Below, piece by piece: positions 1-64,000 of a stretch of 64,000 bases of DNA. Both the position numbers and the translations under genes were made by a program. The notes under the pieces are model-generated. The model searched no databases and was not told the origin of the DNA. It saw nothing but the letters and a program-made list of their open reading frames with translations. Numbering within the stretch: position 1 is the first letter of the stretch; every line of letters starts with the position of its first letter. This DNA comes from Rhizophagus irregularis (lineage: Eukaryota; Glomeromycota; Glomeromycetes; Glomerales; Glomeraceae). The DNA is taken from NCBI RefSeq assembly GCF_026210795.1, contig NC_089460.1:868001-932000 (forward strand), written 5' to 3'.

Positions 1-250
1 AGAATTTCTTTTATCTTTAAGATGAACTCCTTTTTCATACTGTTAATAACAGTTTTTTATGTTTTTATAAAGCTTATTTGAGTATTGTTATTATCATTAG
101 TAGCCATAGTTTAATAAAAATAAAAAATTTTCTTTTGTAAAAAAGGATCAGCAATCAGAATTCTTTTATTATATTTCTATTAATATCAATTATAGAGATA
201 AAATTTTATTACCATTTGTTTAATAAGACAATTTAAATATAATATCAAAA

Positions 251-546
251 TAGGACCCCAAACATCTCTTATAGAACTCACAACTGACTTTTTGCCAAAA
301 AAGACCTAATTTGCTCTTTTTTTATTTTCCATTTTTTGTGATTATCTTGGTATCCAGTGATCTGATTTATGTGATTTTTTTTTATTTTGTAGAGCTTGAT
401 AAGAGCTACAAAACAAAAAAAAGTTTGTACAAATTGGACTATTATATGACGAGATAATCACAAAAAACTGATTTTTTTTTTGTAAAATTTAGGTCAATCT
501 GCAAAAAAATTGCCACTGAGTTGTATATGTAATGTCTGGGATCCTA
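251..546. mobile_element. MITE with TAGGAYCCC termini
   Basis: The left end (TAGGACCCCAAACATCTC) and the reverse complement of the right end (TAGGATCCCAGACATTAC) match over roughly 40 nt with some differences, so these are terminal inverted repeats. The outer TA at each end is compatible with a TA target duplication. The interior is itself partly palindromic (TTTTTTGTGATTATCTTG near 331 against GAGATAATCACAAAAAAC near 450). There is no coding capacity, so this is a non-autonomous element. Confidence 0.7.
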
Positions 547-640
547 TTAAAATTATCAAAATCTAATTATTAATTCAATTTTTAAAATTAAGAATTGTTA
601 AATAATTTTAAATTATATTTTCATTTATATTAATTATAAG

Positions 641-1000
641 TTAAATAATAATAATTTTATATTTTTAAAAATAATAGATAATGAAATATTGAATAAAATA
701 TTACAATTTAGCATTTTTTATTTATATTTAGTATTATTTTATATTTAGCAAATACAGTCATTCTTCCATTTAATCACCCCCTATATAATCACAACTCTTT
801 TATAAGCACATTTACATTAATCCTAAGTTACTAATAAACTTATTAAGAAAACCTTTCTTTTAATCACATTATATATAATTTTTATAGTCACACCATTTTT
901 TTATGGTCCCAAAGGGTATGATTATATAGGAGGATGACAGTATTTCACCATCTATCACTTTTAAAAATATAAAATTATTATTATTTAACTTATTTTAATG
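641..1000. repeat. Inverted-repeat arms interrupted by a MITE
   Basis: The stretch at about 641-690 (AAGTTAAATAATAATAATTT onward) reappears in inverted orientation at about 948-997. The 753-942 MITE lies between the arms, so an older palindromic element appears to have been split by a later insertion. A related, diverged direct copy of the right arm and following sequence (about 951-1060) is at about 4511-4615. Confidence 0.55.
753..942. mobile_element. Short TA-flanked MITE (TACWGTCAT termini)
   Basis: The left end TACAGTCATTCTTCC and the reverse complement of the right end TACTGTCATCCTCC form terminal inverted repeats, followed inward by related ATATAATCAYAAC blocks. TA flanks both ends (753-754, 941-942), as expected for Tc1/mariner-type insertion. 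It is about 190 bp with no coding capacity. The termini resemble those of the 1272-2236 and 31685-32256 elements (TACAGT), suggesting related transposases mobilised them. Confidence 0.7.
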
Positions 1001-1271
1001 AAATAATTTAATAGATTATATTTTATTTTTTTTATAATCATTGGATTATTAAATTTATAATATCAAATAATATAAATTAAATAAAAAATATTAAATAGTG
1101 ATATTTTACTTAAGGTTTATTTTTTATCACACTTATAATATATCGCACTTTGGATATTTTGAATAAAATTATATAATGCAGGTAAAATTAAAATATGTTA
1201 AAATATATAACATTTAACTAAAATGTAAAAAATAGATTTTTTATAACTGAAAAAATTTTAAGTTTTTAGAA

Positions 1272-2236
1272 TACAGTCAACTCCCTCTATAGTCACTCCC
1301 GTTATAGTCACATTCTACTATATAGTCACACCAGTTGAATATTCAAAACACTTTATTATTAAAATTTATCCTATATAGTCACAATCTATCTATAGTCACT
1401 ATCACACCTATCCTCAAAAATCTTATATTAAAAAGAACCGTTTATAATCACAGTTATATAAAAAATATATTAAATAACTTGGCATCTAATAATAGTACAA
1501 AGATGTATCATAGCTTGTTAGAATCATCTCACTGAGACGAATCGAATGGTGGTAGTTTTATCCTTTTCCGATTACTGGCTGACGAGTTATTCAACAAAAT
1601 GTTGAACATCGGCATTATAATATTTCTTGATTTACGTTTACTGCGCCATTTAACATTTTGCTAGATTTCTCAGTACCTAGTGATTGTAAAAAGACGATTT
1701 ATAGCTCGTTGGAATCGACTCATCGAGACGAATCGAATGGTGATAAGCTCATCTCTCTGTGATCAATATTGACGGAGTTATTACTTAAAACCCATTTAAT
1801 ATTTTTTAATTTCGGAAATTGATCTAGTGATTGGATTTCGATGTATCTTATACCATTAGAACCGTCTCATCAAGACGAATCGAATGGCGGTAAGATCATC
1901 TCTCTACGATTAATATTGGCAGAGTTATTACACAAAAACCATTAATATTTTTTTAATTTCGGAAATTAATCTAGTGATTGGATTTCGACGTATTTTATAC
2001 CATTAGAACCGTCTCATCAAGACGAATCGAATGGCGGTAAGATCATCTCTCTACGATTAATATTGGCGAAGTTATGTTACAATAAAGTTTTAAGTATAAT
2101 TCTAGTTAAAATTATGTTAATTTTTGGCAGGAATTATGATATACAAATATAAGAAATTTTTTATATAGTCACATCTCTTTATAATCACCAAATATGGACT
2201 GTCCCAAATATGTGACTATAAAGAGAGTTGACTGTA
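1272..2236. mobile_element. Tc1/mariner-type MITE with internal hairpin repeats
   Basis: The left terminus TACAGTCAACTCCCTCTATA and the reverse complement of the right terminus TACAGTCAACTCTCTTTATA match with two differences. TA lies at both outer ends (1272-1273, 2235-2236). Subterminal TATAGTCAC words are repeated inside both ends (1283-1400, 2163-2222). The interior holds four copies of a hairpin motif and no transposase, so it is non-autonomous. The class is inferred from the TA duplication and CAGT start; no protein supports it. Confidence 0.8.
1509..2085. repeat. Four-copy internal repeat carrying a hairpin motif
   Basis: Diverged copies of one unit occur around 1521-1549, 1711-1740, 1853-1887 and 1999-2034. 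The last two are nearly identical, with a 146-nt period. Each contains the word GACGAATCGAATGG preceded by an imperfect reverse complement (CCATTAGAAYCGTC), so each can form a short stem-loop. It is usually followed by ATCATCTCTCT and ATTAATATTGGC. Single copies of the motif recur in two other MITEs of this window. Confidence 0.8.
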
Positions 2237-2370
2237 CATAAAAAATGAAAAGAAGAGGAAGTGTCAAAAAAATGTGATATATCATAAATGCAATAAATTA
2301 TAAAATCCTTTATTTAATATTTTATTATTTAGAAATTTGCTATTTATCACTGGTAGACACTAATTAATCA

Positions 2371-2443
2371 CCTAAACCTAACCCTAACCCTAATCCTAAC
2401 TCAAACTCTAACACTAACTCTAACGCTAAGCATAACGCTAACG
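2371..2443. repeat. Degenerate interstitial telomere-like tract
   Basis: About a dozen hexamers of the CCTAAC/CCCTAA type lie in a row. They are near-perfect at the left (CCTAACCCTAACCCTAAT) and drift to CTAACG/CTAAGC on the right. The array matches the C-strand of a TTAGGG telomere. It could be an internal relic of telomere healing, or a chance or transposon-borne minisatellite. Confidence 0.6.
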
Positions 2444-2610
2444 CCCATCTTGTCACATCTGGCTACAACACTGTGGGTAAATGCATTAGTATCGTATGAT
2501 TTTTTAATTTTAGCTAAAATTATAAAAATTGCCTTTTTTAAATATTGTACAACTTATTCCTATTTTTATAAGAAATAAAATTACCTTTTTTAGATTATGT
2601 AATATTATAT

Positions 2611-3815
2611 AATGGTGTAGTTAGCTGAAAAATTCAGCCAAAGACGCAGTAAATTTTCGGTTAATAACACCTAACCGAAAAAAATTTATGTTAATTTTGA
2701 ATATTTTATTGGTTGGTTTAACATCTAACTATTTTCGGCTGAATGATATTTTTGGCTAAATACACTTTTTTAAATAATAGTATAGTAATTAGCCAAAATA
2801 TCCAAATAGCAGTCAATATAAAATAATGATAAAATTTTATTTATTATAGAAAACAAGAAGTACATATATATTAAATATTACTATATATACTTATTTTTGA
2901 ATAGTACATTATTTTTAATTAAATAAAACTACAAAATATTTGTTATTTTCAACTCATTTATTTCTGTCCAATCATACTTTAATATTAGATTTTTAGTAAT
3001 TTAATTGTAAAAAAGAAATTTTTTTAATATTTAATTGTTCTTTAAATTAATGAATAGTTTATTTAACTATTAAAACTATAATAATAATTGAACTTTATAA
3101 TACAATTATACAAATAAAATAAAAAAAGAAATCTTTTTTAAAGGATTTGAATTATATTTGAAAATATATATACTGTATTTTTATTTTTATTTTTTATTAT
3201 ATAATGGCAAAAATATTTTTGTTTTAATTTAAAGTCTTATACTGTTCAACTATCTTTGACAAATTTCAAGTTTTTTGCATTATTTTTATTTTTAATATAC
3301 TAATTTTTAGCTAAGATCTAACTCAAAAAATAAAAAGCATTTAAAAAAATATTTTAATAAATACTTAGAGACTGACAAGAAGTTATATATTCAATATTTA
3401 GTTTAAAGATTATTTTGTATATTACATTTTACCTGAAATTTTTAACTTTAACCAATTTTAGGCCAGAATTAAGAAAATTTTGGCCAGAATTATGGATTCA
3501 AAAATCATAATTTAGACAATTAAACAAGTTTAAATTGATTTTAAACTTTACAAATGTATTATATATTAGAAAAGATGTTATTGATTATAATAAAGTGAAT
3601 TAGGAGGTTACATAAGCAATGACTACTATTTGGATATTTTAGCTAATTATACTATTATTTAAAAAAAATGTATTTAGCCAAAAATATTTAGCCAAAAATA
3701 ATAGTAGATATTGAACCAATAAAATATTCAAAATCAACATAAATTTTTTTGGCTGAATGTTATTAGCCAAAAATTTACTATGCCTTTAGCTGAATTTTTC
3801 GGCTAACTACACTAT
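2611..3815. mobile_element. Non-autonomous element with about 200-bp inverted repeats
   Basis: Positions about 2611-2815 recur in inverted orientation at about 3620-3815. The left outer end reads GTGTAGTTAGCTGAAAAATT; the right end, reverse complemented, reads GTGTAGTTAGCCGAAAAATT. The arms contain many AGCCAAAA/TTTTGGCT words. The central 800 bp is AT-rich without an open frame. I could not settle the target duplication or superfamily. Confidence 0.75.
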
Positions 3816-3958
3816 TATTAATATTATTCAAGTTTCCAAAAAAAAAATATTTTAACTGGAATTATAAAATTTAGCTGGAATTATGTTATATAATAAATAA
3901 AGGTGATAAATAGGATTTTTCATACTAAAAACATTTCAAGTTTCTAGAATATATAGTA

Positions 3959-4401
3959 GTGCTTTCGAAACGAGTTGATGCGATTTCACAAAGTTGGTCG
4001 AGTCGAGTCAAGTCAAGTTGAAAATTACAATCAAATTGAATCTATTCGAGTCGAGTTAATAATTTAATAAAATCAGAGTCGAGTTAAGCCAAATTAAACA
4101 TAATTCCGGCCAAATTTATGGAATTTCCTTTTTTGGAAATTATATTACACAAAATCCAAGACAAAAATTTTTTGAAAATTACAAAAATGGAATTTTGTGG
4201 AATGGCTATCACCAAAAAAAGGAAATGATCAGCATAGCTGAAAAAAATCACGTAATTTAATTTGACTCAACTTGATTCAGTTTGACGAATTAACTCAACT
4301 CGAATTGAGTCAAGTTTATATTTTTATAATTTTAACTCAACTCGAGTCGAATTGAGTTTACATATAATAACTCGACTCGATTTGAGCATTTTGAAATGCT
4401 T
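3959..4401. mobile_element. MITE with 11-bp target duplication (GAGTCGAG-word type)
   Basis: An exact 11-bp direct repeat, AATATATAGTA, flanks the element (3948-3958 and 4402-4412). Termini are GTGCTTTCGAAACG and, reverse complemented, AAGCATTTCAAAATGC. Both subterminal zones are built from words such as GAGTCGAGT, GAGTCAAGT and AACTCGACT in inverted arrangement, so the whole can fold into a large hairpin. No coding capacity. Termini and duplication length match the elements at 13889-14887 and 30333-30723, although the interior words differ. Confidence 0.75.
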
Positions 4402-4412
4402 AATATATAGTA

Positions 4413-7400
4413 AAAATGGAAACAAGAAAAATATAATGTAAAGTGACAAATTATATATTATTAAAAATTACATAATACTAGTGCTGATAATTTATAGTAA
4501 TTTTATATTATTTATTACTTTTAAAAATACAAAATTACTACTATTTAAATAAAATAATTTTAATAAGCTATATTTTATTTTTTTACAATCACTAAATTAT
4601 TTGATTATGTTTAATTATATTTAAAAAATTTATTAAAAATAAATAAAGAGAAATTAAGAATTTTGCAAATAACTATAATAAATGAATTGTAAAATTAAAA
4701 AGTTTAGTAGAAATTTATATTAAAAATTAATAAAATTGCTATAAATTATCATGATAATAGGAATCTGAACTATACATAAAAAAGTAGAATAAGAATTTGC
4801 ATAGAATTGACCAAAATAATCATGTAAATCTTTTTTTTATAGATAATTCTGGCAGGAATTTATTTTTTGACTGGCATTATCATAATTTTAGCTTTAAAAA
4901 AATACGTAAAGCTAACAGTAATTTTTTTTGGCAGTACCTTACCTCTTTTATTTTATTTTATGTGAAGTTGGCAGTACCTTACTTTTATATAAGGTTTTGC
5001 AATAATCATTATCAGTATCACCTGTCATGTGATTTTTTAAATTTTTGATCAGAGTTAAGTAATTTACATAGAAATTTTCTTTTTAGAAATTTTGTATAAT
5101 GAATTTTTCCATTTTTAACAAAAAATAAAATTGCTTTTTTCAAATTATATAATATTACTCATATTTCTAAAAAGGAAATTTATATATCAATTTCTTAACT
5201 GTTAATTCTAGCTAAAATTTAAAAAATTATGTGATATTGGTAATGATCACTACTGGTAATAAATAGCAAATTCCAAAAATTAATACATAAAATTTTTTTT
5301 AAAAAAACAATTATATATCATATATTATTTATAATATTTTACTTATTATAAAATTTTTAATTTCATTTTATATTTAAAATTATATTTGAAAATTATAGTA
5401 TGTTGTATAAAAAATATATTACAAAATAAATTTGATAATATTTATTTTAAAAAATCTACATAAATTAAATATTTGTATATTGTAAATTTTTAAGTATAAC
5501 TGAATTTTTATTATTAAGTAATTAGATAATAAAAGAAGTTAAAAAATATGAAAAAAATATATATAAAAGTATTAATAAAAAGTATTGAATAATTGCTTAA
5601 AATATGTAAAATTTATTGATTTTAAAAGTATAATAAAAAAAAATTAAGAATTCAAATATATCAAAAATAACAATTAAATAAAATTAGTCTATTATATATG
5701 TAATACAATTAATTATATATAAAAAAAATGTTTAAATAATACTTAAAAAAAATTTAAAACTGTATTTATGTAGCATCCTTTTTTTATTTTTTTTAATAAT
5801 AAATTTAATATGCATTTTACAAATAAAATTTTTATATGCAAAATTTAATTTGAAAAACTTTTACTTAATATACTTAATACAGTTTCATAGACAAAATTTT
5901 AAATTATAAGCAATTTCTTAAAATTTTTAAAAAAATTTTTGTCTTAGTTATACGACTAATCTGTTGTTACAATTAGATTTATCCTAAAATTAAAATATAT
6001 TTATATTTTATATACTTATAATATAGTAATTTAAATGAAAATTTAATAAAGCATTAAATAAAAGTAAAAAATTTTTATAAAATTTTATGATAAATGCTAT
6101 ATATTACAAATACTTTATTAATTTTCAAAAATGAAACTAGATTTTACTAAAATTGATTAATAATTAAAAAAAATTTGCACTAAAATTAAATATAAATTTT
6201 TTGCAATTAATTTATATATTAGTGTATTACAAATTAAATATTTAGCCAGTGAAACCTCTTTTTCTTTTCTCTTATTTTTTATTATAAAAATAATATTTCA
6301 TCTATTTTAAAATATATTTATTTAAAAAAATTACTTAAATATTTGGTTAAAACATTATTACATTAACTTAGTCTCTACTATTTATCTTTATTGGATTTAG
6401 CAGTACTTATTTATATTTTTAAATGACTTTAGTTATAAGATTAAAGATTTCAAACTAAAAAAAAAGAAATTTTCATTTTCTTAATAATAAGATATTATCT
6501 CTAATGATAATTTAGTAAAGTTTTTCTCTTTATTTAAGTTTTTACTTCTTCAAGTTGGTTTTTCTAAGATTTATAACTTTTTCCTATATTTTTGGTAAAT
6601 TTTTTTTGTTTTTTTTTTTATCTTTTGCTTTTTAAAGTTTTTCTAAGATATTTCAAAATTAATGGATATCAGATGTTTAATAATTATTTCTTTTTAAAAG
6701 AATTAAAATAATTTAAAGAAGATGCAGATTTTAATGATCAGTTTTTGGTTAAAATAATATGTAATTGGACTATAATAGACTTTTTATTGCAATTTAATTT
6801 AAATTGAAAGAATTATTTAAAATGAAATAGATGTCCTTTCAAAAATTGCATAATACCAAAAATTTTCCTTATTTGCTTTTAAGTAGTTTATTAACTTTGG
6901 TAATGTAATCACTTAAAGAATTTATTTTTATTAACTAGTGTAAAGTAATGTTGCTACCTGAAACTCATTTAATGATAAATTCAAAAATCCAAAACTCAAA
7001 AACTTTATTTTTAATGAAAAAATTGTTAAGTCTAAAACTTTTTTAAATTATAATTAGTTTCAAAAAAGCATAAAAACAGTTTAGACAATTGATTTTTTAT
7101 AAAAAATAAATTTAAATTTAAATATAAAATATAAATTTAATATATAAAATATTTGATTTATAATTGATTTTTTACTAATAATTTATTATTTTTTAATAAA
7201 GATTTTTTTGTTTTAAATTTAAATTTATAACTAATTAAATAATCCAATAAAATTAATTAGATATATAAAATTATATTAAAATTTTAATGTTAAATTTAAA
7301 ATTATTATATATTATTTGAATTTTATTAGAACATAAAATTAATTGAATTTCTGTTGAAAAACTAAATTATTATAAGGGATTTGTAAATTATAAGTTTATA

Positions 7401-8542
7401 ATCAAATAATATATTAATTATTGCTTATTATAAATATAAAGTTCTTATTAATAAAATCCTAAATATTTAATATATAACTTATAACTAATTTATATTACTT
7501 TTTGTTTTTTTAGTTTTTTGCAATTATCTTAAAATTTAATGGTTAGATTTAAATAAACTTTTTTGTTTTATAGATGGAATTATTAACTATATTTTAAAAA
7601 AAAATCAGCTGCTTTGGATTATTAGATGATGAAATAATTGCAAAAAGTTGATTTTTAAATTTTTAAATTTAGTTGAATTTGCTTTTTCTTTATTGGTAAA
7701 GACAAATTATAAGTTTGTTTGGAATTATTTATTAAGATTACAAAAAAGATATCTGCTATTGCTAATAAAATCCAAAGAATTTTTGTTATTTTTGCATTTT
7801 TACATATAATTTAGTTTAATTATACCTGATATGAATAACAAACTTCTAAGAAGTGAAATTATCATTTTATAAAACATTTTACTACACTTGAAAAATATTT
7901 TTTATATAATATAAATTTTGTGAAAATGATTTCACCATTAAAATTATTTATTAAAATACAAGTAGTAAATCTAGTTGACTTTCTTTGATTCAAAAATTTC
8001 AAATAACTGTCAAAATTACTATCTAATATATATTCATCTATATTATCAGTAACAGTTGAAATGATGGGCCGATTGAAAAAGCATTCATATCTAATAATTA
8101 TATGAATATTATTCACTATTTAAATCAAAATTACTATTTTCAAGCAATTTTCAAATTGATAAATTTAAAGCAATAATATTGTGAAATACTTTCAAAATGC
8201 AATATTTTAATATAAATCACTCTGTTCTATAATAAACAATGTATTTAAATTGTAGTTTAAACTAGATCAGTGGTTAAACAAAATACCTGATCCATTATTA
8301 TAGAGATAAGAAAATTTTAAAATAATAATAATGCAAAAATGCTTCGTGGAATATAAAACACGGACAACATTTTTTGAATAGGGCTATAAAAGGTCAAAGC
8401 GGCCAAAACTTAACTTTAAATGCGTAAATTAGTTAGTTATGCGAGATATGGGATGATTGGCGTCATCAATGGCTAAGCCACATTTTGAGCGGTGAATGAT
8501 AAATAGCCCCCTTTTTTAAAGATCTTAGATCAATTCGCAAAA
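4413..8542. other. AT-rich gene-free stretch
   Basis: No open frame here has recognisable protein character. The region is dominated by A/T runs. A weak inverted repeat is visible at about 7515-7655 (GCAATTATCTT against GATGAAATAATTGC), resembling the centre of the 251-546 MITE and possibly a decayed relative. The last 200 bp before 8543 are visibly richer in G/C and include the upstream region of the next gene. Confidence 0.5.
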
Positions 8543-9302
8543 ATGTCCACTGATAAACCTAAAGGTATTCTTAAGAAACCATCTATAAATTTTCAAACGA
8601 AAACACCAAAGTAAGCGCTTTTTGACTAAAATGTAGTAGCCGAAGTATCGTAAATTATAACGGTTGTTTCACTATAGATTAAAATGGGACGAGGATAATA
8701 TTCAATTAACCGAAGCGCAGAAGAATTCTACAATGAAAGTTACAGAGCCTAAAACGCCTTACATTCATTACAACCAAGAAACAGATGAGATTATGACTGA
8801 TCTTGAAAGTAAGTTGTTAATAGATACTTAATTTTTTTTTTCTAAATTGCTCATAATTTGATTATTTGTAGAGATCCCTGGTTTAGCTTTGAGTTCTAAT
8901 AATAGTAACCAAGGCTCTAGTAGTGTTTCCCCTATAGGTTCAGTTTCTCCATCAGCGGCTCATTTTCCTGACTCAATTAAGGACGACTGGGATTCTGAAA
9001 ATTCCGAAGAGGATGAAGAGAGTAAGTCGACTTCGTTTATTTTAAAATTAAATACACCCACGATTTTTCTTAATGACTTTAATTTGCTGTTGTTAGCTAA
9101 AATTAAACGTAAAAAATTTGCTGAACTCAGAGCAAAGCATTATAATATGAAGGAAGCACTTCGATTGGGACATAAATTAGTAGATGAGGATGTAGACGAA
9201 GAAGAAAATGGTAATGCGGCTGCCTTGAATGAAGAGAACGAAATCGATAATAAAGACTACGATAATTCATCGTCAAACAATGGTGTTCCCATGGAAACAT
9301 AG
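8543..9302 (+). CDS. GLC8: Protein phosphatase 1 inhibitor-2 / Glc8 homologue
   Basis: Four exons (8543-8610, 8678-8808, 8872-9021, 9097-9302) join with GT-AG introns of 67, 63 and 75 nt to give 184 residues. Three blocks identify the inhibitor-2 family in the right order. KGILK is at residues 7-11; KTPYIHY is at 48-54, where the Thr before PY corresponds to the GSK-3-type phosphorylation site; and [15 protein letters not shown] is at about 124-138, the PP1-contacting helix with its HYN core. A KWDE block lies at 25-28. Between them is an acidic, Ser-rich linker ([10 protein letters not shown]), and the tail is acidic and Asn-rich, consistent with the mostly disordered nature of the family. 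Known members bind the PP1 catalytic subunit and modulate its activity, positively for Glc8 in yeast. The ATG at 8543 gives the conserved N-terminus immediately. Intact, upstream of the dipeptidase gene on the same strand. Confidence 0.88.
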
Positions 9303-9655
9303 CAAATTTAATTATTTTATTTACTTATTTATAGTCACTCATAATCTTTATAATATTATTTTTAATTTTTTTATTTTCGAACATTACATGTTAATAATTT
9401 ATTATGTAAAATAGTCTTAATCTTTGAGTTTTAATTTAAATATAAAAAACATCTCTCGGAATTTTCATTAGATAGTTAGTTCATTTATTTAAAAAGAAAT
9501 AGAAATAGAAATAATGTTCTGTGTAACGTTTATTGATCTTATCTTGGCGCAGCGTTAAATCTAACTATTTTTAACACTATTTTGGACAGTAAATGGACTT
9601 TTTTTTTTTAATATATATTGTTTCTTTTGGACTCACTTAAATTTAAAACTGCAAA
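9303..9655. promoter_or_regulatory. Short intergenic region between two co-oriented genes
   Basis: These 353 bp must contain the 3' end of the GLC8-like gene and the promoter of the DUG1-like gene. It is AT-rich, with a T tract at about 9600-9609 shortly before the start codon. No clear TATA element or regulator site could be singled out. Confidence 0.4.
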
Positions 9656-11850
9656 ATGGCAAACACGGAAACGTTGGAACGTTTTTTCAGTTACGTTGAC
9701 CAAAACCAGGAACATTATGTTACTAGGTTAAGAGAAGCAGTAGCTATTCCGAGGTACATTAATAATATCTCGGAAATTGGTTATATATAATATTTGTGCG
9801 AGAAGAACCTTATAGTCTAATTTTAGCTCTTATTTTCAAATAAAATTTGGATGATGTTTTAATGTTTAATATAATTAAATATACATAAATAATTTTCTTG
9901 GATGAACTGAACGATAATACTATCAATTTAGTGTGAGTGCTGATGCAGATCATCGTGAAGACGTTTACCGGATGGGCGATTGGCTCATCGGGTTGTTCAA
10001 GCAACTTAATATTAGGTGTGAAAATTTTGCGATTTTATCTTATCTTTATAATATTTGATATCAATTATTTTTTTTTTTTTTACGGATAGCTATGAAGTTG
10101 CTGAACCAGGCACTCATGTGCTAGATGGTAAAACTTTGAAATTGCCACCTATCTTGTTGGGTACTTATGGCAATGATCCTAATAAAAAAACTATCTTGGT
10201 ATATGGACACTATGATGTTCAACCGGTAGGGAATCTTTTTCTTTCTAAATAAAATTATGAAATCGTTTTACGTGATAAATTTGTGATAATTAATATTCTG
10301 CTTCAAGGCTCTAATTGAAGATGGCTGGAGATCAGATCCTTGGAAGCTGACTGAAGATTCTACTGGTCGTTTAGTAGGTCGTGGATCCTCAGATGACAAA
10401 GGTCCAATTATTGGTTGGCTTAATGCAATTGAAGCACATCAAAAAGCTGGAATTGAATTTCCAGTAAACTTAAAGATCTGTTTTGAAGGTAATTAAATTA
10501 ATTAACATCCTTTAAATATACTGTAAAACTTTAAAATTATTTGTTTATTAATTTAAGGAATGGAGGAGAATGGATCCGAAGGATTAGATGATTTAATTCT
10601 ACGAGAGGCTAATAGATATTTTAAAGGCGTAGATGCAGTTTGCATCTCGGATAATTATTGGTTGGGTGTCACAAAACCATGTTTGACTTACGGTTTACGC
10701 GTATGTAGTTAATATAATTTGTGCTGATAGTTGTAATAATGAAAAGGATATCCTACTCATCATTCATATATTCTTTTTTTAAGGGCATTTCTTATTTTAA
10801 AGTCACAGTTTCTGGTCCAGGGCGAGACCTTCATTCTGGAGTCTTTGGTGGTACTGTTTATGAGCCTATGACGGATCTGATTATTTTATTCAGTAAATTA
10901 GTTACTTCGGATGGAAAAATATTGATTCCTGGAATCAATGACGACGTAGCGGAATTAACAGGTAAGAAATCATTATTTTGTTACTTGTTTATTAAAATAT
11001 TAACAGTTTTAATATTTTAGATGAGGAAAAGGAAACTTATAAGTCAATTGAGTTCAAACTACAAGAACTTCAATCTGCTATCGAATCTCAAACTAATCTA
11101 TTCGATAACGAAACTCAAACTTTACAAGCCCGGTAATTACTTCTGCTAATAAACGGAATGATTGTCATTAATTAACTAATCTTCTATTACATTAGTTGGC
11201 GCTATCCGGCACTATCTATACACGGCATTGAAGGAGCATTTTCTGCACCCGGAGCTAAAACTGTATTACCTTGTAAAGTTTCTGGCAAATTCTCAATTCG
11301 TTCAGTTCCAAACATGGACCCTGATAAAGTTACAGCTTGTGTTGAAAAATATTTAAAAGAAGAATTTGCTAAACTGGGCAGTAAGAATAAACTTAATATA
11401 GAAAGTTTACATGGTGCCAAAGCATGGGTTTCAAGTCCAAATCACTGGAATTTTGGTTTGTTTAATATTTATTTTTTAGAAGAAAAACATGAGTGTAAAT
11501 AAAGTATTATTAATATAATGAATGATTTTTCACAGTCGCAGCAGCTAAAGCTGTTGAAAAAGTTTTTAAGTGCAAACCTGATCTGACACGTGAAGGAGGT
11601 TCCATTCCTGTTACTCTTACTTTCCAAGACGCGCTAAATAAGAATGTTCTTTTGCTTCCAATGGGTAGAGGAGACGACGTAAGAATTATTTATATTCTCA
11701 GTTATTGATTAATTATATATTAACCATTTTTTTTTAATTCCATAGGGCGCTCATTCGACAAATGAAAAACTTGATCGATCTAATTATATTCAAGGAATCA
11801 AACTGCTCGGTACTTATTTACATGAAGTAGCTGCTGTTAAATCTACTTAA
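9656..11850 (+). CDS. DUG1: Cys-Gly metallodipeptidase (M20 family, Dug1/CNDP2 type)
   Basis: Ten exons (9656-9753, 9932-10015, 10090-10225, 10308-10488, 10558-10700, 10784-10961, 11021-11132, 11196-11455, 11536-11678, 11746-11850) splice in frame to 479 residues, the usual length for this family. Metal-site motifs of M20 peptidases are all present: GHYDVQP (His 101), [10 protein letters not shown] (Asp 135/136), MEENGSEG (Glu 169/170), ISDNYW (Asp about 197) and GAHSTNEK (His 448). The lid/dimer domain carries [11 protein letters not shown] and the substrate-loop region [17 protein letters not shown]. The yeast enzyme hydrolyses Cys-Gly in glutathione turnover, in the cytosol with Zn or Mn. 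No targeting signal is seen. All nine introns use GT-AG and are 61-178 nt. The start at 9656 gives the expected N-terminus. The gene appears intact and is the longest host gene in the window. Confidence 0.95.
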
Positions 11851-11940
11851 GTCATCGGACCTGTCATTTGCTTAGTTTATTAGTTTTTAAACATAGTCTT
11901 TAAGGCATGCATTATATTGATTATTATTTTAGTTATAATT

Positions 11941-11946
11941 AATAAA
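11941..11946 (+). terminator. Polyadenylation signal of the dipeptidase gene
   Basis: AATAAA lies 90 nt after the stop codon of the DUG1-like gene, within an AT-rich 3' region. It is the first canonical hexamer on this strand after the stop, so it is the likely cleavage signal. Confidence 0.5.
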
Positions 11947-13087
11947 GTTCAACTTATTTAAACATATAGTAGTTTTTTTTAAAAAATATTGTTTCAGAAA
12001 TACTTAAGTTATTGAGCTTGTTTTGATAAACAAGAAACTTTACTCAATAATGCGCTGATAGATTAAACTGTAATATATTTTCTTTTATTCTTCCCTTTAT
12101 CCTTTCATTTAAGGAATTTGAAAAATCTGAAAAGATGGTATCAAATGATTGCCATTAAAAAAGAAGATTAGCATTAAGTAAATAAAGTAAGGCATGTGAA
12201 GAAAAAGTATCCTGGTTATAAGAAGACGAATCTTAAAGGAAACAGACTAACTAGTCCAGAGTAGTAATTATCAGCTTAGAGGGTTTTCTTGCTATATATT
12301 CTATATGACAAAAAATGTAGATTATGATAGCAGAATTAACTTATTCTAGACATGTGCACTGACTGATGCTAGCTGGATTTTTGATAAACACTTCATGTAA
12401 TTATCAAAAAGAGACCTTTGGAAATAATAAAAGCCTCTCTTTAGTAAAATAACCCATTTTTACTCCCTTATTGATGAATTTTTGTATTAATACACTTGGA
12501 ACATTTTCTAAAGAATCATGAAATTTCTCAAATTTTTGGAAATATACTCTTGTATTTTATTGGCTTCTTCTGCCATTTTCTGATTAATACAACCAATAAT
12601 ACCAAAAATTTTTTTGAATTGTTATTATCTTTTCTTTTAAATATAAAAGCAAATTATATATTTCTCCAAATGATGTATCTATAGAGGTTTTTTTATTTTC
12701 AGTTAATAAGTTATTGCTAGAGTGTAATTGCTATTGATCTTGAATTTCTTTTATATTAGTATTATTTTTTCTATCAAATTTAACAACTTATATGAATTAG
12801 CAAGTATTTTTACTATCTTGTTTTGATACATTATTGCTTGATTTATATTATTATTAATACCAAATTTTCCTGAATTGCTATTGTATTCTTCTTCTTATAT
12901 AGAAGCATTCCATATAATTAATCAAATATTTTATTTTAATTAAATTTATTATTAGTATTACTTATCATAATTGCTATAATAAAGTAATATATTTAATATA
13001 AAAAAATTTGAACTTTAATCACTGATCGTATGAACCATTTTTTTTACGAAGAAAAATAATTTTTATTCTTATAAATAACAGCTAATA
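11947..13087. other. AT-rich intergenic DNA, no gene recognised
   Basis: Only short, low-complexity open frames occur. Some sequence may belong to the 5' part of the decayed retroelement-like unit that follows, but no conserved motif proves it. Confidence 0.4.
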
Positions 13088-13888
13088 ATGATACCAATAA
13101 CACTCAAATATGCTTGGAAAAAAGTACAAAAAGCACTTTGCAATATTATGGAAAAAGAGTTCGTCTCTCTTTTTGAAGTAGTTTTTGAACGTCTTGCTGA
13201 GATCAGCATTACAGATGTGAGCCAAACCTTACAAGACCATTTCAAACTTAAGATGATAAACTACTTGTCTAAAGACCTCTATAAAGTTTTAGTTGAAGGA
13301 TATATAAAAATTAAAGCTACTAATGTGAATAGTTTTTTGAACCTTATATTCATTTTCTTGAAGTTTTAAAATATACTTGGACTTTCTTTGAGTAAAAAAT
13401 TCAGAACTTTAGAAAAAAAGTCATCTGACTCCTATATGTCAACAAAATCCACCAATCAAAAGGTAATACCTCCATATTTATCATCTTTAGATATGAAAAT
13501 TTTTGAAAATATTATGTACTAATTACAGAATGTTATTGTTGAAATACAAATAAAATCTTTTGATGCTAAATCATACTATTTATTTTAAAAGAAAAGAATT
13601 GCATGATAATATTTGGCAATATTATGAAATGAAAGCCTGATAATGATAGTAAGTCTAATTTATCAACTTCTATTGAACATAAACAATCAAATAAATCCAT
13701 TATTTTAAAGAATCCTAATAATAGTGAAAGCAAATTAAAAAAGTCTGATAAAAAACAAAAATTTCAACAACATATATCTGAAAAGATAATTTTAATTATA
13801 ATAACCAAATATGAATCTGTATTTAAGAATAATATTTGTAAAATAATTGTTTATAATATCTATTAAACTAAATAATGTAGCTTTGAGT

Positions 13889-14887
13889 AGTGCTTCTAAC
13901 AGATCAGTTCAGACTAGATTCAGCTTAATTCTGAACCAATTTAATTTTTATTTTAATAGATCTGATTTGATCTGAATCTAATCAGATTTGGTTTAATTTA
14001 ATTCAAATCTGATTTAGATCTATTTGAATCTGATTTGAATCTAATCTGAATCTGGTTCAGATCTAATTCTTGTTCTAGAAAAAGAAAGGAAATGTTAATT
14101 ATATTTCTTAAGTAAAAAGAAAAAAATAAAAATAAAAGAAACGAACTTACTATAGTTCATTCTTTTAAATTCTGGTCATTTTACGTTCAGGTTTCCTAAA
14201 AAAAAAAAGGAAATGTTAATTATATTTTCTTAAGTAAAAATAAAAAAAACTTTAAAAAAAAGGAACGAACTTACCAATTACCATAGTTTTTTTTTAAATC
14301 CTAATTATTAACAACTTTATTCATTCAGATTCTTAAAAAAAAAAGAAAGGGAATGTTGATTATGTTTCTTTAAGTAAAAAGAAAAAAATAAAAATAAAAG
14401 AAATGAACTTACCATAGTTTATTTTTTAAATTCTAATCGTTTAACTTTGTCTATGTTCAAGTTTTTTTTAAAAAAAAGAAAGAAAACGTTAATTACATTT
14501 CCTTAAGTAAAAATAAAAAAAATTTAAAAAAAAAACGAATTTACCATAGTTTGTTTATTTTTTTTAAATCCTGGTCGTTAGGCTTCATTCATCTAGACTT
14601 TCTAATAAAAAAAAGGAAACTATTAATTACGTTTTCTCAAGTAAAAATAACAAAAAAAAGAAATGAATTTATTTAGTTCGTTCTTTTAAATCTTGGTCGT
14701 TTAGCTTTATTTGTTTATTCAAAAAAAAGGTTTTTTAAAAAATAAAAATAAATTTGATTTGAATCTGTTCAGATCGGATTTTCTTGTGTTATAATCTGAT
14801 CTACAGATCAAAATTTTGAAAACTAAATCAGATATAACTCAGATCAAATCTGCAGATCCAGATCAGATCAGATTTTTTTTGAAACAC
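13889..14887. mobile_element. MITE with 11-bp target duplication (CAGATC-word type)
   Basis: Flanks TAGCTTTGAGT (13878-13888) and TAGTTTTAAGT (14888-14898) agree at 9 of 11 positions. Ends read AGTGCTTCTAACAG and, reverse complemented, GTGTTTCAAAAAAAATC. Both subterminal zones (13905-14075 and 14750-14875) consist of CAGATC, GAATCTGATT and AGATCTGA words in inverted arrangement. The centre is occupied by a separate 5-copy tandem repeat. No coding capacity. The ends and the 11-bp duplication match 3959-4401 and 30333-30723. Confidence 0.7.
14086..14740. repeat. Five-copy tandem repeat, unit about 120-140 bp
   Basis: Each unit has GGAAATGTTAATTATATTTC, then AAGTAAAAA with an A-rich run, then GAACTTACCATAGTT and TTAAATYCTGGTCGTTTA. 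Copies start near 14088, 14208, 14349, 14484 and 14617, drifting in length mostly through the A tracts. It fills the loop region of the surrounding MITE, so it probably expanded after that element formed. Confidence 0.8.
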
Positions 14888-17204
14888 TAGTTTTAAGTTA
14901 ATGAAATGAAGGAGTATAAACTGCTCCTTTAGAGGATTTTACCAGTATAATAGTTTTTAGCAACTTAGAATCTAAAGCAACACAAAAAATGTAAGAAATT
15001 CCAAGTGGTTCTTGTTAATATTCCTAAATCAATGACTACTAGTATTGTATATTTTACTGATAACTTTGCTCAATCATTACTTTCTTTTACAGATTGTAAA
15101 GCTTTTAAGATTATTCAAAATAAAAGACAATTAAAATTAATCATGTATTACCAATTATGGGTAGATTTGGATAAAGTCACCAATATAAAGTTCAATTTTC
15201 AAGAATATAAAGATATATGGATAAGATACTTTACACTCTTCTTAAATCAACTGTGTAATAGGTTACTAAAAAAAAAATGGACTGCATCACAAGTAAAACT
15301 AAAATATAGAACCATCAATAACATCAAAAGATTTGGGTAAATGGAATCAGAAGAGAGAATCCTTTGGAAAAAGACAAACTAAATGACTTTCTAAAGTGTT
15401 GAAAAAGAATCTAAACAGTACTTTCAAGTTAACAGTATTAGCAAAAATTAGGAATCTATTAAATAAAATTGTTAACTGATAGGATGACTGAGCAATTTAG
15501 TAAATTATAAGTAGGATAAATAGAATACTATAGTAGCTTTTCAGGACCCCGGAAAATACATATACAGGTCACATTTAAGTTTTGGCGAATTAACTCAAAT
15601 TTAACTTAATGTCCAAATTTAAGTTTTGGCGAATTCATGAAAATTTAAGGGGTAGTCATAATTTTTAGTTTTAGCGAATTGTATGAATTTTCTCATAGTC
15701 ATATTATACGTTTTAGCGAATTGAATGGATTTTCTCATAGTCATATTATTCGTTCTAGCAAATTTATCCTGTTTTGGTATTTTTTTTTTCACCCTTTCTC
15801 ACGATCAGAAGTATATATTTTGAAACTAACTACGCGTTTTTTTTACAAAAACTAAAACTTTACTTTTATAATGTTGAAGTGGAAGCATACTCGAACTCAC
15901 TTAAGTGATAATAAATTTTGTGCAGCTATTATTAATAAACGTGAAGTATTTTGCAAATGTGGACAAAAGGTTATTCTTGATAACGACTATGATGAGAAAA
16001 GGCTTAACGAACATTCTAGAAACTCTAGATGTAAAATAAATAACCAAAAACAACAACTTGGTTTACCTGGTTTGTTTCCTGTCTTACCTAATTCTAAAAA
16101 AGTAAGAGAAGACTTAGAAGACTCATCACCGCCACCACCGCCACCATCACCGCCATCATTTCCAAATAAACCATGTCCTGGACTCCATTCTGAACAAATT
16201 GTTACTTATATTAATCAAACACCAGCTACATATGGAGGTGCGACGACGACGAAGTAATTGGAAAAGAAATGTTTCCAAATAAGTTTCCAAATAAACTACC
16301 ATTTAATTCTAAAAAGCTCAATAAGGAGGAAATAACCGATTTTAATCAGCAAATGATTGTTGAATCAGAATGGTTTATTGATCGTCTTGGTAAGAAAAAT
16401 TAGTTAACCGTATGACGATCATTTATCAATTTATTAATACTGACGTTTAATTTAGGAATGTGCGTTCGATCAGTCAACTGTGAGAAAAAAACTTATGGGC
16501 AACCCTGTTCACCATGTTCCCATATTCATTTTAATTCAACTTTTTTGAATTGTTTGCATTGTGTAGTTCCCGATCCAAAAAATACTAAATTTACACCGAA
16601 ATTTTATTATGAAAATAATCCGTTATTAATATATCTAAAAAATGGTCATATTAAACAATTAAATGAATTCCTTAATACCGAGGATTCATCTGTAGGATTT
16701 TGGATGGAACTTGCTAATAAAGCTGTTCAAGGTGCATTTGACCAAAAACCAGTATTTAAAGGACTTTGCTATATTATGTTACAAGCTGCAGAACGTAAAG
16801 AACAAGAAAAAGGCTTACGAAATCTCAAATATCCAACTGAATTTTTAAATTTTCTTATAGTGTTGGGAAGTATTAGTTTAAAAGCATTGGATTTGTTCTG
16901 TCAGAATTTAGCTGGTATGACAATTCGTACAATAAGGTAATGATAGTACAATTAAAATTATCTAATTAGCATGATTATATCTATAATTAAGCATAATTTT
17001 TTATCACTGGTCGAAATAGTCCAAATCGGCTAGAAATCGGATGTCCGATTTTAGGCCGAATTTGGTGATAAAGATGGCCGATTTATTAATTTAGGCAAAG
17101 TTCCGATTGGCAGGCCGATCGACGCCGATCAGAATATCCAAATTGTATCTGAATTGCTTAGTATTTTTGATCCGAATTGTTTAAAAAAATATATTCATAA
17201 ATTT

Positions 17205-17690
17205 ACCGAATTGCAGTGAATTTATTCTGAATTATGATAAATTTTGATAAATTGCGATAAATTTTAATCTGAATTGCAGTAAATTTTAATCTGAATTGCA
17301 GTAAATTTTAATCTGAATTGCAGTAAATTTTATTCTGAATTGCGGTAAATTTTATTCTGAATTGCGGTAAATTTTATTCTGAATTGCGGTAAATTTTCTA
17401 TTCTGAATTGCGGTAAATTTATTCTGAATTGCGGTAAATTTATTCTGAATTGCGGTAAATTTATTCTGAATTGCGGTAAAAATTTAATGAATTGCGGTTA
17501 ATTTATTCTGAATTGCGGTAAAAATTTAATGAATTGCGGTTAATTTTATTCTGAATTGCGTCTGAATTGCAGTAAATTTTATTCTGAATTATGGTATATT
17601 GGCAGTAAATTTTATTCTGAATTGCGGTAAATTTGCAGTAAATTTATTTCGAATTGTAATTAATTTTTTTCTGAATTAAGACAAATTTAT
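17205..17690. repeat. Minisatellite of about 22-bp units near the CACTA left end
   Basis: About twenty copies of TCTGAATTGCGGTAAATTTT and variants (GCAG for GCGG, unit lengths of about 20-30) run in direct orientation between the left terminal repeat and the accessory gene. The 3' part is degenerate. Confidence 0.85.
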
Positions 17691-17809
17691 TTTGAATTAT
17701 GGAAAATTCTAATACTAATAATTTGGAATATTAATTACATATATATATAGATTTTTGACGAAAAAAAGAAAGTTTTCTACCAAATTAATTCAGATTCGTT
17801 CATTGCGCG

Positions 17810-20050
17810 TCGTCCATATGTAAATCAGAATCTGAATTATTATGATTGTCGCCGACCGTTGATTTTGATGGTTTTTCTTCTCCTTCCTTGTTATGGTCTT
17901 CATCATTTTCAGTGGTGTTGCCAGTTGCTGGTGTTGTCCCTCTACTAACTTCTTCTTCTTCTTCATCATATTCAGTGATTAAACCCCTGATCGATATCAG
18001 TATCGAATATTAAATCTTGTTGTTGTACGATATAAGACCATTCGGGAGCATTCGACGGATGTGGTCGGTCGTATTTTTGTACCTCGTCGTCGTATCTACG
18101 TTCGCGTATTAATTTCGACTTATTTGATGAGTGTACATCGAGTACATTTCGTAGCAAATTTTTAAGCTGAAGAAACAATAAAATATAAAAATTAAATCCA
18201 GCGATTCGTCTGAAAAATCAAGATTCAGAAGTTCTAACCTCATCAGATCTCCACGAATAGTCGTAAATAGCGATTATGGACTTTGTTGGGTCTTCTTCGT
18301 CTGTCTCGCTTATTTCTGGAGAATGAAATAAGCGATTGGATAACATCTTTAGTAATCTACACTTATCATATTTTGTTATCTGTTCATCGTCAAAACTATA
18401 TAATCTCTTTGCCGCCTTAATTCGGCGGATTTTCTTCTAAAATACGTTATAATTTGAATAAAATTCAATACATAATCGGAATAAAATTCAGCATAATAAT
18501 TATAAATCATTACTAACGTCGTGTACTCGATTGTTTGAGTGCACCCGGTGTTTATTTTCATCGGCTTTTCCCCTATCCATTAATCTTTGATGAGAACGAC
18601 GAGACTTGTGGAGACAACCCAACCATTTTGTAAGTTGCTTATTCGAAGCGGGAAAACACGGAGCAAGGGCTGAACGCAATTCAGGGACTAGCTTACGACG
18701 AATCTTGAGATTTTTCGCGCTATTGAACGTTTCATTGTAATCTAGTCCTCGAGTTTCATCGATGGTTTTCAAAATAGACTTCATTTCAGCCTAAATATAA
18801 CAATCAAATAATGATAACCGGTACTTAATTACTCAATACTGCAATTTTAAATAACTGAATCAGACAAATAAAATTAATATACCCTAGCTTCTTTTTTCGT
18901 CGTACTCATCATTATTGTTAGAACCAGACCGTTCTTCCTCCGATTCTTCTTCGTATCGCTCGGACTTTTTGTCTTAATTCTTTTTGACGTTTTGCCGGCT
19001 GTTCGAGATCCGTCTGCCTATGAATGGCTTTAGGCAGACGGATTCTCGAATACCTGTTTAAGCTTTCGCGTAGATCGTCATTCTCGTCTGCAAAGGCCTC
19101 GTTTATTCGAGTCAAAAAACGATTTTCGTCGAATAATCAGTTATTTTCGCGTTGAAGCTTTGCATTCTCTACTTGTACTTCTTCAATTTGTTTCTTTAAT
19201 TTTAGATTTTCTAAATAAAGAATTTTATTAATAGTAATATTTTTTTACGAATAATTCTGAATTTATACGAATGAAGTCAAAATCGTACCTGCTTCTAAAT
19301 CAGTATCGTCGTCATCGATCATCCTTTCATTACCTTGATCGTCTTTAACCACTAATACGAATTTTTGTGGAATTCGAATATTCCCATATCGTTTTTTCAT
19401 TTTCGATAACATCTCTTGTTGATCTATAAAAATTATTAATTATCGTACATGTCAATCAGCAATTTTCCAAAATTCAATTACCTTTAGGAATATTTGGCGG
19501 TTCAATTTCTATAACCTCATCGTCAGACTCTTCTTGAGTCGGCTTAGTCGACTTTGCAGATTTGAGGATCGACTTGATGGGTGACGATTTGCTAGTCGAC
19601 TTATTGGTTTTGTCAATCGTCTCATTCGGATTACTTTCTTCTTCTGTTCTTCCCCGTTGACGATTAGATCCTTCGTCAGGTGTTTCTTCTTGAAACCTTT
19701 GCTGCTTTTGTTTGTTTGACTTGGTGAGTGACGATTTGCTAGTCGACTTATTGGTTTTGTCACTCGTCTCATTCGGATCACTTTCTTCTTCCGCTCTTTC
19801 CCGTTGACGATTAGATCCTTCGCTCGGTGTTTCTTCTTGAAACCTTTGCTGCTTTTGTTTGTTTGACTTGGTGGGTGACGATTTGCTAGTAGACTTATTG
19901 GTTTTGTCACTCGTGCGTTCGGATTACTTTCTTCTTCCGTTCTTCCCGTTGACGATTAGATCCTTCGTCAGGTGTTTCTTCTTGAAACCTCTGTTGCTTT
20001 TGTTTGTTATTTTTTTTATTGTTTTTTTTATTATTGCTATTATTTGACAT
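17810..20050 (-). pseudogene. CACTA accessory-protein gene relic, Lys/Glu/Ser-rich with internal repeats
   Basis: Six exon pieces read on the minus strand: 20050-19482, 19423-19289, 19210-18893, 18790-18518, 18436-18239 and 18166-17810, separated by 57-81-nt (one 102-nt) GT-AG introns. The first exon carries about three copies of a 150-bp unit encoding NKQKQQRFQEETPDEGSNRQ followed by a NKSTSKSS block. Next come KFVLVVKDDQGNERMIDDD, a heptad-like Lys/Glu segment (ENLKLKKQIEEVQVENAKLQ), a basic segment with LHKSRRSHQRLM, and an acidic C-terminus (ITEYDEEEEE). The gene is divergent from the transposase, as expected for a TnpA-like DNA-binding helper; that role is inferred from position and composition only. 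Frame changes near 19930 and 17982 and a TGA near 19140 break it. MSNN at 20050 is the chosen start; an upstream ATG at 20104 is possible. Confidence 0.6.
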
Positions 20051-20104
20051 TTTATATTCACTCAATATTCGTTTAAAAAATCGAAGCGGGTTCAATATCG
20101 TCAT

Positions 20105-22575
20105 ATCGTCCTATTTATAAATTTAAAAATCATCAATTAATTAATAAGAAAATCGTTAGCGTTCTACTGCGTTGATTTCTCGATTGAAAAATCAACTATA
20201 AATCATAATTAAAAAAGACAAATCAATTAATTAATAAGAAAATTGTTAGCGTCCTGCGTTGATTTCTCGATTGAAAAATCAATTATAAATCATAATTAAA
20301 AAAGACAAATAAATTAATTAAAATTAAGAAAATCGTTAGCGTCCTACTGCGTTGAATTCTTGATTGGAAAATCAACTATAAATCATAATTAAAAAAAACA
20401 AATCAATTAATTAAAATTAAGAAAATCGTTAGCGTCCTACTGCGTTGATTTCTTAATTGACAAATCAACTATAAATCATAATTAAAAAAGACAAATAAAT
20501 TAAAATTACGAAAATCGTTAGCGTTCTACTGCGTTGATTTCTCGATTGAAAAATCAACTATAAATCATAATTAAAAAAGACAAATAAATTAATTAATAAG
20601 AAAATCGTTAGCGTTCTACTGCGTTGATTTCTCGAGGAAAATCAACTATAAATCATAATTAAAAAAGACAAATAAATTAATTAATAAGAAAATCGTTAGC
20701 ATTCTACTGCGTTGATTTCTCGAGGAAAATCAACTATAAATCATAATTAAAAAAGACAAATCAATTAAAATTACGAAAATCGTTAGCGTTCTACTGCGTT
20801 GATTTCTCGATTGAAAAATCAACTATAAATCATAATTAAAAAAGACAAATCAATTAATTAATAAGAAAATCGTTAGCGTTCTACTGCGTTGATTTCTCGA
20901 TTGAAAAATCAACTATAAATCATAATTAAAAAATCAAATAAATTAATTAATAAGAAAATCGTTAGCGTCCTACTGCGTTGAATTCTCAATTGGAAAATCA
21001 ACTATAAATCATAATTAAAAAATCAAATCAATTAATTAAAATTAAGAAAATCGTTAGCATTCTACTGCGTTGATTTCTCGAGGAAAATCAACTATAAATC
21101 ATAATTAAAAAATCAAATAAATTAATTAATAAGAAAATCGTTAGCGTCCTATTGCGTTGATTTCTCGATTGAAAAATCAACTATAAATCATAATTAAAAA
21201 ATCAAATAAATTAATTAATAAGAAAATCGTTAGCGTCCTGCGTTGATTTCTCGATTGAAAAATCAATTATAAATCATAATTAAAAAAGACAAATCAATTA
21301 AAATTACGAAAATCGTTAGCGTTCTACTGCGTTGATTTCTCGATTGAAAAATCAACTATAAATCATAATTAAAAAAAACAAATCAATTAATTAAAATTAA
21401 GAAAATCGTTAGCGTCCTACTGCGTTGATTTCTCAATTGACAAATCAACTATAAATCATAATTAAAAAAGACAAATAAATTAAAATTACGAAAATCGTTA
21501 GCGTTCTACTGCGTTGATTTCTCGATTGAAAAATCAACTATAAATCATAATTAAAAAAGACAAATAAATTAATTAATAAGAAAATCGTTAGCGTTCTACT
21601 GCGTTGATTTCTCGAGGAAAATCAACTATAAATCATAATTAAAAAAGACAAATAAATTAATTAATAAGAAAATCGTTAGCATTATACTGCGTTGATTTCT
21701 CGATTGAAAAATCAACTATAAATCATAATTAAAAAAGACAAATCAATTAAAATTACGAAAATCGTTAGCGTTCTACTGCGTTGATTTCTCGATTGAAAAA
21801 TCAACTATAAATCATAATTAAAAAAGACAAATCAATTAATTAATAAGAAAATCGTTAGCGTTCTACTGCGTTGATTTCTCGATTGAAAAATCAATTATAA
21901 ATCATAATTAAAAAAGACAAATCAATTAATTAATAAGAAAATCGTTAGCGTTCTACTGCGTTGATTTCTCGAGGAAAATCAACTATAAATCATAATTAAA
22001 AAATCAAATAAATTAATTAATAAGAAAATCGTTAGCGTCCTATTGCGTTGATTTCTCGATTGAAAAATCAACTATAAATCATAATTAAAAAGACAAATCA
22101 ATTAATTAATAAGAAAATCGTTAGCGTCCTGCGTTGATTTCTCGATTGAAAAATCAATTATAAATCATAATTAAAAAAGACAAATCAATTAAAATTACGA
22201 AAATCGTTAGCGTTCTACTGCGTTGATTTCTCGATTGAAAAATCAATTATAAATCATAATTAAAAAAGACAAATAAATTAATTAATAAGAAAATCGTTAG
22301 CGTTCTACTGCGTTGATTTCTCGAGGAAAATCAACTATAAATCATAATTAAAAAATCAAATAAATTAATTAATAAGAAAATCGTTAGCGTCCTATTGCGT
22401 TGATTTCTCGATTGAAAAATCAACTATAAATCATAATTAAAAAGACAAATCAATTAATTAATAAGAAAATCGTTAGCGTCCTGCGTTGATTTCTCGATTG
22501 AAAAATCAATTATAAATCATAATTAAAAAGACAAATAAATTAAAATTACGAAAATTGTTAGCGTTCTACTGCGTT
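20105..22575. repeat. 28-copy tandem array, about 90-bp unit, with internal hairpin
   Basis: Each unit reads GAAAATCGTTAGCGTYCTAC, TGCGTTGATTTCTCGATTG, AAAAATCAACTATAAATCAT, AATTAAAAAAGACAAATMAA and TTAATTAATAA. GTTGATTT and AAAATCAAC can pair across CTCGATTGA to form a stem-loop. I count 28 GTTAGC landmarks at a mean spacing near 90 nt. Variant types (with or without CTA before TGCG, CTCGAGG forms, AAATCAAAT forms) recur in the same order in blocks, showing higher-order duplication. The array fills the gap between the two divergent genes of the CACTA element. Confidence 0.95.
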
Positions 22576-22795
22576 AAAATTTGATATACTTTAATGCGGC
22601 AAGTTATACTTTGTCGAAATTTGCAGTAAAATCGAAAATATATTGTTATTATAGCAATACCACTTCGATTAATACAAAATTGTTACTTTTCAACTTTCGC
22701 TAAAATTTACAGTTTCTTTTGATAAGGTTTGTTTGGCATCCGAAAATGATAAAGGGATGATAAAGTGACTATCTTGTAAATAAAAGTTATTTTAA

Positions 22796-22940
22796 AATAA
22801 AATAAGCTTTTTATTTTAAAAATAAGCTTTTTATTAAAAATAAGCTTTTTATTAAAAATAAGCTTTTTATTAAAAATAAGCTTTTTATTAAAAATAAGCT
22901 TTTTATTTTAAAAATAAGCTTTTTATTGTAAAATAAGCTT
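22796..22940. repeat. AATAAGCTTTTTATTAAA tandem repeat
   Basis: Eight or so copies of an 18-20-bp unit, AATAAGCTTTTTATTAAA, run head to tail. AATAAGCTTTTTATT is itself nearly palindromic. It lies about 250 bp upstream of the CACTA transposase start. Confidence 0.85.
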
Positions 22941-23189
22941 AAATCATATTGCAATTTTTAAAAGTATATTAATTAGAAAATTCGCAAATTTATTATATAA
23001 AATTGCCAAATTTGCGAAAAAAAAATATTAAATCCTAAAAAATTATTGAAATAATCATAGAAGCCAGGATTACATTAATTATACATACAAATTATACAAA
23101 TTTTGTGTTATTCCAAATTTTATAAAAATCGGCCTTTTTACAAATTTGGATTTTGCCAAACTTATTAAACTTATTCAAATACTAAACAA

Positions 23190-26100
23190 ATGAGCAGAAA
23201 AAGGTCAGTCTCTAGTATACTTGACGATCTTGATTGCATAAGAATCACCTTCAAATCAGCCATCTTCTACTTGTAGAAATAGATCAATTTCTGGTATAAT
23301 AAACGAAGAAATAGTATCTTCTGCTAGACCAACAAGTAATAAAAGAAAACTAGTAGTTTGTAATTGTCCGATTGTGATGGCAACTTGGTGGATTCTCGCA
23401 CAAAAGAAATTCACGATTCTAGACATCAAGAATACCAAGATTCGCAATGTACAATTTCGTACAACAAGTTCGTCAACTTGAAATAGGTGAAACATCAATA
23501 CCCGCTTCAGCTGGACGAATGATTGACGAATCTATTAGACAAGAATCGGAAAAATCAGATAACAGTAATCAAGATGATGTTGATGATGAACATCAAGATG
23601 TCGAATTTAACTTCTTACCTCAACAACGTGCAAGAAAGTATACAAATCGTCCGGAAATTTCAGAAGATCCAGAAGATTCATCATCATCCGAATATACTAC
23701 AGAGGAGATATCTACAGCGATACATTGTCTATAGGCAGCGAATCAGATAACGATCCAATTTCTGGAATTTCTGAAATTTTTGAAGACTATTCACCACCTA
23801 GTTATGAACCATTTAAAATCCACTATATTTAGAATCGAATTATGATCGATTTTTATGGATTTTACTTTGGATAATGAACTTTCGAACAAGATTCAATATC
23901 GCAGACAGCTACTGAGACTCTAATAAAATTTATGAAATTGGCCCTCATGCGATTCAGTAGTGACGATTTTAATGATTTCCCAGATTCGCTTTACTTAACA
24001 AGAAAGAAGGCTTGGATTAAATGACCAATTTCATAGTTTTGTACTGTCCGAAATGTCACAAATTGTATAAAAAAGAGGAAGTGGTAGATTTCAAACAAGA
24101 GGACAATCCTGCTATAATGAAATGTCAACACATAGAATTTTCCAATTCTTCAGTTCGCAGATCACGTCTTTGCAATACGGCATTGTCTGAAAAAATTAGC
24201 GCATCGACAAATCGAACAATAATACGACCTAATTTAATGTATCCGTTTGCTGGAATCAATCAACAACTTGCCACTATGTTTTGTCGCGGCGGGTTTGAAA
24301 ATTCTCTCCGACATTGGGCTAATCGGTCGAATTTTGATAATATTTTGACTGATATATATGATGGGCAAGTGTGGAAGAATTTTAAAGAATCGGACAATGA
24401 AGATTCGCCAAATTTTTTCAGAAGCGAAGTGGCCGATTCTCATCTTGGCTTGATGCTGAATCTTGATTGGTTTCAGCCATATGATAGTACCATTTATAGT
24501 ATCGGTGTCATATACGCCGCTATATGCAATTTGCCACGCGATATCCGATTTAGACGTGAAAATTTATTGACTCTCGGCATTTTACCTGGGCCAAAATGGA
24601 GGTCAGGCCTACATAAAGTGAACCACTATTTAGCACCAATAGTTAACGAATTGGAAACGCTCTGGGAAATTTGGGTTAACACTAAATCGTACTTATGAAT
24701 GCGAAAATGGAAAGAGAGTTCGTGGCGCTTTAATCTTAGTATCATGTAACATTCCCGCCGCAAGAAAAATTTGCGGTCATGCTTTTCTGCTAGTTTCATG
24801 TCGCAGGTGTGAGAAAAAGCAAATTATGAAAATGGGCGGCGTAATTTTGCTGGAATGGATGATGTAGGGTATTCTGCTCGAGATTTGAATGAGCACCGGC
24901 AAAACGCATTAGGTTGGCGAAGATGCAACTCAGACGCTGCTAGAAAGCGCTTCGTCAAAGAAACTGGCGTTAGATGGTCCGAATTGTTACATCTATCATA
25001 TTTTGACCCTATTAGATTTATTACAGTCGATCCAATGCATTGCTTATTTCTGAGCATTGCGAAGTGGATAGTAAAACGAATTTGGATCGATGGGGGTATT
25101 TTGACACCAAATTCTTTGAACAAAATTCAGAAAAAGATGGATGAGTTTCAGATACCATCCGATTTAGGTCGAATTCCAGGAAAAATTCATAGTGGAGAGG
25201 GATTCACCAATTTTACGGCCGATCAGTGGCGAATATTCTTTACAATTTATTCAACTGTATCACTTTGGGAACACCTTTCAGACGTAGATAGAAGAATCTG
25301 AATCATTTTCATTGTATTGTTCGATTTTGTAAATCGGATTCTAGAATCTAATTTATGGACGGCTCCCATGAAGTCTTATCGAAATAGTCAAGCTCATTGA
25401 AAATCACCACGGCAGAGATAAGATCACACCGAATCTTCATCTTTCTCTGCATTTGCGTGATTGCTCATCTGTATAGGGACCATTATATGCGTTCTGGCGT
25501 TTCTTCGAACGTATGAACGGTATTTTAGGTAAATATCCGTTAACGATTTTTTAACGATTTTAACGATTTCAATATTAGCTTATAATTTATTGATTTCGCA
25601 CTTTTAGGTTCGTTACCAAACAGCAACAGGAAAATTGAGTCTGAACTTATGCGTCGATTAATGTTTGATAAACAAATCGAAAATATCGTAAGGATTCAGA
25701 TATCAATGATAAAAGGTCTTGAATTGCTAAACAGTCGGCGTACTATCGGGTCCCTTTCAGTTACTGATGAATTTTCGTCAGATGAGATGCATCGATTTTG
25801 GCTGAATTCACAAAATATTAAAGATTCACAGATTTCTGGCAAAGAAGGCTTCCCAGGTGAATTTCTTAAGCCGGTATCTCATAATATACTACTTTCAAGT
25901 GAAATGTTAAATTTAATGGTCGAATATTACAATGCGACTTACGAATCATTTGGATTTCGGAGGCCTCTTGTAGAAGGTTTAGATAATGATATAATAATTA
26001 GGGTCAAAATTAACCAATTCGGAAGGTGTCGGATTGGTTCAGAAGTCTTTGGATCGTCATTATCGTTAAGACATGTAAAAAGTTCGTACGTCTTAGCGAA

Positions 26101-26443
26101 ATTTATTACGGATGATGAAGATGTCGACACCTACCCAGGTCAAATTCAGTATTATTTTACTCACGTAGTAGACTTTCCGGATGGTCCCGTCGAACATTTT
26201 CTAGCATACGTTTGTTGGTATAAACACGCAAATTCAACCAATATTCGATACTATTTCAGCAGTGATGAAATTTGTAATGTTGAGTTGTGGAATACCGAAT
26301 TTTATCCAATAAGTCGTGATTGTATAATACCTGTGCATCATATTTTAGGTAGATTTGTACCAGTAAGTTACCAAATCTCAAACCGGCAAAATGCAAGAGA
26401 GTATTTAGCCGTAAATCCAATTAGTAGAAAATACCAATTATAA
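23190..26443 (+). pseudogene. CACTA transposase relic (tnp2 family)
   Basis: The start is taken at ATG 23190 (MSRKRSVSSILDDLD). A Cys-rich N-terminal motif (CNCPI, then a frame-shifted block with GNLVDSRT) precedes an acidic Ser-rich stretch (23447-23731). A zinc-ribbon-like YCPKCHKLYKKEE follows at 24045. The catalytic core of the Transposase_21/tnp2 family is clear: LDWFQPYDSTIYSIGVIYAA, CNLPRDIRFRRENLLTLGIL and HKVNHYLAPIVNELETLW (24460-24670), then VDPMHCLFLSIAKWIVKRIW (25025-25087), FERMNGIL before an intron at about 25531-25608, and a C-terminal domain through 26443. Interruptions: frame changes near 23235 and 23375, a gap without a single frame at 23731-24020, a stop at 24696-24698 and several breaks at 25299-25500. 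The encoded enzyme would have cut and joined the CACTA ends; this copy cannot make it. Confidence 0.85.
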
Positions 26444-26577
26444 ACTTATAAGTTTTAGACATAAATTTATAATAAATTGAGTAATTGACTATAAATTTGG
26501 TGTTGATTTTTCCGAATTTCTGAATTTTAATGACAAATCATGTTTTTCAAAAGTTAATTTTGATGACTTTTTTTGTA

Positions 26578-26960
26578 TCAATCAGCCGTCAATCAAATAT
26601 AATGATTTTTTGCCGAATTTTTATTGAATTTTTATTGAATTTTTATTGAATTGTCAATTTTCCATAAATTGGAAGTACATATTTGAATATTGGGCAAATT
26701 TTAGGTTGATTTGCCATTTGTCTGATTTTTTTTTTGATTTCAACCAGCATCAATCAGCCGTCAATCAAATATAATGATTTTTTGCCGAATTTTTATCGAA
26801 TTTTTATTGAATTTTTATTGAATTGTCAATTTTCCATAAATTGGAAGTACATATTTGAATATTGGGCAAATTTTAGGTTGATTTGCCATTTGTCTGATTT
26901 TTTTTTGATTTCAACTAGCATCAATCAGCCGTCAATCAAATATGATGATTTTTTTCTGGA
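26578..26960. repeat. Subterminal direct repeat of the CACTA right end, about 171-bp unit
   Basis: A unit starting ATCAATCAGCCGTCAATCAA and ending TTTGATTTCAACCAGC occurs at about 26578-26748, again at 26749-26918, and partially after 26919. It contains the short GAATTTTTATT triplication. The unit has several copies of NCCGATTT/AATCAGCC words like those of the terminal repeats. Confidence 0.8.
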
Positions 26961-29900
26961 TTTTCATTAAATTGTCCGATTGGCATCAATCAGATGTGCC
27001 GATTTGTAATGTCAGTCGATTTTGGTCTGATTTTTAGCTGATTTTCCATATGTCCGATTTTTTTGATTTCGACCAGTGTATATGTACTATATAGGTATCA
27101 TAGAAGTATTTCTGAAGACGCTATTAACAATCCCGACCTTTGTCATGAAAATGTTGCTCGATTTAAAAGGCTCTTAGATTCATTACACTATAAAGGTCCT
27201 GTTGTAAGCTATGACGGATTGTACAATTTTAAAGTCGGGTTGCAATATTCGAACAAATTTAGGTTGTATTGTTGGATCAACTCTAGACCGAAATGATTGC
27301 AAAATTGAAACCTATGATGATATATATAAAAAGATTTCTGATATCAAGCAAAGAAATGCGATTGCAAAATATGTTAGAGTTTACGTTCTTCAGGTAAATT
27401 TATTAAAAAAATTGATTTGAATTTTAATTACTATTATTAAATTTAATTGATTTAAATTATTAGGTACCTCTTCCAAGGTTTCCACCCGTAATTGTGGCAT
27501 TAATTCCAACTGGAAATGACAGTGCTAATAAAATTTTAGCACTTCATCAGAAACTTATTGATATCGCAGCAGATTTTGAATTACCTATAATTTCTATCGG
27601 ATCAGATGGTGCTGCTGCTGAATTTCAGGCACAAAATTTACTACAATCAATTAGAACAAGAAACCGTGTTCAGCATCGAAATTCCCGATATGGAATTAAT
27701 TTCAACTGTCCTGTATTTTCCAAAGTTGGACCTATAGTTCGTATTCAGGATCCTAAACATGGGAAAAAAACAGCAAGAAATGCAGCCATGTCTGGTGCTC
27801 GTTTACTTACATTTGGTAATTCTACAGTACGATTTGATCAGCTGTTAACGTTATCTTTTCAAGAAAATAGCATTATGTATAAGCGAGATGTAATAAAATT
27901 GGACCGTCGGGATGATAATGCTGCGTATAGAGTATTTTGCTCAAAAATTTGGCACAAGTATTAGATGGAGAAAAGGGATTATCATCTGAATTTCGAGGAT
28001 TATTTGTATATCTCTTTGTTATGGGTATGTATAATGTATTAATTTTAAAATCTTTTATTACTTATTTTGAAATTTGGTTTATTAATTAATATTAATTTAT
28101 TTTAGGTGAGCTTCTCGATAGTTACCTTAATCGAAACATTACACATTATGAGAGGATCGAAATGGCTATGACAGCATATTTTTTTTTACATTTGTGAAAG
28201 TATCACATCAAGACTCTTAGTGATCTTTATCCTTCATATATATCTATTTCAAAAAACTTTTTAGCAATGCAAACTTTTAATATTATGATTAGTTTAGTTG
28301 AATCTTTGGTTCTTTTAATTAAGATTCACAGAGATTACTATAAAAATATACCTTTATTACCATGGAAGCATGACACTGAATCTTGTGAACATATTTTTGG
28401 AATTTCTCGACAATTTCGTTCTGATTTTAATTATTTGGAAATTCTTCAAATGGTTCCGAAAATTAACCAATATCTTAGGTCTGTTCAATCAGATAATTTG
28501 CTATTTAGAAAGGAAAAAATTGTACGTGAAGGTAAATTTTATAATTAACATATATTCTGTGATTATTTTTAGTGAAATTTAAACATTAATGACAAAAAGC
28601 AAAAAAAAAATTATATTATTTTTTACTTATCACGAAACTTACATTATTATCAGGTTATGACTTTAATGAATATGCAGAAATTAATCTTTCAAACAATAAT
28701 CTTGAATGTTTACGGTATTGGCCATCTGATATTGAAATTGATAATGCAATTAGTATAGGTTATGAGAGAGCTATTCATCTAGCAAAATATTTGGAAATGA
28801 CAGCCGTACCTGATGCTTATTATTTCAATATTCATAAGAGATTTCCGGATTTACAGCTTGATGATTTTTGGAATGATAATCCAAATCCTAGAATTATGGA
28901 TAGTAATGATGAACTTAATGTGGATAATTTGTTAACTAATCAATGTATAAATCACGCAATATCTAAAATGAATATAAATCGAGAAGAAGAAATTAATTCT
29001 GATGATTCGCAAATTACATTTTTGATGGAAAAAAATTATAATTGTCAAGTAATTGTAGAACTTGTAGAAAAATTACCTGACATTCCATGGTTTCCAAATG
29101 GTAAATAATAAGTAATAACAGTAATTAATTCTTCATTTTATTGCTAATTTTGTATTTTATATTTATAAATAGATCCTAAATTCAACTGTAATTATATATT
29201 GGATGGTGAATTAAATGTTGATTTTTTTTGGATTTACGTCAAAGCCATGATGCCTATACGAGTAGAAATCTTGAACGAACAAAAACTATTTTTAGAAACA
29301 ATGAAAATAATACTTTAGATAAACTTGATGTTAATATAGCCAGTAATTTGGTTTCATATTTAACGAAAAATGATGATTCTACCTTGACTAAATCACGAGA
29401 AAATAGATGGAAATCAAATAAAAAGACTGATAATAACACAAAAGGTAAACTAATCTATTAATTGTTAATTGTTAAAAGATGAATTTTTTTCATATTGTTT
29501 CTATTTTTAGATCATCCACGTGCTGATAACTCTGCTTTTTTACCGTTACAAATCGGATCTTTCGTAATAGCTAAATTTGACAATACATTTTGTGTTGCTC
29601 AAATCATTGCCATGTATGAACAAAAGTCCTTGATGCATTCATATACTGATACTCCTGTTTCAGATCTCAAATCTCTTTCTTATGTATCTATGAAAATTTT
29701 TTTTCTTTGTGTTAATGGTGCAATTTTTTCAGAGATTCGGGATCATCATTTTTTAATTTTTTCTCATACTAAAGCTTCTCATATTATTCATCATTTGGTA
29801 TTAAAAGATGTTATTATTAGTGAAGAAGCATTAATTCTTAAAGGACAAGCAAAGGAATATTTTAATGCACTCCTTAAAAGTAATAATAAATAAAATCTTA

Positions 29901-30332
29901 ATAAATATAATAAATAAATTTTTTTTCTACATATTTATTTACATATAAAAATAAAGTCATGCTTTAGTTTTGGCGAATTAATACTAAATTTGTATGTAAT
30001 AATTCAATTTTTGGCGAATTCAACTGATTTTAAGGGTAGCGAAATACCCATAATTTTGTGCAGATCATTTATGACCTATATATGTATTTTCCGGGGTCCT
30101 AGCTTTTCGCTACTCAAATTATTTTATTAACCCTTTTTTTATTTTGTTATTTTTATTTTGGCTTTTATTTTGTTACTCCTTTTTTCTCTTTTTGTATCCT
30201 GGATTTTTTATTACAGTAACAGTGAATTTTTAGACACTTATAAAGCAGAGACTGGAAGGAGGAGTTTTTTTTTAAAAAAGGATTTCTTTAAGAAGTACTT
30301 GCTCTCCTAGTTTAGAGTTTCAACTGACAGTA

Positions 30333-30723
30333 AAGCTCTACATGAGCCAGCTTGAGCCGAGCCAAGGACTAGTTCAGCTTGGTTCAGCTTGGCTTGTTCC
30401 AAAAGCTCACAAGCTAGCTCATTTTCAAAATCATATAAAATTTATTATAACTAAAATTTCAAAACGTGATAACTTCGCCAATATTGCTCCAAATTTAATG
30501 ATTTTACTACCATTAGATTCGTCTCATCAAGAGGAATCAAATGGTAGTAAATTCATTAAATTTGGAGCAATATTGGCGAAGTTATCACGTTTTAAAACTT
30601 TAGTTTTAATTTTCAATAAATCGAGCCAAGCCAGCACCAAGCCAAGCTATAACTGCAGCTTGGTTTGGCTTGGCTTGGTTCAGCTTAAAAGTTCACAAGC
30701 TGGCTTGGCTCATATAGAGCACT
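30333..30723. mobile_element. Hairpin MITE with 11-bp target duplication (GAGCCAAGCC-word type)
   Basis: An exact 11-bp direct repeat, AACTGACAGTA, lies at 30322-30332 and 30724-30734. Ends read AAGCTCTACATGAGCC and, reverse complemented, AGTGCTCTATATGAGCC. Outer arms contain GAGCCAAG, CAGCTTGG and GGCTTGGCT words. The inner part (30461-30593) is a nearly perfect palindrome with about 60-nt arms and a 12-nt loop holding the GTCTCATCAAGA hairpin motif seen in other MITEs. The 127-codon open frame across it is a by-product of the repeats. Confidence 0.85.
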
Positions 30724-30847
30724 AACTGACAGTATATATATGGTTATCCTGAGTGATAGATAAGTAGTTTGGTACTTAATATTTAATAATATTAGTTTAT
30801 TTGTTTTTTTTCATGTATTTTGATATATTGAAACTTTTGATATTCTA

Positions 30848-30896
30848 ATAAAGTATTCAAATGTGCTGCAGCCAAAAAAAAAAAAAAAAAAAAAAA
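30848..30896 (+). other. Genomic poly(A) tract behind an AATAAA: retroposition scar
   Basis: CTAATAAAG is followed after about 20 nt by a run of about 24 A. This arrangement is typical for the 3' end of a reverse-transcribed, polyadenylated transcript. With the ORF1-like pieces at 13088-15340 on the same strand, it may be the 3' end of a retroelement that later received the DNA transposon and two MITEs. Confidence 0.45.
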
Positions 30897-31684
30897 TATG
30901 AAAAAATTCAAATCTGGAATAATGCCAAAAAGATTATATTACAGGTAAATTTTATATATATATATAAGTAAAAAAAAATATATTAATTTCTATTCTTATT
31001 TTTTTTAAATGAACATAAGAAAATATGAAAGGAGATTTACATGTAACATAAAACCTTTTCTATAAGTTAATATTGATAATAAAAGTATATATTATAAAGG
31101 ATTAAAAATTTTCTAATTTTAAAATTGCTAGACATTAAAGTAACTTTACATCTTACAAAGAAGATTTTTATATAAAAGATATAAATTCCATATTCATAAA
31201 CTCTTGATATTATATATTAAAACTAATCATTCTTTTTGTCTCCTTATTTTTTTTTAGTAAAATATAAAGTATATATAATATATAAAAGTTTAACCAATTT
31301 TTTCACAAAAAATTAAAATATATATATGTTAAAGTATATTTATATGCAAGTGGGCTAAGCAATTTTCTTACTATGAAGTTTACTTTAGCAAATAAACAAG
31401 TTTTGATCTTAAAAATAAAGTAAGAAAAAAGTTAAAGCCAATTAATCATAATGTTTTTTCCACCAAATTTATTCTAAAAAGAAGTCTTTGCAAATATAAA
31501 ATAGGATTTTTCCTACTTTAATAAGACATCTGATAATAATGATCATATTCATATCTGAATTTTTTTCTAATGAATAGTTAGGAATTTTTTATTCATATTA
31601 TAAAATAGTAATGTAATTTGCAAATATTATTTTTTATATATTAATTACTTTGGCAATATTTTATTTCTTAAATAAAGCATATAT

Positions 31685-32256
31685 TACAGTTAAAGTTTGT
31701 TATAGTGAACTCTCAGTTTCAACCATTTTTATTCACTATAATGAATATTCACAAAAATGAAAGATTTCTTTATAGTGAACTTTATATTAATACAAAAAAA
31801 AGGTTAACAAAAGTATTTTGTTAATTTTTGATTTTAAAACCTTAAGAATTTCCAATTCTGTGTATATTTAGTAGATTTTAAACCAATGAATTATTTTCTA
31901 AATTCCTTAAGCTTCTTTATTAATAATAAGAGTATTATTTCTAATTTTTCATTCTCTTTTGTATTATTATTTTCAGGATTTAGAATTATTATACTTATAA
32001 TTTCTTTATTTGATAATAGTTCTATTGGCATTTCATAATACGATCTTGTAAATTTAATTTCTTATATAAATAATTTCATTGTTATAATTCAATTACCATA
32101 ATAAAGTGGAATACCAATCCTAATTTTGTGTTTAAAGTGATTCGCGAACAATATAATATACCTAATGATTTCACGTGATATTCACTATAAAAAATAAGAT
32201 GTGAACTGGGGAATAAAAAAAGTTCACTAGCTTCACTATAACGAGCATTGACTGTA
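31685..32256. mobile_element. TA-flanked MITE (TACAGT termini, TATAGTGAA words)
   Basis: The left end TACAGTTAAAGTTTGTTATA and the reverse complement of the right end, TACAGTCAATGCTCGTTATA, match closely, and both continue with GTGAA. TA lies at both outer ends. TATAGTGAA/TTCACTATA words recur inside both ends, as TATAGTCAC does in the 1272-2236 element. About 570 bp, no coding capacity. Confidence 0.75.
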
Positions 32257-32288
32257 TCTGATATGCTAACTGCTTTTTATAATTTCAT

Positions 32289-32464
32289 TAGCCCTGTAAA
32301 AAAGTCGATCCGTTTTTTATATTCCATTATTTTCTGTAAAAGGCTCATATTTCCGGAATTAATGGAATTTATCGATCTATTTACATTTTCCGTGAATGGA
32401 TCTGTGAAAGGCTCATTTTTACAGAGTTTTTACAGAAATAACGGATAAAATTTTTTATAGGGTA
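32289..32464. mobile_element. Small TA-flanked MITE (TASCCTRTAAAAAA termini)
   Basis: TAGCCCTGTAAAAAAG at the left and the reverse complement TACCCTATAAAAAATT at the right are inverted repeats; GATCCGTT and ATCCGTTA follow inward on each side. About 176 bp with a palindromic tendency throughout (GGCTCATATTTCC, GGCTCATTTTTAC). Confidence 0.6.
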
Positions 32465-32569
32465 AGGAGAAAAGGCAGGTACAGTATAAGAGAGTTGATC
32501 AAAAGTTCCAAAATAAAAAACGTATGCACTGATTTCATATTAAAAAGGAGAGAAATTTATCGGCTACAC

Positions 32570-33210
32570 AAATTTGTGCTATCGTCATCAGAAACGATAT
32601 CACATAACCAATGAGTTGAAGAAGAACATGAAAAAGAACGTGTAGCAAGAGGAATTACTGACGTACTTTTACAAGAGATAAAGTTAAATGTATTTTGTAG
32701 GGTTTCTGAAAATTCTTTTGTAGAAATTATAGCTCGATTAATAGATACTGCTATGTACCGTTTTCCTGTAGACTATGAAATTGAGGTTACAAGAGCTGAA
32801 TGACAGAGTATAGCTAGCAAAATCGGAAAGTTCAACAACAAAAAGGGATAAACCGGATCTTATGATTTGTGTAATAAATGGGAAGAAATTGTATATGTTG
32901 AGAGTGGAAAATGGAATTGTGATGATGAAAAAATTCATAGCGATCATAATAAATTGTGCAACTCTGTATAGACGGTACTGATGAGCTTTTTAAAATATGT
33001 AAAAGAGAGCCTCTTAATAGAAATTATATAGCTGTAAAAGGGTTTGGTGTCAATATCGCAGGTGAATATATTGAAATACATGGATTGGTACGTGAAAAAG
33101 GCATCAGGTACTACTTTCTGATTTTGAGAGCAAAATACTCTTTCGCAAAGAATCAGCGGAAGAAGTAGAAGAATTTATCCATGCTTTATTGACTTTACGA
33201 GTAAGAATTT
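32570..33210 (+). pseudogene. Relic of an unrecognised, probably multicopy fungal gene
   Basis: Read in changing frames, the stretch keeps coding character. It includes VARGITDVLLQEIKLN, NSFVEIIARLIDTAMYRF, a stop, GDKPDLMICVINGKKLYMLR, then CIDGTDELFKICKREPLNRN (32960-33025) and FGVNIAGEYIEIHGLV, and finally a frame-shifted Glu-rich end (about 33110-33200) ending in a possible splice donor. The KPDLMI..NGKKLYML.VE pattern recalls the core of PD-(D/E)XK-like folds in large fungal multigene families, but this is only a resemblance. At least one stop and two frame changes are visible. The 70-codon open piece at 32956-33168 is one fragment of this relic. Confidence 0.4.
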
Positions 33211-33529
33211 TTTATTCATACCAACTCTACTTTATGGGGTAAAGAAAGTATTTTTCGGAATTTATTAAGACGAGCTGATACTAACTATGGGACGATTGGG
33301 ACGTGCACTGAATAATTTTTTTCACACGGTCACATTATTTTGAGCAGATCGAAATTTTCAAATCAATTATCTACATATCTAAGACATGTAATATATAAAA
33401 TCATTCGATATGAGATGATTTAACCTAAGACACGCGGTATCGTCGCGGTAATTTATGTATGTTAACGGTTTTTGCATGATCTAAGCCACATCAATATATA
33501 TTAGAGTCATTCTGGATTGTCTGTTCGAA

Positions 33530-33775
33530 TGAAATGAATGAGTCGAATTCGTGATCATTCGGAGACATTATCCTTTTTTATCAATTTTCTTTTTAATTCC
33601 AAATTTTGACATTCGGGATTGTCAGTAGTCGAATTTGTGACCATTCGGAGACATTGTCTTTTTAATTCTAAATTATGACATTCAGTTCGAATGAATGAGT
33701 CGAAATTGTGATCATTCGGAGACATAATCCTTTTTAATTCTAAATCGAGATTGTCAGTTCGAATGAAACTCCAAA
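33530..33775. repeat. Three-copy imperfect tandem repeat upstream of the micro-exon gene
   Basis: A unit with GATCATTCGGAGACATTATC, then CTTTTTAATTCYAAATT and GACATTC plus TTCGAATGAATGAGTCGAA, occurs around 33540, 33635 and 33705 with a period near 75-95 nt. The array ends about 200 bp upstream of the next gene's ATG. Minus-strand open frames over it are repeat artefacts. Confidence 0.7.
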
Positions 33776-33909
33776 TGGATAAATGAATCGATTTCTTATC
33801 AATATTTATCATTATGAAAGCTATTAAGGAAGGATACCGTAGTTGAAATATCATGGGTCTGTCTCGAAATCTTGAACCCTTTCCGATCCCGAATATTTTA
33901 ATTTTCTTA

Positions 33910-33925
33910 AATATAGTATAAAATC
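33910..33925 (+). promoter_or_regulatory. Possible TATA element of the micro-exon gene
   Basis: ATATAGTATAAAATC lies about 60 nt before the ATG at 33980, in an otherwise GC-poor leader ending in AAAATCAAA just ahead of the start codon. The position is plausible for a core promoter; nothing else supports it. Confidence 0.35.
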
Positions 33926-33979
33926 AAGATTTGATAAAATTAATAACAAAGACCAACAACAATTAACTAAAAAATCAAA

Positions 33980-34986
33980 ATGAAATTCAATATTTTCCTT
34001 CTATTATCAACTATTTTTGTTGCTTTTGTTGCCGTCACTTTAGCAGCGCCACTTGAACCTGCCTCTAAATCTGACGTTACTCCGGCTGTCCATCCTGGTA
34101 AATCTTACAACAAATCAATATTCATTATTGTTTTGTAAAAAAAAAAATATTAACTTAATTTTCGTTTTGTTTTATTTTATAAATAGATGGATGTAACTAT
34201 CATTACTATTATTATTAATTTATTGTTTTTGAAAAAAATATTAACCATTTAATTTTCATTTTATTTATTTATTTATTATTTATTTTAATTAATAAATAGG
34301 CTGTAAGTATCATTCGTCATCATTATTATAATTAATATTTACAATATTATTTTTGAATATGTTGTTGACCGTTAATTTTCATTTTTTATTTATTTATTTA
34401 AATAAATAGGTTGGTGTAAGTATTATCATAATTAATATTCATCATTATTATTTTTGAAAAAAAAAAATATTGTTAATTTTCGTTTTTTCTTATTTTATTT
34501 TAATAATAAATAGGTGGTACGTATCATTTATCATTATTATAACCATTATTTTTTGGAAAAAAAATGTTAATTGTTAATTTTCGTTTTTATTCATTTAATA
34601 ATAAATAGTGGGGTTTGTTAGTAAGTATCATTTGTCTTTATTATTACAATTAAATATTTATCATTTTGAAAATATTAATATACTATTTATTGATTATTGA
34701 TTTTTTTTTGTTTAAATAATAAATAGCCTGTAAGTATCATTCATCATTATTATAATTGATATTTTATTTTATGTTTTTTTCGGGGAGATATTAACTGTTA
34801 ATTTCATTTTTTATATGTTAATAAATAGGCCGTAAGTATCATTCATCATTATTATAATTATTTAAATTTTGATTATTAATTTATTTGTTTTAAATAATAA
34901 AAATAGGCTATGATCTTATTATCACTCATAAGTTACTGAATCACTATAATTACCAAGCAATTGTTATAATTAATTTCAATATTTAA
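33980..34986 (+). CDS. Micro-exon gene for a small secreted Cys-rich peptide
   Basis: Exon 1 (33980-34097) encodes 39 residues with an evident signal peptide: MKF, a hydrophobic core IFLLLSTIFVAFVAVTLA, and a likely cut before APLEP. Seven candidate micro-exons follow: 34187-34192, 34300-34302, 34410-34415, 34514-34516, 34609-34620, 34727-34729 and 34829-34831 (6, 3, 6, 3, 12, 3, 3 nt). The last exon runs from 34907 to the stop at 34984-34986. Each is preceded by AAATAG and followed by GTAAGTATC or a variant, and all eight introns (75-107 nt) are phase 1. Full splicing gives 77 residues with the core DGCCWCVGFVTCRYD after the propeptide-like APLEPASKSDVTPAVHP. Four Cys codons are completed across junctions. 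No family is recognised. The alternative is direct splicing from exon 1 to the last exon, also in frame, with the repeats as intron filler. Signal exon is strong; micro-exon use is inferred. Confidence 0.6.
34187..34906 (+). repeat. Array of mutually similar introns, about 100-bp units
   Basis: The units share a 5' block (GTAAGTATCATTCATCATTA, then TTATAATTAATATT), a middle with ATATTAAC or TTGTTAATTTTC resembling a branch point, and a 3' block (TTTATTTAATAAATAG). Between the 3' block of one and the 5' block of the next lie 3-12 unshared bases, the candidate micro-exons. The pattern fits tandem duplication of an intron plus mini-exon unit. Confidence 0.8.
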
Positions 34987-35043
34987 TATATATTTTAATA
35001 AACTGGTCTAATCATTAGTTTTTTTCTCATTAAGTAATATTAC

Positions 35044-35220
35044 ATGCATTGTTTCAATGAATATTCTAAATTAAAAATAAATGAAGAGGTAAAAGAAAAG
35101 GTAAAAGAAATGAAGGAAATGAAGGAAAATGAAAAAGCAAAGAAAAAAGTTGAAAGCAATATGAAAAAGGAAGTATATGGGGCCTTATTTAGTTCTTATA
35201 GTATTCCAGTAGTATTCTAG
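35044..35220 (+). CDS. Possible short Lys/Glu-rich ORF, unsupported
   Basis: A 58-codon frame starts MHCFNEYSKLKINEEVKEKV and continues with several Lys-Glu-Met repeats (KEMKEMKENEKAKKK), giving a helical, coiled-coil-like composition before ending in PVVF. It begins 58 bp after the micro-exon gene. A-rich repeats alone could produce it. I recognise no family and see no introns; it may be a 3' UTR stretch or an unrelated relic. Confidence 0.2.
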   Translation: MHCFNEYSKLKINEEVKEKVKEMKEMKENEKAKKKVESNMKKEVYGALFSSYSIPVVF

Positions 35221-36182
35221 TAAAGATAATTGAATAGATTACAAATCAGTACAAACCCCAATAATATTAACAGTTTTAAGTTGCATCACATAATGTCGAT
35301 TTAAGTATTTATCAATTTTCACAAATTTGACTTTGAAAAATACCCGGTGATTAGATCAGATCACTATAGATGCGTGAATAATACCCGGTTCTTAATTATG
35401 GAGGGTACTATTTTTGGGTACTGTATGCAGTGGCCAACGGTATAAGAGTGTTAACTCATTGAATAGCAAAAAGAAAGGATGTGTTTTTGAGAAAATCGCA
35501 GTTAAAGTCACGTGAATAGTTATGTTAATTTTATTTTGATTTTGCAATAATAACTAAGAATAAAATTTCGAAGACCATCGTTTAAGAATATTAGCTTCCT
35601 TTTATCTTGTATCTAATCAAATTGTATTTCATACTAACTATCATTCTATGCCTGATAGTATTCACATAGATAATAATATTTGTTTCTTAAGTTAGATGGA
35701 ATATCTCCTTTGGAAGTATCTCATTTAAAATGATTTGTATGATGACTGTTCCTTAGGGGGTTGTTTCATATAGTTGTTTTTGGTAGTTTATCTATTCTGT
35801 ATTCTGTTTATTGTAGACATTGTTTTTTAAAAAAAAGTTTGAACGCGTACTGTACATATAAATAAAGACAGTTTATTAATAATAATGATTAAATATTTTG
35901 AACATAATAATAATGTGTCAATGTGCTATACAATCAATAGAAAAGTGGCTTAATTCTTCACCCAGCTACAAATGGTTAAAAGTTTATTTATAAAATTAGT
36001 TTTAAAAATTTGCTGTCACAACATTTTTACATAAAGTCAAAGGTTATAATGGAGATTTATAGAATAAAGTTGTAGATAGTTTATCCAAGCGTAGTTTAGA
36101 GCAAGATTATTCTTACAATAATGTCCTTAACCATAGAAACTGTGATTTTAAATTCGTTCCTATTTATAATAATACCTCAATA

Positions 36183-36502
36183 CAGTGTTGTCATTGGAAC
36201 GGAACACGTTTGGAACATGTCCAAGAATTTTAGCAACATCTGGGACATTGGGACATTAAAAAAGTCGTGATGTTTAATTTGGTATTTCCATAATAATTGA
36301 TTCAAATTTAATGAATTGTATCTCATTAGAATTATCTTGATGAGATGAATCGAATGGTAGTTATTTCATCTCTCTAGCGTTAATATTGATGGAGTTATGA
36401 TTGTTTAAAATTTTAATTATTTTATTTCTTGAATGGGACATTGGACAGGACAAATCTGGGACATGTTCAGGACATTAAAATTTTGTCCCATGTACAACAC
36501 TG
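36183..36502. mobile_element. hAT-type MITE with 8-bp target duplication
   Basis: The ends are CAGTGTTGTCATTGGAAC and, reverse complemented, CAGTGTTGTACATGGGAC. An exact 8-bp repeat, CCTCAATA, flanks it (36175-36182, 36503-36510). CAGTG termini and the 8-bp duplication are typical for hAT. GGGACATT and GGAACATG words fill the subterminal zones. The middle (36323-36357) carries one copy of the hairpin motif shared with two other MITE types. 320 bp, no coding capacity. Confidence 0.85.
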
Positions 36503-36992
36503 CCTCAATAGAATATAACATAGGGTATATGGGAATGGTCAACGTCTAAAAGTAAACCTAGAAAGCTTTGTTAAACATAAAATGGGTTACAACTGTGATG
36601 TGACGACTGTGACGTGAGCTGTACTAAAACAACTCCAGTACTTCAAATGTATATTATTGAAGAAAACTAATTTATGAGCCTTTTCATAGTCAAATTACTT
36701 TACAGGCTAGACATATATTATCAATTCAAATGCCATATTGTTACCTGCATGAAGAAACTGTAACTCTTATAATTTATATCAGAATTTAGAAAAAGGCTAC
36801 GAGACAAGTTTTCATCTTTTTTATTTATGCTACTATCAATTCGGAAGCTCTGTCGCATCATGTTAAATAATGTATTATTAATATCTTCACACGATTTCAC
36901 TAAATTCACAATAAAAGCCAAATTAAGTTTGACCATCTCAAAAGAGTTCTCAGACTACCACATTATTCACATACTTTATAATTGGAGTGACA

Positions 36993-38347
36993 ACAGGGTA
37001 TTGATACAAAACTTAAACGTAAATTGACATCACGTCAATGAACGAGGACAAAGTAGATGCTCCTTGACGATGTACCAACCTAATCGGCAAGCCTCCATCA
37101 TCACCATTTTATTAATTCGCTTTCGTTGATAGCCAGAATACTTTGCGTTTCTATGGACATATAGACGTTATCATTGCAAAATTACTTTATTCTATTGGTT
37201 GAGTTTTATATCATTGGTTAATAGAGTAGATTTTATTATTATTATATATTTAATTATGGTTTATTATCTTATTTTTTAGAATTTTTTATTTTATTTTATT
37301 TTATTCTAGTTTATGCAACCATCTGCAGTCGGTGGAGCATCTCTCGCGTAAATTATGAATCGGTCGAAATAATCGGGATCCCCATCGTCCGGTAATTGCG
37401 CTTCATCGTAGTGGTTCAGTAATAAGAAGAGACTTATCTTTTTTTTCTTTTATTTGGATTTTCTTATTTTATTCGGGGTTTTTATTTATTTATTATTTGT
37501 TTTAACTTTGTTTTATTGTAATATTCACTGCAGGCCAGGGAAAGTTTTATGTTTACGTAAAATTTATTTTCTACTATAAATCATCAGATAGCATTTATTT
37601 GCAATGTCACAACACGTTGTATTGTCGTATTATAATGATGCACCAGATATGATTAGAAGGAATTAACCGTTGCAACACGCGTTGCAACGCTATATTGTTG
37701 TATTTGTAATAATACAGGGTATTGATACAAAACTTAAACGTAAATTGACATCACGTCAATGAACGAGGACAAAGTCGAAGATGAAGTAATGCTCCTTGAC
37801 GATGTTCCAACCTTACCGACAAGCCTCTACCATCACCATTTTATTAATAATTCGCTTTCGTTGATAGCCAGCAGACGAATGATTACAATAGTAAATACTT
37901 TGCGTTTCCATGGACATATAGGCTGTTATCATTGCAAAATTACTTTATTCTATTGGTTGAGTTTTAGATCATTGGTTAATAGAGTAGATTTTATTTTATT
38001 AAACATTTAATTATGGTTTATTGTTTTATTTTTATAGAATTTTTATTTTATTTTATCTTTTTTTTCTTTTATTTGAATTTTCTTATTTTATTCGAGGTTT
38101 TTTATTTATTTATTATTTGTTTTATCTTTGTTTTATTGTAATGGTCACTGCAGGCCAGGGAAAGTTTTATGTTTACGTAAAATTTATTTTCTACTATAAA
38201 TCATCAGATAGCATTTATTTTTGAAATCTGCACAATGTCACAACACGTTGTATTGTCGTATTATAATGATGCACCAGATATGATTAGAAGGAATTAACCG
38301 TTGCAACACGCGTTGCAACGCTATATTGTTGTATTTGTAATAATACA
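36993..38347. repeat. Two-copy tandem duplication, unit about 0.63-0.72 kb
   Basis: Copy A is 36993-37713 and copy B 37714-38347. Both start ACAGGGTATTGATACAAAAC and end GTTGTATTTGTAATAAT. Copy A has an extra segment at about 37310-37440 and small deletions. Both copies contain AACCGTTGCAACACGCGTTG near their ends, an inverted repeat around the palindrome GTTGCAAC. In copy B an 83-codon frame (37759-38010: MNEDKVEDEVMLLDDVPTLP...) is open; in copy A the same frame stops soon after an indel at about 37054. The frame resembles no family I know, so coding is doubtful. Confidence 0.85.
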
Positions 38348-40344
38348 ACCGCAACTCTAACTCTATTCGTGAGGGTAATATTAAAAAGATACCGTAACTT
38401 AACATTTATGTAATTTTAATATTTCGGTAAATTTTTATTAATTTTATGCAAGAAAAATATTAAATCTAGGTATATTATAATAACATAGTATTACTTTTTT
38501 TAATTCTAAATAAAATCTAATGTCTTAAAATAATAATAATAATAATGTAAATTTAAAGATAATAAATGTTGAGATAATATCGGGATTTAAATTTTCGAGA
38601 TTAGATTTGTCAAGATTGTGAACGTCTATCAAAGGGATTAAGGGAATACATTCTCAGAGTCTGAATATTTAACCAATCAGTTCATTTAGTTCATTTTCAA
38701 TATCTCCGACCCATTTCGGATTAAAGAAATCATCTAAAAGTAGAAGAATATAATCACAAAAAGAAATTGTTTTTTTTTATCACAAATAATTTTTAATACA
38801 ATATCTCTCTGTTATGTAGATGCGGTTATATTGCCAAAGATGGTCGAGCCGAGCCTAAAAAACTGCCAAGAATTCCAAAAGAACACAATGGACAACTTTT
38901 TTTGTGATCTCCTTTTTTTTCAATTTTTAATACAAATATGAAGAAAAAAAATTGTCTCTGAGCTAATAAGTTATTATAAAGTTTCTTGGCATTTTCACCT
39001 TGTAGATTCGGCGACTATTTTTGGAAATTCATTCGCAATTATATAATTATATAAGAATTATTAAAAAATTATAGAAAGGAATTATATTAAAATGAAAAAA
39101 GAGCTCAGTTTATATAGGATTCTTGGCAATTTCCTTTTATTTTTAAGACCATCAATGGAATTTACCTTTTCATTGTAATCGTATTAACACGAATTATTTA
39201 ATATTTTAGAAAGGAATTCAAACATTATAAGAATAAACACGGTAAATTAAATATAATTAATGATAGCGAATAATAATGAATTTTTATAAGAGTCATTTTT
39301 AGGACTTTTACATTTTTTTTCCCATAGAAAAAAAAAGCTAAGAATGTCATATGATTTAATATCAAACATTATCCCTATTATAGTGCTAATTTTATTTATC
39401 GGGACTATCAATTAATCCAATATAAGAAATTATCCGAAAAATAACATTTATCCGGATAAATTAATCATTCGAATATTGCCAAGACCGTACAGAAATGGTG
39501 TTGGGTCCTTTGCGGATCGTGTAGATTATTAACGTTAACATTTGATAACCCAAATAATTATGTAATAACATGTTCAAAGAACTTTCGAATCTTATGAATC
39601 TTATTATAGAATGGAATTAAATAAATTAATTAAAAAGCGATAGAACAATTAAAAGTGACGGAAATCATTAATCGATCATCCGACTTCAACTTTTAGCCAC
39701 AAGCAATTTTTAGCATTTTCCAAAAAAATTTTTTTTCGGTTTTTACCGAATAATTTTATCACGCGATTAATCAATATAATTTTGTAAATTACGATGATCA
39801 AGAAAAAAAAAACCTCTTTTTTAGTGTATCATTACTAAATAAGTGGTTCATAAAGTATTCATAATTTGTAATACCAACAATCATTTAATTTAGCCTTTTT
39901 TTTTCAATTCTTTTCTTGATTCCTTTTTACGGCCGAACCTTTCAAGATTTCTACCGACCTTTTTGCTATAGGAATTTCCTAATTGTCCATTTCATTATGC
40001 TCGTTCGTACAACGGTCATCATATATCTTGACGAATAAAATAAGTCTCCTTATTATATATGAAATGTGGAAATTTTTTTTTCCCTTTAAAAGTAAAATGT
40101 ATCGTTAATTCGAAAATGGAAATTTTTTTCAACAACATTTTTGGAAGATCACCGACAAGTCAGCCTGGATTTTTTGTAACAATAATAACAACAATACGGT
40201 TGAAATATACATTCTTTAATTCGAACTTGTAATATTAATGTTTTAATGTGTGTGTATAGTATTTTATAATTAAATGGATGTAAATGACCGAAAATACATG
40301 AAGCCATCATTTATTTGTAAAAAAAGAAAACAAGTGTATTTGGT

Positions 40345-40700
40345 GATATAATTGCGGCGGGATTACTTGTAGTGATAATACTTGCGGCGGTATTACTTGC
40401 GGTGATTATACTTGCGGCGGTATTACTTGCGGTGATATTACTTGCGGCGGTATTACTTGCGATATTACTTGTGGCGGTGATATTACCAATGTTTAACTGA
40501 CAATACCTTATTACTTATATCAATATTACCAATGCATTACTTGTCAATATTATCGATATTACTGACATTATTTACATTACTTGCAAAATATTATCGACAT
40601 TTACCAGACATTACTTATATTACTTGACAAATATTATCGACATTACCAAGATTACTTGCCAATATTATTTGACATTACCAATATTATCTCAATATTACAA
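40345..40700. repeat. ATTACTTGCGGCGGT minisatellite grading into ATTACTTGACAATATT repeats
   Basis: From 40345 to about 40480, a 12-15-bp unit of the form TATTACTTGCGGCGG alternates with TGATATTACTTGCGG, a local G/C island in very AT-rich DNA. It then shades into ACATTACTTG/AATATTACCA repeats up to about 40700. Confidence 0.8.
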
Positions 40701-42639
40701 CCGTTTTGAACCGTTTTTGAAGTCCAAATTATCAAATTATGGGGTATTGGGGTTTTTTCTTAATATCCGATAACTCGTTTTTAATATATTAATTGTTTAT
40801 GTCATACAATCGTTACACTTTTTCTTTTTTTAACATATTGTATGATGAATCTTTAAAAGAGAATATTTTTAATTATGCTGCGGACAAGGTAAAAAAAATT
40901 AATTATAGATAATGATAATAATAGTTAATATTTTCTCACGTTATCAAAATAAAAAAAAAATTCATTTAAAAATTTCAATCTCGCGTAATCAAAATAAAAA
41001 CATTATAATTTCGCGGGGTTTTATTATTACATCATTAATTTATATATCATCATTTTGACTAATTTTAATCTAATCACTTTTTTTTTAAAAAAAACATAAA
41101 AGTTTTAATTAAATTACTTATAATTATTATTATTAAGCATTTATTCGGCTAAATTCATGAGAAAAAAAATGACTTTTAATTAATACCTGTTTACAGTTTT
41201 AAATGAACTTTGCCAAGTTCAAAGATAAACTAGATCATAAACTAGATCATAAACTAGAATAATTTTTTAAATGAAAAAATTGAATATAGATAAACTCGAT
41301 ACCATAATCGGGTTAAGAACTGGTCATGCTTATTTCTTTTTACTAAACAACATTCTCTCTTCTTTAAGGGTTTTGTTTTGATGAATAAAAATCCTGTATC
41401 TAAACAAGAAAAAAAATAAGAAAAAAATAGGAAACCATGTGATTTACCGGTTGATGATTGTGTAATAATAATAATATGTCAAATAATTTAATTCCGAATC
41501 ATATTATAATTATCGATATATCGATAATATATCGACAATTTTTTTTTTATTATATATACATATATATATATTATATAAATAATTTTCTTTCCTTTTTTGA
41601 AGATTTTAATGAAAAGGAATTTCAAGAAATTAACAGGTTGATATTTCAGGATAAAAAAAAAACTAATTAGATAAAATTCATTAAAAATATTTATTATTAT
41701 TTATTATTGAATGGTTGATTATGTTATTGTTATTTCTTTGTTTAAAGAAAATTTTAAAGAAAAAAGAAAAATAAAAACAAAAAAAAAACAAAAAAACAAA
41801 AAATAAAAAATAAAAGAAAAAAAAAAAAAAGACAACGAAAATAACATACAACAGAATATGATAAAAATTCCAAGATAAGACAATACCTTCTTTAATAATA
41901 ACTTCCAAATTCTGATATTAAAAGAGTTGATCCAAAAGATCCGCAAGTTTTTTGTACATTTTGTACACCAAATATATACACATCACACCAACATAAAATT
42001 TCATAAAATTGAATAAAAAAGGAATGATATTTTTAAAATCGGATCAACCAATTCGACACAAGGTCATAACCTGGAATTTGTGACATGATAAACTATTCTT
42101 TTTACTATTATTATCGTAATTCTAAACCTAAAAAAAAAAAATTTCGATTTTTCATAATTTTAATTTTAGGATATATAATCGGATAAAATCGGACGATTAT
42201 TAAAATGCTTGGCACTTTTTTTATAATTTCGACCTTCCAAATACCTAAATACCTTCAAGAATGATTTATTATTCCCTCGAATGGATTTATTCCTGATGAT
42301 AAAATAATCGTGATCGGATACACACATAAATAATAGTAATTGTTTGTTAAATCCTTTTTAGTCGTACCCCAATATAAATTGATATTCATTTATTTATTAT
42401 TATTTATTATTTATTATTTTATTTATTATAATACAAATATTTTTTCTTTTATTTAAGGGAAACGCGCTTTGAAACAATTTCTTGATTAAGAAAAGAAATT
42501 CTATTCTTCTTAATGACGCGTGTGTGAAACAACATAAGACAATCGAGACGAAACTATAATTATACTTTTTATCGAACCATTTAAACTATTTTGAGACTTT
42601 AAAATTTTTAAACTCAGTTTTACTAAATATTAGAATTAG

Positions 42640-42770
42640 TATTTAGACTTGACTAGGCTTTTAATACTATTAGACTTTTAATAATTAATACTTTTAATAA
42701 TATTAGACTTTCAATACTTTCAATACTATTAGACTATTAGACTTTTAATACTTTTAAAACACATTGACTT
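42640..42770. repeat. TTAGACTTTTAATACTATTA repeat
   Basis: Words ATTAGACTTTTAATA and ACTTTCAATACTATTAG are repeated irregularly for about 130 bp. No coding capacity. Confidence 0.6.
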
Positions 42771-43619
42771 TTATATGTTTCAGAATTGAAACACCTGTCA
42801 CTTTTGTTCACTCTGTCAAAATACACAATTTGTAATCATACATCATCAATCAATTTCCTAAATATCTTTTTCCGATTAATTTTTATTTTTAACAAACATT
42901 ATTTTACTTTCAAATTTTCTTAAAAAAGATAAAAAAAAAAAAGAAAAAGAATATTTTTCAAATAAATATTTCGAAATGGTTTAGATCGACAGTAGTACGA
43001 ACAAAACCTATATTTATTGTATTGATAAATATTTTGAAATAATTTGTTTCACGCGGAATTGAACGGGATGGTAATGGGACGGAACGACCTTTTTAATGAA
43101 ATCATAGGTTTTCTTTTATTTGGTTTTAATCTTCCGGAATTATTTTTGCGGTTAGATTATAATTTATTCTTTTTAGAACTTTTTTTTTTCCTCACATATT
43201 CCAATTTTGTAATAGAAACAAAACACGTTACATTTTATAAATGAAATTTTAATTTAAAAGAGAATCTTGGAATCATTCATTCAATTAGGTTAAATAAAAA
43301 GAATTTTTAAAGAATTTTCTATAATCACCTGTTTCACCTGTTCCGATCTTTTTTTTTTAGGAAAATCAAGAAAATCAAGGGGAAGTATTTTCCGATAAAA
43401 TTCATGATGTAAAGGTAATCATTAATTCAATACGGTTCATATGTAAACTCATGATTGATATGCAAATATGCAAAATAACATCTTTTATTATTAAAAAAAA
43501 AAATCTTATGACGTATGGGGAGTTTCAAATGAATGTTTTCGCAATAGTGACGTATTTTTTTTATTTAAGGAGGAAAATCAATTTAAGCGGTATAAAGATG
43601 ATTAATAATGTTAAATAAT

Positions 43620-43712
43620 AACGTACTTTATATACTTTATATACTTTATATACTTTATATATATTTTGTATACTTTGTATACTTTATATACTTTATATAT
43701 ATATATAATGTA
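43620..43712. repeat. ACTTTATAT microsatellite
   Basis: Head-to-tail ACTTTATAT units with a few ACTTTGTAT variants, ending in a short (TA)n tract. Confidence 0.85.
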
Positions 43713-45824
43713 TTGTACTGTAAAAATATTAATCCGTCTTTTAAAAAAATAAAAAAAAATTAATTATTTCATTGATAATTTTTTAATAAAAGCTTATGGA
43801 GGATTATTCGGGAATAAAACTAGTTTTTTTTTTTGTTATTGGCTTGTGCGCTTATATTTTTTTGTAATAGAAATGTAATAGAAAGAAAATAAACCTGATA
43901 ATAAACTTGAATTTTTTCTTTATAAGGTCATGTGTTGATTGAAAATGTGTCAGTTTTTTTTTTTTCGGTTGTTTGTCCAAAGGATTTGCCTTGCTTTTAT
44001 TATTTGATCTACTTTACAGGTGGAGTAAAAAAAATTTATACCCCTTATTCACTTTTTTTTAAAAAAAAAAAAATTTTTTTTTGTCAATTTGAAAGTTATA
44101 TGTGATATGATTATTATTATTATTATATATGATTATTATTATTGTTTGTTTTTTTTTTAATTATATCCCATAAAATTTTTGTATTATATTAGAAGTGTGT
44201 GTATGTGTTTTAAGTTACTTAAATGTTTTAGTTGTTAGGTTTAAAGTGATTGTTATGTTTACAATTCTAATTAATAAAAACTCGTACAACAAGGAATTTC
44301 CCATTCACAAAAAAAAAAAAAAGTTAAATAATTATTTTAGTACATTTAAAGAAATTTCTTCTTCTTAGATTCTAATTAAAAAAAAAAAGTTATTTATAGA
44401 ATTAATTGAATATTTCTTTTTTTTCTTTGTTACACCATATAAAAAAATCTACGAATTTTAGTAATTAAATTCCATGCATGGAATCAAAAAGATATTAAAA
44501 TTTGTAAATTTGTAAATACAATAAGGTACAATAAGATATAATAAGATAGACATAATAACAACGTTTTATAACACAACGTTATATAATAACGTAAACGTAA
44601 ATAAATAATTATTATTATTATATATATATATATATATATTTATATATTTGGTTACATTAGAAAGAGAAAAAAGGAAATAAAGAAAAAAAAAAAAAAAGAC
44701 AAAAAAAAAAAATTTAGAACATCAAAAAAAAAATATGAAAGAAGAAAAAAAAAATTAGAATAGAATAGAATAATTTAAAATTAAAACAAAAAGGTAAAAA
44801 AATATATGCATTACAACATATAGTACATTAAGTAAACAAAATTGATTTCCCATTTGTCGTTAGATGATCATATGATTTTTTTTTTAAATAAAAAAAAAGC
44901 ACGTATCAGAAATTTATTACAATAATGAAATTGATTGCTGATATTCGGATATTTGCGGTTCGGCAAGTACCACACATCCAATTAAAAGAATTAAAATTTT
45001 TAACCACTTACATCATATTTTTTTAAAAAAAACCCGAATCATTTTTTCTTTTTAAATAAAAAATATTTTTTTTTTATTTTTTGTTTAAAATACTTTTTTA
45101 AAAAAAATACTAAAAATAGGGTTTCTTTCGATCGATCTCTTCTTTATTAACATTTAAAAAAAAATGCTTATAAACATGTAAATGCATATATGCATAAATG
45201 AAATAAATCGATAAAAAAAAAATAATAAAAAATTACATAATGAATAAAAGGTTAATGTTTAAAATAACAATATTTTAATATTACCTAATAATATAATTTT
45301 TCTTTTTACTCAGGTTAGTATCTCGGTGATAAGGAAAAAAATCTATTTATAGATGGATAGATTAGATAGACAATTAAGTTCGTCCAAAACGAGAAACAAA
45401 ACATTATGCCGATCTAAACTTTTAATCTTTTCTCAATAAATTTAAACATATATGGTTTTGTTATTTTGTAACCATACGAAAGAATTCTTGTCAAACCAAA
45501 AATTTTCGTAATGAACATGCGGAGATTAATAATATTGCTTGGCTTGACTATTAACTCAATTGCTTTTTTGTTCTATCTAATTATACTAACACTGATCAAG
45601 TTAATAAGCATGTCTTAGTATAGCATGTATTCTCTTTTTTTTAAAAGGTATTGAACAAGTAGTAATCGGCCATTTCTAAAAAAAGAAACGGTTTATTACC
45701 GCCGCCCGAATTATTTTTCACCCGAATAACCGAATAATAACCGAATCAAATATTTCTCTTTAAAATATGAATTTAAATTAGTAATTAAGGGTAAATTCGA
45801 AATGGTCACATAAATTTTTTAATC

Positions 45825-45960
45825 ACAAACTTAAAAAACATCACGGTTAAAAAAAGGGACGCACCTAAAAAAATTCTTAAAAACATCACGGTTAAAAAGA
45901 GACGCACCTAAAAAATTCTTTTGTTGTACTGTCAAAAGACGCACATAAAAAAAAAACTTG
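45825..45960. repeat. AACATCACGGTTAAAAA / GACGCACCTAAAAAA repeat
   Basis: AACATCACGGTTAAAAA followed by GGGACGCACCTAAAAAAATT occurs twice, with a third partial GACGCACATAAAAAA. The period is about 50 nt. Confidence 0.7.
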
Positions 45961-46011
45961 TTTAATTATATAAGGTGTGGATCTTGTTTCAAATGGTCAT
46001 GAGATATATCT

Positions 46012-46075
46012 TAATCACATAATAAGGATAACATAATAAGGATAACATAATAAAGGTCACATAATAAAGGTAACA
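46012..46075. repeat. ACATAATAAGGATA microsatellite
   Basis: Four units of ACATAATAAGGATA with AAAGGTC/AAAGGTA variants in direct orientation. Confidence 0.75.
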
Positions 46076-48692
46076 TATTTCAATTGTTGCATTTAAGAAG
46101 GGGGAGGGTGAAAGAGGGGGGAAAAGTTTGAAATAGATGCAAATTATGAAAATTGGAATTTATAATCCGAAACACAAGGGATTAAAACTGCCAAAAAAAA
46201 AAATCTCAAAAAATTTCTTATTTTAATTTGACCATATTAAGATATCTTGTGTAACCATCATGCATCTCTTATATAATGGAACTAATTAAAATTTGGTTTT
46301 TTCTTCTTATTTGTTTTACCCAATCATAATTATAAAAATTTTTTTCAGATGTTTAAAATAGAATGATTTTATTCGAATCTTATGTAATATATGTAATATT
46401 GACATCATTGAATCAGAAATTATTACAAGATCTCATGAAAAAAACAAAAAAAAAATCATTAAAATTAAAATTATTTAATCATATAAAGAACTCATGATTT
46501 TAAAAAGAAAATTGGGTTCATAATAATTTAATATTAAGTTTAATTAGGTTTAAATTTTATTTTTTCTTTTTTTCGTTGCGAGAAAACAAAATGTAAAATT
46601 CCGATTAACACGTGTACATATAATAATCGATAAATCTACAGATTTTTATAACATTAATGGCAAAGATTATCAGAAAAATTTTTAACGACAAAGACATTTA
46701 AGTTATTGACCGCAGTAAATAAGAAAATTATGAATCCCGGAATGTCAATATGTGTTAATAATACTAGAATATCAATATGTAATAATAATTACATAAGTTT
46801 AATATTATCAATTATATTAAATTATTATTATTATTATTATTAATTAAGTAAATCAAATTATTTTTGATTCACAAATTCGAAAAAAAAAAAACATTTAAAA
46901 CATTTTTAATAAGAAAATTTCACGTTCAAAAGAAGATATACAAAAATTTTTTTTTTAAAAAAAAAGTATTAAAAAATTAGATTAAGTATTCTATCAATTA
47001 AATATTCTAATCATATGTAAAATTTTTTTGACATAAATAGACGAATATGACATAATAATTATTTCATATTTTTAATAATTTTTAATAATAAGGATTATTA
47101 CTTCCTAATATGAATATTTCATAGATAATTACATTGAATCAATTTTTTCTTAAAAAATGAAAACAATTCAAAGAAAATCAAGGTAATAATCTCATCATAT
47201 GATGATGGAACATCAGGTTTTATGTCGATTTTTTTTTTAAAAAAAAAATCTCTTTCTCTCAAATCAAACGATCGTAAAATGAAAAATATTTTTGGAATAA
47301 TAGATCTGTAGGTCATGTTTCAAGAAGGTGACAAGATGATGAAATTATTTAAAAGGGATTTACAATATCGTTTAACGTCAATTTGAATGTACCTTAAATT
47401 TTGTGTGACATTAAAAGTACAATCATTTCTTAAAATAGATTTAAATCGACTCCTTTATGTAAGTATAAGGTAAATTTCATATTTCAAAAAAAAAAAATTA
47501 TGTAATTAATTTTCTAAAAAAGATGATATAAAAAAAATATTTGAAAGTTATTAAAAAAAAAAACGATTTTTTTGGGGGAATCACGGATCACGGATCACGG
47601 ACGGAATATTATTTTTTAACAAGTATAGAAAATTAAATAATTTCTCAGTTTAGGTTCAGTTTATATTCAAACAAATTTACCAAATTTGTTCAAATTAAAA
47701 TGTTCACATTTTAATTTTATTAGTCAATCGAATCACTCTATGAAAATATTCATTGTGAAAATAATGAGAAAAATCGGTTCAAAGTTTAAATCAAAAAAAG
47801 ATTTTCCATGTGTCTCAAAATCTCTTGAGAGACTTTTTTACATAAAAGTTCAAAAGATACTCGGAATGAATATTCCATATTTGTGTTATAAATAGTTTAC
47901 ATAGAAGAATAAATATATCGTGATAATGTGCAAAACATATAAATATTTTGAAATTCCGTAAATTAACGTATTGTTTTATTTTTACCTTTTATAGATTTTT
48001 AATGTAACTCAAGTTTGTTTAGAAAGTTTGTTTATTAATTTACTATTTGTAAACTAATAATAATAATAATTTTAGGTTAATCTTTTTTATTAAGAAATAA
48101 AAAGACGAAGAGATGATGTACAACTAATATACTTAATATACTAATATTAAACTAATAAACTTAAACTATTAAACTTAAACTATATATTATATTATATACG
48201 TCAGTTTCAGTATGTTATCTCATTATCTAGTAAGTCATATATTATTATGATCAACCGATTTGGATCAATTATCATATGTACTTGATACTTTGAAAAGTAA
48301 CTAAAAAGTAACTAAAAGTAACTAAAAGTAACTATAAATAAACTTTTTCTCAAACTTCAAATAGAAAATTAAGTAATATACGTAATGAAAAAAACAATAA
48401 ACATATAAAGGAAATTAAATCTTTATATGCGGAGAGAATTTAATTAAACGCGATAATGTGCGATAATGTTTTTACCATGTGTAACTGCGTGATGCTGCGC
48501 ACGCGTGATAATAATTCTTTATTTATACTAGTTTGATTATGTTATGGAACTTAACTTTATTTAGTATTATTAAATCAGAGAAAGGTTACTTTTATCAAAA
48601 TCTCTCACGTTTTTTCTTGTATATGAGCTCGTGATATCCCCGAAATTTTGATACACGAAAAAGCAGTGGGTATTTGAAATGTACAGTATATA

Positions 48693-48785
48693 TAAAATGT
48701 ACAAAAAAAAATATATATATAATAATAAATCATGTACAGTATATTAATATATATGTATATATGTATGTATATATATATACTTTTA
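48693..48785. repeat. TA-rich microsatellite
   Basis: A run of ATATATATAA, ATATATGTATATATG and related words. Similar (TA)n tracts occur at 49515-49575, 50393-50515 and 55850-55915. Confidence 0.7.
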
Positions 48786-49512
48786 TATTTTCATACTTTC
48801 TTAACTCTTAAGGGTCCGTTTTCCTCGCCTATTTTTTCCCTCAAAAACCTCAAACGAAAATCATTTTTGAAAATCATGAAAAGCAAGCATAATTTATATC
48901 ACTGATCATCCATTTCGTCAAATATCACCCGGAGTAAGCGACTGTCCCACCCGAGATATTAATGACCGACATTGGTTGACAAAATCCTCTGTAAATTATG
49001 TATAAATTTGATTGGTTGAATAATACTTTGTGCATTTAAACGTGCATTAAAATTGCATTAAAGTGCATTAAAATGCATTAAACCAATCAAAAATCATATA
49101 ATTATTATTTATAAAAAAAAAAAAAAAAAAAAAAAGTTACTAAATTTGATAAATTACAACATACATTATTATAAAAGCATGCGATATAATTTACAACCGC
49201 AAATAAGGGCAAATAAGCAAATGCAAAACGCCTTTTAAGAAAAAAAATACCATAATCGATTTCTTGTGTTTAATGTAAAAGGACAAAAATATCAATAGAT
49301 TGTAACGCAAATTGCCATGAATGATTACTGAATTTATTATGATGAATGTATGAAATAAACGAATGAAAAATGTGTGTAAAATTATTATAATGTTTAATAT
49401 TTTATGTTATTGCATTTCAAACACATAAATTGTACACAATAAACATGTTTTTTGGTTGGTTTAATATTTTCGGTTTTATATTTGATTTTATATTGGTTTA
49501 AAAAAAAAATAA

Positions 49513-49514
<2 letters not shown>

Positions 49515-49552
<38 letters not shown>

Positions 49553-49575
49553 TATATATTTATATATATATAAAA
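49515..49575. repeat. (TA)n microsatellite
   Basis: A nearly uninterrupted TA dinucleotide run with an ATAAATA interruption. Open frames across it (poly Tyr/Ile) are artefacts. Confidence 0.85.
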
Positions 49576-50392
49576 ATGACAAACCAAATTTATGTATTTT
49601 GATTAATTAAATTTTAAACGTACATGGATACATAAATTTTAACTTGTAAAAAAATAATGCATTGTTAATAATACATAAAGTCTAAACTTGGTTGACATAC
49701 GCATTATGAAACAAATTTATGAATTGAAAGAAAAAAAGTTTTTATCGTTTATTGGCTCCTAATTTCAGCTTTTAATTCCTTTATAAAGGTCTATTTTTAG
49801 TAAAATTATGTATAAATTTAAGAATTAAGTAATAATTGTAATATTTAAAATATGTAAAATGTAAATCCAAAAGAACTTTTGTATAATAATTATAATTATT
49901 ATGAAATAATCGTAACAATTAAATAATAAAGTATTTTTTGAATTTTTTGAATCTTTTCATTTTTTTTCACTTTTTTTCACTTTTTTTCATAAATTCTTTT
50001 CCTATGTTCTAAACTTTATTAAGAAAGATGTATAGATTATATCATGGTTTTGATCATCCGACCTTATGAAAGAGATTTAAAAAACCATTTGCACATTTGC
50101 ATTTGATATTCATATAAGTCACCCAAAAGTAATAATTTTATTTATAGATCATATATAAAATGGAAATTCTGAATACATAATAAAAAATTTTTACCCGAAT
50201 GTATATGTATAACAGATGTTAACAAAACTGCGGTATGTCATTTGTTGTTCCAGTGCATCATTCAGCATCCGGACGTACATCAACTTTCTTTAAATTAAAA
50301 TATTTTCAATAACTTTGATGCATTTCATAACACATATTAATGCAACTTTGTAACTTTGTACGTTCCACTTACCTTATTCTTACTTTCAAAAA

Positions 50393-50515
50393 TATATAAA
50401 TATGTATATATATATAGTTATAGATAGATATATATATATATATATACGGCATATATATACGGTATATATATATATATATATATACATATATATATACACT
50501 ATACATTTATATATT
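50393..50515. repeat. (TA)n microsatellite with TACGG interruptions
   Basis: TATATA runs are interrupted by GATAGATA and by two ACGGCATATA/ACGGTATATA words, then continue as ACATATATATA. Confidence 0.8.
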
Positions 50516-51139
50516 TTAATAAATAGGAACCAATAAAAATAAAACAGGTGAGCAAAAAAAAAAAAGTAATGTCAGCAAGGGATCATACGTTTAGTTTAAA
50601 TTTTAGGTGTGTTTTTTTTTATTTCCTTTTCCCTTTCGTCATATCACATAAAAATTGTGATTGTTAAAAAAAGCATGCTTGAACTTTAGGAGTTAAAAAG
50701 AGTAAATTAAAAATCAATCCTTAATAAATAAAAATTTTTTTTTTTACAATGAAATTTTTTTTTCATTTATTAAATGTTTATTTACCCTTTTGTTTATTTT
50801 ATTAGATTTACTGTAACGTTTTTTTGTTGTGACATATTTCTTTTTTTTTTTTTTTTTCAAATGACGGACTCACGTTTGGGGATGTCAATGATATATATAT
50901 GTTTTTTTTTTGTGTTGTTGATGACGAAAGAGTATCCAAAGATGGTTCCAAAATCGGAGATATGAATACATGACGTAAAGGAGAAAAAAAGAATTTGAAA
51001 TGTGGTGGTGATTTTACTTTGGAATTAAAAACTTATGTTATTGATTAAATTGGAAATATATCACATATTATTATTTATAATAATGACTCTTATAATTCCG
51101 AGCCGATTTTAAATGTGATACAATATAAATTATAAATAA

Positions 51140-52110
51140 TTTTTTTTTACTTCGAATTTTTTTTTTTTTTTTTTGTTTAATATAAACAATAACTTTTTAA
51201 GTATATATAATATATTAGATTTTCAATTGTGCATAATAATATAAAGTGTATAAATAAAAAAAATTTTTTATTTTTATTGTTATTTTAAAAAAAAATAAAA
51301 TATTATTATAATAATAATTTTTAGTAATATAAAGTAATAAATAATAAAAAGTGTAATATAAAATATTTAAAAAAAAAATTTTTTTTTTTTTATTTCATAC
51401 AACAAAAAAAAATATTAATAAAAAGGCAACAGTCTTTGCACTTTTCAGAGGAGGAAAAAATTTTTTTGATAACGAAAAAAAATTTTTTTTTTCATTTTTT
51501 TTTCTTCCTATTGACCTTTTTATTAAAACAATTTTTTTTTTCGTATGTCTCTTTAAAAAAAAAAAATTAACAAAAAAAAAAATAAATACTCCAAAAAAAA
51601 ATTCTTATTCTCATATTTTTTTTCCCTAAAAAAAAAAAGGTTAAAAAGAAGTAAGCTTAACTACTCTCAGAAAAAAAAAATATTTATATTTTTTTTTTTT
51701 TTAAAAAAAAATACCTTTTTCAATAGTTTTGATTACTTTTTTTCTTATCTTTTTTTTTTCGTATGTTATTTTTTACGAAATCTCTTTTTTAAATAACTTG
51801 GTTTTTTAATGACTTTAAAGACCAAATACTTTTTTGAATAGTTTATTTTTATCTCGTCTCGCTTTTTCTTTTTAAAAGAAACTCTTTTATATACGAACGC
51901 TTTTTATAACTTTTATTATCTTCTTTTGTTAAAGCTGAGTTTCAAACCGGCAAAGAAAAAAATCAACAAACAAAGTAAAGAAACAACCAATCAAATCAAA
52001 TCAAATCAATTTTTTTAATTAAAGGAATTAATCAGATTTAACTTAGGAAACGATAACAAAAAAAAAAAACAAATCATTTTTTCAAAACGACTTTTTTATT
52101 AACGACAAAA
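51140..52110 (+). promoter_or_regulatory. Homopolymer-rich upstream region of the zinc-finger gene
   Basis: The 970 bp before the ATG contain at least a dozen T or A runs of 9 or more, most densely at 51370-51760. It ends in a purine/A-rich leader with AATCAAATCAAATCAAATC at about 51987-52008. Such poly(dA:dT) tracts commonly exclude nucleosomes at fungal promoters. No specific factor site could be assigned. Confidence 0.4.
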
Positions 52111-53213
52111 ATGGTATATAATAATATTCCAATCGAATTCAATGACCCATCGTCTTTTCATGAGATTTGTTCTATGGCGACCCCTATTTCAATCATCTCA
52201 AATTCAACAACCTATAATCATCATCATCATCAAAAAGAAGCCCATTTCGAAAATTATCTTATGGGTGGTCCAAGAATAAATTCTTTCACTGAATTACTCG
52301 CTGATAATATGATGGAATATGGTTTAATGACACAAGCCACGACCTGCTCATCACCTGAGAGCGATTATATGTACAACATGGATGATTCAAAAATAAAGTT
52401 GGAGTATTCCGAACCTTTTGATATATCATTCCTTAATATGTCAAGAAATTTAAGTTCTGATTCTTGCCCTGATCTTACTAATTGTAATCAAAATACTCCA
52501 ATTACTCCTATCGATTCACCTCATGATCAATCACCTATTTTAACTTCTACTTGTTTATCATCAATCTCTTCACATCATCAATTTCAACAACATAATAACA
52601 TTATGAGTGAAGAAAGAGATATGATGACTAATCAAGTTATGATCGATTCTCCACCATCAACGACAACGAAACGTAGAGGTCGTAGATCTACCTCTTCTAC
52701 AACAAGTTCAATTTCAGGGATGCAACTTCAAGAACCACAAGATTACCAACTCATGGGATCATCTTTACCTTCTCCACCACAAAAAACTACCGGTAAATCA
52801 AGAGGCAGACGTATGACAAACAAGCCAACAAAACCTGGAACTAAATCCTTCGAATGTACTTATGCCGGTTGTGGTAGAGTTTTTAAAAGGTCGGAACATT
52901 TAAAGAGACATATCCGATCAATACATACCCTTGAGAGACGTAAGTATAAATAGAATCACCTCTTTTAACCAATAAGTTGAAAATTTTTCTAACATTTTTT
53001 TTTCTTTTTTTTTTGTTTTTTTTAGCTTTCCATTGCCCGCATCCACATTGTACAAAAAGATTTTCAAGATCTGATAATTTAAGTCAACACGTACGCGTGC
53101 ATCGACCAAATGGAAAAGAAAAGAACGCATCTACAAGAACGTTTAGTAATTTCACTCCATTTTTGCAAACTTACCAACAGACTGGTAGCCTTCAATCGTT
53201 ACAGCAACCTTAA
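52111..53213 (+). CDS. C2H2 zinc-finger transcription factor, Msn2/Com2-like
   Basis: Two exons (52111-52939 and 53026-53213) with an 86-nt GT-AG intron encode 338 residues. Residues 1-230 are low-complexity and Ser/Thr/Asn/Pro-rich, with a His run near 32 and a basic patch TTKRRGRRSTSS near 188, probably a nuclear signal. A second basic segment KSRGRRMTNKPTKPGTK leads into two C2H2 fingers. Finger 1 is FECTYAGCGRVFKRSEHLKR plus H-x4-H; finger 2 is PFHCPHPHCTKRFSRSDNLS with QHVRVH. Helix residues RSEHLKR and RSDNLSQ, with the TLER linker, are those of the Msn2/Msn4 stress-response regulators that bind AGGGG-type elements. Msn2 has C-x2-C fingers, whereas both fingers here are C-x4-C, as in several other fungal members, so the exact orthologue is uncertain. 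The intron separates the fingers at the ER|PF linker. Intact and alone in a gene-poor region. Confidence 0.88.
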
Positions 53214-56200
53214 ATAATCTTAAGGAAATTCAAACACATCGAAAAAATGTGACGCAAACAAAATTTATAATGTAATATTTTTTTTTTTTACTTTCGACCG
53301 ATTTTTATTTCTTAATTCTTACAACGAACATTTGTGGAATAATAACTGTTTGGCGTGGAAAATATGCGTATGGAATATATTATAGTACAAACAAACAACT
53401 TATTATAATTTTTTACTATGCTTAAGATATTTATAAATATCTTTTTCATGAAATCAATTTTATTATTTTTTTTTACTTTTTTTTTCTCTTTTCTTCTCGT
53501 AAATATTTTTTTTACTTCATTTCTTTTTTTTTTATCATTCATTATCTCGCGATAAAAATTTTGTATAGTTTTCCTTTTTTTTCAAAAAATTGTTATAACC
53601 CGTTATATGATATTTTTATGTATAGTTTCAAACGCTTTATATCCTAATCCAAAAATAACGAACTATTATTTTTTTTTTCATGTTATTTTTTTAGTATTTA
53701 CTTTATTTTTCTTTTTTTTTACTACGAATTTTTTTTTACTTTTTAGCATTTTTGTTTAGTCTTTTCTGTATATCTTTTTTTTTTTCGATGATTTTGTTTT
53801 TAAGATAAAAAATCCAAGTGATATTTTTATCAAATAATCTAATAATCATCACCACAATTATCACTTTAGGTTTTTTCGGATAGTTATCACTTTTATATTT
53901 TTACCAAACATATCACAAGAGCACAAAAAGAAAATATAAAATTTTCTTTATATTATAATATTTTCATGTCATAATGTCTAATAATTATATTCAAAAATCA
54001 TAATTTTTTTACACCACAACATTTTATAGCATTATAGTTTTTTTTTTTTATACTACTACGTACATATTACCTTAATATTCACCAATTATATTTTTTTTAC
54101 ATTATCATTTTTTTTTCTTTAGTAGTTTTTATTTTATATAATAATTTTTTTTTTACGATAAAAAAAATTTTATTTTTATTTTTTTGTGCTTTTTTTTTGT
54201 GAATGTGTTTCTTAATTTGTTTTTTTTTCAAATATTTTTTTGTTCCTCTCATCAATTTTGTATAGTGAATTTTTTTTTTCATCAAAAAAAAAAAAAGAAA
54301 AAAAAAGTGCAAAAGAAAAATTTTTTTTTAAGGAAAAAAAAAAATTTTATAATAAATTCAATAACACGAAACACAAATAGTGAAATGTGGTATTCTATTT
54401 TTTACCGAAAAAAAAAAAGAATTTTATTTTTAAAAATTGATCAATGATTAATTTTATGCAATTTATGATTTTAATCTTTAATTGATTTTTATGATTTTTA
54501 TTTATTGATTCAAATATGCAAATAATGCAATGATTTTAATTATTTTACGATTTTTAGTGATTTTGGGATTTACCCATGTTTTCCCATGTTACCTAGCCTA
54601 CCTACCATACTCGTAATATACAATACAAATACTTACATACTTGTACATTTACTCTTTCATATTTACGTAGAATTATGATGATGTCGATTTTTGACATTTT
54701 TAAAAATCATAATTATTATAATTATTATAATTGTAATTGTTTCCAAACAATCAAAACCTTATTTTTTTTTTTATCGACGATTCATTGATTTACGTTAAGT
54801 GCTACCTTACATTTTTTACATTTTTACCATCAAAAAAGAAGGTATTCGAAATGGAATGGTAATAAATGAAAAGGAAAAAATTGAATGAAAAAAAATATGA
54901 TAATGTATGGCAAAATTAATTTGTGATCACGAATATCTTTGAAGAAAGTTTTTTCTTTCATTTTTCATTTTATTATTTTTTACTTTGTTTTTTTTCTACT
55001 TTAAAAATTTTTTTTTAAAAAAATTTTTCCGAAAAATCGGAACAAAACTCCGTATTACACAAAGTATGTACAGCCTGTACTGAACTGCTATGATGTAGGA
55101 CATGTATGGAAATGTATGAAAATGTATGGTTGAATGCGATTGAGAGTGCCGTGTACGTGCGCGTGTAAACATATTTTCAATGCGTCAATGAAAAACCTTT
55201 TTATCATCATGCCAAGTCTACCAAGTTTATCGAATGATTTGGAAGATCGTGTTATCGGAATAATTAGTAGAAAAAAAAAAAAAAGGAAAAAAAAAAAAAG
55301 TTATTATTAAACTTCTTTAATGACCCTGAATTGTTTTAACCTTATATGAAATTAATGAATTTATATATAAACGCGTACTACGGTAATATCGGTGTATATA
55401 TGTTTTGTTATAAGGAAAACAACGGAATAAAGAAGGCACGATAAAAAATTTATATATTTTTTTTAAAAAAGAAAAAATTCGGTAATAATATTATCCATTA
55501 TAATTAATTTAAAAAATACTCATTAGTCATTTACCTCATTTACCTCATTACCTCATATAGTTTACTAGAAAAAACTAGCTTAAAATAAAAAAAAAACATG
55601 TTATTTGGTACATATAAATAATATGCACAATAAAAATATATGTAATAAATGTAAATTTAAAATTTATTATATAATTGGATTTAAGCTAATTTTAGAGATG
55701 ATTTTTATTTACGGAATTATGATAGTAATTAATTCCGCCCCACAAAAAAATTTTTTTTATAAAAAAAAAATCATTTAGTTTAAAATCGTATTACATAATT
55801 ATAGTAAACAAAAAATAAACATTGAAGATTAAAAATTAAAAATATATAAATAAAATATATATATGTATATATATATATATAATATATAATATATAAATAT
55901 GTATATATTACAATTTTTATAATTTTGTAAATAATATGTAAATAATATGTACATGCTTTTATACAACATATGATTGCTTTAAATAGAGATTGATACTTTA
56001 TTATTATTATTAACATGTATGACCATGTAATAATTTTTGAATATTTTTTGTGTTATCAATCTTTTTTTTTTAAAAAAAAAAAATTAAACATTTTCCTTTT
56101 TTGAAAGTTTCATTTCTTTATTAAAGAATAAACTAGAAATTTCTCACGATGATACGTATACACATGATGTGTATAAAAGTATATATTATATATATTATAT

Positions 56201-56959
56201 ATGTGTAATGAATATTTGTAACAAATATGTACTTTTATGTACTTTGTATAACTTTGTATACTTTAATGTAATAAACACAGTTACATTTCATTCCGACCTT
56301 CAATTTTCCTTTTTTTTCTTTTTTTTTCTTTTTAAAAAAAAAAACTTGTTTTTCTGTTATGACGATAAAAACTTGCCATGACCAAAAGTTTTAAAGTCAA
56401 ATGTTCTTTTTTTTAACCATTTAAAGAAATTTATTTAAAAAAAATTTAATAATTTTTTTTTTTTTGTTACAAAATTACAAAATTGATGACAAATTTTTAT
56501 TAACATTTAAGTAAAAGGTAGGTCTTAATAAAAAAAAATAAAAGTAATGATTGCCAAGGATAATTAAAAACCTTATGACTGCCTTTTCATTCCTAATATA
56601 GATGTTTTTTTATGAGATAAGAAATTATGTGGCGTAAAAAAAAAAAAAATTAAAAGAAAGAAAAATAACTGTTTTTAATTAATTCTTTAAAATCATATTG
56701 TAATAATATCAAGATTCTAACAAGTTTTTTTTTTTTTTACATCGGAATAATAGGTATGTCCGCGTGTTTCCGGTATAACCGTATGTTGTATGTATCGCAT
56801 GTTCCGTTAACCGTATATTCCGTTGACTCATTTTCCGATGGAAAAATAATAAATAACAGATAAGAGATTGAAGATTGATGTCATTACATCGTACATTAGT
56901 GATACATATATGACATTTATGAAAGAATTTTATAATCCTTATAATATAATTTTAAAAGT

Positions 56960-57115
56960 TATAATAGTGTTATATAGTGTTATAATCCGATTATAATCCG
57001 TTTATAATCTTATAATATATATAATTTTAAGAAGGTATAATCCGACTATAGTCCGATTATAATACGCTTATAATCCGCTTGTAACCAGCTTATAGTCCGA
57101 TTATAATCGACCTTT
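56960..57115. repeat. GATTATAATCCG repeat
   Basis: ATTATAATCCG, TTATAATCCGCTTATAA and TATAGTCCGATTATAA words recur about nine times; TTATAATCCGATTATAA is itself nearly palindromic. Confidence 0.7.
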
Positions 57116-59454
57116 TTGTAGGATAAGTGGATAATAACAAAAAAGTAAATGGAGTCTTTTGTTAAGATTCGATCATATTAGTTGATAAATAAATAATTTG
57201 ACTAAAATCAATTAAAGTTAAAAAAATATTTACCCCACAAATTAAGGGAGTTTATGTTTATTCTTTACTAAACAATAATGTGTCTTTTCTTTTTAAAAGG
57301 GTTAAAAGAGATTTTGTGTTATAATTTAATTAATTTAATTCACTTTTTTATTTTTAAGAATATAATCAAACCAAATAGGGACAATAATGAGGTAATATTA
57401 ATTGTGAAATTTTAAAAAGAAATTTAGTAATAAATATATTATTACACAAAAAGTTAAAAATTCTGGGCGCAATTTTTTTAACACGGTGTTTGGTACAACT
57501 TTAGGTCATTTGATTTTCTTTTTTGAAAGCGCTGTTATATTGATTTATTAATTTGGATATTTGAGAATTGATATTATTAATTTTAATTAAATATTTAATT
57601 ACTTTAATCATTTAATCATTCATACATTTAAACTCATTTAAACTTTGTTAAAATTACGCAATTACGCGTTCTATAATAACTTTTATTATCACTTTCCGCA
57701 GCTTTACGTATTTAAATATGTAATAATTATATACGCAGTATAATAATAAGTATTGGGGAATACAAGATTTAATTTAGGAGAACAATGAATATTTTTTTAG
57801 GTTCTTTTTTTATTTTAAGTTTTAGACATCCGTATATTTGTTTTTTTTGTTTTTTCTTTTTTAGTTTATTTTAATTTCGTGTAGCAATTATCTTAATATG
57901 GACCATGTTTAAGTTTAAATTTATGATTTTTGTTGATGAATTAGGAAATTGAACCTTTCAAAAAAAATGTTTAATGAAAAAATCATGTCACAATCTTACT
58001 TATGTGATAAAAAAAAAATGTGATTTCTAAAAAAATATATCAATCAACTCAGTAACCGGTTAAATGATTTGACGTAATAAAAAAACTTTTAAGAATACCT
58101 ATTAAGGAATTTGATATGGTAAATATAGATTTCATTAAATGATGTCACAGTGAATTTTTTGATTAATTGTTTGTTTTTTCTTTTTTTTTTAATCTAAAGG
58201 GGGTGAAAGGAGGAAAAAAAAAATTGGTGTGGAGAAAAAGTTTGTTAGATTAAATTCTACATATGTATACACACATATGTATTCCGGTTCAATTTATGAT
58301 TCGATGAAAAAAATTTTTTTAAGGGGGTTCCGAATTTTAATAAGTTTTTTTAATAGGATTTAAATAGGAATTTAATTTATACTTTTTTTTCTTTTTTCGG
58401 AACTTTAAAAATATGTCATTTGAAGTTATCACGTTATCAAGAGTAAACGCGCAAAAATAATAAATAATTAATAAATTTTCCTGAGTTAAAAGAATTTATC
58501 CTGAGTTATATTGAATTATTCTGAGTTGTTTTTTTGTAAGTTATTTCTTGAATGATAAATGATGTAATAAAGAAAATATTTAATCTGTAATATTTATAAA
58601 ATAGAAAATCGGTTAATTTAATTTAAATTTATTATTTTTCCATTAGGGAAAACTATAAAAAAAAAAACAAATAAATAAGTAATACAAGTTACTTTTTTTT
58701 TCGGAATTATTATTTATGGAATATGAATGATATTTATATTTATGGAATGAATATATGGTATATATAATTTAAGTTATTATTTATGGAATCATATGGTATA
58801 TATAATTTAGTTAGAAAAGAAAAAAATATATTAATTTAGAAATTTAGATTTTCTTTATTTTCTTTCAAAATTTTTATTAAATTGTGGCTTTTTTCTTGCA
58901 TTTCTTTAAATTTAGTAATGTATTACCTAAAGTTGTAAATTATCCCTATATAAGGTATAAAATCTCTAAACACGTCTTTTAATTATTTTTTTTTTTCATT
59001 AATTGTGATTTTTTTGATTAATTAATTTAATACTAGATTAAGTAAATCATTTTCATTTATCACTCTGGATTGACCGGATTTGATGGATACACAAATAAAA
59101 GATTATATCTTTGGTAGTTTTCAATCAACATCTTTTTTTTTTGTATTACCTCGTGATTAATAAAAATCTTTTCCCCACAATAAATAAAAAAAGGTTTCAT
59201 GAGAAAAAATAAAAAAAACTTTTTTTTTTCTTTCTATTTTTTTTTTTTGTGTAATTTCATGTGTAATCTAATTGTGTAATCTAACAAATATATATGTAAA
59301 TATAATAAGATTTTATGATTTCCGAGATTACGTAACAATTTGCTAATGGTTTAAATGGTTTATCGAATATTTTGGTTTAATTAATATGAATGTTTTTTTT
59401 TGATATTTTAATTTTAATTTATGCTTATCGAAAATGAATATTTTTTGATATTGA

Positions 59455-59800
59455 ATTTATTTAATTTATTTAATTTATTTAATTTATTTAATTTATCGAA
59501 TTTATTGAATTTATTGAATATTTTGAATATTTTGAAATATTTTGGTTATTTTTGTATATCGAAAATATCGAATATTGAATATTTTAGTATATTTTTGTCT
59601 ATCAAATATATCGAATATTGAATATTTTAATATTTTAGTGTATTTGTGTATTTTGGTCTATCGAATTTATTGAATATTTGGTCTATCCATCGAATATATC
59701 GATATCGAATATATCGAGTATATCGAATATATTGAGTATATCGAATATTTTGAGTATATCGAATATTTTGAGTATATCGAATATTTTGGTCTATCTATTG
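59455..59800. repeat. TTTAATTTA and ATATCGAATATTTTGAGT repeats
   Basis: It begins with TTATTTAATTTATTTAATTT and passes into TATCGAATAT, ATTTTGAGTATATCGAATA and related words for about 350 bp. Open frames of Leu-Phe-Asn or Ser-Ile-Ser-Asn character are artefacts of it. Confidence 0.85.
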
Positions 59801-59814
59801 TCTATCGTTTATCG

Positions 59815-59935
59815 AATAAATACATACACTACATACACTATATACATTACACTATATACACTACACTATATACACTATACTATTTACACTATACATATAA
59901 TATATATATATAAATATGTACATATATGTAATCTC
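59815..59935. repeat. ATACACTATATACACTAC repeat
   Basis: Direct repeats of TACACTATATACACTACAC with small variants, followed by a short TA tract. Confidence 0.8.
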
Positions 59936-60844
59936 TCGGCGAAATAGAAAGAAAACCTTAAAAATATACTTATCCAAAAACATAAACAAAATATATAGCT
60001 TATTATCAATTTTTAATTCAGAATGAAAATCAGATGAAATCGTTTCTTTTCACAAGTTACACATTGTAGATTTTTGTGGATCAATCCAGTTTTTTTTTTC
60101 TTTATACTTTTTTGGTACTTTCCTTATTATTATTTATTATTGATAAAATTTATGACATCATCATAAAGTTAATCCCCCTCGGGTAAAAGTTGTAAAAAAA
60201 AAAAACCGGATTATTTCGGTTTATTTCTTAACCAATGTTGGTATTATTAAAAAAAAATAAATTTTTTAAGAGGATTTTTTTAAAAATTACGTTATACATG
60301 GTTAAACCAATTATGTAATAATAATAAAAAAATTTAATTATAAGTAACTGCGCCAGTAGCTTATCAAATCATTCTTATAATAAATTATCTTTCTTTACGA
60401 AACTCGATTGTGAAACACGTATTAGACTTCTTTTAAGTCATTGATTGTAATTCCAAAAGGCTAGACCAAATAATTATTTTTTCCTTTTTACCCCTCAATA
60501 AATTTCCAGCATATTCCATTTATCCTTTTTATTGACAAAATGAAAAAAAAAAAGTTGGGTTACAATATTTTCAAATGAAAAAAATTATATAATCGTGAAA
60601 ATTGATAATTTATTAAGTGATATCATTAGGTCACAACGGTGTTAGCTCGTTGTGTTACTTTTACAACTTTAGTAAAAGTATGTGACACCAAAAAAATCGC
60701 CATAGATTGATTTAATCGTTCAATCGCGTAAACATTAGGAAATTAGTTTAAACATTTGTAGACTCTCATTTAAGAGGAAATGTTATCAAAACCCATGTGT
60801 TTAATGTTTATCCGGGTTAAAGTGGGGTTTGGTAAGGTTAGCCT

Positions 60845-60985
60845 GTAATAGTTTAATGTAATAGTATATAATAGTTTAATGTAATAGTATGTAATAGTTT
60901 AATGCAAGAGTATATAATAGTTTAATACAAAAGTATATAATAGTTTAATGCAAGAGTATAATAGTTTAATGTAAAAGTTTAATGT
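60845..60985. repeat. TATATAATAGTTTAATGTAA repeat
   Basis: Six to seven units of GTATATAATAGTTTAATG with AAAAGT/AAGAGT variants at about 20-24-nt spacing. Confidence 0.8.
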
Positions 60986-61194
60986 AAAGTTTAATAATTA
61001 ATAGTTTGTAATAGTCTGTAATATACGTTGTAAATATATATGTATATGTATTACTCTGTTAAGGTTAGTCCAAGGGTTAAACTGTTACGGAATTAATGGA
61101 CTTTACGAATTCCACTTTACCGTATATCCGACATATATGATATATCCATATATCCATATATACATATATCAGTATATCAGTATATCACCAACGC

Positions 61195-61405
61195 GAAATT
61201 ATACTAATTAATTATTATCTAGTATAAAGAGGAAATTATAATACTAATTATACATACTAAATACTAATTATACAAATTATACGTACTAATTATACTACTA
61301 ATTATACGTACTAATTATACTAATTATACTACGTACTAATTATACGTACTAATTATACGTACTAATTATACTACCTAATTATACTACCTAATTATACGTA
61401 ATGAA
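61195..61405. repeat. ACTAATTATACGT minisatellite
   Basis: At least twelve copies of TACTAATTATACG/TACTACCTAATTATAC in direct orientation. TAATTA is a palindromic core. Confidence 0.85.
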
Positions 61406-62504
61406 ACCTGAAATTCAACCTGATATATATCATTTGTCAAGTTAATTTTTTTGCATACATCAATTTTCGACAAAGTATTAATGTTTATATTCTTTAATAA
61501 GTAAATCTACATTTAATTTAATTACTAATTTCGTTAAACACGAGGTAAAACTTTTTTAAACTTTAAATAACTTTTTTTTTTTATGTGATAATAATTTTTT
61601 GATGTGTGACAATGGTGACATAGAAGCTAAATTAGCTAAATTGAAATCTTTCATATTTTTTTAGGTATTATTACTCAGCGTTTACTCAGCGAAAATCACA
61701 TTTTTATATCATAACTTGTTTATACTTCTTATACATTTTTTCTAAAAAGAATTTATCAAATGAAATATTACCACATTTTTTTTTTTAACGTTAGTAGTAT
61801 AAACATGTGCCTATTAATTGTGCGTCAAAAAAACGTTTTTAATAAGCCAAATCCGTCACATGAATGCATAACATAAATATTATTATAAATCATGGATATG
61901 CGGTGATATACTTATAAAAGTCTTAAATCTTAAATTACTTACATAATTTACATTACAGTATTTACAAACATCGAGACTTTAAAAAAAAAATTTAGTTTAT
62001 AAAGACAAGTTATATTACCTGAATTATATATTAAAAGAATACGCCCGAAAGATAACATAAATATAATTACGCGATTTAAAACGAACTCGTATTTCTCTAT
62101 TTTTAAGTTAAAAAAGAGCGATTGGTTGTAGAATGACAAAAAATTCAAATTAGTAATCCTTAAAAAAAAACAGGCTCGCAAAAAAAAAAAAAAAATTGGT
62201 GGCTTTTGTATAATTTCCAATTATTTTCCTAATTTGGTCATATCAATCAAAGTTATTATTTTTGGCTAAATTTAAACTTTCTTAACAAAAAAAAAAAATT
62301 TTATTTAATTTGTTAAAAATTTTTTTTAAAGATATATTAAATTCTTTTTGATCCGAAAACAGATATGATTTGATATCGATAAAAAAAAAATAGTGTATTA
62401 TTTATTTTGAAAAAAGAAATTTTAAATCGGAGCATCTTTTTTATTACATAAAAAATTGTAAATGATATAAACTTGGCTAGACTCGCTTTTAAAACACCAC
62501 AAGT

Positions 62505-62568
62505 AAATAGTAAACATATAGTAAACATAGAGTAAACATACAGTAAATTTATAGTAAATTTATAGTAA
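62505..62568. repeat. ATAGTAAACAT/ATAGTAAATTT repeat
   Basis: Five to six 11-12-bp units (AGTAAACATATAGTAAACAT, then TATAGTAAATTTATAGTAAA). Confidence 0.75.
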
Positions 62569-64000
62569 AAAAAAAAAACTTGATTATTGATGACATAAAA
62601 AAATTTAAAGTTTTTTTCTTTTTCATACGGATCAGCAAAATGATTTACATTTTAATATAAGCTGAATAAGGTAAAAGATGAATGAAATAACATCTCACGA
62701 TTTTTTTGCATGATTTTACGCAGAATAACAGAATAACTGCGGTTAATGTAAGAGTTACACATTCCTTTCTATATACCAATGAAACATAATAAAAAAACTT
62801 TAAAATTAAAAATGCACGGTGAGTTCCGGATAACTCTTTTTATATGCATGCATTGAAAATTTCCCGCTTCATTTTAAATTATTTGTAGCAGAATTTGGAA
62901 TTTCTTTATATGTAATATTAATATTCTACTGCAAAAATGTTATATTCATTTATATAAATATATATGTATATATATGTATGATAAAAATAAAAAAAATACT
63001 ATAAATACTAAAATATGTAATGTAATGTGATAATAGGAAAGCCGGTTTTTGTAATGTTACAAATGTTACAAATGTTACATGATTTTTTTTCTTCTCGAAA
63101 TTAAAATGGGAAGAGATCATCAAATCATACAGTATACTGTATATCATACATAACACATTCTATTATAACATTCTATTTAATATATTAAAACTTGATTGAA
63201 TTTTCTTTGTCTTTTTTCTTTATATGAATTTTAATTTTTAAACATTTTTAATATTTTTAACATTTTATTACTTTTATTCTTTATTCTTTATTCTCAAAAT
63301 TCTTAAAATCTTTGTTCATTGAAATTCATTAAAATGTCACCATGTCACTCATGTCACTCCGTTCGTCACTCCTTAGCGATTTGGTGGAGATTTTGACGAT
63401 AAAAATCATAAAATCATGAATCATTTAAATCATTTGATCATAATTGATCTTCACGCGTTGTTTAACAATAACAATTAATAAATTAATAATTGGTGATAAT
63501 AAAATTAATTGGTTAATAAATAAACATATAATAAACTTGATATTATTATTAAAAAAAAATGCGCATTATTTATTTATACATATGATAAAATGATCTGTAT
63601 TATGTATATATTTCTCAATAATAAACACGCGATTACGCGATTACTATACTTCACAAACTTTCACAAACTTTCGGGTATACGGTTGTATACTGTTAATTTA
63701 TAAAGTTTATTTTTAATTTATCTATAATTATACAATAGCATAATATTATAATATGATTCGCGATTTATTTCTCCTTATATGATAATAATCTGATTATTAT
63801 ATTTTATTATTCTATAGATAGATATAGATAGAGATGTGTTGGTTAAATCATTTTTACGCCTTTTTTTTATATGATCCGTGAATCCTTGGTTACAAATCTG
63901 TAAACTTGTGAACAGTTGTGATGCTTTAAAAATTCCCGCTAAGTTTATTCTAGTCTGATCCTGCTTTCTATTATAATATTTGTATCATGATTGATTCAAA

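What the first reader, a model, noticed from the sequence alone, without database searches (positions are those of the whole stretch)
33980..34986. Secreted-peptide gene built from seven tandem micro-exons of 3-12 nt
After a textbook signal-peptide exon, the sequence runs through seven acceptor/donor pairs enclosing only 6, 3, 6, 3, 12, 3 and 3 nt. Every enclosed piece is a multiple of three and every intron is phase 1, so the fully spliced message stays open to a stop at 34986. Chance placement of eight AAATAG...GTAAGTAT-type borders with constant phase is unlikely. Consecutive 3-nt exons are extraordinary for a fungus. Micro-exon genes for secreted proteins are known in schistosomes and short-exon effector genes in aphids; I know of no fungal equivalent, but I could not search.
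Basis: partly seen in the sequence, partly recalled or inferred. Interest (0 to 1): 0.95.

Follow-up and report, generated by a model that had tools for sequence, protein, structure and literature searches.

The report
Fungal genes with single-codon exons
A gene for a small secreted peptide, probably from a fungus, appears to be cut by introns into pieces as short as one codon, and the same genome holds other genes chopped up codon by codon, which would be an extreme form of gene splitting if transcripts confirm it.

Summary
A frame-blind scan finds the same seven.

Five more arrays of this family lie in the genome. Over 62 micro-exons the spliced frame has 0 stops (nulls 11-14) and 29 cysteines (nulls 16-18). 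Four relatives read out as six-cysteine peptides; the window copy has four cysteines. Against its nearest relative, introns are 96.5% identical, but micro-exons differ at 11 of 36 sites with no length change.

A second class carries this further. In 18 of 54 selected loci there are arrays with 372 tiny exons, 368 of them 3 nt. In phase 1 they hold 1 stop against 17 expected; a fresh array held 0 against 2.6. One run of 47 single-codon exons plus a 1-nt exon leads in frame into a kinase exon.

No transcripts were available, so splicing is inferred.

The parts
33917..33923 (+). TATAAAA, TATA-box-like, 57 nt before the ATG
   Evidence: read directly; not tested
33980..34097 (+). exon 1: start codon, signal-peptide-like N-terminus, spacer; ends after first codon base (phase 1)
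   Evidence: two similar exons at C29 and C4
34098..34186 (+). intron 1, 89 nt, donor GTAAAT
34187..34192 (+). micro-exon 1, 6 nt
34193..34299 (+). intron 2, 107 nt, donor GTAACT
34300..34302 (+). micro-exon 2, 3 nt
34303..34409 (+). intron 3, 107 nt
34410..34415 (+). micro-exon 3, 6 nt
34416..34513 (+). intron 4, 98 nt
34514..34516 (+). micro-exon 4, 3 nt
34517..34608 (+). intron 5, 92 nt, donor GTACGT
34609..34620 (+). micro-exon 5, 12 nt
34621..34726 (+). intron 6, 106 nt
34727..34729 (+). micro-exon 6, 3 nt
34730..34828 (+). intron 7, 99 nt
34829..34831 (+). micro-exon 7, 3 nt
34832..34906 (+). intron 8, 75 nt
34907..34986 (+). last exon, tail of the peptide and stop codon TAA
34997..35002 (+). 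AATAAA, polyadenylation-signal-like
   Evidence: read directly; not tested

Best explanation
The gene encodes a small secreted cysteine-containing peptide. After the signal exon, the start of its mature part is encoded by symmetrical phase-1 micro-exons of one to four codons. Each intron (75-107 nt here) has its own donor, acceptor and a loose branch-site-like motif, and is probably recognised by intron definition, so that exon size matters little (inferred). The two splice sites around a 3-nt exon can hardly be bound at once, so the introns are probably removed one after another (inferred). It belongs to a family of at least six arrays (shown at sequence level). Four relatives read out as six-cysteine peptides; the window copy has four cysteines. 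The arrays probably grow and shrink by whole codons, through duplication or recombination between similar introns, which leaves the frame intact (inferred). Any subset could be skipped without loss of frame, so variant peptides are possible (not shown). The peptide probably acts outside the hypha, on a plant or on microbes (weak inference). A second class of genes in the same genome carries the layout further, with runs of consecutive single-codon exons, in two loci upstream of a kinase exon.
For: (1) Frame-blind scan: 54 acceptor-donor pairs in six loci, 50 with length a multiple of three (a few of the 54 are not in my final models). (2) 62 modelled micro-exons, 59 multiples of three: 0 stops (null means 14.1 and 10.6; no null run of 5000 reached 0) and 29 Cys (null means 18.0 and 15.7; none of 5000 reached 29). 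(3) Second base of frame-blind 3-nt exons is C in 23 of 36; the introns hold 9% C. (4) Window against C29: introns 1-7 identical at 615 of 637 sites with 22 gaps, 18 not multiples of three; micro-exons differ at 11 of 36 sites with no length change; Fisher 1.8e-7, and 0.012 without the 12-nt exon. (5) Genome-wide ATAG-Nx-GTAAGTAT: 99 for x=3, 32 for x=4, 34 for x=5. (6) Second class: 369 exons in adjacent runs have 5, 1 and 35 stops in phases 0, 1 and 2; shuffled exon order expects 17.1 in phase 1 and 25.1 in phase 2. A fresh array of 35 exons: 0, 0 and 11; shuffled order expects 2.6 in phase 1 (P 0.017) and 7.2 in phase 2. (7) C2 gene: 47 exons of 3 nt and one of 1 nt lead in frame into a kinase exon; without the 1-nt exon, or with exon 2 joined straight to the kinase exon, a stop follows after nine or fewer codons. 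Kinase matches: PF07714, 2.5e-28 (C2) and 2.5e-29 (C13). (8) CTAAC in 162 of 332 second-class introns, shuffled mean 4.6.
Against: No RNA, so no junction is shown. Some borders are weak (GTAAAT, GTAACT, GTACGT, GTATCT donors; AAG acceptors in C29, C21 and C6), and I placed the weakest knowing the frame; the frame-blind sets avoid that. The loci are related, so counts are not independent. Bases next to splice sites (last T, first G) favour Cys codons; the nulls keep them, and still give 16-18. Seven of the 11 differences to C29 lie in one exon. In C6 and C14 one exon of 5 or 8 nt shifts the phase to 0, and the 3' end of C14 is not settled. The strict branch motif [CT]TAAC is in only 3 of the 8 window introns (a looser one in all 8) and in 35 of 66 family introns (shuffled 7.9). 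The window copy lacks the terminal Cys-Cys. Its micro-exons are 36 of 234 coding nt. The chain finder slightly favours short exons. One phase-1 stop remains in L070. The blind chain of C2 had one stop until I added a missed exon with a weak donor. The C13 array is interrupted and one unit lacks an AG acceptor. Controls of the pattern searches vary: 45, 33 and 79; for the first broad pattern 114 against 89.
Confidence: 0.85

Rival explanations
1. One intron of 809 nt (34098-34906) is removed as a whole; the inner borders are cryptic or decayed and the mature message joins exon 1 to the last exon.
For: Exon 1 and the last exon are in compatible phase, so the direct join is open too. Tandem copies of an intron could arise by duplication alone.
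Against: No stop and an excess of Cys in the micro-exon frame of six loci; micro-exons diverge more than introns and keep their lengths; in the C2 gene the direct join to the downstream exon is out of frame.
Confidence: 0.08
2. The family is real, but the window copy is a decaying member: a deletion near its 3' end removed the exons for the last cysteines, and the 25-residue tail is what happened to follow.
For: Relatives end in Cys-Cys; C29 has two further micro-exons and its last exon begins with Cys-Cys codons, all missing here; the downstream sequence matches the end of C29.
Against: The frame is open over the whole copy, all seven borders are kept and the four shared cysteines are kept.
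Confidence: 0.3
3. The arrays are satellite-like noncoding repeats whose units happen to carry splice-like borders around a variable triplet.
For: Units are tandem and similar; a two-unit probe of the second class has 610 matches in the genome.
Against: Stop depletion in phase 1 only; the triplet is variable (0.15, 0.50 and 0.02 bits) beside conserved flanks; the frame leads into a kinase exon.
Confidence: 0.04

Closest known systems
Micro-exon genes (MEGs) of Schistosoma (PMC4350168 and PMC4015677: passages read; the original description PMC2909574 is not held)
   Same: Small secreted proteins; very small symmetrical exons; fast-evolving mature part; skipping keeps the frame.
   Different: Probably a fungus here; most micro-exons are a single codon; cysteine-rich; no sequence comparison with MEG proteins was made; isoforms not shown.
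Bicycle genes of aphids (PMC9168663: passages read)
   Same: Many unusually small internal exons, nearly all starting at codon position 2, as in the window gene; rapidly diverging putative plant effectors.
   Different: Average of about 17 exons per gene there; no relation in sequence found by eye; here the exon is often one codon.
20-nt microexon of Xlr2 in Trichoderma (PMC11121469: abstract and passages read)
   Same: A microexon in a filamentous fungus; the abstract says functional microexons had not been described in filamentous fungi before.
   Different: A single 20-nt microexon in a transcription factor with RNA support; here arrays, mostly of 3 nt, without RNA support. The same paper says microexons had been tested in Schizosaccharomyces pombe.
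Tiny exons in plants (PMC4674806 and PMC8831610: passages read)
   Same: Exons down to 1 nt are spliced in vivo, and a rice transcript has two adjacent microexons of 5 and 12 nt.
   Different: Single or paired microexons, not long tandem arrays of single codons, in the passages seen.

Membership tests
Schistosome micro-exon genes | Most of the coding region in very small symmetrical exons | tested here: inconclusive
   Symmetrical (phase 1-1) in the window gene, but 36 of 234 coding nt; 72 of 156 in C21.
Schistosome micro-exon genes | Signal peptide in the first exon | tested here: inconclusive
   Conserved hydrophobic N-terminus in six members; no predictor available.
Schistosome micro-exon genes | Sequence relation to a MEG protein family | not tested
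   No MEG protein was compared. Pfam gave nothing at E 1 for four of five predicted proteins and a sub-cut-off match for the fifth; whether Pfam holds MEG models was not checked.
Schistosome micro-exon genes | Isoforms by differential splicing | not testable with these tools
   No transcripts are held.
Aphid bicycle genes | Many small internal exons, nearly all starting at codon position 2 | tested here: met
   All seven window micro-exons start at codon position 2; definition as in the passages.
Aphid bicycle genes | Paired C-Y-C motifs (recalled) | tested here: not met
   No CYC in the peptides, by eye.
Six-cysteine knottin-like peptides | Six cysteines in the mature peptide | tested here: not met
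   Window copy has four; C29, C21, C6 and C14 have six.
Six-cysteine knottin-like peptides | Fold or homology of a known cystine-rich peptide | tested here: inconclusive
   No PDB sequence match for the C29 peptide at E 10; one meaningless match (E 9.1) for C6. No structure was predicted.

The most novel reading that the evidence does not exclude
This genome uses codon-by-codon splicing as a regular gene layout. Tandem arrays of interchangeable introns of about 93 nt each deliver one codon, split after its first base, to parts of secreted peptides and of protein kinases. One message then needs dozens of successive splicing events, some across a 1-nt exon. Recombination between the near-identical introns adds, removes or swaps whole codons without ever breaking the frame, which makes these proteins unusually free to evolve.
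Probability: 0.65. Interest if true: 0.98.

Novelty: new variant of a known kind. Interest (0 to 1): 0.93.

Why it matters
Exons of one codon, placed one after another, are a hard test for how a spliceosome finds exons: two splice sites 3 nt apart cannot both be bound. If these genes are spliced as predicted, they show that intron definition alone can carry dozens of consecutive junctions, down to a 1-nt exon. They would also show a way to change a protein by whole codons at the DNA level, and they would mean that ordinary gene finders and read aligners miss or break such genes. Arrays of this kind could hide peptides that a symbiotic fungus sends out.

Tried and rejected
Single 809-nt intron: judged unlikely (see rivals). 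Noncoding satellite: rejected on stop depletion in one phase. Other family members: four places with the GY-type pattern outside the six loci (C9, C17, two in C24) were fetched. None holds an array of the Cys type at the strict setting; the C9 one is an array of the second class. C4 holds only a piece like exon 1, without an array. Pfam and PDB sequence searches gave no useful match for the peptides. The first broad pattern was close to its control (114 against 89) and useful only through its clusters. A first script for the C2 gene failed half-way and was redone; the C13 part of it was never redone in full.

Paper searches, all of the held open-access library: micro-exon + Rhizophagus, 0 papers; microexon + fungi + effector + secreted, 13; micro-exon + fungi + effector, 6; microexons + arbuscular mycorrhizal, 2; a signal-peptide string, 0; mixed exon terms with Rhizophagus irregularis, 108 papers, 25 listed; schistosome terms, 4; bicycle genes, 7; cysteine-rich terms, 553, 15 listed; Rhizophagus + microexon, 1, unrelated by its title. 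Absence from these searches does not show that nothing is in print: subscription papers and preprints are mostly not held.

Full report
What is in the window. The gene at 33980-34986 is as described: exon 1 of 118 nt, seven pieces of 6, 3, 6, 3, 12, 3 and 3 nt, and a last exon of 80 nt, with eight introns of 75-107 nt. Phase is 1 after every exon. The joined frame gives 77 residues: a hydrophobic N-terminus, a spacer, a stretch with four cysteines (DGCCWCVGFVTC) and a tail of 26 residues. A TATA-like site lies before the start and an AATAAA after the stop. A scan that knows nothing of the frame finds the same seven pairs; with intron-sized gaps required, it is the only such array in the window.

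The window lies at C32:868001-932000 of a held genome of 146.7 Mb in 32 contigs. Size, AT-richness and contig number fit Rhizophagus irregularis, an arbuscular mycorrhizal fungus; that is my inference from memory.

Relatives. A strict unit pattern gives 10 matches in the genome, all in C32, C29 and C21, and none in its backward control. A wider pattern led to C5, C6 and C14. DNA of exon 1 matches C29 (84% identity) and C4 (85%). Of the six arrays, C32, C29, C21 and C6 could be modelled from start to stop; C14 is open at its 3' end and C5 is cut off. Micro-exon numbers are 7, 9, 16, 14, 10 and 6. Of the 62, 40 are 3 nt and 59 are multiples of three; the others are 5, 20 and 8 nt, in C6, C6 and C14. 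The phase is 1 throughout in C32, C29, C21 and C5, and changes to 0 late in C6 and C14.

Are they coding? In the spliced frame the 62 micro-exons hold no stop and 29 cysteines. If the inner bases are redrawn from intron composition, or permuted, the means are 14.1 and 10.6 stops and 18.0 and 15.7 cysteines, and none of 5000 runs reached the observed value in either test. The nulls keep the first and last base of each micro-exon, because those may be set by splicing. The frame-blind set avoids my choice of borders: 54 pairs, 50 with length a multiple of three, and C as second base in 23 of 36 3-nt pieces against 9% in introns. C29, C21, C6 and C14 each give six cysteines; the window copy gives four, having no counterpart of the two extra micro-exons and the Cys-Cys last exon of C29.

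How they evolve. Against C29, introns 1-7 of the window gene are identical at 615 of 637 aligned sites, with 22 gaps, of which 18 are not multiples of three. The seven micro-exons differ at 11 of 36 sites and not in length (Fisher 1.8e-7). Seven of the 11 differences are in one 12-nt exon; without it the figures are 4 of 24 and P 0.012. Five of the 12 residues differ and no cysteine does. This looks like diversifying change of the peptide, or homogenised introns, or both.

A wider class. Counting ATAG-Nx-GTAAGTAT in the genome gives 99 for x=3, 32 for x=4 and 34 for x=5, with backward controls of 45, 33 and 79. Of the 99, 25 lie in the six arrays. I fetched 53 of the other 74 places and left 21, 17 of which read ATAGAAAGTAAGTAT. 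With four places from the earlier pattern this made 54 loci. In 18 of 54 there are arrays of another kind: 23 chains with 372 tiny exons, 368 of them 3 nt, two of 6 nt and two of 1 nt. Of these, 369 lie in adjacent runs and have 5, 1 and 35 stops in phases 0, 1 and 2. Shuffling exon order within runs expects 17.1 stops in phase 1 and 25.1 in phase 2; a Poisson estimate of 1 or fewer at 17.1 is 6.5e-7, ignoring relatedness. Triplets that are stop codons by themselves occur (TAG, TGA, TAA) and are harmless in phase 1. The triplet is variable (0.15, 0.50 and 0.02 bits), while bases well outside the searched borders, such as +13 and +14, are conserved (1.2 and 1.35 bits); CTAAC lies in 162 of 332 introns against 4.6 in shuffles. 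The median intron is 93 nt; in the Cys family it is 92.

Test on fresh sequence. After this I fetched one further array, C16:1444500-1448500, chosen by DNA similarity only. It has 35 exons, 34 of them 3 nt, with 0, 0 and 11 stops in phases 0, 1 and 2; shuffled order expects 2.6 in phase 1 (P 0.017) and 7.2 in phase 2.

One whole gene front. At C2 a 22-nt exon with a start codon and a 24-nt exon (both in phase 1, by reading) precede 47 exons of 3 nt and one of 1 nt, 188 coding nt in about 4.7 kb, followed by a kinase exon in frame. One of the 47 has a weak donor (GTAATA) and was missed by the blind chain; without it there was one stop. Leaving out the 1-nt exon, or joining exon 2 directly to the kinase exon, gives a stop nine codons or less into that exon. 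C13 has a similar front and the same 1-nt A before its kinase exon, but its array is interrupted by other sequence and one unit lacks an AG acceptor; I did not read it through in full. Both downstream pieces match PF07714 (2.5e-28; 2.5e-29); the first 73-residue piece of C13 alone matched nothing. A two-unit probe has 610 matches in the genome, a lower bound, of which part is listed, in dense clusters on many contigs.

How it probably works. Each intron has what a spliceosome needs, and all are short, so they can be defined across the intron. With 3 nt between two introns the sites overlap in space, so removal must be stepwise. Because all window micro-exons are symmetrical, skipping any keeps the frame. 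None of this is shown by RNA. The secreted, fast-changing, cysteine-rich product suggests a role outside the hypha; which one cannot be said from here.

What is known. Schistosome MEGs and aphid bicycle genes are the nearest in layout; bicycle exons also start at codon position 2. Single microexons are known in fungi and tiny exons, even of 1 nt, in plants. In the papers searched (listed under Tried and rejected) I found no description of tandem single-codon exons, nor of microexons in Rhizophagus; the library is partial. I file the window gene as a new variant of a known kind, because micro-exon genes are known; the second class, if transcribed as predicted, goes further than any kind I know of.

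Noticed in passing
L035, L039, L040, L041, L044, L048, L055, L058, L063, L064, L067, L069, L070, L071, L073, L074, L075, L080, L091: Arrays of consecutive 3-nt exons in phase 1, unrelated in sequence to the Cys family; L039 (C7) fills all 4.1 kb fetched.
   Followed up: partly
L040 with L090 (C2:18000-24900); L058 with L089 (C13:1284800-1291200): Single-codon arrays in front of protein-kinase exons, each with a predicted 1-nt exon (A) that sets the frame of the kinase.
   Followed up: partly
L009:4374-4510: C29 has a second set of end pieces (micro-exon TCC and another possible last exon) behind its first stop.
   Followed up: no
L019 after 3291: The C5 array stops after six micro-exons and is followed by a long reading frame that looks like a mobile element; not tested.
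   Followed up: no
L017 (C4:4174108-4177191): A lone piece like exon 1, without an array.
   Followed up: partly
window 14079-14657, minus strand: Tandem repeat of about 134 nt whose units carry GTAAGTTC after ACTATG and T-rich stretches ending in AG; perhaps another array with longer exons.
   Followed up: no
window 24021-24698: Reading frame matching Transposase_21 (PF02992, 3.6e-8).
   Followed up: no
window 20132-22575: Satellite of 89 nt, about 27 copies.
   Followed up: no
window 40342-40486: Repeat of 15 and 30 nt with unit GGTGATATTACTTGC.
   Followed up: no
window 52057-52953: Reading frame of 298 codons with a C2H2 zinc finger (PF00096, 3.2e-6).
   Followed up: no
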